DNA from: Theileria orientalis strain Shintoku
Lineage: Eukaryota; Apicomplexa; Aconoidasida; Piroplasmida; Theileriidae
Assembly (NCBI RefSeq): GCF_000740895.1
Contig: NC_025262.1
Location: 488,001-552,000 of the forward strand
Length of the DNA: 64,000 nucleotides
Direction: 5' to 3'
The translations under genes and the position numbers were made by a program. Position 1 is the first letter of the stretch. Each line of letters starts with the position of its first letter. Of this stretch, positions 1-64,000 are shown piece after piece. The notes beneath the pieces are model-generated. The model was not told the origin of the DNA and searched no databases. It saw only the letters and a program-made list of their open reading frames with translations.

Positions 1-3000
1 TTTGTTGAACTTGTCCTCCTCGAGGCAGTCCATGTTAAGCACGAGGTCTCCTCCTCCTCTCGGAACTATGTGCAGTGACCTCTTCTTACTGTTAATCTTA
101 ACGTCAGTTTCCTCCGCCTTATACGACAAGAATGGGAGCAACTCGCCCTTTGGGCCCTTCTCAAATATGTTCAAGGACCCTCTCTTCACTATACACGTCT
201 TCTCATGACTTGGGCTTTCATCTGATAAAATAAGTTTCATTCCGTTTCTTTCTGCATCCTCTACGAAGTCTCTGAATGATTCTAAAGACGATACTGCGAA
301 TGCGTAAGAAGTAGATCCCTCTTTATGTGCAGACGACGGAACTATTGTTATCATAAGCGTGTCTGAGTTGCACTTGAATCGTGTTTCTGAGCACGGGAAC
401 GTCACCGCTCCTATTCCCGCGAAAGAGATCTTGAGTGCTCCGTCTACGAAGTTGTAGAATTTAGAAGAATCTTTTGCATCTGTTAGTTGCTCGTCTCCCA
501 TATCTGGACTGGTCAACTTGAGTCTAAGGAAATCCATCTTATTAATCAATTTAGACAACTGATCATTATATCTCGGAGTTAGTGGGAGCAGATAGTATAC
601 TTCAAATTCGTAGTCGGCAAATCCCATGTTCATTGGATTATTAAAGTTGTATGGGCTCGCATTACCCATTGAATTAGTGTAACTAGATGGACTTTGCATA
701 GCCATGTGAGGATTCAAATTAGCCTGGTTCAATGGACTATTAGGTGCAGTCGGAATTGGCTGCTGGTGATTATTGTTATTTTGAGTTAAAGCACCCATTT
801 GTTGATTGAAATAAGGTGGATTAGGCGAGGTTTGTTGAGTAAAAGAATTGCCATTTTGAAAGTTGTTGTATTCTGGAGTTTGCATACCTGGCCTTGTGTT
901 AAATTGCGTCGCAGGCTGTGCTGTTCCAAAATCTGGATAACCATTTGTGTTTGGTAATGGAAGTGGGTTTTGAGTCAAAACCATTTGACCGAATCTCCCG
1001 TTGAGCTGATTAATGTCATGTTGCGTGTTCTTCAGTGAAACCAGTGAGTAGTTTGTCAGTTGAGGGTTAAAGTGCTCCATCACTGGCTCTCCGTTGGGGA
1101 ACGTTGCAAAGGGAACTTGGTAAAAGTCTACGTAGTCCTCTTCTCCCTCATCTTGATATTTGGTCACGTTCGAGTATTCCAGGTCATTAAGTATTTTAAA
1201 CTTGTATGTATTTGCTGGGTTTACCACCTTCGGCTTATTGGCCAAGTTTGGCCCGTAAAGCACCAATAGGTTCGAGTTCTGATCGTAGTAGAGCAAGCTT
1301 GGGGTAAATTCAGAGATTACGTTTACGTTTTCAAAGAGGCTGTTCATGTGTAGCTCCATGTTCTGGTTTGGTAACACGTGGTCTGCTTTTCCCATGGGAG
1401 ACATGCCAATCTGCACATTTGACATGACCATGTTGTAATTCTGAATAAGCTTCTGGTTGTACTGGTAAGTGTTTATTGTTACCACCTTTGAAAACAGCAC
1501 TGGCACAAGATCTTGAGGCCATTTTTCCTCAGAGCTTAGGTAATTAAGGTCCACCTTCGAGTATATTGACAGCTTACTGTCGTCGACTAGGAAGCCTGCG
1601 TACTGAAGTGCGTAGTAGAACCTGTTGTACGCGTCAGAAGTGTCGAATCTGAACACGTGGTAGTGTTCTCCCTTCAGAATCAGCTGCAGATTCTTGTAGT
1701 CTGTTCTCACTGCCCTCAGGTTCTCCTGCGCCACAATGTCAGTTTGCACTATTTGGTCATCTTCGAGCTGGTGCACCAACAGCTTCGAGTCGTCCACTTC
1801 TATCAGCATTTTTCTAAACTTCGTGTTAAGGTCAAACTCGTTCAGCTCTACGAGCTTACAGTAGTCCGTCTTGCATCTGTAGAAACTTGTTGAGGAGGAC
1901 TTCACTGATATCACGTTCTTCACAACTTCCAGCAGCTTGTCGTACATCTCCCTCTGCTCAGCGTTTGCCTTGAGCATGTACGCTGCGTGTAGCGACCTGT
2001 CTTCGCTAGTTTGCGTTTCTTCTACCTTAACCTTCTTTTCCTGAGACACCTGGGTTGAGGTCTTCATCATGCTTATATAGAGGTCTCTCAGGTTCATAAG
2101 CTGCTTGTGAGACCCAAAGTACTGGCATCCGTGGTACATTTCCTTATTCCCTTTCGTGTTCAAAAGGTTATTAAGCCTCTGTATCTCTGACCTTTGGTCA
2201 TCATAGAGCCTCTTGTATGTCGATAGGTCATTCTCGACTTGCATAAGGCATCTTCCCATCGCTGCAGTCTCCTGCTTCCTCACGTCACACAGTACATGTG
2301 GCTTAGCAATGTCAATTGGCTTATATTGGTCATTCAATTTAGCTCCACTGGGTTTAAATTGCTGATTCTCGTGTGTCATAACGTGCTCAGTAGGAGCTCT
2401 ATCTAAGTCTCTTTGCCAAGATTTCATCGGTGGAAACAGTTCATTTTTAAGCGCTTTAACTTCATTCATTAAATCATTGTTCTGAGACCTGAGAAGATCA
2501 TTCTCCTTTGGGTACAATTCCAACTTCCTCTCAAGCTCATTTATTTGTTTATCTTTCTTCAATATCTCATAATCCGACTTTAAGCTTTTACCCTTTAGAG
2601 TTTCATAATTTTCCATATCCATCTTGTACCTCTTACTGATTGCGTCGTAGTCTGAAATAACCGTTTGCATCTGGACGCGCATTTCTTTATTTTTTTTCTC
2701 ATACTCGTCCAATTCATCTTTGTGTAATTCTGCAGTCTTTGTGATTGCGATATTGTACTTTTGAAGAGTCTTTTCCAATATATTTATCCTCTCACGTTGG
2801 TATTCTATAACCGACTCGGCGTGTTCGAGTATATCATTTTTACTAGTCGGTGCATTGCGATCTACTAAATTTTTAGATGAAGAAGAGTTAGATCCATATT
2901 GTTGAGCAATAGATTTTGAATATTCAGTAGCATCATTTAGAGCTGACTTTATATCATTTAACATATTTAATGTTTTCGAAGATTTGTCAGTAGACGGTGA

Positions 3001-3135
3001 CTCGTTTAATGATTTAGGAGAGACCAATCTACAACCTGGATCCTCTAAATCAAATAAAAATTTAGGATCTATGTTATTATCAATAAATTGATTTAATGAT
3101 TGTTCAAAAGATCGATCTTGAGATATTGAAGTCAT
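1..3135 (-). CDS. Coiled-coil protein, 3' end beyond window (partial)
   Basis: An uninterrupted minus-strand frame begins with ATG at 3133-3135 (MTSISQDRSF) and is still open at base 1, giving at least 1044 residues; the C-terminus lies outside. Residues about 90-230 are heptad-rich coiled coil (EYQRERINILEKTLQKY and following). Residues about 400-560 form a mixed alpha/beta stretch with a pattern reminiscent of a PH-like fold (KLVELNEF, LILKGEHYHVFRFDTS), and a similar stretch may recur near the end. Between them, about residues 700-830, is an Asn/Gln/Pro-rich low-complexity linker. I do not recognise the family. Apicomplexan cytoskeletal or inner-membrane-complex scaffolds often combine coiled coil with PH-like modules, but that is inference only. 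No intron is needed in the visible part. Confidence 0.85.
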   Translation of the reverse strand, partial: MTSISQDRSFEQSLNQFIDNNIDPKFLFDLEDPGCRLVSPKSLNESPSTDKSSKTLNMLNDIKSALNDATEYSKSIAQQYGSNSSSSKNLVDRNAPTSKNDILEHAESVIEYQRERINILEKTLQKYNIAITKTAELHKDELDEYEKKNKEMRVQMQTVISDYDAISKRYKMDMENYETLKGKSLKSDYEILKKDKQINELERKLELYPKENDLLRSQNNDLMNEVKALKNELFPPMKSWQRDLDRAPTEHVMTHENQQFKPSGAKLNDQYKPIDIAKPHVLCDVRKQETAAMGRCLMQVENDLSTYKRLYDDQRSEIQRLNNLLNTKGNKEMYHGCQYFGSHKQLMNLRDLYISMMKTSTQVSQEKKVKVEETQTSEDRSLHAAYMLKANAEQREMYDKLLEVVKNVISVKSSSTSFYRCKTDYCKLVELNEFDLNTKFRKMLIEVDDSKLLVHQLEDDQIVQTDIVAQENLRAVRTDYKNLQLILKGEHYHVFRFDTSDAYNRFYYALQYAGFLVDDSKLSIYSKVDLNYLSSEEKWPQDLVPVLFSKVVTINTYQYNQKLIQNYNMVMSNVQIGMSPMGKADHVLPNQNMELHMNSLFENVNVISEFTPSLLYYDQNSNLLVLYGPNLANKPKVVNPANTYKFKILNDLEYSNVTKYQDEGEEDYVDFYQVPFATFPNGEPVMEHFNPQLTNYSLVSLKNTQHDINQLNGRFGQMVLTQNPLPLPNTNGYPDFGTAQPATQFNTRPGMQTPEYNNFQNGNSFTQQTSPNPPYFNQQMGALTQNNNNHQQPIPTAPNSPLNQANLNPHMAMQSPSSYTNSMGNASPYNFNNPMNMGFADYEFEVYYLLPLTPRYNDQLSKLINKMDFLRLKLTSPDMGDEQLTDAKDSSKFYNFVDGALKISFAGIGAVTFPCSETRFKCNSDTLMITIVPSSAHKEGSTSYAFAVSSLESFRDFVEDAERNGMKLILSDESPSHEKTCIVKRGSLNIFEKGPKGELLPFLSYKAEETDVKINSKKRSLHIVPRGGGDLVLNMDCLEEDKFNK

Positions 3136-4074
3136 TTGAAATAATAAAAATAATTATTATTAGAAAAACATAAATAAAATATATTAATAATATTTTACAT
3201 TAAAATATAAAATACAAAAAAAGTAATTATATTATGTTACAAATGATTTTAGAAGTAAGAAAAAATTTTATACAAGAATATAGTTTATAATTAAAAAATA
3301 AAATTAATAAATATATATAAATCTAATTTTAATTATTTTTTATTGTAAAAAATCAAAATAATTAAATTTAATATAAAATAAGAATTTACACATTAAGACA
3401 ATTATGTGTTGTCGAAAAATGAATATATTATGCAATTTAAGTGCTTTATTGAAAATTAATTATAATTCATTATATATTTATAAAAGAATTGATTTTATAT
3501 TATATTTATCTATAATTTATATATATTATAAAAATCATAAATTAATGTGTGGAAGATGATATAATATAATCAAATAATAAATAATAAACAATATTATAAA
3601 ATATTTAATGATGTAATAATATAATATTATTATTTTAATAAAATAATAAAATTATTAATATAATAAAACTATTGTCTAATAAAATGTTATGATTATTATT
3701 ACTATTACGATATTATATATATGATATTTTTCAATTATACATTAAAGATTATTGTTAATATTTATTAATAAAATAATTTTTATTTGATTATTTATTATCT
3801 GTAATTATATATTGATTTATGTGTGGATTTATATATGCATGCATTAATTTATTAAAATATATACACATTTAATACAAATCATAATATTTTATATTAGACA
3901 TCAATTTTTTAGTTGGTTTTCAATTTATTTTTTAATACACATCTTCTTTCAGATGATTTTAACAATTTCATAATTCTATGTTACATTTGATAATTTTTTT
4001 TAATATTATTTTTATGTTTAAATTTAATGTTTATATGTTCTAACAATTTTTAATTTTTTTATTATTTCTAAATT
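3136..4074. other. AT-rich intergenic region between divergent genes
   Basis: About 940 bases, almost entirely A and T, with runs such as TATATATA and AATAATAT and no open frame of note. It separates two divergently transcribed coiled-coil genes and so must contain both promoters, but I see no recognisable factor site. No RNA gene is seen. Confidence 0.6.
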
Positions 4075-6012
4075 ATGGTGATTGAGGAAAACGAGAATTT
4101 TTCATTCAACACTCCTAATATTTATAATAATTTTAAAACTTCACAATTTCAATACTCTCATAATAAACAAAGCGAGCTTATCACTGAATATATCGAACTT
4201 CCAATTTCAAATAATTTTGACTTATTATCTCCTGAGGAAGGAAGTATCACTAGATATGCTAACATTTTTGAAGAATCCGACGATTACGATTCAGATTACG
4301 AATTATATAACACAAGTCGTGATTCCTATAGTGATACACACGTTTATAGTACTAGAAGATTTTCTGGATATTCGGATTTAGATAATAATTATTACAACAA
4401 TTACAATAATAATGACACACATAGTCAGAAGAGTATGACATTTTCTGATAGAGTTATCAAAGAAAGACAAAGAATGATTAGAAAGAAATTATTATCAAGA
4501 TATAATGCAAATGGATCTAATATAACTAATGAAATTTATAATAATTTGCTCCGTCCTCACCTTGCTGAAATTAATTTTACACTTAGTAAAGATGATTGTG
4601 ATTTAGATTTGTACAATCAGATTTTAGAAAAGCATAAGAGGATAGCTAATGCTTTGTCGGATCAGAAGGAAATAATTCGTGATATCAAGTTTAATTCAAA
4701 TCGCACATCTGCCACAAACGAGAAACTCATACAAGTGCAACTGGAAAATGCTAAACTACTGTCGGATAATCAGGAGAATATTGAAACCATCAAAAACCTG
4801 AAGATAGATATCGAAAACGCACAGTCAGATCTGATTGTTGAGAGGAAACAGAATGAGCAGCTGCTCAAGGATAAGGTAGAGCTTCAGAACAAAATAAGCA
4901 TCCTGTCGAAGGAGAACAGGTCACTTTTGACGTCGCAGGAAATGATGCAGAATATCCACAACAATGAGGTCGAGGAGCTGAATAGTAAAAAGGCAGAGTT
5001 ATCTTCGAGGATATGTGAGCTCCAGAACGACTTGGACTTTTTCCGAGATAGCCTGCAGGAGTCCCACAAGATGAACGAAATACTAAGATCTGAAATGACG
5101 TCTCTCATAGACGTTTACAAAAACGACAAGGACTCGCTTAATAAGCTAAAGCTTGAGAACAAGAGGCTTATGGAAAACAATTCTATTTATAAGTCTCAAA
5201 ACTACTCGCTGATTGAGATCAACGACCGACTCAGGAAAAGAACGCTGTTTTGCAACCACACGGGCGAGTTCAGCAACACTAACAGCAGCACTATTACTAA
5301 CCTCAGCAGCGATCTTAACTTACAATCGACACCTACGGCGTTTAGTCCAAACGCAAGTCACTCAAGCTATGTCTCAGAATCTCTCCAAGATATCCATGCG
5401 GGCTCTGATGATCATGTAAACGCGAATGCTAATCTCTCTGTAACAGACGTGCACAGTTTGGACCACTCATTATCAGCGTCAAACTTTTCAACTGGATTAA
5501 ACGAGTTATGTTCCTCTGTAAACTCTCACGATAACTCATATTATAAGAGCGTAAGCCCGAATTCAAACACCAACTCTTCTACGTCAACTGCTATCGTATC
5601 AAACTCATGTCATCTTGGCCTGGTGTTCAACTCCATTGACGATAATTCCGCATATATTAAAAACAATGGCACGTTGAGCAACATGGGATCACCTTTCAGT
5701 TGTCAATATAATGAGACATCTGACTCTATGGGCGTTGATGCAAATCAGAGCTATGCCATCGCTAATTTAATCACCAATGACAAAATCGCAAATCCGACCA
5801 CAAGGTGGGTAACTGAAAAGGTTTCCAGACAATCGAGTATGGACGGCCTCGAGAGTCTTCGAGATAAGATTAGGAGCATTTCTCTCGATTCCAATGTTGA
5901 AAACGTAAACATCAACGGCACTTTGAAGTGCTTTCAGAGCAACGTAACTATTAACCTCATTCAAAACAAGCTTCAGCTGATTTCACAAAGACTCAATGAG
6001 ACTATTGTATAG
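4075..6012 (+). CDS. Coiled-coil protein of unknown function
   Basis: Single-exon frame of 645 residues starting at ATG 4075. The N-terminal ~190 residues are Asn/Tyr/Ser-rich with an acidic patch (EESDDYDSDYE). Residues about 200-390 are a continuous coiled coil (LENAKLLSDNQENIETIKNL and following). The C-terminal third is Ser/Asn-rich and probably disordered, ending in a short helical tail (LIQNKLQLISQRLNETIV). There is no membrane segment, signal peptide or enzyme motif. The overall plan (disordered head, central coil, disordered tail) suggests a structural or scaffolding role; I cannot name a family. A shorter ATG frame inside it (4082-4381) is an out-of-frame shadow. Confidence 0.88.
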   Translation: MVIEENENFSFNTPNIYNNFKTSQFQYSHNKQSELITEYIELPISNNFDLLSPEEGSITRYANIFEESDDYDSDYELYNTSRDSYSDTHVYSTRRFSGYSDLDNNYYNNYNNNDTHSQKSMTFSDRVIKERQRMIRKKLLSRYNANGSNITNEIYNNLLRPHLAEINFTLSKDDCDLDLYNQILEKHKRIANALSDQKEIIRDIKFNSNRTSATNEKLIQVQLENAKLLSDNQENIETIKNLKIDIENAQSDLIVERKQNEQLLKDKVELQNKISILSKENRSLLTSQEMMQNIHNNEVEELNSKKAELSSRICELQNDLDFFRDSLQESHKMNEILRSEMTSLIDVYKNDKDSLNKLKLENKRLMENNSIYKSQNYSLIEINDRLRKRTLFCNHTGEFSNTNSSTITNLSSDLNLQSTPTAFSPNASHSSYVSESLQDIHAGSDDHVNANANLSVTDVHSLDHSLSASNFSTGLNELCSSVNSHDNSYYKSVSPNSNTNSSTSTAIVSNSCHLGLVFNSIDDNSAYIKNNGTLSNMGSPFSCQYNETSDSMGVDANQSYAIANLITNDKIANPTTRWVTEKVSRQSSMDGLESLRDKIRSISLDSNVENVNINGTLKCFQSNVTINLIQNKLQLISQRLNETIV

Positions 6013-6188
6013 AACTCATCTGTATTTTAATTAATCTTGTAATAAATATCTTTTAAATACGGTTCTTGTTATCTTTTATTTAATATAAAATTAATAATAC
6101 TTACGTAATCAGACAAAATAGCCTTTTAATAAATTATCTTAACTATAATGTCCATTAATGATTCCTTTTAAAATATTAAAAGCAACAA

Positions 6189-7900
6189 TTAAAGAGCCAT
6201 TCTTGTTATTAAAAAGGGTCCAAAAACTATAATTTAATTTCAGATGATAATAATCTTACAATATCTCTGTGTCGACATTATTGCAGCCAATGAACCAAAA
6301 GTACTGAGTGATAAAAGAAAACTCATTATCAACTAAAGTATAATTTAAAATTAATTAATGTGTGTAAAAACTAACTGCATCTTTCTTCTTTTCGTTTTCA
6401 AAGTAGACCTTGGAGTATATTATTTTATTTTGTATAATACATATAAGTTCAAATATTGCTAATCCTCTGAAACACTTAATGCCGTGAACAATCCCCTATA
6501 AGAATGTCATAATTATTAATTTTATCATAATTGTTTTATAATAATTTATACATTTCTAAGGCTCGTTAATCTTGATTGCCCCGGAGATAGCGAATCGAAT
6601 AATCCTCTTATAAGAGCGTACATCAATGATGACTGGAATAAAATTGTTGCGGATTTAATTTCATCAGCATATTCTTTCAACCATTTTTGTTGAAATGGTA
6701 CAAGCAGTTCCGGAATTGAATTAACTACGAATAATTGATTAAAACATATCACTTACATGTTTTTTTTAATTCCTTATTAATTAATGAGATACAATCATTG
6801 TTATATGAAATGAGATAAAACTTGTCAGAGAAAACCTATATGTTTAAGATGTTAATTTAATAAACTTACATTTTTAACATAATTTGTTTTAAATTTGTGC
6901 AAATAAAGGTAACTTAATACTGGACACAATTCAGTTACGCTAGTATTTGTTGACTCAGATGACTTAATTATTGGAACGTTACTAAAATGCTCCAACTCAT
7001 TTTCGATTATCTTATTAACATTGTTGTTATTCTAAACAAAATTATATCATTTCATAAAATACTTGTAGTAGTAGTAATAGAGCCTTAGATAATCGTTCTT
7101 GTGATTGTATTGATTTATACTTATTACTATCTTTTACAATTTTAGATATTTGATCGTATGTCAATTCCCTATCCTAAGAAAGCATTATATGTTTATGATT
7201 ACCTCTGGTTTAATAGAATTTAATAAGTTTTCAAATGCCTTTATCTTTTGATCAAATATGATTTCCGACTCATCGTATTGTTTATGTTCAACCAATCCTT
7301 CAGGATTTTGTTTATTAATTGTGATAATCTTTTTTGGTTCTACTAAAGTATTTAACAATTTTTTAAATGGTATAATCATTTCACTTAAATCCAAATCAAT
7401 CTGTTCTTCATTTGTAAAATTATTTTCCTTAAGATAATTGATTGCGTGTATGTTTGAACATATTTTATTCAATGCTAAATATCATTATCATTAATAAGAA
7501 TACCTGAATAAGCATAGAATCTATCTGCAACTGTAGATTCATTGTTTATCAAAACGTTGTTAATATTATTAATACAACCTCTTCTAATGAATACAGGAAT
7601 CATATAAGGTGCGAAATGTGTTGCGATATTTGAGGTGTAAAACTAAAAAGTTGTTATTTATATATAATAAATTTACAAATTAATTTTAATAAAATTAATT
7701 ATTTAAATTACGTGATGAACGGGTCCAGAAATTATATTTGAATCTTCAGTCAATCCATTTACTACTTTTAGGTATACACATGTCCCAGTTACATAAAGTT
7801 GAGAACATCCAAATGAAAGAATATAAAATCTAACTTTATATCTTGTATTGAAAATATGTAAATATTTGTTTTTGAATGAATTAAAGATATTATTATACAT
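6189..7900 (-). CDS. Ten-exon gene, unrecognised, possible C-terminal membrane helix
   Basis: Start ATG 7898-7900 (MYNNIFNSFKNKYLHIF, basic and hydrophobic, compatible with mitochondrial targeting). Exons by GT-AG and phase: 7712-7900, 7504-7642, 7203-7474, 7063-7173, 6870-7031, 6757-6835, 6552-6724, 6376-6495, 6260-6332, 6189-6226, totalling 452 codons with every phase closing. Several introns are only about 29-31 nt. The late exons read ..SLMYALIRGLFDSLSPG.. and ..GIKCFRGLAIFELIC.., followed by a hydrophobic stretch (IMSFLLSLSTFGSLAAIM) that may be a membrane helix. I do not recognise the family. The last two exons are the weakest part: a different acceptor (about 6321) puts them in another open frame ending at 6139. 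It converges on the coiled-coil gene ending at 6012. Confidence 0.7.
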
Positions 7901-8030
7901 TATATTTTAAAATAAATTATATAATTTATATTTATGTTTGTATCACCATATTATAATTTTTTTAAATTATTTTAAATAAAATTAAATTATTTATTTTGTA
8001 ATATTAATAAATATTATTATATTTTCATTT

Positions 8031-8463
8031 ATGAGATTATCATTGCGACTTCTATTCAGTTCATTTGAATATGAGATTCAGAATCTTATTAAAAAAAACA
8101 TAAACAACATTCCATTTAATATTAATAGAACACGTTTGTTGTTAAAAATATAATTAATAATTTAATCATGATTTTAATTATTTATTTTATATTAATTATT
8201 ACATTTAGTATCTGATAATTTGGCAGTTTTTGTAAAATACAGAAATAAAGGAAACATTTCCTTCACACATGTCAGAAAAGTTAAAGGCAATAGGTTTATA
8301 CTCAAACAACAGCTTCAACAAATAATTGGTAAAAGTGCTATTCATGTTACTAATGACTCTTTCATTATACAAGGAAACCATAAAAATAAAATAAAGCAGG
8401 TATTATGAAATATAATATAATTAATAACAATATAATTAGTATTTAAAATCAATCGGGTTTTGA
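8031..8463 (+). CDS. Mitochondrial large-subunit ribosomal protein mL49 (Img2 family)
   Basis: Three exons: 8031-8133, 8209-8399 and 8440-8463, 105 residues. The frame closes as ..NINRTLSDNLAVFVKYRNKG, then NISFTHVRKVKGNRFILKQQ, IIQGNHKNKIKQ and the ending YLKSIGF. The family (mL49/IMG2) is recognised from the order: Arg-Thr plus an NLxVYxxxKxxG strand, a TxVRKIxGD strand-turn, and a C-terminal IKGxHxxxVxxWLxxxGF element; all are seen here in order and at normal spacing. mL49 sits in the mitoribosomal large subunit near the central protuberance (established). The N-terminus MRLSLRLLFSS is a plausible mitochondrial presequence. The intron 1 donor is GTTTGT, less usual than GTAAGT. A second short gene starts 23 bp downstream on the same strand. 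Confidence 0.82.
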
Positions 8464-8486
8464 TAACAAATAATTTGTATGAAATA

Positions 8487-8708
8487 ATGAAATCGTTGAT
8501 TAAATATAATTTCGAGGTAAGCACATATACATTATATAGATTATAGGGAAAGGATGGGCTTTACATAACATTTACAATATTCCTTTTAACATTTATCGTT
8601 ATGATTATATGCTGGGCTTCATATGGAACAACTATATCTTATTTTTATAAGAATCACGTATCCCATGAATTTAATGATGAAAGAAAGACCAAAAATAAAC
8701 AATTTTAA
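8487..8708 (+). CDS. Tiny single-helix membrane protein
   Basis: Two exons, 8487-8516 and 8547-8708, joined across a 30-nt intron (GTAAGC...TATAG), coding 63 residues. MKSLIKYNFE precedes the splice; the second exon reads GKDGLYITFTIFLLTFIVMI, a CWASYGTT turn and a charged tail HEFNDERKTKNKQF. There is one clear transmembrane helix, about residues 15-33, then a hydrophilic C-terminus. The size and plan match small accessory subunits of membrane complexes (respiratory chain, ATP synthase, translocases), which are often lineage-specific in apicomplexans; I cannot say which. It lies 23 bp after the mL49 stop, so the two may share a promoter or transcript. Reasons to believe it is real: canonical splice sites, an intact frame, and a hydrophobic profile that random AT-rich DNA would not place between charged ends. 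Confidence 0.65.
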
Positions 8709-8863
8709 TTAATCAAAATAATATTAATTTTAATTTATTTATGTGTATTATAATATTATTAATAATATAAATAATATACCCTATTATGTTTACCCTCTAT
8801 ATTATATAACATTCTATTATATTATTAATTTAAATAAAATTATTTTATATTTTTCAATTTACA

Positions 8864-9502
8864 ATGACTTTTTCAAACAAATTTTCATCTTTTATACAAC
8901 CTTTAAGGTTTTTTAACAATAACATATCACAACGCTCTTATTCTTATAACACTTCAATCTCATCTGCTTCTAATAACATATTCAACAAATACAATTACTC
9001 TATTTATAACAATCATTTTTCATTTTTAAACGACTCCTTCATTAGGACCTTTGGTACTTCAGTTACTAAGACTAATGTTACACATTCTCTTACGAACGAG
9101 AAGTCTACTAACTTTTATGCACCTTACATATATGAAGAAGTCAAGGCTCCATCTGGAGGAGGCCCCGTGTACTGGAGAGTGAGAAAATTTATAATGAATT
9201 TCAAGCGTCGTGCCAATCTAAGGGCACGTGAACGAAGGTGGAACTGGGACGTCGTTAGGGCCGCCTTCGCTGGAGTACCTAAGCTTTCATACGACCCAAA
9301 GATTAACCAATGGGTTCCGCTTATGGATAACGAGGAATGGGGAGGCGTCGGAGGACGTTTTTGGATCGAGTTCAGCAACAAAATATGGTTCAACCTCCTC
9401 TTCGCATACATATTTTACTACTCATGGTACAGACTTGTCCTGAACAACAAACACAATGTGTTCGCCAGGTGGAAGAATAAGGATGCAGAAGATGATGAAT
9501 AA
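8864..9502 (+). CDS. Probable mitochondrial inner-membrane protein, unknown family
   Basis: Single exon, 212 residues. The first ~70 residues are Ser/Asn/Phe-rich with basic residues and no acidic ones until late, a typical mitochondrial presequence in this group (MTFSNKFSSFIQPLRFF). The mature part is more conserved-looking and has higher GC: GGGPVYWRVRKFIMNFKRRA, then RARERRWNWDVVRAAFAGVP, a WVPLMDNEEWGGVGGRFW segment, a membrane helix around residues 168-188 (NLLFAYIFYYSWYRLVL) and a charged tail (ARWKNKDAEDDE). The Trp/Gly-rich core next to a single membrane helix resembles small respiratory-complex or ATP-synthase-associated subunits, but I do not recognise a named one. The 5' codons are visibly more AT-rich than the 3' half. 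Confidence 0.85.
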   Translation: MTFSNKFSSFIQPLRFFNNNISQRSYSYNTSISSASNNIFNKYNYSIYNNHFSFLNDSFIRTFGTSVTKTNVTHSLTNEKSTNFYAPYIYEEVKAPSGGGPVYWRVRKFIMNFKRRANLRARERRWNWDVVRAAFAGVPKLSYDPKINQWVPLMDNEEWGGVGGRFWIEFSNKIWFNLLFAYIFYYSWYRLVLNNKHNVFARWKNKDAEDDE

Positions 9503-9710
9503 CTTTATATGTTTAATCGATGCTTGTTGAATAAAAGGCAATTTGTTCTTTTATTGGATAACTTTCTTTACTTTCAGACGATTCAACTTATTATGGATCG
9601 ATTCTAAATTGAATTTAATTTGGTAATATTGATATTCTTCATTGAATTAAATTTAAAGTATTAACTCGTTGAACTATATTCAAGTGTGTGTTGAACATGA
9701 TATGCTTAAA

Positions 9711-10494
9711 TTAAACATAGGTTCTCTTAGCCATTATTGAGTAAAAGTCATCAAATGATAGCTGGCCATCTCCATTAGAGTCTGCTCTGTTTATCATGTC
9801 TCTTAGTTCCTCGTCTGTTAAGTTCTCTCCAAGTTCGTTTGCAACCTTTTTAAGGTTTTTGAAAGAAATTGACCCAGTATTATCATCGTCGAACAAATTG
9901 AATATCCTTCTAATGCCTTCCTTACTATCTCTGCTACCCTAGGAAAAACAATTATATTTGTATTATATATTTAAATAATAATGAATGCGAATTAATATTT
10001 GCATAATGTAATTTAAGTCTAATAATTAGATATATACCAATTTCATTGTTATTGAATCTAGAAAGTCGTGAAAGTTAACTGCAGTTGATCCCATTTTGTC
10101 CATTTCGTTGATTATCTGGTATACTAGGGGATTTTTCTTATCGATTCCAAGGCTCTGCATAGCACATTTTATCTCTTTAGGATCAACTGTTCCTGAAATA
10201 ATAAGATTTTTGAATGATTATAATAAAATAATGATATTATAAAAGATAATGTTAGTGTTCTTACACATAGATAGACAATATTTGAAACAAAATTTAGAAT
10301 ATAAATAAATTTAATGAACTGTGTAATAAAATATTAATAATATTGATATATATGTAATAAGAGGATAATTAATCTATACCTGTTCCATCTGTGTCAAATA
10401 GATTAAATGCTTCTTGGATTTCGTACACTTCGTCATCAGTAAGGCCATTGTACTCATTTCCATCAGCTAAGTAATCTCTACGTGTGAACACCAT
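9711..10494 (-). CDS. Centrin (EF-hand calcium-binding protein)
   Basis: Three exons, 10380-10494, 10038-10192 and 9711-9938, 165 residues, all phases closing. There are four EF-hand positions. EF1 loop DTDGTGTVDPKE is canonical; EF2 ([12 protein letters not shown]) is degenerate; EF3 ([12 protein letters not shown]) has Asn in place of Glu at loop position 12; EF4 ([12 protein letters not shown]) keeps most ligands. The linker region [10 protein letters not shown] and [18 protein letters not shown] are centrin signatures (compare KEAMRALGF and KMSEKDTKEEILKAF in other centrins). Centrins act at the centrosome or centriolar plaque and basal structures during division (established). Calcium binding is predicted mainly at EF1 and EF4. 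Which apicomplexan centrin paralog this is cannot be decided from sequence alone; the ending MAKRTYV should help. Confidence 0.9.
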
Positions 10495-11123
10495 TTTGAA
10501 TATAAATATATTAAATAAATTGAGAGATTATATTAATGTTTTATAAAAATAATGAATGTGTAAGTTCCCCATGAATGAATCACGTCATTACACATAATCA
10601 TGTTGTGACGCCTCTCATGTTTATTAACTTTTATCATTCTCATACAAACTTATATGCTTTATTTCTTTCGTTTTATATTATTATTATTAACATATATTAC
10701 ATAAAAATAATTATTTCATACCATATTTATTGTCGTTGAAATACATGATAATATATATATTTAAAGAATTGATAATTTTGTTTTATTAATATCGTCATCT
10801 ATGATTATTGTTTAATATTATATTATAATGTGTTATTATTATTCCAATATTTTTACGTTTTTGTTATATAATAATATAACGAAATGTGTAAATTTATAAA
10901 ATATATTATATTATATATATAAATTTTTTTTAATCATTCCATTATATTTTTATATTAATATTAATGTAAATCAATATTAATATAATAATTTAATTATATA
11001 TAATTCTGATTCACAAAAGGGCTCGATAAAAATGATTAAATATATTATTATATATTATGTATTAGTTATGTTTATTATGTATATTATTATCAAATTTGAT
11101 TTATTATATTTTATTTTGTAAAT
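10495..11123. other. AT-rich intergenic region
   Basis: About 630 bases between the divergent centrin and large membrane-protein genes. The portion near 10560-10660 is slightly less AT-rich (CACGTCATTACACATAATC..GTGACGCC) and could carry promoter elements for the centrin gene; the rest is A/T runs. No RNA gene or frame is seen. Confidence 0.5.
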
Positions 11124-14100
11124 ATGAAAAGGTGGTTTAAAAGTAAATTTAATGAAATCGGCGAAAAGGCCGTAGATTCTATGGTCAATTTGATATTGTC
11201 AAAAAACTCAGCTCCTATAAATCTTTCTAATCAGGTATTTACCTTTAATATAATCTATTATTTATTAATTAATATTTTAAACATTTTATTTTTATTTAAA
11301 TTATTTTACACATAATTTTATTTTCTTATTTAAATTTTTTAAACAATTTATTATCTTAAATTTAGAATCCTATTATCAATGCTATCACAAAAAGTGTTAA
11401 TTCGAAGTTTACTGTTAAACAGCCAAACACTAAGCTCATTGACGACAACCTCGAAAGATTTCCGTCAATATGCGATTTGAACATATTTGTTAGCGAAGGT
11501 TTGTTTTTATTGGTTTCGGACGGAAGTATGGCACACACTAAATACTTTTCTAATATTAACAAAAATGCCGCTAATTCAACCGGTAACTGTTCAAACACTG
11601 CATCGAATTATACCACAGTCAGTGACATTGATCAATCAAGTAAGCATGGAATTAGCTCGATAAGGCACACAATGATCGTAGACGAGAAGAAGAATAAAAT
11701 CGAGTTTGATACTGTCGGTTCAGTGAAGCCTAAGTTCTGTAAATATAAAATTGAGATCGAGATGAACAATAGATCATACGAAAGCGAAAAGAAGAATATG
11801 TACGAGGATTTTAACAGAGTTATATTCGATTACTCGTTCACAGGAAAGGTGTATAACATAAACACGGATGTTTTAATATCAGTTTGGTGTCATCTTGACT
11901 TAAATAAGTATACGGAACCGCAAATAGATGAGCCATTAATGAAGAAGCCAATGCAGCCGAGAAAGATATCGACTGTACAGTGCCCATCAATATACGCACC
12001 TAAAATATCGGCACATACATACAAACCAGGAAATGAAGGATCATTAACTGATGATCGTAGCATGGGCGGAGACTCTACAATATCGCAAACCTCATACTCT
12101 AACACTGTATACGAATATTCGGCACTGAATTGCAAGAATGTAAAAGTAGCTGCCGAAGAAACAGAAATTAATAATAAAGATAAGGAGATTAAGGATTCTA
12201 CAAATGAAAATAACAATTATATTGACAATTTTGACTTAGATGACCTATTGAGTATAGGAGAAGATGAGCCAGTACGTGAAAAGAAGATTGAGGACAAGTT
12301 CACAAGAAAAATCGGAAGAGCAGTTTTATCGGTACCACTTCTGCTGTCGTCGTTTAAGCCAGAAGGATCATTGAACATACATGAAGACCTTAAGTTCTTA
12401 TTTAAGTATTCGAAACAAGTCTTATCAGTAAACATTAATAATTGTGGGAATGAACGGTCAAGTAAAAGAAGAAGCACACAAAGAGATTGTATATATCGTA
12501 CATCAGATCGACAGTCTAGAAAAAGTCAATCTGACTCTGATTACACTAAAAGCAGGTACAGAATAAGGAGTTGCTTCTGGCTACAACTACTGCCGTTTAA
12601 CGAGAACGATGATTATAAGTTCGTAAGACCATACTGTGGATACCCCTTATACGGAATGAGAAACCCTGTGGACTCTATAGGGTTCCTACTAGTGACAGTT
12701 GAGCTCGGATTTGATGTAAACCCAAGTCTGTTGCCGATAATAAACAACCTGGTTCCACACAGTCACTGCTGGACAGTGGCAAAAAACTTTGAAATTTTCC
12801 ACATATCACAGGTGGCGGACAGGTGCATAGTATACTTCACAAATATTCCAATTTGGGTGACGAGACTGCTTTTCGGTGGCACACACTACATCTATAACCA
12901 CAACTACATCGATAACTACATTGAAAAGAAGCTGAGAAAGGCAATGAAAAAGAAACTAGCGGATCGAGAGAAGAAAGCACGTAAAAAGAAAGAATCAACT
13001 GTAGAAAATCAGAAATATGAACCAAGTGATAGTGACGATGATGGAAAGGACAACAAAAGTGACTCGAGTGAAATTGATAATAAAATATATCACGTTGAGA
13101 CATGTCAGCTCGACGGAATAGATTTGTTTTTCATAATCCCATTCTGGTTTATAATCTTTGAGATTGTGGTTCAAAGCACACTATGGACAATACCACTCTT
13201 GTTGTTTTTTATGCTATTGTTAATCATACTGTACTATCAAGTCGTCATGAACAGGTTCACAGCGTTTGGCGACAGAATAAGTGCAATGAAGTCACTAAAC
13301 TCAAACGGGCTACTGGGAGAATACATAGGGGTTGGAAGGATCAAGTACAAGAGCTGTGGCTTGCTTTCCAGTGACAAGTCGTTCTTGCACAACCTGGACA
13401 AATTGGTTAGTGGACACACGTCAAGTCAGACTACATCGCCAGTATCAAGTCTCAACAGCAGTAGGAGGGAGAGTATTACTACAAGCGGTCGTTCAAATGT
13501 ATCAAATTCAACGTCAAGGTCACCAGAAATATACAAGGATTTTAGTGAAAACATGAGTTATGGCGAAAATAATGAAATAAATGATCCTTGTAAATCGGAT
13601 ACACTTGCAAATTCTGCAACAGTTAATACCACAAACCTGAGTGACGAGGTGAAAAAAAGTGAATTAAAAGAAAATTGTCCAATACTAAGAAGAGGCTCAC
13701 GAGGCAGTGTTGTGTCAGAGAATTCAATCAGTAACTGCAGTAACAAGTCAAATAGCACTCCTACTAGGAATTTGGAATCCAGTATTGCAAAGACGCTCAA
13801 TAAATTGGCCAACGAAGATCCAATTAGTGACATAGAGCAGAGTGTGGCAAGTGAACTATTGGACTCGAATGAAATGGTAAATGATGATGAAAATGTTGAT
13901 GATGACGTTGATATAAAAATTGACCCATCTACTGTAGTCAATGATTTTGATGCAGAGGGAGAGGAAATGCCGAGGCTGTGTACTAAGAACGATGAAGGAG
14001 AGGACGGTTTGGAGTCTGATAGCATGAATACCACAATTGAAGTTGGAGTTAATAATGAAGATCTGGACGCAAAGATGATGAAATTGAATAAAATGAGGAG

Positions 14101-15022
14101 GGAAAAGCTTGAAAAGAAACGAATGAAAATGGAGAAGCTGGAAAACGAACGCCTGAACAAGTTCAACAACTCGCTCATCGAGAACCACCTTTACAGAAAG
14201 TTTAAGCTGATCAACAGGTTCGGTGTCGTGGCAAACGACTCGGTGGTTGCGACGCCCTTTGGGAACTATAAGCTTAACTTCCTGGGCCTGGGCGAGGAGT
14301 ACCCGATCTTCTCGGAGGACCTTGGGGACTTTGACTTCAGGGAGCTCATTAAGGGCGTCCTCGTGGCCCTGAAGTACACGCAGCAGGTCTTGGGGTACAT
14401 TTGCACGTTCGCTGAGAAGATTCGGTTCTCACTGGACACTGGGTACTACCCGACCACCGTTTTGAGTATATTCCTGCTACTGATAACGCTCGTACCACTA
14501 TCCATGCTTCTGAGACTGCTGAGTATGATTTCGTTGCGAACAGCGAGGTTCGGCTTGTTCTTGTACATTCTGGCCACGTGTATGAAGCCGCACCTGCGCG
14601 TCATGATCTCTGACATTAAATATTTCCTTGGGAAGGTTTTGAGAATTAACTTGACTTCTGGAAAGTCCAATTTCTTCTTGTGCAGCATCATCTCAAATTG
14701 GCTCAGGAAGAGGCTTTCTCTCATCTCGATGTTTTACCGCAACTGGCTCTTGGGGCTTCCCGATCACCGCGAGGTGGACCACCGCAAGATCTGCGCTCTT
14801 CAGAACCTCCCGTCGCTATGTCACCTGCTCCCCAAGGACTACGAAATAGACTGGCGCTACTTCCGACGCCAGTTCAAGAACCACTACAAGCTCCTCGGGT
14901 CAAACGTAACCACCCCTGAGGGTGACCTAAACGCGTACGCGAAGTGCAAGTCGCTCATTGAGAGGACGGTGCTTGACGAGTATCTCACCAGCAGCATTCA
15001 CAGGGACCAAAACAGAGAGTAA
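11124..15022 (+). CDS. Large membrane protein with paired C-terminal helices (MCTP-like architecture)
   Basis: Two exons, 11124-11234 and 11366-15022, 1255 residues. The N-terminal half contains beta-rich stretches (CKYKIEIEMNNRSYE, NTDVLISVWCHLDLNKY, GFLLVTVELGFDV) spaced as in C2-type domains. A long hydrophobic double helix follows (IDLFFIIPFWFIIFEIVV, then WTIPLLLFFMLLLIILYYQ), then an acidic, Ser/Asn-rich linker of ~270 residues. A second membrane pair follows (TVLSIFLLLITLVPLSMLL and RFGLFLYILATCM), with a C-terminal segment ISNWLRKRLSLISMFYRNW..LPDHREVD. C2 units plus C-terminal hairpin membrane segments recall MCTP or ferlin-type lipid-binding tethers; this is an architectural inference, and no calcium-site Asp cluster was confirmed. 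The last ~900 bases (from about 14100) have clearly higher GC and different codon use from the first 2.5 kb. Confidence 0.85.
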
Positions 15023-15269
15023 CCACAGTATGATTCTATCATTTGTAACTTATGTTTCTGACGATGAAATAAATATTGTTAATAATAAAATGTATACTTT
15101 TAATATTTTCATGTTTTTATTATTAAATATATTATATGATGTCAGGTGTGTAAGTGTATTTCCAAAATATTATTATTATACTAATTATATTATAATTTAT
15201 TTAGTTTTTTACTATGTTTTAATATTAATAATATAATTGTAGATATATAATTGACAAAATTATTATATA

Positions 15270-15541
15270 ATGTATACTTCTATTCAATTTACTGCATTTC
15301 GTAAACTAATAGGATTCCTTAATTACCTTAGGCCTAGAAAGCTATCATTAAGAAATGACAGAAGAACGTATGTTACATTTTAATTATATTATTCATTATC
15401 ATTATTATTTCTAATTTTTAAATCATTTATATTTTCATTAATAATATGTGTATTAATAAGCCGTCATTTTATAGAACTAAGAAAGAATATAGAAGTAAAC
15501 GACATAGATTTGGTTTCAATTACAGGTGGCTAGGCAGCTAG
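15270..15541 (+). CDS. Small basic protein, possibly organellar ribosomal
   Basis: Two exons, 15270-15367 and 15475-15541, 54 residues, GT-AG intron of 107 nt. The protein is very basic: MYTSIQFTAFRKLIGFLNYL, RPRKLSLRNDRRTTKKEYRS, KRHRFGFNYRWLGS. The N-terminus could be a short mitochondrial presequence; the C-terminal half (KRHRFGFNYRW) is in the style of very small ribosomal proteins such as bL34, but it is too short and divergent to assign. Its TAG (15539-15541) overlaps the 3' end of the convergent gene on the minus strand, whose stop is at 15538-15540. Confidence 0.55.
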
Positions 15542-17558
15542 TAGGTCCATTTTCTTTTTCGAACGCTCGGGAGTTTCAAGTCCCTGTACATTATATTCCT
15601 TCTCACATAAACTGATCTTTCATAATCGTCTGAATCATAATCAGAGCACATGGAATTTTCTTCTGATTTGTCACATGATTGTACAGCTTCATCAGACACT
15701 GGTCTTAATCTTCTTTCTAATTCCTCTATTCTCCTAGACAGCTCTGGGTAGAATAAACTTAACTTATCGCAATTGATTTTTAATTTCTAAAAGTGATGTG
15801 CGTATATAATATATATTGATTACTATTTGATACATAATTCTTAATCTTATTATTTATTTATTAGTTAATATATATAATTACTAATTTATTTATATTACTT
15901 ACACATAGTTTACTTAAATCTTCAACTTCATTTAGGTTAATTGATTCAATAATTGTGTTTAGAAACCTTTCGTTATTGTATAGTATTCTACCACTAGCAT
16001 TAATTAATTTTATTGATGTTTCTGTGTTTATATCGCTAGTGCATATTTTATTGGCTAGTATCCTCAAGTATCTATTTATATTTATCTTTGAGTTGTTTAC
16101 AAAATTCGATGATACAATTTTACAAATAGATGAGAATATTGTTACAATGTCGTGTAGTTTAAACTCTGCTAGTACTTCCTCCTTCTCCATAATGGTAAGT
16201 AATATCTTAATAAGCTTTTCGTTGTAGTAGTTAAACCGTCCTAAACTTTTAAGTGTGTTAGAAATTGTGAATGGGTCCACTATACTATCTTCATCAACGA
16301 AAGTTAAAATCATGTTAACCATTTGTCTTATAAATCCTCTGTTGTTGTAGTTTACCTTGGATAGGTTTATGAGGATTTTACTAATGTGGTACAATTCCAA
16401 CTCATTTGTATAGTTCTTTATATCATCAACAACTCTGTCAATCAGAATTACTCCACACTTCCTAGATCTTCCAATTGCTATCAATATGTTAACACAGTCA
16501 TCTATTCCAAGTGTAAATGACTCATTTTTGTAATTCTCCAATAATAGCCTCTCAACATTTTCAAACCTGTTTTTTTCATCAAAATGAGCTACCTTTGTAA
16601 ACATTTGTATCAATTCAGAATAGTGAACCTTTTTATAAAAGTTCATTTTATGTAATTTATCAATCAATATCTTACAAGTATCGCTATTTACTAGTGCTAA
16701 ATGGTAACAAATATCCACCAATTGTTGCACCGTATAGTAATTTAACTCATTGCCTTCATTATCTTTAAACCTGTTGATATATGATTCAACTACATTAATG
16801 TGGCCAATGTTGTTTAATACATTTTTTGAAATGAACTTACAATATGAACATATGTAGTTGTATTTTTCCATAAATTTTACTTTATGATCAGCACCAAATT
16901 TATCTCCATTAACATCCACAATAGAATTATTATCATTAAATAGTTTAAAATAATTATAATAAATTATGTTTAGCTTCTCCTTCAACTTATTACAATATTC
17001 TTCTGGTTTTAGTTTTGACTCTGATAATGCTCTTAGTACTATGTGTTCATTGTTTGTTATTTCAATATCACTCAACTTTTCTACAAATGGTTTTGCATCA
17101 ATTCCAAATTGTGTCAATGTTATTAAAAGTATTGAATTTTGTTTCATATCAGTAGAAATAATCTCTATAGCCCTTAATCGTATCGATTCCGATTCTTCCT
17201 TAGATAATGTACCAATGTGGTTTACTATTTTAACCAATTCATAAGCATCTTTACATGATTTTATCCATTCATAATTACATTCATTAACATTTAAATTTGT
17301 ATTTGTATTTATACTATTAATATAATTTCCAAATAATTTTTCATTAACTGTACTTGTGTTATAATGAATACATTCATAGTTAAACATATTTTTTTTGAAC
17401 TGGTTTTTATTTTTAAGAAAATCTAAATTAAATCCATTTGAGATTGTTTTATAGTTTGAACGCTTTACATAAATTATATTATTTAAAGGAATCAATTTAT
17501 TGTTTGTAAAGTACACACACCTTCGTGCAATTAAGAAATTATTATTTTTTGATAGCAT
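15538..17558 (-). CDS. Mitochondrial helical-repeat protein (RAP/HPR-type)
   Basis: Two exons, 15903-17558 and 15538-15786, 634 residues. The N-terminus MLSKNNNFLIARRCVYF is a good mitochondrial presequence. From about residue 230 the protein is a chain of two-helix repeats of roughly 35-40 residues, for example YTVQQLVDICYHLALVN, LELYHISKILINLSKVNYNN, DPFTISNTLKSLGRFNYYNE and LHDIVTIFSSICKI. This is the pattern of the heptatricopeptide/RAP family that is expanded in apicomplexans and implicated in handling the fragmented mitochondrial rRNAs (established for the family). I do not see a terminal RAP domain; the last exon is a charged helix (RRIEELERRLRP), an acidic patch and a basic end. The start ATG lies inside the last codons of the upstream gene on the same strand (17-bp overlap); the next Met is residue 58. 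Confidence 0.78.
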
Positions 17559-18194
17559 TTAGTGTGACATCAATATTATTCTTTAACAAAAAGTCTCTTA
17601 ATTCTTCAATAGTATTTATTTCTGGGACTTCCTTAACGGTTTCTATTAAACGAGTACCATCAGCTTTTAATATGAATGGTACAATTTTTGATGTGGGCAA
17701 AAATTCAGGCAATATTCCACTGTTTAACTTTTCTTTCAATTTATTATATTCTACCTGTGAGCCATTTTTAGAATATAACAATTTTTCTTGTTCAATTGAT
17801 GTGATAAATCCTAAACACATATAATATGATTAAATAATATTTATTAAGAATACATTAATAATATATTACATTTATAATATTCAAATTTGTTTTTTAGTTC
17901 ATAATATATTTGGAAGTAATAAAATAATTAATTATATATTTAATTCATACCGTTAACGTTCATTGTTTTACCCCTCAACACAGTTCCAATACTTATACTA
18001 CTTTGGTTAATTAATTGACCAGTATTTCTGTTAAATGTTTTTCCAAATTGTGCATACTCCCATCTTAGTGATACTTCGCGTAATGGAGAATTAAAGGATA
18101 ACAATGATTGAGGGTACTCAGGCTCTGTTTTATCAACAGCATAAACGCTGCTAACCAATTGAGTTATAATAAAGAACAAGTATAATATCTTCAT
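17542..18194 (-). CDS. Signal-peptide protein of unknown function
   Basis: Two exons, 17951-18194 and 17542-17810, 170 residues. Residues 1-19 are a textbook signal peptide (MKILYLFFIITQLVSSVYA), followed by a region with several basic residues and Ser/Asn (VSLRWEYAQFGKTFNRNTG) and then a soluble alpha/beta-looking C-terminal part (KLKEKLNSGILPEFLPTSKI, ELRDFLLKNNIDVTLNAIKK). A signal peptide plus basic stretch is the plan of apicoplast-targeted proteins but also of ordinary secreted ones; I cannot choose. No membrane anchor or GPI signal is seen. The frame runs 17 bp into the start of the downstream same-strand gene. Confidence 0.75.
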
Positions 18195-18485
18195 TTTATA
18201 AAATTGTTTTTCTAATTAATGTGTTTTGTTTTAGTAATTTTTTAAGATCCTTCCCCAGAGCAGCTTAACTTTTTTATTCAATATTATAATTAAATAAAAT
18301 ATTTTGTTTATATTTAAAATTATATTATTTATCGTATGTTATAATATAATTTATATTTATTTTATATTTAATAACGGCTAATTAACAGCATTCATCATAT
18401 GTGTACATGTAATATTGAATGTGTCTAGCCAAATTTAAAAATAATGAATTATTGTAAATTAATTACAATTTAATTTAATGAAAAA

Positions 18486-19014
18486 TCAAGAATATTGGTA
18501 ATTTGGAGCTGCGATATATGCTTTCCTCTTCCTTGGAGTTCTGGGCTCAATATAGTTGTATCCATAATTCAATTTTTCCTCATCCCATTTACATTGCATC
18601 CATTCATTATACCATTTAACACACTTAGTAGAAGCAAACTCTGGATTCTATAAATAATAATTATAAACATATTTATAAATAATTAACATATTAAATAATA
18701 GTTTTTGAATCTAATATTTGTTTAAAATAAATAAGAATTACCAATTTATAATTATTTGAATTTAAACATTTAAACTCTTCAACTTTAATTGGATTACAGG
18801 CAGATTTTGGATCGTCTGAGTTAACCAAATTCACAAACTTATAATTAAGTTCATCTGTTGTAAATTGATTATCATCATTTTCATGAGAATATGCAATCAA
18901 TCCAGATATTTTTGCCAACGATCTTTGCCATGCTTGAACTGGAAAGAATACACCATGACCAGGCAATGTGTTTAGATGGTGTTCAGAGTCTTTATGATTG
19001 TGTTTATTTTCCAT
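18486..19014 (-). CDS. Twin CX9C (CHCH) mitochondrial protein
   Basis: Two exons, 18742-19014 and 18486-18647, 144 residues. After joining, two exact CX9C motifs appear: C-NPIKVEEFK-C and C-VKWYNEWMQ-C, separated by NSNNYKLNPEFASTK. Twin CX9C motifs form a disulfide-linked helical hairpin and mark proteins imported into the mitochondrial intermembrane space by Mia40/Erv1 or an equivalent (established). Members include COX6B, NDUFA8 and several assembly factors. The N-terminal part contains HHLNTLPGHGVFFPVQAWQR, and the tail is basic (EPRTPRKRKAYIAAPNYQYS). The second CX9C is interrupted from the first by the intron, so neither exon alone would reveal the family. The exact member is not assigned. 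Confidence 0.82.
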
Positions 19015-19178
19015 TTAAATTTTTTATTATTTTGTAATAATTATTATAAAATTGTGTATCTATTTATTTTGATTTTATAATAATTATAAACTTTAATAAT
19101 TATATATAATATACACCCCACCCTTGTTTATATTTAACATTCATTTCTCTTTCTTGACAAATTTCCATTTAATTAATA

Positions 19179-19726
19179 ATGAAGAAAAAATCATCTTTGT
19201 TAAAGGAGCAGCCTTCTGGATCTGTTCCTGACTGCCTTTTGTGGGAGTTGGTGAGAAACAATCATGCTCATTTGAAGAAGACTACTACAATGAATTTTTC
19301 ATTGGAATCTCACAATGTAGTTTCACTACATTCTCCTAAATATACTGGTATACAACTTATATCATATTGTTATTTATTACCTTTCTTATTAACATTGTAT
19401 ATTATATCTAATTACATTATAGGTTATGCTCACAAGCCACTGGTCGATGTTAACTTGAACACTAACGGATCACTCGTTCATTATAAGACTAGGAATCTTG
19501 CAAATACAAGGTAAATTACTTATTTTTAGTTTAAATGAAATGTAATGACTTATTATTTAGGCGTCCATCCACTAAGAGTTTCCAGAAAACATTGCCAAAG
19601 TCGTCATTGTTTCTTAACTACTTGAGGAAATCTCTAAGGAAGCACAGACCTGATTTACTCAACCCTGTTCTAAAGAAGTTTACATTGCTTTCAAGATACA
19701 GTACTGACGAGAAACAGGAATCATAA
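19179..19726 (+). CDS. RPL28: 60S ribosomal protein eL28
   Basis: Three exons, 19179-19347, 19423-19510 and 19561-19726, 140 residues against about 137 in human. Family features in order: an N-terminal CLLWELVRNNHAHLKK (LxWxxVRNxxxFL in eL28), VVSLHSPKYTGYAHKP (SFRYNGL-type segment), a central basic stretch (HYKTRNLANTRRPSTKSF) and a C-terminal helix with the conserved KHRPDLLNPVLKKFTLL (compare KYRPDLRMAAIRRASAIL). Cytosolic large-subunit protein. Both introns are short and AT-rich, typical for ribosomal protein genes in this lineage. Confidence 0.88.
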
Positions 19727-19886
19727 ATATATAATTTAATAAATACTTGAATCATACTTGTTACTTGTTTGATAACATATCATTTATATTTTAATTTATC
19801 AATATAATGAAAAATAATATTATGTTTTATGTAAATTCACATATGTTCATAATATAATATAATATATACATAAAGATTTCAGTAAA

Positions 19887-20345
19887 TTATACATTTGAAG
19901 GATATAAGAACACTCTTACTCTGTGTCCCATAGCCTTCGGAGGGAGGTTTTTCTTAAATTTAGCTCTAACCACGCCTCCGTTTCCATGTGGCCTTGTCAC
20001 CTTTCCCCAAACTACTCTGTGGTTCTTTCCATTCTTTACAGTTTTAGCTTTGTATACGTAGGCAACTCTCTTACCAAGATAAAAGGATGTTTCTTCACGA
20101 GTATTGACACCCTCCAATCTTAGGAGACTTGACTTTTGATCCTGGTTAACCTTGGACCTATAGAATCAATGTTAGTAAATATACAAACATTAGATTCCAA
20201 TAATAAAAATAAAAATATACAGCTGATAGTTTATATTAATAAATGATATTATAATTATTTACCTCTTGTATCCCAAAAACACAGCACGAGTATATAAGCG
20301 AACTGGTTCCTTCTTTGAACGTGTCTTCTTTACCTTATCAACCAT
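19887..20345 (-). CDS. RPL35A: 60S ribosomal protein eL33 (L35A)
   Basis: Two exons, 20263-20345 and 19887-20157, 117 residues. [20 protein letters not shown] begins the protein, then [60 protein letters not shown] and [20 protein letters not shown], ending in [15 protein letters not shown]. The invariant block LEGVxxxxxxxFYxGKRxAYVYKA and the W-G-K-V-x-R-x-HGNxGxVRAKF run are diagnostic of eL33 (L35Ae). Component of the cytosolic 60S subunit. It converges on the eL28 gene, leaving about 160 bp between stops. Confidence 0.96.
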
Positions 20346-21021
20346 AATGATGGTTCAAAAATCAACAGAATTTAATTGATAAAATAAATTATTTAAAATT
20401 ATTTATATAATAATATATAAGTAAAATAATATATATTATTATATTGTGCCCCACCTATATATAATTACAATTGATAATTAAAATATATGTATCAATATAT
20501 ATATATATAATTATAAAGTCATTAATATATTCAATATATCGTATCAATGATATAAACACATTTTTATTATATAGAATTGTATAATCAGTTATTATATAAA
20601 TGTATGATTTATACATTATATAATTATAAACACATCATTTAAATAATTAAAGAAATTATTAAAACAAGTATTGAAATTTTTAAATATTATATATAAATGT
20701 TAATAATAAGGATTTAGTTTATTTTTAAAATTTTAAATAAATCATTGAATGAATTATTATTGTTTAGAATATATGTTTTATAAAAATTTATATTGCAAAT
20801 GATTTTATTTTATTTATTTATTAGTATAATAATTGTATATTTTATTAATTCACACCTCATTCAATTTTTGATGTCGTTATAATAATTATATTTTTATCAT
20901 CCCAAATATGTAGCTTGTATTTAAATTCTTATATCTATTATTATAACAATTATCCAATATCTATGATACCCTATTTCCGACACTATGATTGTTGTGGTGC
21001 TACACATGTCATTTATTAAAA
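20346..21021. other. AT-rich intergenic region
   Basis: About 680 bases of nearly pure A/T with TA-rich simple sequence (TATATATATATA near 20500) between the divergent eL33 and porin genes. The segment 20940-21020 is less AT-biased and is probably the porin 5' leader. No RNA gene is seen. Confidence 0.5.
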
Positions 21022-22093
21022 ATGTCAACCTTCAAGTTTGAGAAGCTTTTGGTCGGACCCTCCGTTGACCTTTTTGATAAGGAATTTCCTCACCATAATG
21101 TTTGGGAAGTTGAAACGTCGTCCAAGGACCCGTCCTTGGAGTTAACCTCGGACTTCCGCCTTAACAGATCAGACGAGCTCCTTGGCCTTGTCACACTTAA
21201 GAATGTTTTCCCCAACTTCACCAGTGAAGTTAACCTGAATTCGACAGGCGTTCACCACTTGGATGTCACATCGAAGGTATTTTGCTTGTCTCATGATTGT
21301 ACACATTTACATCATAATTAAGTTAACACTTTTATTCTTCTCATCCGCTTTGTAAATCAACCTTTTTCAGTTGCCATTCTTCCCTGATGCCACAGTCGGA
21401 ACAAAGTATCTATTCGATACCGACAAAAATCATCACCACTTCTTTGTTTCTTCCCAGGTCGAGAACAAGTTCATGTGGAGCAGATTTGAGATGAAACCGC
21501 TCGACTTGGAGTATAATTTCTTCTCTCTCTTCAAGCTTGGACCACAAAAAAGGTGTTTGGTCGGTGCTGAGGTCACTGGCCACAAGCTCGGCAGAGTCAA
21601 CGTCACACTCGGATCTGCGTATAAAAGGGAGTTTGGAAACCACAACTTTTTGTTAGGACTCAGATTGTAAGTGATGGTTACTTCGGTGTTATTTGATCAC
21701 TCGCGGACTTACTTATTTTAACCATTCATGTAAACAAAATACTCATTCAGGTTCGGTAATAAGGACGATTACCTTGATCGTGTTGTTGGAAATGTCCACT
21801 TGACCAAGGACGGCGGCGTCAAGCCAGTGTCCATGGGTGTTAAGCTGGACCACGCCATGAAGTCGAAGAGGACGACGCTGAGCTTCGGCGCACAGTGGTA
21901 TCTAACGCCACTCGATGATCCGCACGCCTCCTTTGTCAAGGCTAAGGTCGACAACGACGCGAGGGTCGCCCTGTCATTTAGCCAGAAGTTCAATTCGCTT
22001 GTAACAATGCTGTTCGGCCTTGACTTCAACGGGAAGAGCCCGCTCCATGACCCGGATGTTAACTACGGAGTTAAACTGACACTCAAGGCTTAA
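21022..22093 (+). CDS. Mitochondrial outer-membrane porin (VDAC/eukaryotic porin-3 type)
   Basis: Three exons, 21022-21276, 21371-21666 and 21751-22093, 297 residues, close to the ~283 of other VDACs. Start MSTFKFEKLLVGPSVDLFDK. The rest is a run of amphipathic beta strands of about 10-12 residues separated by turns (LELTSDFRLN, LLGLVTLKNVF, LGRVNVTLGSAYKREF, TLSFGAQWYLTPL, RVALSFSQKFNSL) and ends in NYGVKLTLKA; VDACs end in a similar G-xx-xxLxA-type terminal strand. The typical eukaryotic porin motif region (YxxxLxxKxxNNxxxxxGY) is weakened, so the family call rests on length, the all-beta pattern and the terminal strand. VDAC transports small metabolites across the mitochondrial outer membrane. 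Codon use here is notably GC-richer than the neighbouring genes, which suggests high expression. Confidence 0.7.
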
Positions 22094-22215
22094 TCAAGTC
22101 CATTCGACTCTATATTTTATATATCACCTTTCAATTGATCAGGAAAAGTGGACAGTGGGCATCAGTGCCCATTAATGATAAGCTAACAGAATATCTAGTT
22201 TTCTCTTTATTATAA

Positions 22216-23513
22216 CTAAATTAGTTTTTTTAAATAATCTGCATTAAGGTCGTTTCCTATAAATAGGAAAATGTTTTCATCCACTTCGACGTCTATTCGA
22301 TTTATTTCATAAAATTGACCGATTCCCTGTAACTCGTAGGTGTGGTCCATGGCGTCAACTACATCTGTCACTGGACAGTCCCCGATAGCCTTGAAAATAC
22401 CCTTGCATCTGCAAAAACTGTTATGACTGGACTATTATGTTAGTTTAAATGTAAGTAACGTTATTACCTGTAAACATCATTCCTGTCCCACAGGAGAGAC
22501 GATACAGTATCATTTATGTACTTTAGCGAATACACACGATTACTCCTGATGCTTACTGACTTGAGTCTGCTTTTCTCATGATGAGCATGGCAAGTCTCTG
22601 TCTCAGGTTGTAAAGTAAGTATCTTCTTAGACTCGAAGGTGCCAAGGTCGAATATATGGTTTAAGTCGAAGTCGCACTTAACAGACTCGACTACTTTACA
22701 GTTGTTTATGGTGAGAAGGTATTCTCTAAGATCATTTGTGAGTGGGCTAATATCAGCTTTGTTAACGACAATTAAATCTGCCACTGACAGCTGTTTTGAA
22801 AACGTTTCAAACAACTCTTGGCAGTCGTTAGGGAAACAACCATCACTACTATTATTCATAATAGTTTGTGCGTTATCATCGGTATTCTTATTAGCATTTT
22901 CATTAGAAGTGGCATTAGCATTGGCATTGTTTATGGAATTTGATTTGTTCGCGTTTTTGTTTAAAAATAAGTTTAGTGTGTTTACATCTGTGATTGAGAC
23001 TACTCCGTCCAGCCTTAGGCGAGAGTCCAAGTTATCGTCTACCCATAGGTTGCCAGTTAGAGTTAGAGGATCTGCTGTTCCAGCTGATTCAATTATTATC
23101 CAATCGATTCTATCGCTCAGTTCCAGAAATGAGTCAAGAGCTGACACGAGTTCAGACTTGGAACTACAACACAGGCACCCGTTAGGCAACTCGTAAACAG
23201 AAGCACCTGATTTTAACAAAATGGGCTTTTCAACTCCCATTACTTCGGAAAACTCGTTCTGAATAACGCCAATTCTCCTTGTCATTACTTCAGTACATAT
23301 TCGCTTGATAAGTGTGGTCTATAAAGTACAATTAATTATTGTTAATTAAATAAAATATTAACTGTCATGGATAAATAATGTTAATTTAGTATAGATAATT
23401 AAAATGTGTTAATTAAAATAAATAGAATCTTAATAATACCATGGAATTTATATAAAACATACCTTTCCTGTTCCTAAGAACCCAGTTATTATTGTTACTG
23501 GAACCTTTTCCAT
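22216..23513 (-). CDS. COG0523 G3E-family GTPase (ZNG1/CobW-like metallochaperone)
   Basis: Three exons, 23463-23513, 22468-23318 and 22216-22408, 364 residues. The P-loop GFLGTGKTT is split by intron 1. Then NEFSEVMGVEK, the family metal motif CLCC within PNGCLCCSSKSELVSAL, the Walker B/ESAGTADP block (IIIESAGTADPLTLT) and the NKAD guanine-recognition motif (VVNKADISPL). The C-terminal domain carries YSLKYINDTVSSLLWDRND and ends in KGIFKAIGDC...FYEINRI...FLFIGNDL, matching the CobW_C domain. In eukaryotes ZNG1 activates methionine aminopeptidase 1 by zinc transfer (established for fungal/animal ZNG1); transfer of that role to this protein is inference. An Asn/Ala-rich insertion (about residues 150-170) and a His/Cys patch (CHAHHEK) that could bind metal interrupt the core. 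Confidence 0.9.
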
Positions 23514-23614
23514 ATTATATTACAATTTATTTAATTAAATTGGTGTTTTAAGTTGTAATTTGGTTTTAATATTTTACACATTTTAGAATTTATATATTAT
23601 ATAGTGTGTAAATA

Positions 23615-24043
23615 CTAATCCACATTTGGGTATGTTGATTTCAAATCGTATTTTTGATATTCATTATGTCTTCCATTGCAACCTCTCATACACCTTGTAT
23701 CTCCAATCATACACTCTAGTGAATCCATTCTGTTTGCCATATAGTTAATTCTCTTTTTTAAATACCTGCAAAGTCGTTAATTTACACATTATATAAAACT
23801 TGATTTAAACACAATTTATAAATATATATTATTTTACATGTTTTCGCTTTGTAGTTTTTTGTTTTCTTCATTTAACTTTTCTGCTCTGTTAACTAGAATT
23901 CCTATTGATACCTTCGATTCGTTTGCCTGTTTATGGTATTCTGATATCAGTGATTGATATTTATTTAACAATGATTTGAAATTTCTGTTCTTTTCTTCTA
24001 TTTCATCATCATAATTATAATAATCACTTATTAATTTTGCCAT
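23615..24043 (-). CDS. Small coiled-coil protein
   Basis: Two exons, 23838-24043 and 23615-23765, 118 residues. The first exon is a continuous helix (IEEKNRNFKSLLNKYQSLIS, then RAEKLNEENKKLQSEN) that continues across the splice as MYLKKRINYMANRMDSLECM. It is followed by a short Cys-containing segment CMIGDTRCMRGCNGRHNEYQ and a hydrophilic end. No family recognised. The coil has regular heptads, so it is likely a dimeric adaptor or structural protein; the four cysteines after the coil could bind a metal, but their spacing (C-x6-C-x3-C) fits no standard finger. Confidence 0.65.
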
Positions 24044-24288
24044 CTACTCATGTGATTTTTATATGCACATAACATATTTTTTTATTTTATTTTAAATTTC
24101 AATTTTTATATTTATATCTTCCATAATTATAATAATATTTTTCTTTCATCTATTTAATATTTTATCTATTTTTTTCATTATACTATGTACACCGAGACGT
24201 ATTATCTATGATTCACTCATTTTATTCAATCATATAATATTAAATAATTAACACAATACCATCTCATAATTTACACACCGATAAGGTT

Positions 24289-27139
24289 CTATACCCATAG
24301 AAGGCCCTTTTTATTTGTACATGTGTATAGCCAGGGCTCTCTGTTATGCCAATTACAATCCGATAGTATGCCATCCATTTTCAACTCGTTCAGAGGCACA
24401 AACAGTATTTCTCCATCTTTGTTCGTGCTTATATGGAAACATTTTATGCTAAAAATTCACATACAACCACTTTACACTAACCTCTTGCGATACGCTACTA
24501 ATGCCAACGGTAGTTTCTTGTGTATTTGAACCTTAATCACCTTTTCGTTTTCAAAGCTAAACTTTTATATGTTTGTGTTTTTAATTTTATGATAAATGTG
24601 CAATTCCATTACAGTCACTATCATTTAACCAATATTGATTCTGCCAATATTTTTTTACCTGAACGTCTTGTACGGGAACGACGATATTTCCTGGTCATAT
24701 ATTGTCAGTTTCCCTTCCTCGTCTCCTGTCAGTAAATACGTTCCGTTAGTGTCCATCGACACTGGCAACTCCACTCCAGTAAACTTAGACTCATCATTCA
24801 ATCTACGTCGTATTTATTTGTGTGCATTTAGTTATTTCAGCTGATCACCATTGTCTACTAGCAACTATTTATCTAATTTTCTTTAATCCTTACTTATCGT
24901 TTGACCCTGTTGTTGAGAGGTTATACAGTCTGATGTTCCTCGTAAACGCAACTATCAGCTTCGGTTCACTTGGGTGAAACATTGCCAGTTTAATTCTATT
25001 GTTCGATATTTTGTTTCCTAGTCTCATTGAGCTCTTCTTCGGTATGCAGTGCAGCACACACTGGTTTATGCTTTCCACCGACTCTGGTGAGACACATACA
25101 ATGTAGTTTCCTATTTAATTTCTGTTTTCCTCTTGATAAACTAAATACCGATTTAACTATTAACAATTATCTAGTTTCTATTAATATAATTAAATATTAT
25201 CTATTAACGATAATTAAATATTTTTACCTCCTGGGTGTACTGCCATATTCCTCACTGGATGTGGATGTTGAATACTTATCCCTTCGTATTCACCCTAATT
25301 GCATTTAATAAATTTTTTATTTCTTTACTCAACTTACCTTCTTATATACTTTCCAGTTATTTTTATCTGATCCCATACTTAAGTAGTTTCTTGCCTTTTC
25401 ATACTCCTAAATTACATCATGTTACCGTATGATTTGTCATTACTTACATCTTCTTCATTTTCTTCCTTAGAGCCGCTCTTATTTGGCAGATTTAACGGCA
25501 GTATTGTCACTTTACTTTCGTGTGCTACTACTATTATTGGCAACTTCGGGTGCCACAGCATGTCGTTGATTTCGCTAAACTCCAGCTTCATGAATGCACA
25601 CCCTGTGATCACGTCACATATACGCACTATCTCCGAAGTTGCCAGAGCAACGTATCTTCCTGTTCTGTACTCAGTCAGTTTCTTCAATCCTTCGAATCTG
25701 TACTCTACGCTTTCTTTCTTCGGGAACGGCCCCAATTCTGATGGACTTGGTAGCTTCGGCAGTAGCGATTCTGGGTCCACGTTCATCTTCATCTTCACTG
25801 CTCTCGGGCACATCAGCAGCTGCAGGCACCTCGTAAACCTCTCCACTATCAAATTCTCGTATACTGGCACTGCTCTGAGTGACTCATATTTATTTGGCAT
25901 GTAATTCATCTTCCTTTCATGAGGCTCCGTCTCAATCCAATCCTTCTTCTCCTATAAAAATTATTATTAAAAGTTCCACTAAAAAACTCCATCAAATACA
26001 AATAACTTCAAATGCCGTTCTATTTTATGACAAATTTGTATTTGCGATAATATAAACACTTATATCTTTATTATCATACCTCTTCGTTAAACAGATACTC
26101 TTCCGGCGGGTTATATGACTCTGAATGTGTTGGCAGTTCTGTTTTAGGCGGTTTTATTTCATTTTTCGAGCTTCTTTTAGCGCTCGTCGGGTCCACGTCG
26201 TATATTGCGTCCTTCCATATGTCTTCCACTCTTTCCCACTCCTCCATCATTTTCTGTTCATTCAGCCTTCTCTGTTCCAATGTAAATATCTTCCCTGATT
26301 TGATCAGCTTCACCAGCCTACAAAAACTTTTAATTCTAATCGATTTAAAACTCAAATCACACATTCATTTATTTATTATACTTACCTTGCCACTTTCATT
26401 GCCTCCCATTTTGATGGTAAGAATCTTGCCTTTGGCTCAAGTTCAAATGATACTGGTTGCTTCCTACGCGTTCCTTATAATAGATTTAACTTACGCATCC
26501 TTGTTATCAAACTCTATCGTTAGTCCTTCGGCGTCATATGTTTCTGAGGGGTACATCCCTTTCCTAATCCTTCGAATGATCTGTACAATAGTTAAATGTG
26601 TGTACACACAATGTTATATACCTTCAAATCATCATCCGATAGTCTTATTGTTCTATTGTTTTTAGGATCTACGATAGTTCTCCAAGAATCAGGGTTATCG
26701 GAATTAAAAATTAGCTGTCCCAGCTGTGTAGAATCCAACTCCTTCACCAACCTCTTCCCCTCAACAGTGTATCCTAATGTATTAAGTTAATAATTAAATA
26801 AAAAAAATTTATTTGATTCGAAATAAGCTATTACGGCAATATGTATTAAATTATACCTATATGGTTTTCATCGTTGTACCAATCGATTGGTACATTTCCT
26901 GTGCGATTTACTTCTCCTTCCGCTTCATCCGAATCAAATAAAGTTTCAGAATCCTGACTTTGCAAATCTATTTGATCGTCTTCTTCAATAAAAGTAACCT
27001 TGGTTTTATTTAAATTCTTTTTATTTCTAGTTTTGCTGTCGTTAACAGAATTCGATCTAGTACTTGATGTTTCAATATCATATTTTCTCAAAGTTAATTC
27101 TGAACCGATATTATCATTTTTAAAACGTTTTTTTGGCAT
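24289..27139 (-). CDS. Ribosome biogenesis protein BOP1/Erb1
   Basis: Twelve exons: 26857-27139, 26622-26773, 26495-26580, 26386-26463, 26080-26317, 25448-25951, 25338-25406, 25228-25294, 24894-25110, 24659-24802, 24482-24556, 24289-24448; 690 residues, total divisible by three. After a basic, acidic-patch N-terminus (MPKKRFKNDN..) comes the BOP1NT domain: IDWYNDENHIGYTVEGKRLV, SDNPDSWRTIVDPKNNRTIR, FLPSKWEAMKVARLVKLIKS, SESYNPPEEYLFNEE, WIETEPHERKMNYMPNKYES and LRAVPVYENLIVERFTRCLQ. These are near-diagnostic. A divergent C-terminal WD40 propeller follows and ends NWHNREPWLYTCTNKKGLLW. Erb1 forms the PeBoW complex with Nop7/PES1 and Ytm1/WDR12, and midasin removes Ytm1-Erb1 from pre-60S particles (established). 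The first in-frame Met upstream (27193) is less likely; MPKKR is the expected start. One intron (26464-26494) is 31 nt. Confidence 0.95.
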
Positions 27140-27830
27140 TTTGATTAAATATAATAAACAAACATTAACACTATACATATGTATTATTAACACAACAATT
27201 AATAAATATATGTAATAAATAATTATACATTTGATTTAAAATATATTAATAATATGTATTTTTTTATATAAATAATATTTGACAATCAAATATCTATTTT
27301 ATTTGTTGCAATTGAAATAATCAATAATTATTATGATTTTATCAAATAATAAATCAAATCATAATAAATTTTTAATAAATAGTATTTTAAATATAAGTTT
27401 CTTCTAGTTTAAACGTTTTTAAATTTATAGGTCAACAATTTTTATAATTCTATTTACACATTACATATCGTGTTGATATGCTATAATTATTAAAGATTCT
27501 TCACATTATTTTTGATTATTATTTGTATTTAATTTCAAAGTTTTATATGAATTTAAATTTAAAATAAAATCAACAACTCGCACATCATTGCACATCGTTT
27601 AAATAGAACGTCCTCAATATATATATAATAAATAACATTTATTTGATTTTCTTGTTTATTCTTCTAATGTGTATATAGTATAATTCATAAAATCGGTTTT
27701 GTTTGTTTTTTATATACTTTTCATACTATTAATTTCTGTTTACACATTTAGACACTTAACCAATATATTTGTATATTATTTGATATTTTTATCTTTTTTG
27801 AACCTTTTTATATTTAATTTTATTTGAAAA
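27140..27830. other. AT-rich intergenic region
   Basis: About 690 bases between the divergent Erb1 and long coiled-coil genes, A/T runs throughout, with a less biased island near 27570-27620 (CAACTCGCACATCATTGCACATCG). It should hold both promoters. No RNA gene is seen. Confidence 0.5.
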
Positions 27831-30800
27831 ATGAATAAACTCTCATACCGGGTCATTTTACATGGCCCTATGAGCTGGAAGACATCGCAACATTTGCCTG
27901 ATTCGATAAATGGCACACCTTATTTGGTAATATTCGAGCCTGTTAGCTCTATGGTTATTGTATCACAAGGAACACTCCTAATTCCACACATTCCCGTTTA
28001 TATGAACAAAATCAACTCTCAAATCTTATCGGTTTTCGTCTTTAATGATGCTTCTTTAGCCAAGCAGTTGGTTTCTGAACTGTATAACTACTCGGATAAA
28101 AACATTAATACATTTGATATTTACAAAAATGAGAAGGTGGTCAGTCTTCTTTCAAAATCATTATCTTCTTTTCATCTTCCACTGGAGGTTGTTGTAAAAA
28201 GAGTTGATTACAGCAGTGTTAACAGGCAATCCACTGCAGTTTCGAACACATTTTCCGTTCCCAGCTTTAGAACTGGATTAAAAAGGAACTTAACACTATT
28301 CAACCCTTATGGTATCTTTTAATTATTCTTATTTATTTTTCTTAACCGTTATTAATTTATTTTTTATAGAGAATTTAAATCAGAGGTTTGGTGTCGATCC
28401 TACATCTAATATGAACATGAGGATATCAAACACAGTGACTAATAACATTCTCAACTATAATTTTGATTCTGAGAATAAAATGTATAAAGATGAGCCTAAG
28501 AGCGTTAAAAATTCCTACGACAATCTGGATTCTTACAATTTGAGAGTTGGCCTCGAGGAAGGTTTTTATATGGTTACAACATCAACGGATTTGATGAAAA
28601 AATTATTTCAATGTCTTGAAAGAAAGGGACCGAGAGTAAATAGGCTTTCTCTAAATTTTTATAAAATAAGGAAGGATGATCCGAGGGATAAGTCCAACCT
28701 TCATGCCAACACAATGGCAAACAATGTTGGTTTGAGTACTTCCAAAATCTCGCTTAATAGGAATAATACTAGCATTTGTTACAAAAATGGATTGAAAAAT
28801 GATGTTGAATTTAATAAAAACATCAAAATCGATGCAAAAAACCTCGGCCAAGTTGGTCATTTATCCAATGACTATAAGTTGTCTAAAAACCCAGGATTTT
28901 ACACACCTGGATTTGTAAGCACTCCTCTCTTTAACAACGGAAATGTTTATAAGAATAACACAAGCAACATGTCCAAAACCTGCGATGATGCAGCTAAACC
29001 ATGTTTATCAACGATTCTTAGATCATTAACTGCTGCCATTGACAAGAACACCGAGGCTCTGAATCTTAATGGAAGCATTAAAGGATCTAACAAGTGTTCA
29101 CATAATACAGATGGCGATGTTGATAATGTGTTCAAATCAGTGTTGAAAGACACTAAGCAGAGTGTAGGTCAATCATTTAATGGACATGGGCTTGTAAGCA
29201 TGTCAACATCAGAATTCTTTGGGTATTCGTCTCCCACATCCAACTGCAATTCAAATAATCTTAATATGAGGAATTTTAGTTTGTTGAGCGACTCTTCTCC
29301 TGATTCACAACTTGGTAAGCTTAAAACGACTGATTTCACTGACCTCAAGTTGGACGATTTTCATCTTAAACCTTTCAATGAGAGCGAAAATTCCGATTTA
29401 AACCAGATTATTCAGTCTAAGACAAATGATGGTGAAGTTAAACACGTTGATACTACCACCGATCAAACAAATTATGATGGTTTTGTTCAAAACTATATCC
29501 ATGTGTTGGAAAAATTAAACGAAGTTGAGAGCCTATACGATTTAGATGATATAAAGAAGAAGTTCACGGAACAACAAAATAAAAAGAAACTCGAAAGCTC
29601 GTATAACCTTAATTTGGACAATGCCACTTCTGAGAATGTAAATGTACAAGAAGATAGTCCTAATGTTAAGGTGTCATCTAGAACAGAAGAAAAGGGCGAT
29701 GATGCAAGTGTATATTCTGATAGTTTGAGTAATTTCACTGAAGATTCGGCCGATAACTTGACACATAACGAGTATCCTGATATCAAAAGTGTTAAGAATC
29801 TTGAATTTGATAATCAGAATACTAACACTAATGAAAAAAATACAACCTTTAGAGACGATGAGGAGTGTAAGAGTGACATAGATTCAAACTTTGACAAATT
29901 GTCAACTAAGTCGGACCTTAACGTGCTAATGGACGAATTTAACCAACTCTCTACAAAGAATGAACTTCTGTCAAGAGATAACTCTAAATACAGAACTAAA
30001 ATACTTAGACTCAAGGATAAGATTAAAAACATTAAGTCGCTACATAAGTACGAGTTGGAGGACGTGATGAACACAAACTACTCAAATGAGGAGAAGCTGA
30101 GGTCTGCAATTAACGACAACAACGTGACCATAAAGATGATGGAGCAGGAAAGACTAAAATTGACTGAAATGGTGGAACAACATAAAATGATAATAAAGAG
30201 GCTGAGTAGGGAGAAGTTGGAGACTGTGCAACAACTCACAAGGCTTGAAGAAGACTATAATAAGTTGCAAATGGTGAGGGAGATGGACAAGAATGAAAAG
30301 TATGCATACAACAAAACCAAGTTGGAGCTTGAGCAGCTAAAGTCGGATAACGAGGTGTTAAACAATAAGCTAAGGACTGCAAATGAGAAGATATTAAAGA
30401 TGCAGCACGATGATAAGGTAAACAACGATATTGTCTCACAGTTGAAGGAGAAGCTTAAGAGAATCGAGGAAGATAAAGTGAAGACCGATCAACTACTGAA
30501 TGAAAACAGAGTACTTAAATCGAAGGAAGTTCAGATGAAGGATAAATTCGAGCTCATGAAAAGAGACCATGTGAACCTAAGGAGCGAGTTTAACACCGAA
30601 AAGTCGAATAATTTAAGACTTATCCAGCACAATGAGGAGCTTAAGGACGAATTGAGGAGAGTGAAGGCGACCCTGAGTGAATATGAATCGAGGGACGACA
30701 AGTTGGAGTCTAAATTGTCGATGCTGGAGAGCAATAACACAGTATTGCTCAAAAACCTGGAGGCCTCTAAAAATGAAATTAATAATCTGAAACTACTTTT

Positions 30801-32278
30801 AGATAACGCGAATAAGGACAAACTGAAGGTAGAAAATAAGTATCTTCAGCTGCAATCGAGTGTTGAGAAGGTCGAGTACATGAACAACTCACTGTCGACG
30901 GAGCTCGTTGAGGCGAAGAAGCTGGTAGAATTGAAGAATAACGAGGGGGCACGCCTAGTCTCTCTTGTAACTGAAAAGGAAAATGAGCTGGTCCTTTGGA
31001 AAAACCAGGCAAACGCGTCGAAGGAAGCCCACGCACAACTGCAGAGAGAACACAGTTACTTGCGGGCATCATATGAAGCAGTTGAGTCATCATACAGGAA
31101 GTTTCAGCAGTATGAGGAGGGCTTGAGGAGCCAGTTACAGGTGAAGGCTGAGCAGAACCAGGAGCTCTTGAGGCAATTGCGAGAGTTTCAAGTCTGCATG
31201 GACACTTTCAAGTCAGATACGGATCTGAAATCCAGTAGGCAGCAGGAGTTGTACTCAAAATTAGCTGCAAGATTCTTCCTTTTGGCTTCCAAATACGACA
31301 AGCTGAAAAAAGATAACGCACTCAATAAAATTAAGCTAGTAATGATGGAACACAAAAACAACTCAATGTTAATAAGGAGGCTCATTAGAACCGTTCTTCT
31401 TTCCAAGGCTAAGATCGCTAAGCGCAACTGTCAAATACTGAGCATTGTTGGAGCCTTGCAGATGAAGGGCCCTACCACTTGCTCTATGATTATTTCCAGG
31501 ATAAACACACTGGTGGCAGTTACTGCTGAAAGCAATTCGAAGTCACAAGGTAATATATTCAGTTATTATTTACTACTAGTATTTGATTGTTACTAATTAG
31601 CAGCTATTAGGTAGATAAACAACACTTTGTATGATGGTGATTAATATCTTAACCATTTAACCAAATATGTTTTACAAGTATTTAGACAAAATCGCACAAC
31701 TCAAAACTTCGTTCATGAAGCACTCTCTCGAAAAGGACCAGATGATTAAGGTTCTGCAGACTAAGTTGGTTTCCATGGACCAGTTGAAGGAGAACCAGCA
31801 GTTTCTGCTTGAGGAGAACCGGAACCTGTCCGACCAGATAATGGCTGAGCAGAACAACTCGCAGAAGCTGCAGCAGGCGCTGAACGAGCAGATTGAGCGC
31901 GAAAGGTTCGCCTTTGAGTCAGAGTCCAAGTCGCTGTACAGCAGGCAGTACCAGCTACTCAGGCACAACGAGCAGCTTTCCAAGGAGAACCACAGCCTCA
32001 AGGAGTCGCTTAACACCCTGCTGCAGTCCAGCAAGGTCGACGTCGAGCCTGACTTCTCCTTCAACCCCGGCCATGACCCTAACCCTAGCATTTTCGACGT
32101 TAAATACGAGCGCGTCAAGAGCATTTACGACTCCGTGCCCTACGACTCGAGTAAGCAGCCTCACTATGTGAACTACTTCAACTCTCCGACTGTGCTAAGG
32201 CGTAAATCAGAGCTCGAGGAGGTGCTTTCTTCTAAGACTCGAGATCGCTACCCTCGGATGGTTTATCACAGGGTGTAA
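27831..32278 (+). CDS. Large coiled-coil protein, unknown function
   Basis: Three exons, 27831-28311, 28370-31549 and 31686-32278, 1417 residues. Residues 1-160 are a globular N-terminal domain (MNKLSYRVILHGPMSWKTSQ, YLVIFEPVSSMVIVSQGTLL) that looks beta-rich. Residues about 160-650 are Asn/Ser/Asp-rich and probably disordered. From about 680 to 1080 is one long parallel coiled coil (KYRTKILRLKDKIKNIKSLH onwards), and a further coil in the last exon (LVSMDQLKENQQFLLEENRN) ends in a short C-terminal domain with the motif YERVKSIYDSVPYDSSK. The plan (globular head, disordered neck, long rod) is that of centrosomal or tethering proteins; I do not recognise a family. Exon 3 is GC-richer with different codon preference from exon 2. 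The acceptor at 31684-31685 is chosen because it keeps phase with exon 2. Confidence 0.85.
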
Positions 32279-32341
32279 CGGTACACTTTGTGCTCAAATC
32301 ATGTTTCACTAATTACCATGTAATACAAATATCTATATGTT

Positions 32342-32911
32342 TTAAATCAGGTTATTTACTGGCTGCTCTTTCTGTGCGTTCTCCTTTTCCAGCAACTTCC
32401 TCTTCTTCAATATGAGCTCTATGAGCTTCTGGTTCTGTCCTCCTGACTGGTCCTTTATAAAGAACTCGCTCGTTTGCAGGTACTTGCACGTTTTCACCCA
32501 GTCAAACACGTTTTTTTCCGAAGGCTTGTTCGATTCTTCCTCCTCCAGAAGTTTTTTTAACTTTTCTTCTATTTGTTTTTTGCGATCATTGTGCCAGTTC
32601 TCCAGCTCCTGCGCTGCTGTTTTAATCCTGTTTTCCACATCCTGAGCCTCCTTCACCTTAAGTTTCTCCAACCGTTCATTGTTGTTCTTTACCCAGAGTT
32701 CATACGGGTTAAGAGCAGATTCGGGTTTAATAGAATTATGTAAAAACTCGTTATTAACTTTAACTTCGTTGGAAACGTGTGAATTTGAACGTGATAGGTC
32801 TAAAGTAACAGTAGATGACTGATGAGACAATGGCGCTTGTGCAGTGCTATCTTCTGGAGCCTTTTCGGACTCAGGTGATTTAATATCTAACAAATTATTA
32901 TTTAAATCCAT
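32342..32911 (-). CDS. Clathrin light chain-like protein
   Basis: Single exon, 189 residues. An acidic/Ser-rich N-terminus (ESEKAPEDSTAQAPLSHQSS) precedes a helical region beginning NPYELWVKNNNERLEKLKVK and continuing DVENRIKTAAQELENWHNDR, KKQIEEKLKKLLEEEE, then NVFDWVKTCKYLQTSEF. In clathrin light chains a W-x-R/K start (PLxxWxxRxxExLxxK) opens the heavy-chain-binding helix, followed by AxxELDxWYxxRxxQIExxK and a C-terminal W-V-x-x-C segment; the same order and spacing are present here. Light chains regulate clathrin lattice assembly on Golgi/endosomal vesicles (established). Sequence identity is modest, so a generic coiled-coil protein remains possible. Confidence 0.6.
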   Translation of the reverse strand: MDLNNNLLDIKSPESEKAPEDSTAQAPLSHQSSTVTLDLSRSNSHVSNEVKVNNEFLHNSIKPESALNPYELWVKNNNERLEKLKVKEAQDVENRIKTAAQELENWHNDRKKQIEEKLKKLLEEEESNKPSEKNVFDWVKTCKYLQTSEFFIKDQSGGQNQKLIELILKKRKLLEKENAQKEQPVNNLI

Positions 32912-33182
32912 GATGGATGTTGTAAGATATGAATAAATTATATTTGGTGATAAACATTCATTTGTTATATTGGGTCACAAATGTTCACAATATGATCAAT
33001 TACATTTGACATAAATTTTAATAACACTATATATTATGTTTAAACACTTTATCATATAGTTTTGTTATTTGTGAACTTTCAAAGGTTTTCATTATAATTG
33101 GATATTTGTAGTTTTTTAACACAATTACACACTGTCGTTTAAAATCATTAGTTTTAATTATAAATTGAATTTTTTATAAATT

Positions 33183-34100
33183 ATGCTTTTAGGAAGCTCC
33201 TCGCTCATTGACTTGAGTAAATCTTCCAACACATCTAATGATAAGGAACTTACTCTAGACAATAAATCGCACTTGCTTATAATTGACGATTCTATTAAGC
33301 CTTTAAACATTGGTAATTCATACGAAATCATATCACTTCCAAGTCCCAATAACGTTTATAACAAAGAATATTATTTGATCGGTGAGAATAGGCTTTTTAG
33401 GCTAAACGGAATAAAGCCTAATGAGAACAGAGTCAGTTTATTTCTTAACGAGTTTCTGGCAAATCCTGAGTTTATTATCGCAACATTCGAATTTGATGTG
33501 ATTTTCATATTCATTTCAATTTTGTACTTAAATAAGGACAAGTATATCACGATGTCATCCAGGATCGTTGATTGCTACACCAACAGCTCTTCTGCATTCT
33601 ATTCTAAAAGTTTGCAGTCCTCCGTTCTGTCCATTTGGAGCAAGAATGTAAATGACGTTAAGACTAGGCTTATGTATCTCTGTGATGTCTCTGAATCTCA
33701 TGGCGGTAACGAGCATCCGCTGCGCCCTAATGAAAAGAGACTCAGGCACCTCCTTACCTTCAAGGTCAATAAAATGGTTAATCACATCATTTCCAATAAT
33801 CTATTCATTTCAGACTACTGCGAGACTTCGGTTACTTCCACATCTCCAACGGTTAGGAAGAATCTGGTCACCTTAAACGAGGATAAGTGTAGGCACTTCT
33901 GTTGGTCTCTCGTGAAGTCGCACCTGTCTGAGACTGCAGCAAAGATTCTAATACCCTCAGAGATAACAGGGTCATTGGTGAAGCCGGTTAAAAATGAATG
34001 TACTCCTCAGGTTTTAACATCAACTGCTACCAAGAGGGCTAAGGTTATTTCTGGATCAAAGGGCACTCCTTCAATAACCTCTTTTTTTAAGGCAAAATAA
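33183..34100 (+). CDS. Ribonuclease H2 subunit B-like protein with C-terminal PIP box
   Basis: Single exon, 305 residues. The N-terminal beta-rich region contains YYLIGENRLFRLNGIKPNEN then RVSLFLNEFLANPEFIIATF and FDVIFIFISILYLNKDKY, matching the RNase H2B triple-barrel pattern (CLYxxxxxxLxE, RSWFxxxxVxxDGxLxxxTPxDPLFLxLxYL). A helical region follows (KRLRHLLTFKVNKMVNHI) where family members have KxxKxLxxKVxxxxxxL. The end is PSITSFFKAK, a PCNA-interacting box of the type that ends human RNASEH2B (SIDTFF). The RNase H2 A/B/C complex removes ribonucleotides from DNA (established); B provides PCNA binding and assembly. This is a family call from pattern; catalytic residues are not expected in B. 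The main uncertainty is low identity. Confidence 0.68.
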   Translation: MLLGSSSLIDLSKSSNTSNDKELTLDNKSHLLIIDDSIKPLNIGNSYEIISLPSPNNVYNKEYYLIGENRLFRLNGIKPNENRVSLFLNEFLANPEFIIATFEFDVIFIFISILYLNKDKYITMSSRIVDCYTNSSSAFYSKSLQSSVLSIWSKNVNDVKTRLMYLCDVSESHGGNEHPLRPNEKRLRHLLTFKVNKMVNHIISNNLFISDYCETSVTSTSPTVRKNLVTLNEDKCRHFCWSLVKSHLSETAAKILIPSEITGSLVKPVKNECTPQVLTSTATKRAKVISGSKGTPSITSFFKAK

Positions 34101-34416
34101 TATCATATATCATTTGCATTCGTCTATTCGTATGTAATCTAATGTGCTTGATTATATTTGCAATTTAATATTTATTAAATTTTGTATATATTTATATATT
34201 GTTTTATGTGTGCATTTGTATATTCATTGTTATACATATTATATTGTGATTATGTGTATATATACTTTATACATTTAATGCAATGTATCAATATGTATAC
34301 ATATACTTTTATAAACATAACTGTTATATGTATTAATATACACATATATACTAACAATAACAAACTCTTATTTGGTATATAGATTATTTATGTTTATGTT
34401 ATATTTTTGTATATTA
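34101..34416. other. AT-rich intergenic region between convergent genes
   Basis: About 315 bases of A/T-rich sequence with TATATACAT-type simple repeats, holding the 3' ends of the RNase H2B-like and COX15 transcripts. Nothing else is recognised. Confidence 0.5.
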
Positions 34417-35902
34417 CTACTTTGCTACCCTTAGTAGAGCAAGCATTACAGACCATAATGCAACTGCGTTTACGTGATGAGTTAGGGCCCCGTGCAGAGG
34501 AACTTGGTACAGAAGAGTTACAATTCCTATCAATCCTTGCAGTATTGAGGCGTGCAGAACTCCCATCGATAGCCTTTTGACTGACCTGTGGACGTTGGCT
34601 CTCTTGGCTGACACTACTAGGGACACTGCGGAAAGTACCGTCAAATAGGCCAGGTTCCTGTGATTGAACTGTACCAGAGCGTCATTTTCAAAATACTGCC
34701 TCCAGCTTGACACTTTATATAGCTCTGGTGGAATTATGTTCCCATCCATCAGCGGCCATGTGTTGTACACTAAACCCGAATCGTTACCCGCCACAAAAGT
34801 GCCATATGCCATTGTCAAGAGTGTTAAAACGAGCGTTGTTCTTGTTAGTGACTTAATTTTAAGAAGGTCCTTCGTAATTGGAACGGACTTTAAACTTCCA
34901 CATACGAGGTTGAGTGCATTGTACAGGCAAAGTGAATAAATTGCCGTGGCATTCAAAAAGTGGAAACACAGCCTATACGGAGAAACTCTACAAACACGCA
35001 TCTACATTCGCTATATTAAGTACCTGGGTGTTTTATTTTCTGTTTTTGGTTCAAAAAATCCACTCTCGACCATCCACTTGCCCACAAACGCTTGGAACAC
35101 TCCAATTGATCCAATTCCTAGTTACGATACTCAGTTAATCAACACACATTAAATATACACAATTGACAATACAATTATAATCATGTGTAGGTATATATTA
35201 ATGTGTGTGTGCATTTAACGTACCTAATAGTAACAGGTGCCCCTTCGGTTTAAGTGCTCCTCTCAGTGTAAAGTACAATGCTCCTATTCCAAAAAAGGCT
35301 CCTGATGCTCTTCCTATCATTCTGTGCAGCCACTCCTTCAAAAATATATTCTTATACTCCTCCAAATTTATGTCATAGTGGACACTCTTGTATTCCGGCG
35401 TTTTCTGGATTCATAAATTATTATAATACGCACACACCTTGTATTTGTTGAACTCGGCATTCCAGGTTTCTTCGTCTTTCGGCAATGGAAGGCCCAGGAA
35501 ACTCCAGTCTATCATGGACAACCCACTCTCTTTCAATCTCACATATGCTCCGAATCCCATTATAAAGGCTGTAAGACCAGAACATCCTAAAACACAGCGT
35601 ATTGTGTGAGAAAACTAACCCATAAGCCACCATCCTACTTTTTTTTCGAAACTAGGATTAACTATTTCAGATTCTACCACTACCTTTGATTCAGAAAGTG
35701 TATTAAATAACCGATGGATATTGAAATTTAAGGACCTTGTGGACGTTAACAGAAATTTATGAGAATTTTCTGTGGTAATTGTGCGATTAAAATTTATAAA
35801 AAAATCTTTATACCTAAGATCATTATAGGAATATTTAACGAAGTTAATATATTTATAATTATTAAAAATTATTTTATTTAAAATTCTATGTTGATTTAAC
35901 AT
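34417..35902 (-). CDS. COX15: Heme A synthase (COX15), mitochondrial
   Basis: At least five exons from ATG 35900-35902 to TAG at 34417. The N-terminus is a mitochondrial presequence ([20 protein letters not shown]..). The mature protein has the two four-helix bundles of the CtaA/COX15 family: [141 protein letters not shown] and [20 protein letters not shown]. Four candidate heme-ligand histidines are visible (EWLHR, CFHFL, FNHRN, LTHHV). It oxidises heme O to heme A in the inner membrane for cytochrome oxidase (established). Introns are short. The start is only 58 bp from the divergent MetAP2 start. Confidence 0.96.
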
Positions 35903-35960
35903 TTTTTATAAACTAAACTCCCCATCCATTAGTTTTAAAAATTCTATAATTTAACTTTTT

Positions 35961-37647
<1,687 letters not shown>

Positions 37648-37950
37648 CCCATGTACAAAAGGATCAATTATTCATAATTGTAGCATATTGGAAAGTTACA
37701 CAGTACTTAAACGCAAATATATAACAATTAAATCCAGAAATACAAATAATGAAGGAATTATTATTAGTGTGTAACAGCTAATCAGAAATCGTTTGTGGTT
37801 AATACAAACTTCGTGTAAACAAAATACAATAACGAGCAGATGCCAGTGGAGAAATAGACAGGTAAAACAATAAACAGTTAGAATATAACACTTGTCAATA
37901 AATAAGATGTATGTAAATCTTTATAAGGTCAAAATTTAGGCTTCAGTTCA
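37648..37950. other. Intergenic region upstream of tRNA-Leu
   Basis: About 300 bases, moderately AT-rich, between the MetAP2 stop and the tRNA gene. It holds the MetAP2 3' UTR; no open frame or motif is recognised. Confidence 0.5.
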
Positions 37951-38033
37951 GCACGGATGCCCGAGTGGTTAAGGGGGGAGACTTAAGATCTTCTGGTTTG
38001 ACGACCGCGTGGGTTCGAACCCCACTCCGTGCA
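37951..38033 (+). tRNA. tRNA-Leu (anticodon UAA)
   Basis: 83-nt cloverleaf. The acceptor stem GCACGGA (37951-37957) pairs with TCCGTGC (38026-38032), with discriminator A at 38033. The D arm contains GCCCGAGTGGTTAAGGGGG with the GG of the D loop (A box). The anticodon stem GGAGA/TCTTC encloses loop CTTAAGA, anticodon TAA, hence Leu (UUA codons). A long variable arm follows, as expected of type II tRNA-Leu. The T arm has the B-box sequence GGTTCGAAC. No intron. A Pol III terminator TTTT follows at 38039-38042. Confidence 0.97.
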
Positions 38034-38038
38034 AACTC

Positions 38039-38042
38039 TTTT
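38039..38042 (+). terminator. Pol III terminator of tRNA-Leu
   Basis: Four consecutive T residues 6 bases after the tRNA 3' end (AACTCTTTTGCGG), the standard RNA polymerase III stop. Confidence 0.8.
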
Positions 38043-38543
38043 GCGGAAAATATAAGATATCTAATTAGTAAATAGAGGTTCCCGAATGTATAATATCTGA
38101 TGATGAAGTATGTGTGAAGGTTCCAGAGTAATTTGAATAGATATAGTGAACCTTCCTAGTGTGTAAACATTCACACACATATTATAAATAAAATATTAAT
38201 GACTAAAAATAATAATAAATTACTTTGTGTTGATTCACACAAAATAATATTTGTTATATTTTAATATATATTAAATAATAGTATGGATTCCACAATTATA
38301 TTTTCATATATATAAATTGTATATATTTTGAGTAACGTATATATAATTAAATTATATAAATGAAATATATGTATTTTCATTACATTAGTATTATGTTTAT
38401 TTCAATAAATATGACTAATATAAAATTATTAGTATAGTAATTGCAATGTTGTTTTACACCCCCCATTAGTAATGCGTTATTATTGGTTATCTGTTAACTG
38501 CCGTTCTATTTAACCAAATTTAAATCAAACGAAATCATTTGGT
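38043..38543. other. Intergenic region upstream of MAM33 gene
   Basis: About 500 bases, strongly AT-rich from 38200 on. A C-rich run (TACACCCCCCATTAG, about 38455-38469) lies ~80 bp upstream of the MAM33 start. No gene recognised. Confidence 0.5.
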
Positions 38544-39443
38544 ATGTCATCTGTGGTTGTTAAAATGATGATTAGACCTTCACTTAGACTCTTTTCTAAA
38601 TCATTGTCATTGACAAGAGTATCATCAAGAGGATTCTTTACTAATAAGCTCAATATTAGCAAAGCTTTTTCTTTCGGTAAACAGTTCTCAACCTCTGTTG
38701 CATCCGAATCTAGTAAACTTCTACAAGTAGTTCAAGGAGAGATTCATCATGAAACATCGAACTATGAAGCGCCAAACTTAGTTAAGGACTACTTATCTAA
38801 ATCAGGTAACTTGAACATAAATCAATATACATTGCACTTACTCATATAAATATATTGAATTAATTAGCCATTATAAGCATAATAGGTTTACGAAGTATTC
38901 ATACACATATAAATCATCGTTATATTCACTTAATTTTAATTCAGGCTGGAAATTCGTCGAGAAGGACGGGGATGTTAACATGACTCTGGAGAAGAAAGTT
39001 GGAGGTAAAGTTTAAAAAAAGCACAATCACGCTTAGACCTCACCGTCACAGTCGACTTTCAACTGGTGTCGCCATTCGAGGCAGAAGGGGACGGAGAAAC
39101 CCAGGCCGAAATGACAGACTTCTCAGTTACCGTGGAGAATCCAGCAGGCCAGGGCGTGACGTTCTTCTGTAGCACACTGCAGAACGACGAGAAGTTCCGC
39201 TACATAATTTGTAACGTGAGAATGTACTCAGACCTGGACGCGAAGAACTCAGTGTCAAGCTACAACGGACCGGAGTTTGAGGACCTGGATGACACACTAC
39301 AAAGCAGCTTCGATGAATGGCTGGCGAGCCTGGGTGTGGATTCGGAGCTCTGCGACTTCATAGACGCCTGCAGCATTGACAAGGAGCAGAGAGAGTACAT
39401 GGTGTGGCTTAAGGGACTGGAGAAATTCCTGTCATCGAAATAA
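38544..39443 (+). CDS. Mitochondrial MAM33/p32 (C1QBP) family protein
   Basis: Three exons, 38544-38805, 38945-39004 and 39037-39443, 242 residues; intron 2 is only 32 nt. The mitochondrial presequence (MIRPSLRLFSKSLSLTRVSS..) precedes LVKDYLSKSGWKFVEKDGDV, NMTLEKKVGG and DLTVTVDFQLVSPFE, then the acidic EAEGDGETQAEMTDFSVTVE, FFCSTLQNDEKFRYIICNVR, YNGPEFEDLDDTLQSSFDEW and LASLGVDSELCDFIDACSID, ending REYMVWLKGLEKFLSSK. The alternation of strands, the acidic face, the Y-x-GPxFxxLD-x-x-LQ block and the C-terminal WLxxLxxFL helix are family hallmarks. MAM33/p32 is a doughnut-shaped matrix homotrimer linked to mitochondrial translation and oxidative phosphorylation (established). Confidence 0.92.
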
Positions 39444-39793
39444 GAAAGCACATTTCGTTTGACCGATATTAAATTTTGATAACCTTGGAATCCTTATTTA
39501 TACCGCAATAATATAATAGAATCTATATTATATTAGCAGCGACTTATTGTGGTCGTAGTTAATGATTAATTAGTTATATAAGTGAAGAATCTGTATAGAA
39601 TATTAAGGAAATAAACAATTTTGTAAATTGAAAAATAATTGGAATTAAAGGACTTGATTAAACGAGGCCCCAGTGATGTGTGCAGTTAGTTGTTGTATTT
39701 CCTTCATATAAACGAAAGTCACGCTAATTGTTAATCATGAAATAAGATGATTGTTTGTTTGAACGAAAAGATTAATTTGTACAATAAAACGAA
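39444..39793. other. Intergenic region upstream of midasin
   Basis: About 350 bases, AT-rich, containing the MAM33 3' UTR and midasin promoter. No distinct element recognised. Confidence 0.5.
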
Positions 39794-42700
39794 ATGGATA
39801 ACTCAACCATTTTGTTTGATTCTTGTAAAATCATTATTAATAAGTTACGGTTATATCTATCCAAAAAAAACCGTACGAATAAAAGATTTGATTGGTTTAG
39901 ATGTAAAACATTGTTTGTAGAACTCGAACAATTGGATGAATGTAGAAATATACAATATAGTTACATTACTTTAATATACTCGGATTCCTTTTATGATGAG
40001 TATCAATTTGCGAATATTTTCAACTGCCTATTTACATGGGCGGTTAAAAAATATGATACTTCATATTCCTGTAAAATAAATATATCATTGCTCCTTTTAG
40101 TTTCCTGTTTGCTTAATTACAAACTATGCCACGTGGCATTCGATTTTGTACCTGATATCGCATTGAATTTAACTATAGAGATTCTGGAGTCGTTTTCAGA
40201 TGATAACGACTACGTGGTTGAGATTATATTGCTCGCACATAGGCTTAGAAATGACTTCAGGATCGGTAGATTATGCACAAAGTTCCTTCGTGAACTGAAA
40301 CATCGCAAGAATGTTAGCAGAAAGATCAACGACTTGATAACGCTTCATAAGACGACTCCCGTAGACCTGCTCATAGAGAGGCTGAGAATATTGTCAAATT
40401 TGTCAGATGTGTAAGTTTTAATAGGTGAATATAGGCGTACATTGATTAACACGTTCACACTAAATGTTTAGGTTGGCGTTGAACGATATTGGTAATCTGA
40501 TAACATATTCAAAACTGCACAAGCTGGGCACTCCAAGCTTTGAGGAGCCGGCATGGTTCTTAGAATTAAAGGCTACTGAGCAGTTTAGAGAACTGTGCGA
40601 GTTGAGCGAGTCGATGCTGAACAACGAGAAGACTAAGCTGAAGGTCCCAGGATACTGTATGTCGACGTCTTTCAGAAGGATCAAGATGAACAGAAGGTCG
40701 GCGCCGAACCTGATACAAACGCACAACCACGTTTCATACCTCAGGGAAAGGACCTCTAGGAGGAAGTGGCTCGGAGGAGCCATGGACGACTATCATCCGG
40801 GGCCCGTGGAGGAAGGGTACGTGGTCTTGGACTTCTCGGAGCAGGTGATAGCAAACCTGCTCTTCAGCATCGATGTGAGCATGGCAGTGATGGTGTGCGG
40901 CGAGTGTAAAAACTATTACCTGAGGCTGCTGGCGAGAAGGCTCGGGATCGACCCGAGCAAAGTGAACAACGTGTACACGGACGAGACGACGGACGTGAAG
41001 TCGCTGGTGGGAAACTGGGTCTCGAGAGAAAAGCTCGGAGAGTTCACGTTCAGCTACGGAGTGCTGGCGAGGGCGATGAAGGAAGGGCGCTGGCTAATAT
41101 TCGACTCGTACATCTCGGACACGATCTACTCGTTCCTGGTCGACGTGTGCAGTAGCGGCCGCTTGAACGTGCCAGAGTTGAATGAGAAGATATACGCGCA
41201 CGAAAACTTTCAGGTGTTCATAATACCCTACAGCAACAATACGAAGATTAATGAGTTGATGAGGCAGCTGGTAAAAGGACAACTGAGCATAGGGACGAGA
41301 AACACGGTCACCAGCGGAACGGATTACCTGTTCGGAGGGATGTTTAATAACGACGAAGTGCCGCTAGTTAACATTCCAAGTCCGACCAGCAGTGATGTGC
41401 TGAAGATATGCGAGACTTTGTACCCGAATGAAAACATCAAGGAGCTCGTGGTTAGCATATACAGCTTTGAGACGACGCACGGAGAGTACCTGAAGGTAAC
41501 GATCAGCAAGATGGTGAGGCTGTTCAACAGGATATACACGTACCTGACGGTTGCAGAAAGAGGAAGATTAACAAGGCACAAGACGTACATGGGAGACGAA
41601 ATAAAAATGCTGTTACTCTACGAATTCTACAACGTATTCGTTTGCGGGATCGAAGTAAAGGAGGTTAGGGTGGACATAATGACGAAAATGGCGCACATGT
41701 TTGGAGTGATAATACACTCACTGGAGGAAGTATTGGACTCGTTCAGATTGATAGAGCCGATACTGGAAAGCATCATATGTAATGCGACAGCAACAGAACT
41801 GAATGAGCGCCACGGGAGGATAACCCGTGTGCACATATCAAACAGTGTCGATGGTGAATCAGGCGAAGAGGCGGAGTTGGCGAATGCTCTCTCTGAAGAT
41901 GAACTGATGCTGGAAAAGAAGGTATACCAAACGATAAGTCAGTACAACGGCCACAACGCTGACATCCTGAAGATGATATACATGAGCTTCGTAAGGAAGG
42001 AGCCAGTGCTGCTGGTGGGAGAGACGGGAACGGGAAAGACGGCATTGGTGCAGAAGTTCGCGGAGATCACGGGAAACACGCTTAAGGTGTTCGTGTTTAG
42101 CGAAAACTCAGATTCGACAGATCTGATAGGCTCATACTACCCAGTGGAAGAAGGTGAAGAGTGTGTAGATGATGTTTTTGGAGTTGATGTCGTTGATAAT
42201 GGTGTTGGAGTTGATGTCGATGCAGCAAATGGCATGGGCGGTGAGAGTAGGCCGGCAGCAAAGAAGGGGATCAGGTTTAAATTCTGTGAGGGAATACTGC
42301 TGGAATGTATAAGAAATGGGTACTGGCTCCTCCTGGACGAGATTAATCTGGCACAGCAGGACCTGCTGTACAAGCTTTATTCACTCGTACACCACGTGTA
42401 TGAAATGAACAATCGGAGATGGAGAGGAGCAGATAATGCGGATCACAATGGCACGAGAGGCAGTGATTCTGTCAATACCAGTTGTAACAGCAATGGCAAA
42501 AGCAATGTGAATAACAATACCATTAAAATTAACAACGGTGGAAACAGAAACGGTGGAAACGATGAAAAACACTGCGGAAAGATGGAATTTTATGAATACA
42601 TGGACAAGGAGGTGCCAGTACATAAGAACTTTAGACTCTTCTCGTGCATGAACCCAGCAGTAATAAGGAAGAACGAAGGATATAAGGTGAATACGGGGAA

Positions 42701-45700
42701 GAAGGAGCTCCCAGAAACGTTTTCGAAGGTGTTCACTACGATATACGTGGATCCAATAAGCACGTATGATGCGCTCTTTAACGTGGCGACCTGTTACACG
42801 AGGAATTTGACCAGAAACGTAAACTTGCGAGAACTATGTTTGTTCTATTTGAAAATCACTGAGTTGGTGGACAGGTGTGAGATAGAAGACGGGTCGCTGA
42901 AGTTGCCGAACTTCACACTGAGGAACTTCGTGAGGAGCGTGCAGTACATAGTAAACCTGGCGACGAGAGAGTTCAGGCCGATCACAGACGTAAATAAGCT
43001 GATGTACGACAGCATAAGAGCAAATTTCTTGTCAACACTGGGAACGAGTTCAGTGCAGAAGGCACTAGAAGTACTACCGCCGATTATATCTGAGTATTCG
43101 AAGGAAGATTATAGAATCAGTGGAAATGCAGGAAGGAAATCTAACAGTGCAGTTGCAAGTTGTGTCTTGAGTGGAAAGAACATGGCGAATTTAGGCAAAA
43201 ACAGAGAAGAGAACGGTATGGAAGGACAAGGGGAAGCCTTTTACGAATGCAGTGAGTGTAAAAAGTATATTAAAATATACGGGTACTGGGTAAAGTTAGG
43301 AGCATCAAATGGCGTATCAACAAGCATCGGAGGGCTGATAAACAGAGAACGTGAAGTTGAGAATATTTCCTCAGATGACTACGTGCTGTGCAAAAACAAC
43401 CTGGGATACATGATTAAACTGGTGAGGATACTGAGCGGGTCGAGAGTGCCGATACTGTTGCAAGGGCCGACGGCGGCAGGGAAGACGTCGCTGGTGAAGT
43501 ACCTGTGCAAGCTGACGAATCACACGTGCGTGAGGATAAACAACCACGAACACACGGACATCACGGAGTACATAGGGCAGCATCACTTCCAAGGTAAGGC
43601 GTAAAGTAAAATAAGGTGACACGCACGTTTAGGAGGAAGGATGGTCTTTGAGTACGGAACGCTGGTGGTGGCAATGAAGTACGGATACTGGGTGATACTG
43701 GACGAGCTGAACCTGGCGTCCTCAGAGATACTGGAGTGTAAGTGGTTTGAATATGATCGAAGTAGATAGTTGCAATGATGATGGTTACATATTGTCGTAA
43801 CAAATTAGTGCTATTAGTTGTAAAAATTAGTGCTATTAGTTGTAAAAATTAGTGCTATTAATTGTATGAAATAGTTGCTATATGTGTTAAAAATTATTGC
43901 TATTAATTGTAACAAATTAAAAAATACATTAGCTAGTTGTTTTCTAACACATTAATATTTTTAAAATACACAGGTTTAAATCGCATATTGGATGATAACA
44001 GAGAAATATACATAAGTGAAACGAATGAAACGATCAAGTGCCACGAAGATTTCATGATTTTCGCAACGCAGAACCCGTCGGACTCGATATACGGAGGAAG
44101 GAAGCAGCTGTCAAGGTCGTTCACGAACAGGTTCATACAGCTCTTCTTCGACGAGATATCAAACGAGGACCTGAAGACGATATTGCACAAACGGTGCCAA
44201 ATACCGCTGACAAAGTCGGAGATAGTAGTCAGCCTGTACCAAAAGATAAGGAGCGTGACTATCAACTCGATACTGTTTCAGAAGAACCAGATTTTGATCA
44301 CGACAAGAGACCTGATAAAGCTGGCGAATCGGATAAGAGACCAGTACTCGAAGGAACAAATGCTGGTCCACTACTATTCACTTATTGCCGAGAAGCTGTA
44401 CAACGACAAGGAAAAGGAGTCGATACTGAGTATACTCAACGAGTACTTTTACGCAAGTAAGGAGAGTAGATCAGATGGTGAAGCAGCTAGAACGAGTAGC
44501 AACGCGGTGTTAAATGAGTCAAGAGCATCAGGAACGTCGGCGGGGTCAGAGGAAAAAGCACTGGAGCAGAGTAGAGAAAAGAGAAGAAAGCTGAGCCAGA
44601 AGTACACAATCTGCGATGTGGAGCAGGAGTACGTGGAGCTGCTGAGGCGAGGCAACGGGACGTTCGACGTGGAAGACCTGAAGAGGTTCTTCGTGGCCAA
44701 CGACTATTACTGGATAGAAGGATACACAGACAGGATCGTGTACTTGATAATGACGGCGCTCGCAAACAGGGAGAACGTGCTGCTGGTGGGAGAGACGGGG
44801 ATAGGAAAGACGACGATCGTGCAGCTGCTGGCGAAGTTCCTGAGCGTCAAGCTGAACATATTCAACTGCAACCAGAACACGGAGGCCTCGGACTTCATAG
44901 GCTCAATATGTCCAACAACAGAAACGAGAGTCAGAAACAGCACTGCTAGCGGCACAATCATCGTTGCTAATGGCACTGCTACAAGCACAGACGATAATGG
45001 TAGTGCTCCAACCATAGGTGATACGGGAAGTCGTGCAAGAAACAGTGCGTGTAATGTGAAGACGCTTGAAGGAAAGCGAGACTGTTTTAAGAAGGATAAG
45101 GCTGATTGCGAAGTGGAGGGTGAAGCGAAGAGTGCGGATGAGTTGTTCAAGTGGGTCGACGGGCCCCTGATCAACAGCATGGTCAGAGGAGAGTGGTTCC
45201 TGCTGGATGAAATTTCGCTGACCGAGGACTCAGTGCTGGAAAAGATTAACTCGGTGCTGGAGTTTGAATCGTACATAGTGCTGAATCAGACGTTTTCGAC
45301 GAAGAAAAAGGACAGTGATAAGTCAGAAGGAAGTATACTCAGCACTGGCAACAGCACGATGGACCACGATGGCAGTGCAAATGAGCAGATAAGATGCGTG
45401 TATAGCCACAAGGACTTCAGGCTTTTCGGCGCAATGAACCCGGGAAACGACTATGGAAAGAAGGAGTTGTCGCCATCGCTCTCGAATAGATTTACGCAAA
45501 TATACGTGCCGCCAATACCAATAACTGACCTGAGGATCCTAACGAACATCATCAAGTACCACAACGATAACAGAGTTATTGAAGACTGGTTTGTTAACTC
45601 GACGAAGGAGATCATAGAGAGGCTAATGGCAAGGAACGGGAACGGTGAAAACTACATAACGATAAGGAATCTTATCATGTGGTCAAACTACTATTTCAGA

Positions 45701-48700
45701 ACGCTGGATGCGGAAAAGAGCGACAAGGGGTTTGTCAAGGATATTATGAGTAATGGCACTATTGTATACGGAAAAGGAAATGGTAAAACTGCTACTGGTC
45801 GTCGGAATAGCAAAGCCAAACCGAAAGACAATATTAAAAATGAAAAGGCCAATCCAGATAGCATTAACAAGAACACAAAAGGAAGTCGAGGGCGTCCTAA
45901 ACGCGTAGACAAGATTGATGATATGAAATATAAGCTGAAGATATACATGGAAGGGTTGCAGATATCAATACTGAACTCATATAAGGAAAAGCCAATAGAC
46001 GAGAAGCAAATATATGAAATAGTAGGAAAATACGCCGAGTTGAGTGACCAGCGTGATGAGAAACAGCCTGAGACAGTGGAAAGTAAAATTGAAAGTGTGC
46101 TGTTGAAGTCGTATTATAGTTTGAATTACATCTCAGTGTTGCTGGAAGGGAACCCGGGAGTTGGAAAGACGTACGGAGTGTATAAACTGGCAGAAAGGTT
46201 GAAAAGGAAACTGATAAGAGTAAACCTGAACGAATACACAGATATGTCGGATCTGCTGGGAACGTACGTGCCAGTTTATAACATAAAGGAAACACCAGGT
46301 AGTGTTAGCTACGAGGATTGGAAGAAGATGCATCTGAAAAATAGTAAATCAGGAATAAATAATAACAGTGTGTGGAAAGGAAAGGGTGCTTCTAGCAGTA
46401 ATGGATTAATAATGGATAGCGTCGATGATGAGGATTTTGTCGCCAATAATGAGTCAGAAGCTGAGGGCAATGGCAAGTGTGGAAACAGGATGGACATAGA
46501 TGATGACGCAGATAGCTACTACAAGCAATTTTGCGAAGAAATCATTAACAATAGCGGATACAGGTCTCATTATAACATCGAAGGTAGAACGGGTTGTACA
46601 GAGGAATCTGAAGATGAGGAAGACGGCAACGATTGCATCGACGGTTATAATTACAACCAACATGGAAGTGGTTACAGCAATGAAGGCAATAGGTTTAACG
46701 ATCAGACGCGTTATAGCAACGGTGATCTTGAAGAAAGAGACGCCATTGTACAGGGAAAAAAGGGGAATTCTGAAAGTGAAGTTAATATTGGTGCTAAGAA
46801 GGGATTCAAATGGGTAAATGGGCCATTGCTGGAATGTATGATCAACGGATACTGGCTGCTCCTGGATGAGCTGAACCTGGCGTCCTCAGAGATATTGGAG
46901 GGACTGAACAGCGTGTTGGATCACAGAAGAGACCTGTATATACCGCAGCTCAACATGAGTCTGAAGTGCCACGAGGACTTCAGAATATTCGCAACGCAGA
47001 ACACAGTGACGGCAACAAATTACAGGAAGCACATGCCGAGGTCGTTTCTTAACAGGTTCATAAGGCTGTCAGTGCCGGATTTGACGTACAAGGACTACCA
47101 AGGAATCCTGGCGAGGATGTTTCCAGAGCACGTGGGACTGATAGGCAAATACGTTAATTTTATAATGATGACGAGCTCAAAGACCGCGCCGACGAGATTT
47201 GGACAAGGTCAGCCTAGGGCAAGTGGGTTGTGGAACCTGAGAGACCTGATTAACATATTTAAGCTGATAGGGCATTATGGTGAACTCAGAGCAATAGAAG
47301 TTATCGTGTTGAACAGGCTGGCACACTTTGCGAACAGAACGACCAGTTATCAGGGAAAGATAGTGACTTTGGTGCACGGCTACGTAAAGCACACTCTGGG
47401 CCACGATGTCGATAACGCATACCCAGCACATTTCTACTCGCACATTTCAAATGACAATGACGATGACGCGGAAATGGTGAACGAAAAGAATGGAAGCATT
47501 AATGGTTTTAACATTGCAAGTATAAGTAATAGGGGCCACATGAGAACAAGGAAAATCCTAATGACTAATATTGGCAGAAGTAGTAGAAATGGGAATGTAG
47601 CTAGTAGGAACATCAACAAGGCTTATATGAGGACCTATAACAGCTTCATTGCCAATATGGCTCCGACCGGTTTGAAGAATAGTGAAAAGGCTAACGCCAG
47701 CGAGAAAGAGAGTCCAAAGGAGAGGAAAAGGTGCAGAAAATATATGAATAGGATATACGACAATGAAATGGGAGGCTTGACGTACCTGGTGTACTTGGAC
47801 TACCTGCAGATATACAACGACCTGCTGTCCCTGCACCAGTTCAAACTGCCGATTCTGATCATTTACAACAGCAGTCACCTGAATTATGCATCGAACGTGG
47901 TGAAGTCGTTCCACAGACTGGTGCAAGCGAAGGCGCCGAACACGTGTTGTAGAAAGGGCAGGCTGAAAAGCGTGAAACTGTACAACAACAGCGACATTAA
48001 CGACCTCCTGGGATCGTATGAGCAGGTAAACGAGAAGTATGCGTACAACTGCGTGTGTGAGCTGTATGAAAAATTGACTACAATCGCAACCGTACACTAT
48101 ACGGACCTTTATCATCAGTTTATAATGTCAGAATACAGTAAAGAGTGGGCTAATACTAGTTCGAACGTTGGTACCCATGACCATAGCAATATTGAAACGG
48201 AAAATAAGACAAGGAACAACTTTGGCACTGTCAGTAACGTCAAGGACGACAATAGTGGTAACAGTATGGCCATTGACCACGAGTATGTGGAACGCATTAA
48301 GAGATTTGCACGCTATATGGACCGTAAAGTATCAGGAGTAAGGAATGAGAAGGATTACATGGTCCGCAATATCGTGGAGGAGATACAGAGAAACATTGCC
48401 GAGTACAGGCTTGCAGAAGACAGAGCGTTGAGTGGATCAGATGGTGGAGACGAGGGAAACATAGCTTTCAAGTGGATAGACAGTGACATAATAAGGGCAA
48501 TAGAATCGGGAGATTGGGTGCTGATAAACGACATTCACCTGGTGTCATCGTCGTTGATGGACAGGCTTAATTCGCTTCTCGAGCCGACAAGTAAGCTGCT
48601 CATCTATTTATAACTGAAAACTGCCATATAGTAACGATTATTTTATATTAAGTATGCTATAATGATTATTTAATATGCTATGTGCATTGCAGATAGTATT

Positions 48701-51700
48701 TATCATTATGCGGATAATTTAATACCAATAGCTATAACAATAACTATAAAAACTATATAGCAATATTAGCCATAACAACTATATAGCAATATTAACCATA
48801 ACAACTATATAACAATATTAGCCATAACAACTATATAACAATATTAACCATAACAACTATATAGCAATATCGCTAATAAATTAACGCAAATTTAGGGGAT
48901 ATGAATGTTAATGAGTGTGGATACAATAGAAACATAAAAGTGAACGAGGACTTTAGAATATTCTTTACGGTACAGGAGGAGCATATAGATAGGCTCACAG
49001 ACTCGTTTCTAAACAGATGCATTCAGATCAACCTGAACACAGTGAAGGTGTTGAACACGACGAAGTCGTTGCTGTTGTCGTCAATATATGACCCGTTCAT
49101 TAGTGAAAATAGGGAGTTGTTTACGGGACAGTTGAGGTGTGTGCAGATGTACGAGTTTTATAACGCACTCAACATAGTGAGGAATGTGGTCAAGGACGGC
49201 ATGTTCTTCGAAAAGTCATTGACCGAGTTGATTTTCATATGTCTGGTCTTCGTGTTCATGAAGAACATGTATCAAGTTAAGAAGATGCTGCTGGTGTATT
49301 TTGTAAGGTACTACGAGAACGTGGGAAAGCTGAAGGAGGCATTTAACTCAGCATGGAGTTTGTACGCAGTCTTGAATTCATATGAAGATAACACAATCAG
49401 AGGAATCGGAGTCAAATTGATTGAATATTTGATGGTCAGATGCCACCCACTAAAAGCGTTTGTTGTTAATTATGACGAAGAGCCGAGTATTGGAATCTTG
49501 AGTGATTATGGACCGTCGAGTATTAATGTTGGCGAAGAGACGTACAGTAGTGCTAGCAGTAGCAGCGAGTGTGGTTGCAGTGATAATAGTTGCAGCAATA
49601 GCAGTTTCAGTGATAATGGTTGCAATAATAACAATAACGAAGCTACGCCTAACAGCGTTGATAATGGTGACGAGAGTGATAAAATGTCCCTAGACAGTAG
49701 CAACGATAACCTTGAGGCATCTACCACTAATGTTGAGAACGTCGCTGACGGAGTTAACGATGCGGTTAATCCCAGAAAGAAAAGAAACAAAAGAATTGGT
49801 CATTCAACAATAGTGAATAACGAAGACGCAAAGACCACTAGCAATGTCAGTAGAGGAAACGAAAATGGTGGCATCAAGGGTAGCAGAAGCAACGTCGCTG
49901 AATATGTATACCAGTCGAGTAAAAAAAGGATTAAAAACAAACATGATGTCAGCCTAACGAATAAACACTACTTGCTGCTGAGGGAGTTCATAGAAAAGGT
50001 GCTGTCAAAAAAAATAAGCATCGATGAACAGATGATGGTTAATGACGTGGAATTGACGAAGCTGTACGAAGAATATTACCCAGACTCGATATACGGACAG
50101 GTGTGGCACCTGCAGAAGGGAATACGTCATAAGAAGGACCGCAGGCACTACAGTTTGTTTGCGCTCAAAGAAAACATGGCCACGAGGGTTCTGTACCACG
50201 TGTACTCACAAGAGAAAAAAGTGACCGTGAAAATCCTGAAGCTGTTCATGGTATTGCTGAGTACGAATGAGGAGTTGGAAGAAATAATAGGGGAAAACAT
50301 GGACCTGGTGCTGAAGAGGGACGAAGAATTAGTTAACACGTTGCACTTTCTGGATTTCGTAACAAAAAATATCGGCGAGGGCCAGAAGGTTGCGAGTGCA
50401 AACCAAGGAGAAGACGGGAACGCTGAAAACACGGCACAAGGAATTAGCATAGGAAAGATATACATAATAAACAAGTCGCTGAGTAAGTATAAGTACGTGT
50501 TAGACTTCGATGTAAAGGAAAAGTTCAGCATTATAAAGAAGTTTGACATGGCAACAGGAGTAAAGCCGTTGGACGTGGGTCTGGAGCGTAGGAGCCGGGA
50601 AGTAGTGATTCAAGAAAAGGAGGAGTTGATACTGGAAAAGTTCGTGCTGAAGAGAGTGATGTTCCTGATAAACAGACTGTTCCATGACCATTTCGTGGAA
50701 TCGGAGCCGAATGTGCATATAATGGAGTATTTTGGCGAGTTGAACGGAGTAATAGAAGTGCTTAACCCTGGGATGAGTCAGCATTTCACAACAACAGTGA
50801 GAAGAATAGCAGCCACGGTAAAAAGGTTCTACGAAACCAGTGAAATGAGGCTCCTCTTTGAAGTATTGTGCGAAGTATACGTGCTGTACAACCACTACCA
50901 CCACGATAACGCAGGGAATGGAGAAAGGGAGGAAATGGTGTCGTACCTGCGCCACATGTTGTTCCCAGAATCGACGCTGAATCCAGTGCACAAGAACGAA
51001 GAAGAGCAGATAAACCATGAAACGTACATGATCAGAGGACACTGCAATGGCGTGAACGCTAAAAAGGTAGACGATGAGTGGGAGCTGGTGTATCACCTGA
51101 TGAACGTGGATAAAGGCAGTAGTCTCAGTAGCCTCGTAGAGAACGTTAATAGGATGAAGCTGATAGAGTACCTGAACAGGTTCTCGCACGCGCTGTGCTA
51201 CTACACGTTCCTGTTCATGCAGCTGCTCTACAACGCGCCGTACATAAAGCATCACCTGTTTCAGCTGGGACTGAAGGTTGACCTCGAGGGTTTCATCAGG
51301 TGCCTGTACAGGAAGATCATGGGCGTGCAGGAGTCGAGTGAGAGCGTGAACAAGACGGCAGTGTCGATAGCGACGATCACGCTCTTCCTGAGGAACAACC
51401 CGAAGAAGGGAGACGTGAAGCTGACGACGCTGGTCTACAACATCATGCTTATCCTGATTAAGATACACGAGGTGTGCAGCACCACGAACGACAAGCTGCA
51501 GAGCGCAATGCTGCTGAAGCTACACGACAACATGGTGCACTTCAGCCTCCTCATCGTCCCGCACGTGAGCGAGTTCCTGAGGAAGCTGGAGTCGTACCAC
51601 AGGAACAGGTTCATGGAGTACGAAAAGCAGCAGATGCGAGAGCTGTACCTGGCACTCAACATCCTCGACTCGCTCTCAATGGGATACGCGCTGAACAACA

Positions 51701-54700
51701 AGTACCTGTACGACTACGTGGAGAGGCTCTACGAAAACAAGGACTCGGTGCCTCTGAGCAAAATAGAACGCGTGAACGACGACGACCTTGACATTGTGGT
51801 CGACTTTATAGTGGAATACGACAAGTTTAAGGCGGGATACCTGAAGCTGCAGAACCCATTCAACTACCACGCGACGAAGGAAACGGCCGACGAGGCGGAA
51901 ATGGCCGGATTGATATGCGGAAACAAGAAGAGGGTGCTCGAGGCGATAAGGAACTTCATATCGCACGTGGCGACGAAGTACGCAGCCATAAAGGAGGTGA
52001 TTCAGCACCCGATCATGGTACTGCACTCAATGCTCTTCCACTACCACCTGACGGAGGTCATTCGCGCATCTGACCCTAAGGAGGACCACATGAGGTGGGA
52101 AAACTACATCAGCCTCAACAACACGCTCAACAAGTTTAACCCGGTGCTGAAGACGCAGTTTGTAAGTCACAGGAACGACGGCGCAGAGTTTTCGCACATG
52201 ATTCAGCTGTACCTGTTCTGTCTGGCCCACAACAAGCGCAACTACTTTGTACCCACGACCCTGGCCTCCGATAAGCAGAAGAAGCTCATCCTGATGCTCC
52301 TGCTCATGCACATTAAGAGAAGTGACGCTGAAAGGAGTGTCAGTGGCAAAGACAGGATAGAATACAAGTTGAACAGGCTGCAGAGGGAGGTGCTATCGTT
52401 GATATCAGAGGAAGAAGTGGCGTCGGAGCCGAATGCCGGGGACGACGAGTCTCAACAGTATTTTTTGTTCGACAGTGAGCAGATAGCTAAGTCGCTATTG
52501 AAAGCTAATGGAACGAGTTGCGTCAAGGACTTTGAGTTACACAGGCTGTATGTGCTGGTAAGTTTAATATAGACTTTTATAGTTACGGTTATATATCTGT
52601 GTAAATATGTGTGTAAATATGTGTGTAGATATATTAGGTACATGTTTATTTATGGTTATATACACGATATAAGAGTATGTGGAGCAAATAAGCGAATAAT
52701 TTATTATATAATATAGATGCTCTACAAACAAATTTTTAGGTCTGCGCCTACTCGCTGTTATCGTTGAACGTGTACACCGATTTTAACTACTATGACATCA
52801 TGCAGACAACGTTCTACTACCACTTTCTGCAGTCCCACAACTTTGACCATTTAGTATTGCACTCGAAGGACACACTTAACACGAACGACGGGGTTTATGA
52901 ATTTGACTCGCGTTTGGGTAGGAGAATAAACGAGGGAAAGCTCCTGTTGAGTGTCACGAAGGCACTGAATTCACTCAACTATAAAATCACTGAAATGTTA
53001 TCAATATACGGAAACGATCCGATCCTGACGGACATTCAAGCATTTGTAAGTGGATATATACCATCTGTTGCATCACTAGTAGTTATTGATAGGCGATTTC
53101 TAATCAATAGCTTAAGTATGGTAATATGTGTGTTATGTTATGCTATAAGCATATGATGTGCAGATAATGACTGTGACCAATTTTAACCTGAAGAACCTGA
53201 CGGAAAGGTCCAATATCGCAAATATGCTCATGAACCTGGCGTCGAAGCTGAATCACCTGGCATCGATATCGACCAGTGACTTTGCATTGATGATCAGAAC
53301 GCACGAAACTAAGGTGAAGGAATTAGTGGAAAGCTATAAAACGATGAGGATGGAAGACGTCAAAGAGTTCAATGAAGTTATTCTGGAGAATCATAAGTTG
53401 CTGCAGTTCGACCTGGTTTTTCGACAAGTGCTGACGATCCTGATGAGTTATTTGGAAGCCATCGATAGTAATACGGGCGATCACATGTCTCCAGAGTTAT
53501 ACGCATCAATAAACGAAATTAAGAATAGCTTGATAAACTACCTGTTTCAAGGAGGCATCGTTGGGATACTGGTGATGAAGCCAGTATTCAGTACCATTCT
53601 CATAACCTTACCAGTGAGTTAAGAATATGGATTAGATATTGGTCATTTAATATAGCGTACAATTGTTATTTGCATTGGACTGATGGTTGTAGAATGTGGA
53701 CATCGATAAATTTAGTACTAATAAGATAATGTAGGATTGCAATAAGGCACGGCTTTTGTCGGAACTGTTTGAGTACATCTTGTTTTTCTTCAAAGGATAT
53801 GAAGGTGTGGTAAAAGAGTACGTTGAAGAGTTGAATAGAAGTTATGAGGAGGCACTTAAGGCGTATGTAAAGTTAAAGTAAGTTTATTAATGATGCGTTA
53901 ATGATAACACGTAAATAGGGAAGTTAACTGTAAGAAGGCAATAAATAGTTACAAGGAGGGCTTGAACATTAGGTTCATGAGCCTCTATACCTCAAGGGTA
54001 CTGGTGAATAGCGCACAGCCGATGGTTTATAATGAATTAAAAACGGATATGTTAACGATGCTTAAAAGGAACTACGAGTACATATTGAATAATTCAAATG
54101 TGAGTTTAGATGATAGAAAAAAGTTTGTAGGAAATGACGCTGCAACAGTACAGTAGGATCATGAACTCAGTATTTCAACAGCTGGAGCTGTTAGAATCGG
54201 AGATTAAGGTGGAATTTGATATTCCAATAGCAAAAGTAGGTTCAGAGTTAAGTAAATGCATTGGCACATTGTCTATCATGGTTGCATGAGTGGCAGTTAC
54301 CATATACACACATTAATCATTTTGTAGCATCGAACGGAAGATGGGATTGCATACCATAGGTTCATTGAATTTGACTCGATTAAGTCAACCGATGAGGTTT
54401 ATGAAGACCCCTTCGTTGAATATAACACGTACATGGAGCAGTCACTAGGTTATTTGTTCAGATCGTTCAATACGCTGCACGATGTTGGCTACATTGTGTC
54501 AGGAAGAGTAACGAACGAGAACTATAACGTAGACCTGTTTGCTAAGATAATCAACGAGAGGGCGTTGAACCAAATGTATAAAACCATGAACATGATACTG
54601 GAATCGGCAGTAATGAACTACAATAAGTTCAACGCCGACAAGTTTGACCTGCTCGTAAAGTCGTGTCCGAACCATAGAACGATCGTGGAAAACAAGTTCG

Positions 54701-57700
54701 CCAGCATGCTCGTGACTGTGAATGAACTGATAGTGACAATTAAGCAATACCTGAGTTGCACTAACTACTCGTTCTACCTAGAAGAAAATGAAGTAAACAA
54801 TGGAAGCATAGGCGTGCCAAAGGTAGAAGCGAAGAGAGAGTTGCACAGCATATGCGTCCAAATAGAAAGGCGCGTGAAGAGTAGCATGGAGTATTCAGCA
54901 TTCATGAGCACAAATAAGAGGGAGATGCACAGGAAGAAGATGGTGGTTACGACGAAACTTGCGGATGATCTGATGGAATACATTGACGTGTTGGAGAGAG
55001 AGGTGTACAAAATGGTTAACAACATACAAATAACGAATATAAAGAAGTTGATAAAGATTCTGAGGAGTGAGCTATTGTTACTAGTATCAAGAGGGGATGA
55101 CGGAGCCCAAAATAAGGCTATTGTTAACACCAACAATTCTAATAAGGCTATTGTTAACACAAACAATTCTAATAAGGCTATTGTTAACACCAACAATTCT
55201 AATAAGGCTATTGTTAACACCAGCAACTTAAATAGCGTTAAAGTTAACACCAACAATTCTAATAAGGCTATTGTTAACACCAACAATTCTAATAAGGCTA
55301 TTGTTAACACCAGCAACTTAAATAGCGTTAAAGTTAACACCAGCAACTTAAATAGAAGTTATGTTAACAGTGGTGATGCGACGGAGAATGCACAGGCCTG
55401 GAAACTCGATGCGTCAAGTGTGAAGGTCGGAAACTTTACACTCATGGAGTTGTGCATTTTTGCATACTACCTGAGTAAGCTATGCGAACTGTTCCTACAC
55501 ATAACTCCGAAAGTGAAGGAAGAACTCGGAGAAGGAAAGGAATATAAAGCAGGAACAGGGCTTGATGAAGGAATAGGAATAAAGAACATATCGAGTGAAG
55601 TAAAAGAAGATGATTTGAACATGGAGGACGTGACAAGAAAGGATGAAACTAAGCAAGAAGAGGATAGGGAAGATGAAATGAATCTGGATGAAGAAGATAA
55701 CATTAATGTCGATTTCGATGAACAAGGAGAAAACCTGGAAATGGAAAAGGTGAACGAGGAAGAGTTGGCAGGAAAAGATGAAGATGAATTGGAAAAAATG
55801 GAGGATGATTACAGCAATCAAAAGGACGAGGACGATGAAAATAAGAATAACGAAGAACAATTGGAAACAGAGGAAGTTAAAGTGGGAGATGAAGTGGACT
55901 CGGAAAATATAAACATAGAACGTGAGTATAAAGAGTCAGCAGAGTCAAATGAAGAATTGGATGGCTACAAGGAAGACGCATGTGAAGATGATATTGAAGG
56001 CAACGATGGCACTAATGAAGAAAAGGTGGAAGAAAAGGACAGTAAAGATTACAATACTGATGGTGATAAGGTAGATGGTGATCAGGACGATAACAATCTG
56101 GATGACGAAGATACGCCAAGCAAAGAAGAATCGGCAATTAACGAAGATAAGAGTAAAGAACAATCTGAGAACGAGGGTGAAGACGAAGATAAGGACAAAG
56201 AACAATTGGACAATGCGGGTGAAGATGCAGACAGCAAAGAACAAGAATTGAAAGAGGAGAAGAGTGGAGAATTGCAGAGTGAATCGACAACGACGTATAA
56301 TCAAGAAGCATATGGAGTTCAGAACAAGGGGTAAGCATGACAGTGTGTTTAATGAAATTCATGACTATTATTATTATTGTTATTCCAGTGTAATTGCTAT
56401 GACTAACGGTGACTAACGGTGATTTAGGTATGATACTATCGTCAGTGACCTTCAACAGATCAACATCAGAAGCGCGCTATCAGCGTCATCATACAGCAAT
56501 GAACAGTCGAGAGTGCAGTCGACAAGGATTGAAAATATACAAAAACAAGAAGTTGACGAGCAGGAGGCCCATGGAGATGAAAAGGAAAGGGCCGATGCAG
56601 TGAACACGAGTAAACTTATAAGGCAGGATGGCTTGAACACACCATCAGACAACTCGCAACTGTTTGAGTACTTTAACTCGAAGGTCAACGACACAGCAGT
56701 TCTAGGATTAGGGTAGGCAACGTCATTAGATAAGTAGATAAGAGCAGGCTGAGTAAAGCCGTTTATATATGCACTGGTGGCAATATAATGCAATACGTTT
56801 TAGAAAAATTAATAAGCGACCATATGATGACATCGAGAGACTGGAAAAGGAAAGTGGAATGGAAGTGGATGATGAAGAGGAAGGTTGTGACGATAAGATT
56901 GATGAATTGGAAGGAGATAGAAATAAAATGGAACTAATTCAAGATAGTGAAAATGGTATAGTGAAGATGGATGTTGACACGGATCACGGGATTGACGTGA
57001 AGGAGGAGCAGGACAGAATACACGTCAACAGCGATTTGCTGTTCACGAACGCAGTAGAAAACGTAGAAGCCATAGAGTATCTTGTAAAGCAGGACGGCGA
57101 AGTTGAGAGGTCCTTGAATCTGGAGCAGCTGGCAGATAGGAACAGTCTGATCCAGTTGTCAAACAACCTGCTGTCTCAACTGAGGTATGTTACAGCATCG
57201 CACCCATATAACCAGTGTTATTAGTAGTAGTGGTAGTGGTAGTTGTTATTGGTTTTTATGTAGTACCATTTGTATCAATAGAACTAGTGACACCGAGATT
57301 AATAGTACAAGTAACACAAAGATTAACAGTAGTACCAATATTAGCATTAATATTACTAATAAAAACGTTTAGGATCATATTGGAGTACAACTACGTCAAC
57401 AGTCTCAAGGGATACTATAAGCACGGGAAGAGAATAAGCATAAAGAAGCTGATGATATTCATAGCAACCAACTACCAGAGGGATAAAATATGGCTTAAGA
57501 GACTTAAGCCACAGAAGAGAGACTACTTTATCCAAATCGCAATAGATAACACGAAAAGCATGAGCGCAATAGCGAAGATATCAATACAGACAATCGTAGT
57601 AATATACGAGGTAGGAATGGCGTATTTCAGCAACTTAATGTGCTTTAGGCTATCCACAAGTTGAACATTGGAACACTAAACGTAATTAAGTTTGGAGCGT

Positions 57701-58455
57701 AAGTTGATTAGTATATTAAATTCTGTAAACGTATCGCATCTAAAGAGATATCATTTTTTATCTATTGAGGAAATAGGCATTGTAGTTACTAAAGTTGATA
57801 GTTGACCTACAACTGTGTAAGATAAGTCACCGGCTAATATTAATGCAGATACACGCCCGAAGTCATACTGAATAACATTAACACAGCTCATAATGACAAT
57901 TGGATGCTCAGGTTGAGTTTCGACGAGGAAAGCAAGTTCTCCTATGAAACGGGGCTCATTCAGCTCTTCCAGTTTATACTGGCGCAGCCGCATTTCATAG
58001 CGTCCAAGAACAAAATACTGATCATCATTTCCGACGGTAAATTTAACAAAAACAAGGTCAGGAAGTACCTGATTAACATCATTAACCACAACGTTGTGCC
58101 GTTGCTGGTGGTCCTGGACCCTCAAAACAGTATAACGAACATGAAGCACATAATCAACACAGGTAACGAAGTTTAACTAGTGACTAGGATTGCGTTTGAC
58201 CACACACACCCGTTAGATATTTATCAAATACGGTTTTTGTAATGTTTTTGCACAAATTAACCTTGTTTGCAGATGGAAGGCTGGTAATTGAAAATTACTT
58301 GGACAACTTCCCCTTTCCGTACTACTCGATCATAAGTAACATTAACAATCTACCGAACATTCTCTCAGACCTACTAAGGTAAGTTACGAGTAAAATTACT
58401 TTGTTTTTCTCACGATTTTTTTAGGCAGTGGATGATGATTTGCAATAGGAGTTGA
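39794..58455 (+). CDS. MDN1: Midasin (MDN1/Rea1), giant AAA+ ATPase of 60S maturation
   Basis: Eighteen exons: 39794-40410, 40472-43593, 43633-43737, 43974-48590, 48896-52557, 52740-53045, 53164-53613, 53735-53877, 53919-54122, 54154-54235, 54328-56330, 56428-56712, 56804-57184, 57373-57595, 57649-57698, 57912-58162, 58273-58378, 58425-58455; all phases close, giving 5545 residues. Six AAA modules: AAA1 (~343) has no P-loop (VCGECKNYYL); AAA2 (~720) VGETGTGKT with LLLDEINLA; AAA3 (~1203) QGPTAAGKT with VILDELNLA; AAA4 (~1552) VGETGIGKT with FLLDEISLT; AAA5 (~2005) EGNPGVGKT with LLLDELNLA; AAA6 (~2573) degenerate. A helical linker (~2820-4700), a D/E-rich region (~4860-5090) and a C-terminal MIDAS domain (KDKIWLKRLKPQKRDYF, then DNTKS at ~5383) follow, ending FPFPYYSIISNINNLP and RQWMMICNRS. 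Midasin strips Ytm1-Erb1 and Rsa4 from pre-60S particles (established). Asn-rich inserts and an internal 30-bp repeat enlarge it over yeast Rea1. Confidence 0.96.
43802..43866. repeat. 22-bp tandem repeat inside midasin intron 3
   Basis: Three successive copies of a 22-bp unit beginning AAATTAGTGCTATTAGTTGT (43802-43823, 43824-43845, and 43846-43866 with one change), followed by decayed copies to about 43918. It lies wholly in the intron between the AAA3 Walker B exon and the next exon. Confidence 0.9.
48744..48873. repeat. 26-bp tandem repeat inside midasin intron 4
   Basis: Five copies of a 26-bp unit (CCATAACAACTATATAGCAA plus ATATTAA-type ending) at 48744, 48770, 48796, 48822 and 48848; the first is diverged. 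Copies alternate between TATAGCAA and TATAACAA and between a final A and G, suggesting a 52-bp higher-order period. It occupies most of a 305-nt intron. Confidence 0.92.
55111..55370 (+). repeat. MDN1: 30-bp coding tandem repeat in midasin
   Basis: Eight perfect-length 30-bp units from 55111 to 55350 plus a partial ninth. Two unit types encode NKAIVNTNNS (or its variant NKAIVNTSNL) and NSVKVNTNNS/NSVKVNTSNL. The repeat sits in exon 11, between the helical linker and the D/E-rich region, probably as a flexible spacer. Units at 55111, 55171 and 55261 are identical at the nucleotide level, so the array is young. Confidence 0.97.
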
Positions 58456-58536
58456 CGTGGTGGAGATATGCATTAGGTGCAGTGTCTATGGGAGTAAAAA
58501 CTAAACGCAGCAATGATATAATATATTTTACGCAAA

Positions 58537-59014
58537 ATGAACGTATATAGATACTTTAAGCTCTATATGTTTTTGAAACTCGTGGCCTTCAACAGCGGAA
58601 AGAGGGTCACTCGGAATCACAGAAATAGCAAAGGTTAAGTTGATATAAGTCAGTTAACAATTATTAATAGGTGGAGTCATTAGTTTTCTTGAAACGAAGA
58701 ACCCAATCATAACCGCAATGGACATAATAAGCGGAGCCAACGACGGGAGGAAGGAGCAGAACTTTGGGGGTGGCAATTTGGGGGCCTACTACAACTTCAT
58801 GTACCCCGACAACTCTGACTACCCCTGGGCGTGCGTTTGCAACACCAATGACTTCAATCTCTGGAAGAAGAAGCAACAGCCATATGTGCGGTGCTGGAAC
58901 CAGGAGGACCTCTCGCTGCAGGATATCCAGGCGAACTGCGATCCTACGAGCGTCACGAACTACGATAACATAAAGTTGGGGTTCATAAGCCCGCTCATAA
59001 CAAAAGACTTCTGA
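58537..59014 (+). CDS. Secreted cysteine-containing protein, tandem paralog A
   Basis: Two exons, 58537-58633 and 58671-59014, 146 residues. Exon 1 encodes a signal-like leader (MNVYRYFKLYMFLKLVAFNS). Exon 2 carries GGVISFLETKNPIITAMDII, then a strongly conserved core NFGGGNLGAYYNFMYPDN, SDYPWACVCNT, LWKKK, QPYVRCWNQEDLSLQDIQ and ANCDP, and a unique tail (NYDNIKLGFISPLITKDF). Cysteines: the CVC pair, RC and NC, four in the mature part, likely two disulfides. No membrane anchor. It is a neighbour of a second copy 240 bp downstream with the same exon plan. Family not recognised; probably a lineage-specific secreted or vacuolar protein. Only 81 bp separates it from the midasin stop. Confidence 0.8.
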
Positions 59015-59253
59015 AAATTGTACAATTAAATGAGCAAATAAGATGTTGTGTGGCTGCTGGAACCAAAGAGGTATGAATCACTTACACATCTGGCAATAAA
59101 GCTTCAAACAGCTTTTAATTATTTTTTTAAAAATGATGGGAGTTGTAGGCACGCTATATTCCGCTATTGTTTGACTTTTGTGGAATCATATGTAGGGAGG
59201 AATCCTATAGGATGCTTTTGAGTGCGTAGAGGAATCTCTTTCACTTTTTAACA

Positions 59254-59803
59254 ATGTTTTATAAATTTCACGTAAAATACTTTGTATTTCTTCTGTTTTT
59301 AAAGAGTACCTTGAGTAGTACAAAGCGTGCTCACGAATACACATCATCGCGTAAGTATTCTATATACATATAGGATTCTATACATTTACACATTCTAACT
59401 TTGTTTGTAGCACTCATTATCGCTTTTAAAATGATCAATAGAACCTTTTTTATCATAAATATTAATTTTTACTTTAGTATCTGCCATAAGCTTTGTCGAG
59501 TTGGGGAACCCTATTCTTACTGCCATTGAGGTAATGAAGGGAGGTGCTGATGGCAAGAAGGAGGAGAACTTTGGCGGTGGCAATTTGGGTGCCTACTACA
59601 ACTTCATGTACCCTGACAACTCTGACTATCCCTGGGCGTGTGTATGCAACACTGAGGACCTCAAGCTCTGGAAGAAGAAGGATCAGCCTTACGTGAGATG
59701 CCGTAACCAGGAGGACCTTTCTTTGCAGGACATTCAGGCCAACTGCGATCCCAGAAACGTTACTGTTGAGCAGGACTTATGGAAGGGATTCTACTTTCTT
59801 TAA
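59254..59803 (+). CDS. Secreted cysteine-containing protein, tandem paralog B
   Basis: Two exons, 59254-59350 and 59478-59803, 140 residues. Exon 1 has a clear signal peptide (MFYKFHVKYFVFLLFLKSTL, then SSTKRAHEYTSS). Exon 2 begins LSAISFVELGNPILTAIEVM, then KGGADGKKEENFGGGNLGAY, the same core as paralog A (nearly 30 residues from NFGGG to CVCNT are identical), LKLWKKKDQPYVRCRNQEDL and a short tail ending DLWKGFYFL. The leaders and tails differ while the core is nearly identical, so the core is under constraint or was recently gene-converted. Exon 1 length is 97 nt in both copies and the intron phase is the same. The frame before the first in-frame codon of the core depends on the splice (acceptor ACTTTAG at 59471-59477). 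Confidence 0.85.
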
Positions 59804-60057
59804 TTTGTGGGAGGGTTTGCAAAGTCCCGTATTCACTTTAAACTCTATCTTTTCTCTGGACACTGCATGGTTTAAAATATTATTAATTTAATATATTAAA
59901 TGTTTGTGCCAATTAGTTAACTTGGTTTCGTAAAAAAATTCACACCACAACAACTGGCCTTATGGCATACTTGCTCCTGACAGGCTAATGTTGCCAACTG
60001 GCGGTGGTGCTAAATATTAACATTGTGCCTACTTGATATACCCATAAATATGAAATA

Positions 60058-60328
60058 TCACGAGTGGGTCCTGGTGGGAATTGTGCCTATTGTTACGGAC
60101 CTTGCAAACCTGCCGTCTGCCAGACGCTAGAGCGCCGGCTATTCTCTGCTCTGTTGCCAGCCTGGAGCGTTACACCGGGCCACACCCGCCGCGAGCTCCG
60201 ACTTACATCGAGGCCCTCGGCAGACTCTAGCGCATCGCAGACAGGCTTGCTCGATCCGGCGCCAGACGCAGACCCTCATGTCCGCACTCGTGCCCCCAAA
60301 GTTACAGCAATAAGCCGGGCAACCTCAG
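60058..60328 (-). ncRNA. Signal recognition particle RNA (7SL/SRP RNA), candidate
   Basis: A GC-rich island in an AT-rich intergenic region. Read on the minus strand it shows SRP RNA landmarks in the right order. (1) Alu-domain U-turn motif TGTAAC (60306-60301) between short stems. (2) Long helix 5 arms: 60285-60292 pairs with 60059-60066 (8 bp), 60238-60242 with 60115-60119, 60225-60232 with 60125-60132 (8 bp). (3) Helix 6 hairpin CGAT-GTAA-GTCG (60210-60199) with the GNAR tetraloop recognised by SRP19. (4) Helix 8 CCAGGCTGGCAACAGAGCAG (60165-60146), closely matching the human CCAGGTCGGAAACGGAGCAG that binds SRP54. Ends are estimates. SRP targets nascent secretory proteins to the ER. No T-run is seen immediately downstream; the first long T-run on this strand is near 59930-59940. 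Confidence 0.82.
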
Positions 60329-60750
60329 TGTATTACTATTTGTGTGGAGTGAGACATTTTCTAAAAAAGGGGAACCACCCCATCATAACTATTTCCGTTG
60401 TTATATTTTCATCAAATTGGCATTTATATTAATATTTTTATAAATTAATTAATGTAAAATGGTTTAATTTATGTCTTTAATATGTTATGTTCTAATTAAA
60501 TTATTTTTGTTATTACTTTTTATTTTTATTACACACATATTGTATTCATTTTCCTTCCATACATTATCTTAATTCATATACACATTATTCATTTATTTAA
60601 TACATATTCAATAGTTTTACGTATACATGTATTGAATATTTTATAAATTATACATTAATAAGAGGGTTTCTACCAACTATCTCCGTATCGTTTCTCACCC
60701 TGTCCTTATTATTCCTGTATTATCATTAATATTTGTCATTGTAACTGCGG
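60329..60750. other. Intergenic region between SRP RNA and STI1
   Basis: About 420 bases, AT-rich from 60400 on. Its left part should hold the SRP RNA promoter (minus strand) and its right part the STI1 3' UTR. No frame or further RNA is recognised. Confidence 0.5.
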
Positions 60751-63227
60751 CTATATATCTATTACGCTATTTTTCCAATGCTTTTCTTCATTACTATTTA
60801 TATTCTCCAACGTTCCCTTACCGGCTGCTATTAACTTTTCCACTGCCTTTGCTATCTTCGGGTCCTTCATGTACTCCGATACACATGATGGGTTTTCTGC
60901 CAGTTTCCTCAGTATGAGTTGGAACTGCGGGTCTCCCATGATTTGCTGCACTTCTGGGTCCGACATTGCCTGCTTGTATTGCTGTTCGTCCACTTCGCTG
61001 CTTTTGTTCATCTCTTGAATCTTGGCCATACACTACACATTATTTATGTTTATTTATAGGTATAACAACGTTTGTTTTTGTTTGTGATTTCTATTTCTAA
61101 TTTTACGTGTTTACCTAGCTAAAATACTATTCACATCTTTCTAACTGATTGCACAACTATGCTTATGAGAACAACCAATCATCTATCTGCACATTATACT
61201 CACGTTGTATTTTCCCTGTAGACAGTCCGGACTCTGGGCATCGATGTTGAGCCCCTTGTCGTATGCGTCCATTGCCTTGTGGTACTCCTTCATGAGCACG
61301 TGCAGGTTCCCTTTGCGTGCCCATGCCTTTACAAAGAGTGGATCCAATTCCAATGCTTTGTTACAGTCCTATACATAATTTATAATCCGAGTTATACAGC
61401 AGCTATCATATTTATTCAACTGAAAATGGTATCATTTTCTTGTTGCTTACGTTAAGTGCCGATGGGTATTCGCATAGCTTCAACAGTGCTGCCGCTCTGT
61501 TTGAGTAGAGTTTTGCGTCTTTCGGGTTCCTTTTGATTGCCTCATCGTATTCTATTTTATCATTAGTTTAATATATCTCATTTACGTTATATATAATATA
61601 TTGTGTTACTATATCTATGATTCTATGCGTATATATACAGTGTATACACATAATATTTTACTTTAAGTATATACTCTAATTAATTACTATATACTTATCT
61701 GTATATACACGATTAGTATATGTAACAATTACAACAATAAGAATAATAAAAACAACAATAACTAATAGATGTTGTTACCTTTCTTTGCTTCTGGGAACTT
61801 GAACTCCTTAAAATACTCGTTTCCCTTCTCGCGATGCTAAAGTATCATTATCACCTGTTAACAATGGAACCAGCAATTCTATGTATACCATCATGTATTC
61901 ACAACGGTACTTATTGTTGTCCGTGTGTTTTCTTACTTGTTCTGCCAACTCCGGGTTAATGTACGCCTCTCTTTCCTTCTTGTCCTTCAGCCTCTCGACG
62001 TCCTTCAGCAAACTTCTCGTCTGCCTCGTGTTGTTCTCTATCAGCGACTTCTGGTATGCCGATATTGCGTCGTCGTACTTTTCCATCTTCGTGTAGCAGC
62101 TCGCGAGCCTGTTGTAGATCTAAAACTCGTTGATCACTTGCGCCTCCAAAGTCTTACCTTTGACACGACTGTGAAGTCCGCCATCACGTCGTATCTTCTT
62201 TCTATTGCGTCGTTGCACGTCTTTACGCACTTTTCGTACTCTCCCATCTCCAGGTACACTGCTGCCTTATTGTTTTCTAGCAGCAGGTTTTCCGGGTCAA
62301 GTTCCGACGCTTTGTTGTACATCTCCAGCGCCTCTTCGAACTTCTTCTGCTTATACAGGTTATTTCCTTCCTCCTTTAGCTTATTTGCCTCCTACGTTCA
62401 AACGTTTACTCAATAAATTTACTTGTTGACTTGGCGTCAAATTCTCCTTAGGCTCCGATTTCTCCGGCTCCTTCGGCTTCTCGTATTGTGTTTCTCTCTT
62501 TTCGGTGGGCATGTTCATTCCCATCGATGCCATGAGCCCATCTCTTATTGCTGGATTCTAAAATCGTTTAATAGACACTTCAACTTACTGGGTCATTTAG
62601 TATCTGTTGCAATACACTTGGGTCGTGATTCATCCTTGCAAGTGTGCTTGCCAACTTTGACGCGTACTCCGGGTCCTCGCTCTGGTACTTCTGCAAGTTC
62701 GGGTTCTCCTGTATGAGCCTGGTCACCATCATCAAAGATTGCATATACTGATGCGAGACTAAATTTCCGTTATTTTTTGAACACGGTATTAGCGTATTTT
62801 AATAACTTACAGTCATTTTCCACATCGTATAGTGCCTTTTTCAATGCCTCGTTTTCGGGGTCAAATTTTAAGCCTGTGTAATATTTTACTACTGGGTTAC
62901 GGGCGAATTACCTAATTTATATGTTTCTTTCGCTGCTTCGTGGTTTCCCAGTTTATATTCGCACAGCCCCTTTCTGGAATATCCCTAAATTGCCAATTTT
63001 AGTACACATCGTCTTACCTTTGGCCAATCCGGCTTCAGTTCTATGCATTTGTTTGCATCTGACAAGGCTTCCGTGTACATAGACATAGAGGCGTATGCAC
63101 CTGACCTATTTGAGTACAGCACGTGGTCGTTTGGGTTCAATTCAATAGCCTTCGTGAAAAAATCTGCTGCCTCTTTGAAGTTTCCTGCCTTGAAGGCGTT
63201 GTTCCCCAACGTCTTTAAATCAATCAT
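60751..63227 (-). CDS. Hsp70/Hsp90 organizing co-chaperone STI1/HOP
   Basis: Multi-exon gene (about ten exons) from ATG 63225-63227 to TAG 60751-60753, roughly 560 residues. TPR1: [76 protein letters not shown]1-type DP1 segment: [20 protein letters not shown] with [12 protein letters not shown]2[52 protein letters not shown]2[63 protein letters not shown]2: [48 protein letters not shown]. The carboxylate-clamp Lys/Asn/Arg residues occur in each TPR. The protein links Hsp70 to Hsp90 in the cytosol (established). The tail after the DP2 core ([17 protein letters not shown]) is longer than the usual ending and looks lineage-specific. Confidence 0.95.
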
Positions 63228-63406
63228 TATTACAAATTAGCCTTGTGGATTAAATCCTGACAAAATATTGTGTTGAATTAAATTGTTATTTACAAATATT
63301 ACATAAATACGGAATTTTACGACCCCAGATATACACGAACCATATTAGTATATATTAATAACCATGTGCGAAATGAACATTATATTATTGATTAATGTTT
63401 ACATTT

Positions 63407-64000
63407 CTATTTTAGATTTGTATTTATAAAGCTATATACAAATCCTAACAGATTATCCATTTCTATGGAATCTCTTATCTTTTGAAACAGTGCTTCGTAC
63501 ATCCATAAATTATGACTTGATAGTATTATTTCTGCGCTCATTTCCTTACATTTCAAGAGGTGGTGGACGTAAGACCTAGATTCCTTCCTGATTGAAATTT
63601 CGTGGAGTCGTTTGTCCAGCTGGCTATGGTACACACTATCATTTAAATCTATATACGAGTTTATATTGTCCTTATAAACTCCATCTTCGAACTCACAGTT
63701 TTCATTTAATATCTGGAGCAGTGACTCTAAGTCTATATCCTCTTCGGTTTCTTCTGGTATATTGAAACACAGCGCTCTTCCTTCGCTGGATAGAGTCTCT
63801 GGATGTGGTGATATAACAACGTCTACTCCGAGGAGAACAGCGTGTAAAATTTCAATGGCAGTTCCTGTATTTAGTTGTATGACCCTCAGCTTTTCGTCAC
63901 TTGTTCCTTTTAACATTGCTTTAATCATTTCCGCTCTTTCCTCTAAAGATTCCCCGTATCCTAGTCCAGATAGTTCAACTCCGGGATATATATCGTCCTT
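63407..64000 (-). CDS. tRNA-guanine transglycosylase family, QTRT2-like (5' part beyond window)
   Basis: Open on the minus strand from 64000 down to TAG at 63407, 197 residues of the C-terminal part; the start is outside. Family match: YPGVELSGLGYGESLEERAE, RVIQLNTGTAIEILHAVLLG (GxxxPxEVLxAVxxGVD in the family), SSEGRALCFNI and YVHHLLKCKEMSAEIILSSH NLW-type end (TRAYIHHLLxxxEMLAxxLLxxHN). The zinc motif CxCxxC just before YVHHLL is replaced by HEISIRKE, with no cysteines, although the final zinc His (SSHN) is kept; and the catalytic FDS aspartate position reads VIS. So this is likely the non-catalytic partner subunit (QTRT2) or a degenerate enzyme. QTRT1/QTRT2 put queuine into tRNA wobble position 34 (established). 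Confidence 0.8.
   Translation of the reverse strand, partial: KDDIYPGVELSGLGYGESLEERAEMIKAMLKGTSDEKLRVIQLNTGTAIEILHAVLLGVDVVISPHPETLSSEGRALCFNIPEETEEDIDLESLLQILNENCEFEDGVYKDNINSYIDLNDSVYHSQLDKRLHEISIRKESRSYVHHLLKCKEMSAEIILSSHNLWMYEALFQKIRDSIEMDNLLGFVYSFINTNLK

What the first reader, a model, noticed from the sequence alone, without database searches (positions are those of the whole stretch)
60058..60328. GC-rich island with SRP RNA landmarks on the minus strand
Several independent features coincide on one strand and in the canonical order: a TGTAAC Alu motif, three long-range complementary segments forming helix 5, a GTAA-capped helix 6 hairpin, and a helix 8 segment that lines up with human SRP RNA (CCAGG..GG.AAC.GAGCAG). 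The SRP54 tetraloop appears as GGCA rather than GGAA, an unusual variant. A naive annotation would call a 122-residue protein here on the plus strand.
Basis: partly seen in the sequence, partly recalled or inferred. Interest (0 to 1): 0.82.

Follow-up and report, generated by a model that had tools for sequence, protein, structure and literature searches.

The report
Theileria SRP RNA gene and promoter
The stretch is a cattle parasite's gene for the RNA scaffold of the signal recognition particle, a universal protein-targeting machine, and it appears to share an upstream control signal with the U6 splicing RNA gene.

Summary
Confirmed: the minus strand holds an SRP (7SL) RNA gene. Rfam Protozoa_SRP matches 60094-60311 with 102.2 bits (cut-off 65; E 1.6e-20 for the window), the only match found in the 9.01-Mb genome. 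That genome also gives partial, exon-wise matches for SRP54, SRP19, SRP68 and SRP72 and a weak one for SRP14. It is probably a Theileria: a neighbouring protein is 85% identical to one of T. orientalis. T. annulata SRP RNA is already described, also as lacking helix 4 (PMC8137916): a new member of a known kind. Two reader details fail. The helix 8 loop is an ordinary GCAA tetraloop, not GGCA. The plus-strand frame has no ATG and no relatives. The RNA ends are best placed near 60320 and 60059. One addition: SRP RNA and U6 share TnTCACTCCA-N17-TGAGGTTG at their 5' ends; no other site in the genome matches within 2 mismatches. RNase P RNA lacks it. I read it as an external RNA polymerase III promoter. 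The literature searches made here showed no description of this element; that apicomplexan U6 genes have usable upstream promoters is known.

The parts
60059..60320 (-). SRP RNA gene, predicted mature extent (262 nt; ends inferred)
   Evidence: Protozoa_SRP 60094-60311, 102.2 bits; Metazoa_SRP model aligns end to end over window 60057-60319 (C3:548057-548319), but at 63.3 bits is below its cut-off of 70; 5' end by analogy with U6; 3' end by the distal helix 5 pair
60301..60306 (-). UGUAAC motif of the Alu domain (expected SRP9/14 site)
60285..60292 (-). helix 5, 5' distal strand CACGAGUG; only 8 nt lie between it and UGUAAC, so there is no room for helix 4
60059..60066 (-). helix 5, 3' distal strand CACUCGUG
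60186..60223 (-). helix 6 with GUAA tetraloop (60206-60203), expected SRP19 site
   Evidence: positions counted from the constrained fold
60134..60180 (-). helix 8 with GCAA tetraloop (60157-60154) and internal loop, expected SRP54 site
   Evidence: extent counted from the fold, in which the hairpin was forced
60345..60352 (-). TCACTCCA box at -32 to -25, shared with U6
60320..60327 (-). TGAGGTTG at -7 to +1, shared with U6 at the same spacing
60363..60372 (-). CCCCTTTTTT at -52 to -43; U6 has CTCCTTTTT in the same register (weaker shared feature)
59932..59938 (-). first T run of 4 or more downstream of the SRP RNA (T7), 121 nt past helix 5: candidate Pol III terminator

Best explanation
It is the SRP (7SL) RNA gene, the only one found, of a Theileria of the T. 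orientalis group, read on the minus strand from about 60320 to about 60059. The RNA has a long helix 5 with a reduced Alu domain (UGUAAC, a small helix 3, no helix 4) at one end and an S domain (helix 6 with GUAA, helix 8 with GCAA) at the other, and scaffolds SRP54, SRP19, SRP68/72 and probably SRP9/14 for co-translational targeting to the ER. Transcription is most likely by RNA polymerase III from an external promoter, TGTnTCACTCCA-N17-TGAGGTTG, that it shares with U6. Shown: the family match, the structure elements, the SRP protein matches, the shared sequence and its rarity. Inferred: protein binding, polymerase, exact ends, promoter activity, species.
For: Protozoa_SRP full-length match, 102.2 bits over a cut-off of 65, the only match found in 9.01 Mb. 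Landmarks in order on one strand. SRP19, SRP54 M domain, SRP68 and SRP72 over cut-off; SRP14 weak, its first exon readable by eye. Helix 4 loss is reported for T. annulata (PMC8137916 introduction). Shared U6 element: 0 of 5000 shuffles as good; 1 of 6604 real windows scores as high, and that is the SRP promoter itself, the next being 21 against 23; in the genome two 0-mismatch sites (U6 and SRP), none with 1 or 2, sixteen with 3.
Against: No expression data here. No other Theileria genome was available, so covariation and promoter conservation could not be tested. The Protozoa model ends at 60094 and pairs its outer helix 5 otherwise than the extension to 60059. The free fold of 60058-60328 prefers a structure without the helix 8 hairpin. 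No SRP9 match, though that search rang in no control either. SRP14 is below its cut-off. RNase P RNA, also expected from Pol III, lacks the element. SRP RNA has no T run of 4 or more for 121 nt after helix 5, whereas U6 ends in T8. The pattern was made from the two sites, so their own match is by construction.
Confidence: 0.95

Rival explanations
1. A plus-strand protein-coding gene occupies the island and the SRP likeness is chance.
For: A 131-codon stop-free frame covers it.
Against: No ATG in the frame; no homologue at E 0.001, 53 candidates scored; 79 of 2000 shuffles give stop-free runs of 122 or more; SRP model E 1.6e-20.
Confidence: 0.01
2. An SRP RNA pseudogene or secondary copy, with the working gene elsewhere.
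For: None beyond the habit of 7SL to leave copies in some genomes (recalled).
Against: It is the only match found, full length, with intact UGUAAC, GUAA, GCAA and helix 5, and with an upstream element shared with U6.
Confidence: 0.02
3. The sequence shared by U6 and SRP RNA is a chance likeness, not a promoter.
For: Only two genes carry it; RNase P RNA does not. The pattern was chosen after seeing both.
Against: Identical spacing and nearly the same position relative to two RNA 5' ends; 0 of 5000 shuffles; no genomic site with 1 or 2 mismatches.
Confidence: 0.06

Closest known systems
Protozoa_SRP, Rfam RF01856
   Same: Full-length match above the curated cut-off; helices 5, 6, 8 and UGUAAC present
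   Different: GCAA in place of the consensus GaAA loop; helix 5 can be extended beyond the model's 3' end to 60059
Theileria annulata SRP RNA (as described in PMC8137916; read: introduction)
   Same: Apicomplexan SRP RNA that completely lacks helix 4
Plasmodium falciparum SRP RNA (PMC8137916; read: abstract, introduction, NMR section, first of two parts of the discussion)
   Same: UGU motif; no canonical closed Alu domain
   Different: Plasmodium has extended H3 and H4 and an open Y shape; here H4 is missing, so an H3-H4 loop-loop pseudoknot is not possible
Type 3 (U6-type) RNA polymerase III promoters of animals and plants (passages of PMC1796607, and PMC9841428); U6 upstream promoters in use in Plasmodium and Toxoplasma (passages of PMC6859820 and PMC6795473)
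   Same: Elements lie upstream of the RNA; in animals and plants they are shared between different small RNA genes
   Different: The box at -32 is TCACTCCA, not TATA; a second box spans the start site; likeness to a PSE/USE or to the Plasmodium and Toxoplasma U6 upstream sequences was not tested

Membership tests
SRP RNA (Protozoa_SRP) | Covariance-model score above the gathering cut-off | tested here: met
   102.2 vs 65 bits
SRP RNA (Protozoa_SRP) | Helix 8 with GNRA-type tetraloop and conserved internal loop | tested here: met
   CCAGGCUGGCAACAGAGCAG aligned to the consensus, loop GCAA
SRP RNA (Protozoa_SRP) | Helix 6 with GNAR-type loop (loop rule recalled) | tested here: met
   GAU-GUAA-GUC
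SRP RNA (Protozoa_SRP) | Alu domain with UGU motif | tested here: met
   UGUAAC 60306-60301
SRP RNA (canonical eukaryotic) | Helix 4 and H3-H4 loop-loop pseudoknot | tested here: not met
   Only 8 nt between UGUAAC and helix 5; the same loss is reported for T. annulata, so it does not exclude SRP RNA membership
SRP RNA | Covariation across orthologues | not testable with these tools
   The genome search tool says this genome has no relatives here; the Rfam model is built from other members
SRP RNA | Presence of partner SRP proteins | tested here: met
   SRP54, SRP19, SRP68, SRP72 over cut-off as partial, exon-wise matches; SRP14 under cut-off; SRP9 inconclusive
SRP RNA | Expressed and bound in a particle | not testable with these tools
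   No expression data
Type 3 Pol III promoter | Upstream element shared among Pol III small RNA genes at fixed spacing | tested here: inconclusive
   Shared by U6 and SRP RNA, absent from RNase P RNA: 2 of 3 genes looked at
Type 3 Pol III promoter | TATA box near -30 | tested here: not met
   TCACTCCA at -32 to -25 in both genes; judged by eye on the aligned sequences

The most novel reading that the evidence does not exclude
Theileria drives its SRP RNA and U6 genes from a shared TATA-less external Pol III promoter (TGTnTCACTCCA from -36, then 17 bp, then a second box TGAGGTTG across the start site) unlike known PSE/USE-TATA promoters. It makes an SRP RNA whose Alu domain lacks helix 4 and cannot close by the loop-loop pseudoknot.
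Probability: 0.7. Interest if true: 0.4.

Novelty: new member of a known kind. Interest (0 to 1): 0.27.

Why it matters
The RNA is an ordinary, essential gene, so its value is mainly annotation: it places the SRP RNA, gives better ends, and removes a false protein. The shared U6/SRP element is more useful. A 2007 study of RNase MRP RNA saw likely TATA boxes in Plasmodium and Cryptosporidium but could not predict PSE or DSE elements there (PMC1796607, passages). [quoted passage not shown] A defined motif with exact spacing makes the question of apicomplexan Pol III promoters testable in other piroplasm genomes.

Tried and rejected
Downstream RNA: 60010-59939 (minus strand) folds with a 7-bp closing stem just before T7 and looked tRNA-like, which was tempting because a tRNA-like molecule is suggested to make up for a poor Alu domain in T. 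brucei (PMC8137916). It is the most stable of 86 72-nt stretches that precede a T run of 6 or more in the window, both strands, but it does not beat dinucleotide shuffles (39 of 200 as good, z -0.8), ARAGORN finds no tRNA with four option sets, and Rfam finds nothing even at E up to 10. Left as a lead only.

Upstream hairpin GGGG-TGGTT-CCCC-T6 (60363-60381): the stretch 60363-60430 does not beat shuffles (154 of 200 as good), and 60340-60620 has no Rfam family (one CRISPR-repeat match on the other strand at E 2.9, under its cut-off). Its C and T part lies in the region that resembles U6.

RNase P RNA (RF00009, C1:899593-899804) was examined for the promoter element: the best place has 7 mismatches of 17 at the fixed spacing and 6 when the spacing may vary; negative. 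Its 5' end was taken from the model start. The sixteen 3-mismatch sites (L014-L029) hold no Rfam gene at gathering cut-offs, and the reversed-pattern control gave 16 sites against 18; the sixteen are background.

BLAST of the RNA against plasmids gave nothing. Paper searches for SRP RNA in Theileria and protozoa. For an apicomplexan Pol III promoter shared by U6 and SRP RNA: 1 listed; 19 listed; 3 listed; 0; 0. Of those listed I opened four, by term passages only; the rest I saw only in the listing. None of what I saw described the element. The library holds open-licence papers only. The 2004 comparative study of protozoan SRP components (recalled) is not held. That plant 7SL genes use U6-type promoters is recalled; one search found no held paper for it.

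Full report
What was checked. The island is real: 61.6% G+C, against 41.8% and 25.4% in the 500 bases on either side, and the top 8 windows of that length (taken every 5 bases across the 64 kb) all start here. A scan with all 4227 Rfam families gives Protozoa_SRP (RF01856) on the minus strand at 60094-60311 with 102.2 bits, cut-off 65, over the whole model (1-228), E 1.6e-20 for the full window. The stretch 60058-60328 folds better than 200 of 200 dinucleotide shuffles (z -3.1); for 60059-60320, 1 of 200 base-composition shuffles folds as well. Genome-wide the same family gives this one place only (31 of 162 candidates were scored), and a DNA search with the gene and its flank finds no second copy. 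The metazoan model is weaker, 63.3 bits and under its own cut-off of 70, but aligns end to end over window 60057-60319.

Anatomy. In RNA order: UGUAAC (60306-60301); helix 5 with the distal 8-bp pair CACGAGUG/CACUCGUG (60292-60285 with 60066-60059); helix 6 with a GUAA loop (60206-60203); helix 8 with CCAGG-CUGGCAACAG-AGCAG. The free fold of 60058-60328 pairs up UGUAAC and does not form the helix 8 hairpin. Forcing that hairpin and an open UGUAAC costs 8.7 kcal/mol there, and 2.0 of 118.4 kcal/mol over 60059-60320. The distal helix 5 pair lies outside the Protozoa model's match, which ends at 60094 and pairs its outer helix 5 otherwise; 122 of 5000 shuffles give as long a perfect pair. Only 8 nt separate UGUAAC from helix 5, so helix 4 is missing and the loop-loop pseudoknot of canonical Alu domains cannot form. 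Soni et al. 2021 (PMC8137916; I read the abstract, introduction, NMR section and first of two parts of the discussion, and term passages) state that T. annulata completely lacks helix 4, so this feature is known in the genus.

The protein alternative. The plus-strand frame 60037-60432 is open for 131 codons, has no ATG, and has no relative at E 0.001 among 53 candidates. Stop-free runs of 122 or more in any frame occur in 79 of 2000 shuffles of the stretch. It is best seen as a by-product of G+C content.

The organism and the particle. The neighbour at 63407-64000 (minus) is a queuine tRNA-ribosyltransferase-like protein; the only database hit at E 0.001, among 94 candidates, is 85% identical and named T. 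orientalis. The genome has 9.01 Mb in 6 contigs, four of them of 2.0-2.7 Mb. I infer a Theileria of the T. orientalis group. The flanking frame at 60751-61029 has an STI1/HOP DP domain. Partner proteins were found as partial, exon-wise matches: SRP19 (49.5 bits, positions 1-48 of 95), SRP54 M domain (32 and 29.6 bits in two pieces, one with a stop inside), SRP68 (67 bits, positions 3-314 of 565 with seven stops inside, as introns would give), SRP72 (33.8 bits). SRP14 is under its cut-off (23 of 27 bits), but its first exon reads as an SRP14 N-terminus (judged by eye). SRP9 gave nothing, in a search that rang in no control genome either, so it says nothing.

A shared upstream element. U6 snRNA was found once, at C2:927027-927132 (99.1 bits; 47 of 711 candidates scored). 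Its upstream DNA and that of the SRP RNA share TGTnTCACTCCA, 17 mostly unlike bases, then TGAGGTTG, and less clearly a C-rich/T5 stretch 12 bases before TGT. The U6 model begins at the last G of TGAGGTTG, which puts TCACTCCA at -32 to -25. By analogy the SRP RNA starts at 60320 (GCCCGGC...), one base from where the metazoan model begins. Controls: no shuffle of 5000 gave as many bases in shared runs. With windows placed by the Rfam model starts alone, 1 of 6604 real windows from the 64 kb and 23 fetched loci reached the U6-SRP score of 23, and that one is the SRP promoter; the next scored 21, in L015, whose stretch shares no box as a whole (seven loci that hold U6 or SRP were left out). In the whole genome 18 places match with up to 3 mismatches: two with none (U6 and SRP RNA), none with 1 or 2, sixteen with 3; the reversed pattern gives 16. 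The sixteen hold no Rfam gene at gathering cut-offs. The pattern was drawn from the two sites, so the information lies in the coincidence of position and spacing and in the gap between 0 and 3 mismatches. Against a general Pol III role: RNase P RNA (74.7 bits) has no such element. So it is either specific to U6 and SRP RNA among these three, or RNase P has another promoter type.

Ends. U6 ends in T8. The SRP RNA has no run of four or more T until T7 at 59938-59932, 121 nt past helix 5. Either the transcript carries a trailer that is trimmed or termination differs. The stretch before T7 can fold, but not better than shuffles.

How it works. Shown: an SRP RNA by model and structure elements, the only one found, in a genome with SRP protein matches. 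Inferred from the family: it scaffolds SRP54 and SRP19 at helices 8 and 6, SRP68/72 at the junction, and SRP9/14 at UGUAAC, for targeting of nascent secretory proteins to the ER. With no helix 4 its Alu end must act, if it slows translation at all, without the canonical closed fold; an open fold of another form is reported for Plasmodium. Inferred: Pol III transcription from the external element shared with U6.

Novelty. SRP RNA of Theileria is known, and Protozoa_SRP is listed once among highly conserved elements found by comparing Alveolata genomes, a set that includes T. orientalis; the passages do not say in which species it was found (PMC5028923, passages). The gene is a new member of a known kind. 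Upstream U6 promoters are in use in Plasmodium and Toxoplasma (PMC6859820 and PMC6795473, passages), so an external U6 promoter as such is no surprise. The element itself, and its sharing with SRP RNA, was not seen in what searches listed; most of those papers I did not open. A 2007 paper on RNase MRP says PSE or DSE elements could not then be predicted in Plasmodium and Cryptosporidium, though TATA boxes looked likely (PMC1796607, passages).

Noticed in passing
60345-60352 and 60320-60327 (minus); U6 at G000:C2:927132-927166: SRP RNA and U6 share TnTCACTCCA-N17-TGAGGTTG at the same distance from their predicted 5' ends; no other genomic site within 2 mismatches.
   Followed up: yes
59932-60010 (minus): A 72-nt stretch with a 7-bp closing stem directly before T7 downstream of the SRP RNA; not better than shuffles, no Rfam or tRNA match.
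   Followed up: partly
60169-60174 (minus): A second UGUAAC lies in the 5' strand of helix 8; may be chance.
   Followed up: no
L005, within the SRP54 gene: A long TATTGT simple repeat lies in what looks like an intron of SRP54.
   Followed up: no
37951-38033 (+): tRNA-Leu (TAA), the only other Rfam match at gathering cut-offs and the only ARAGORN gene in the window.
   Followed up: no
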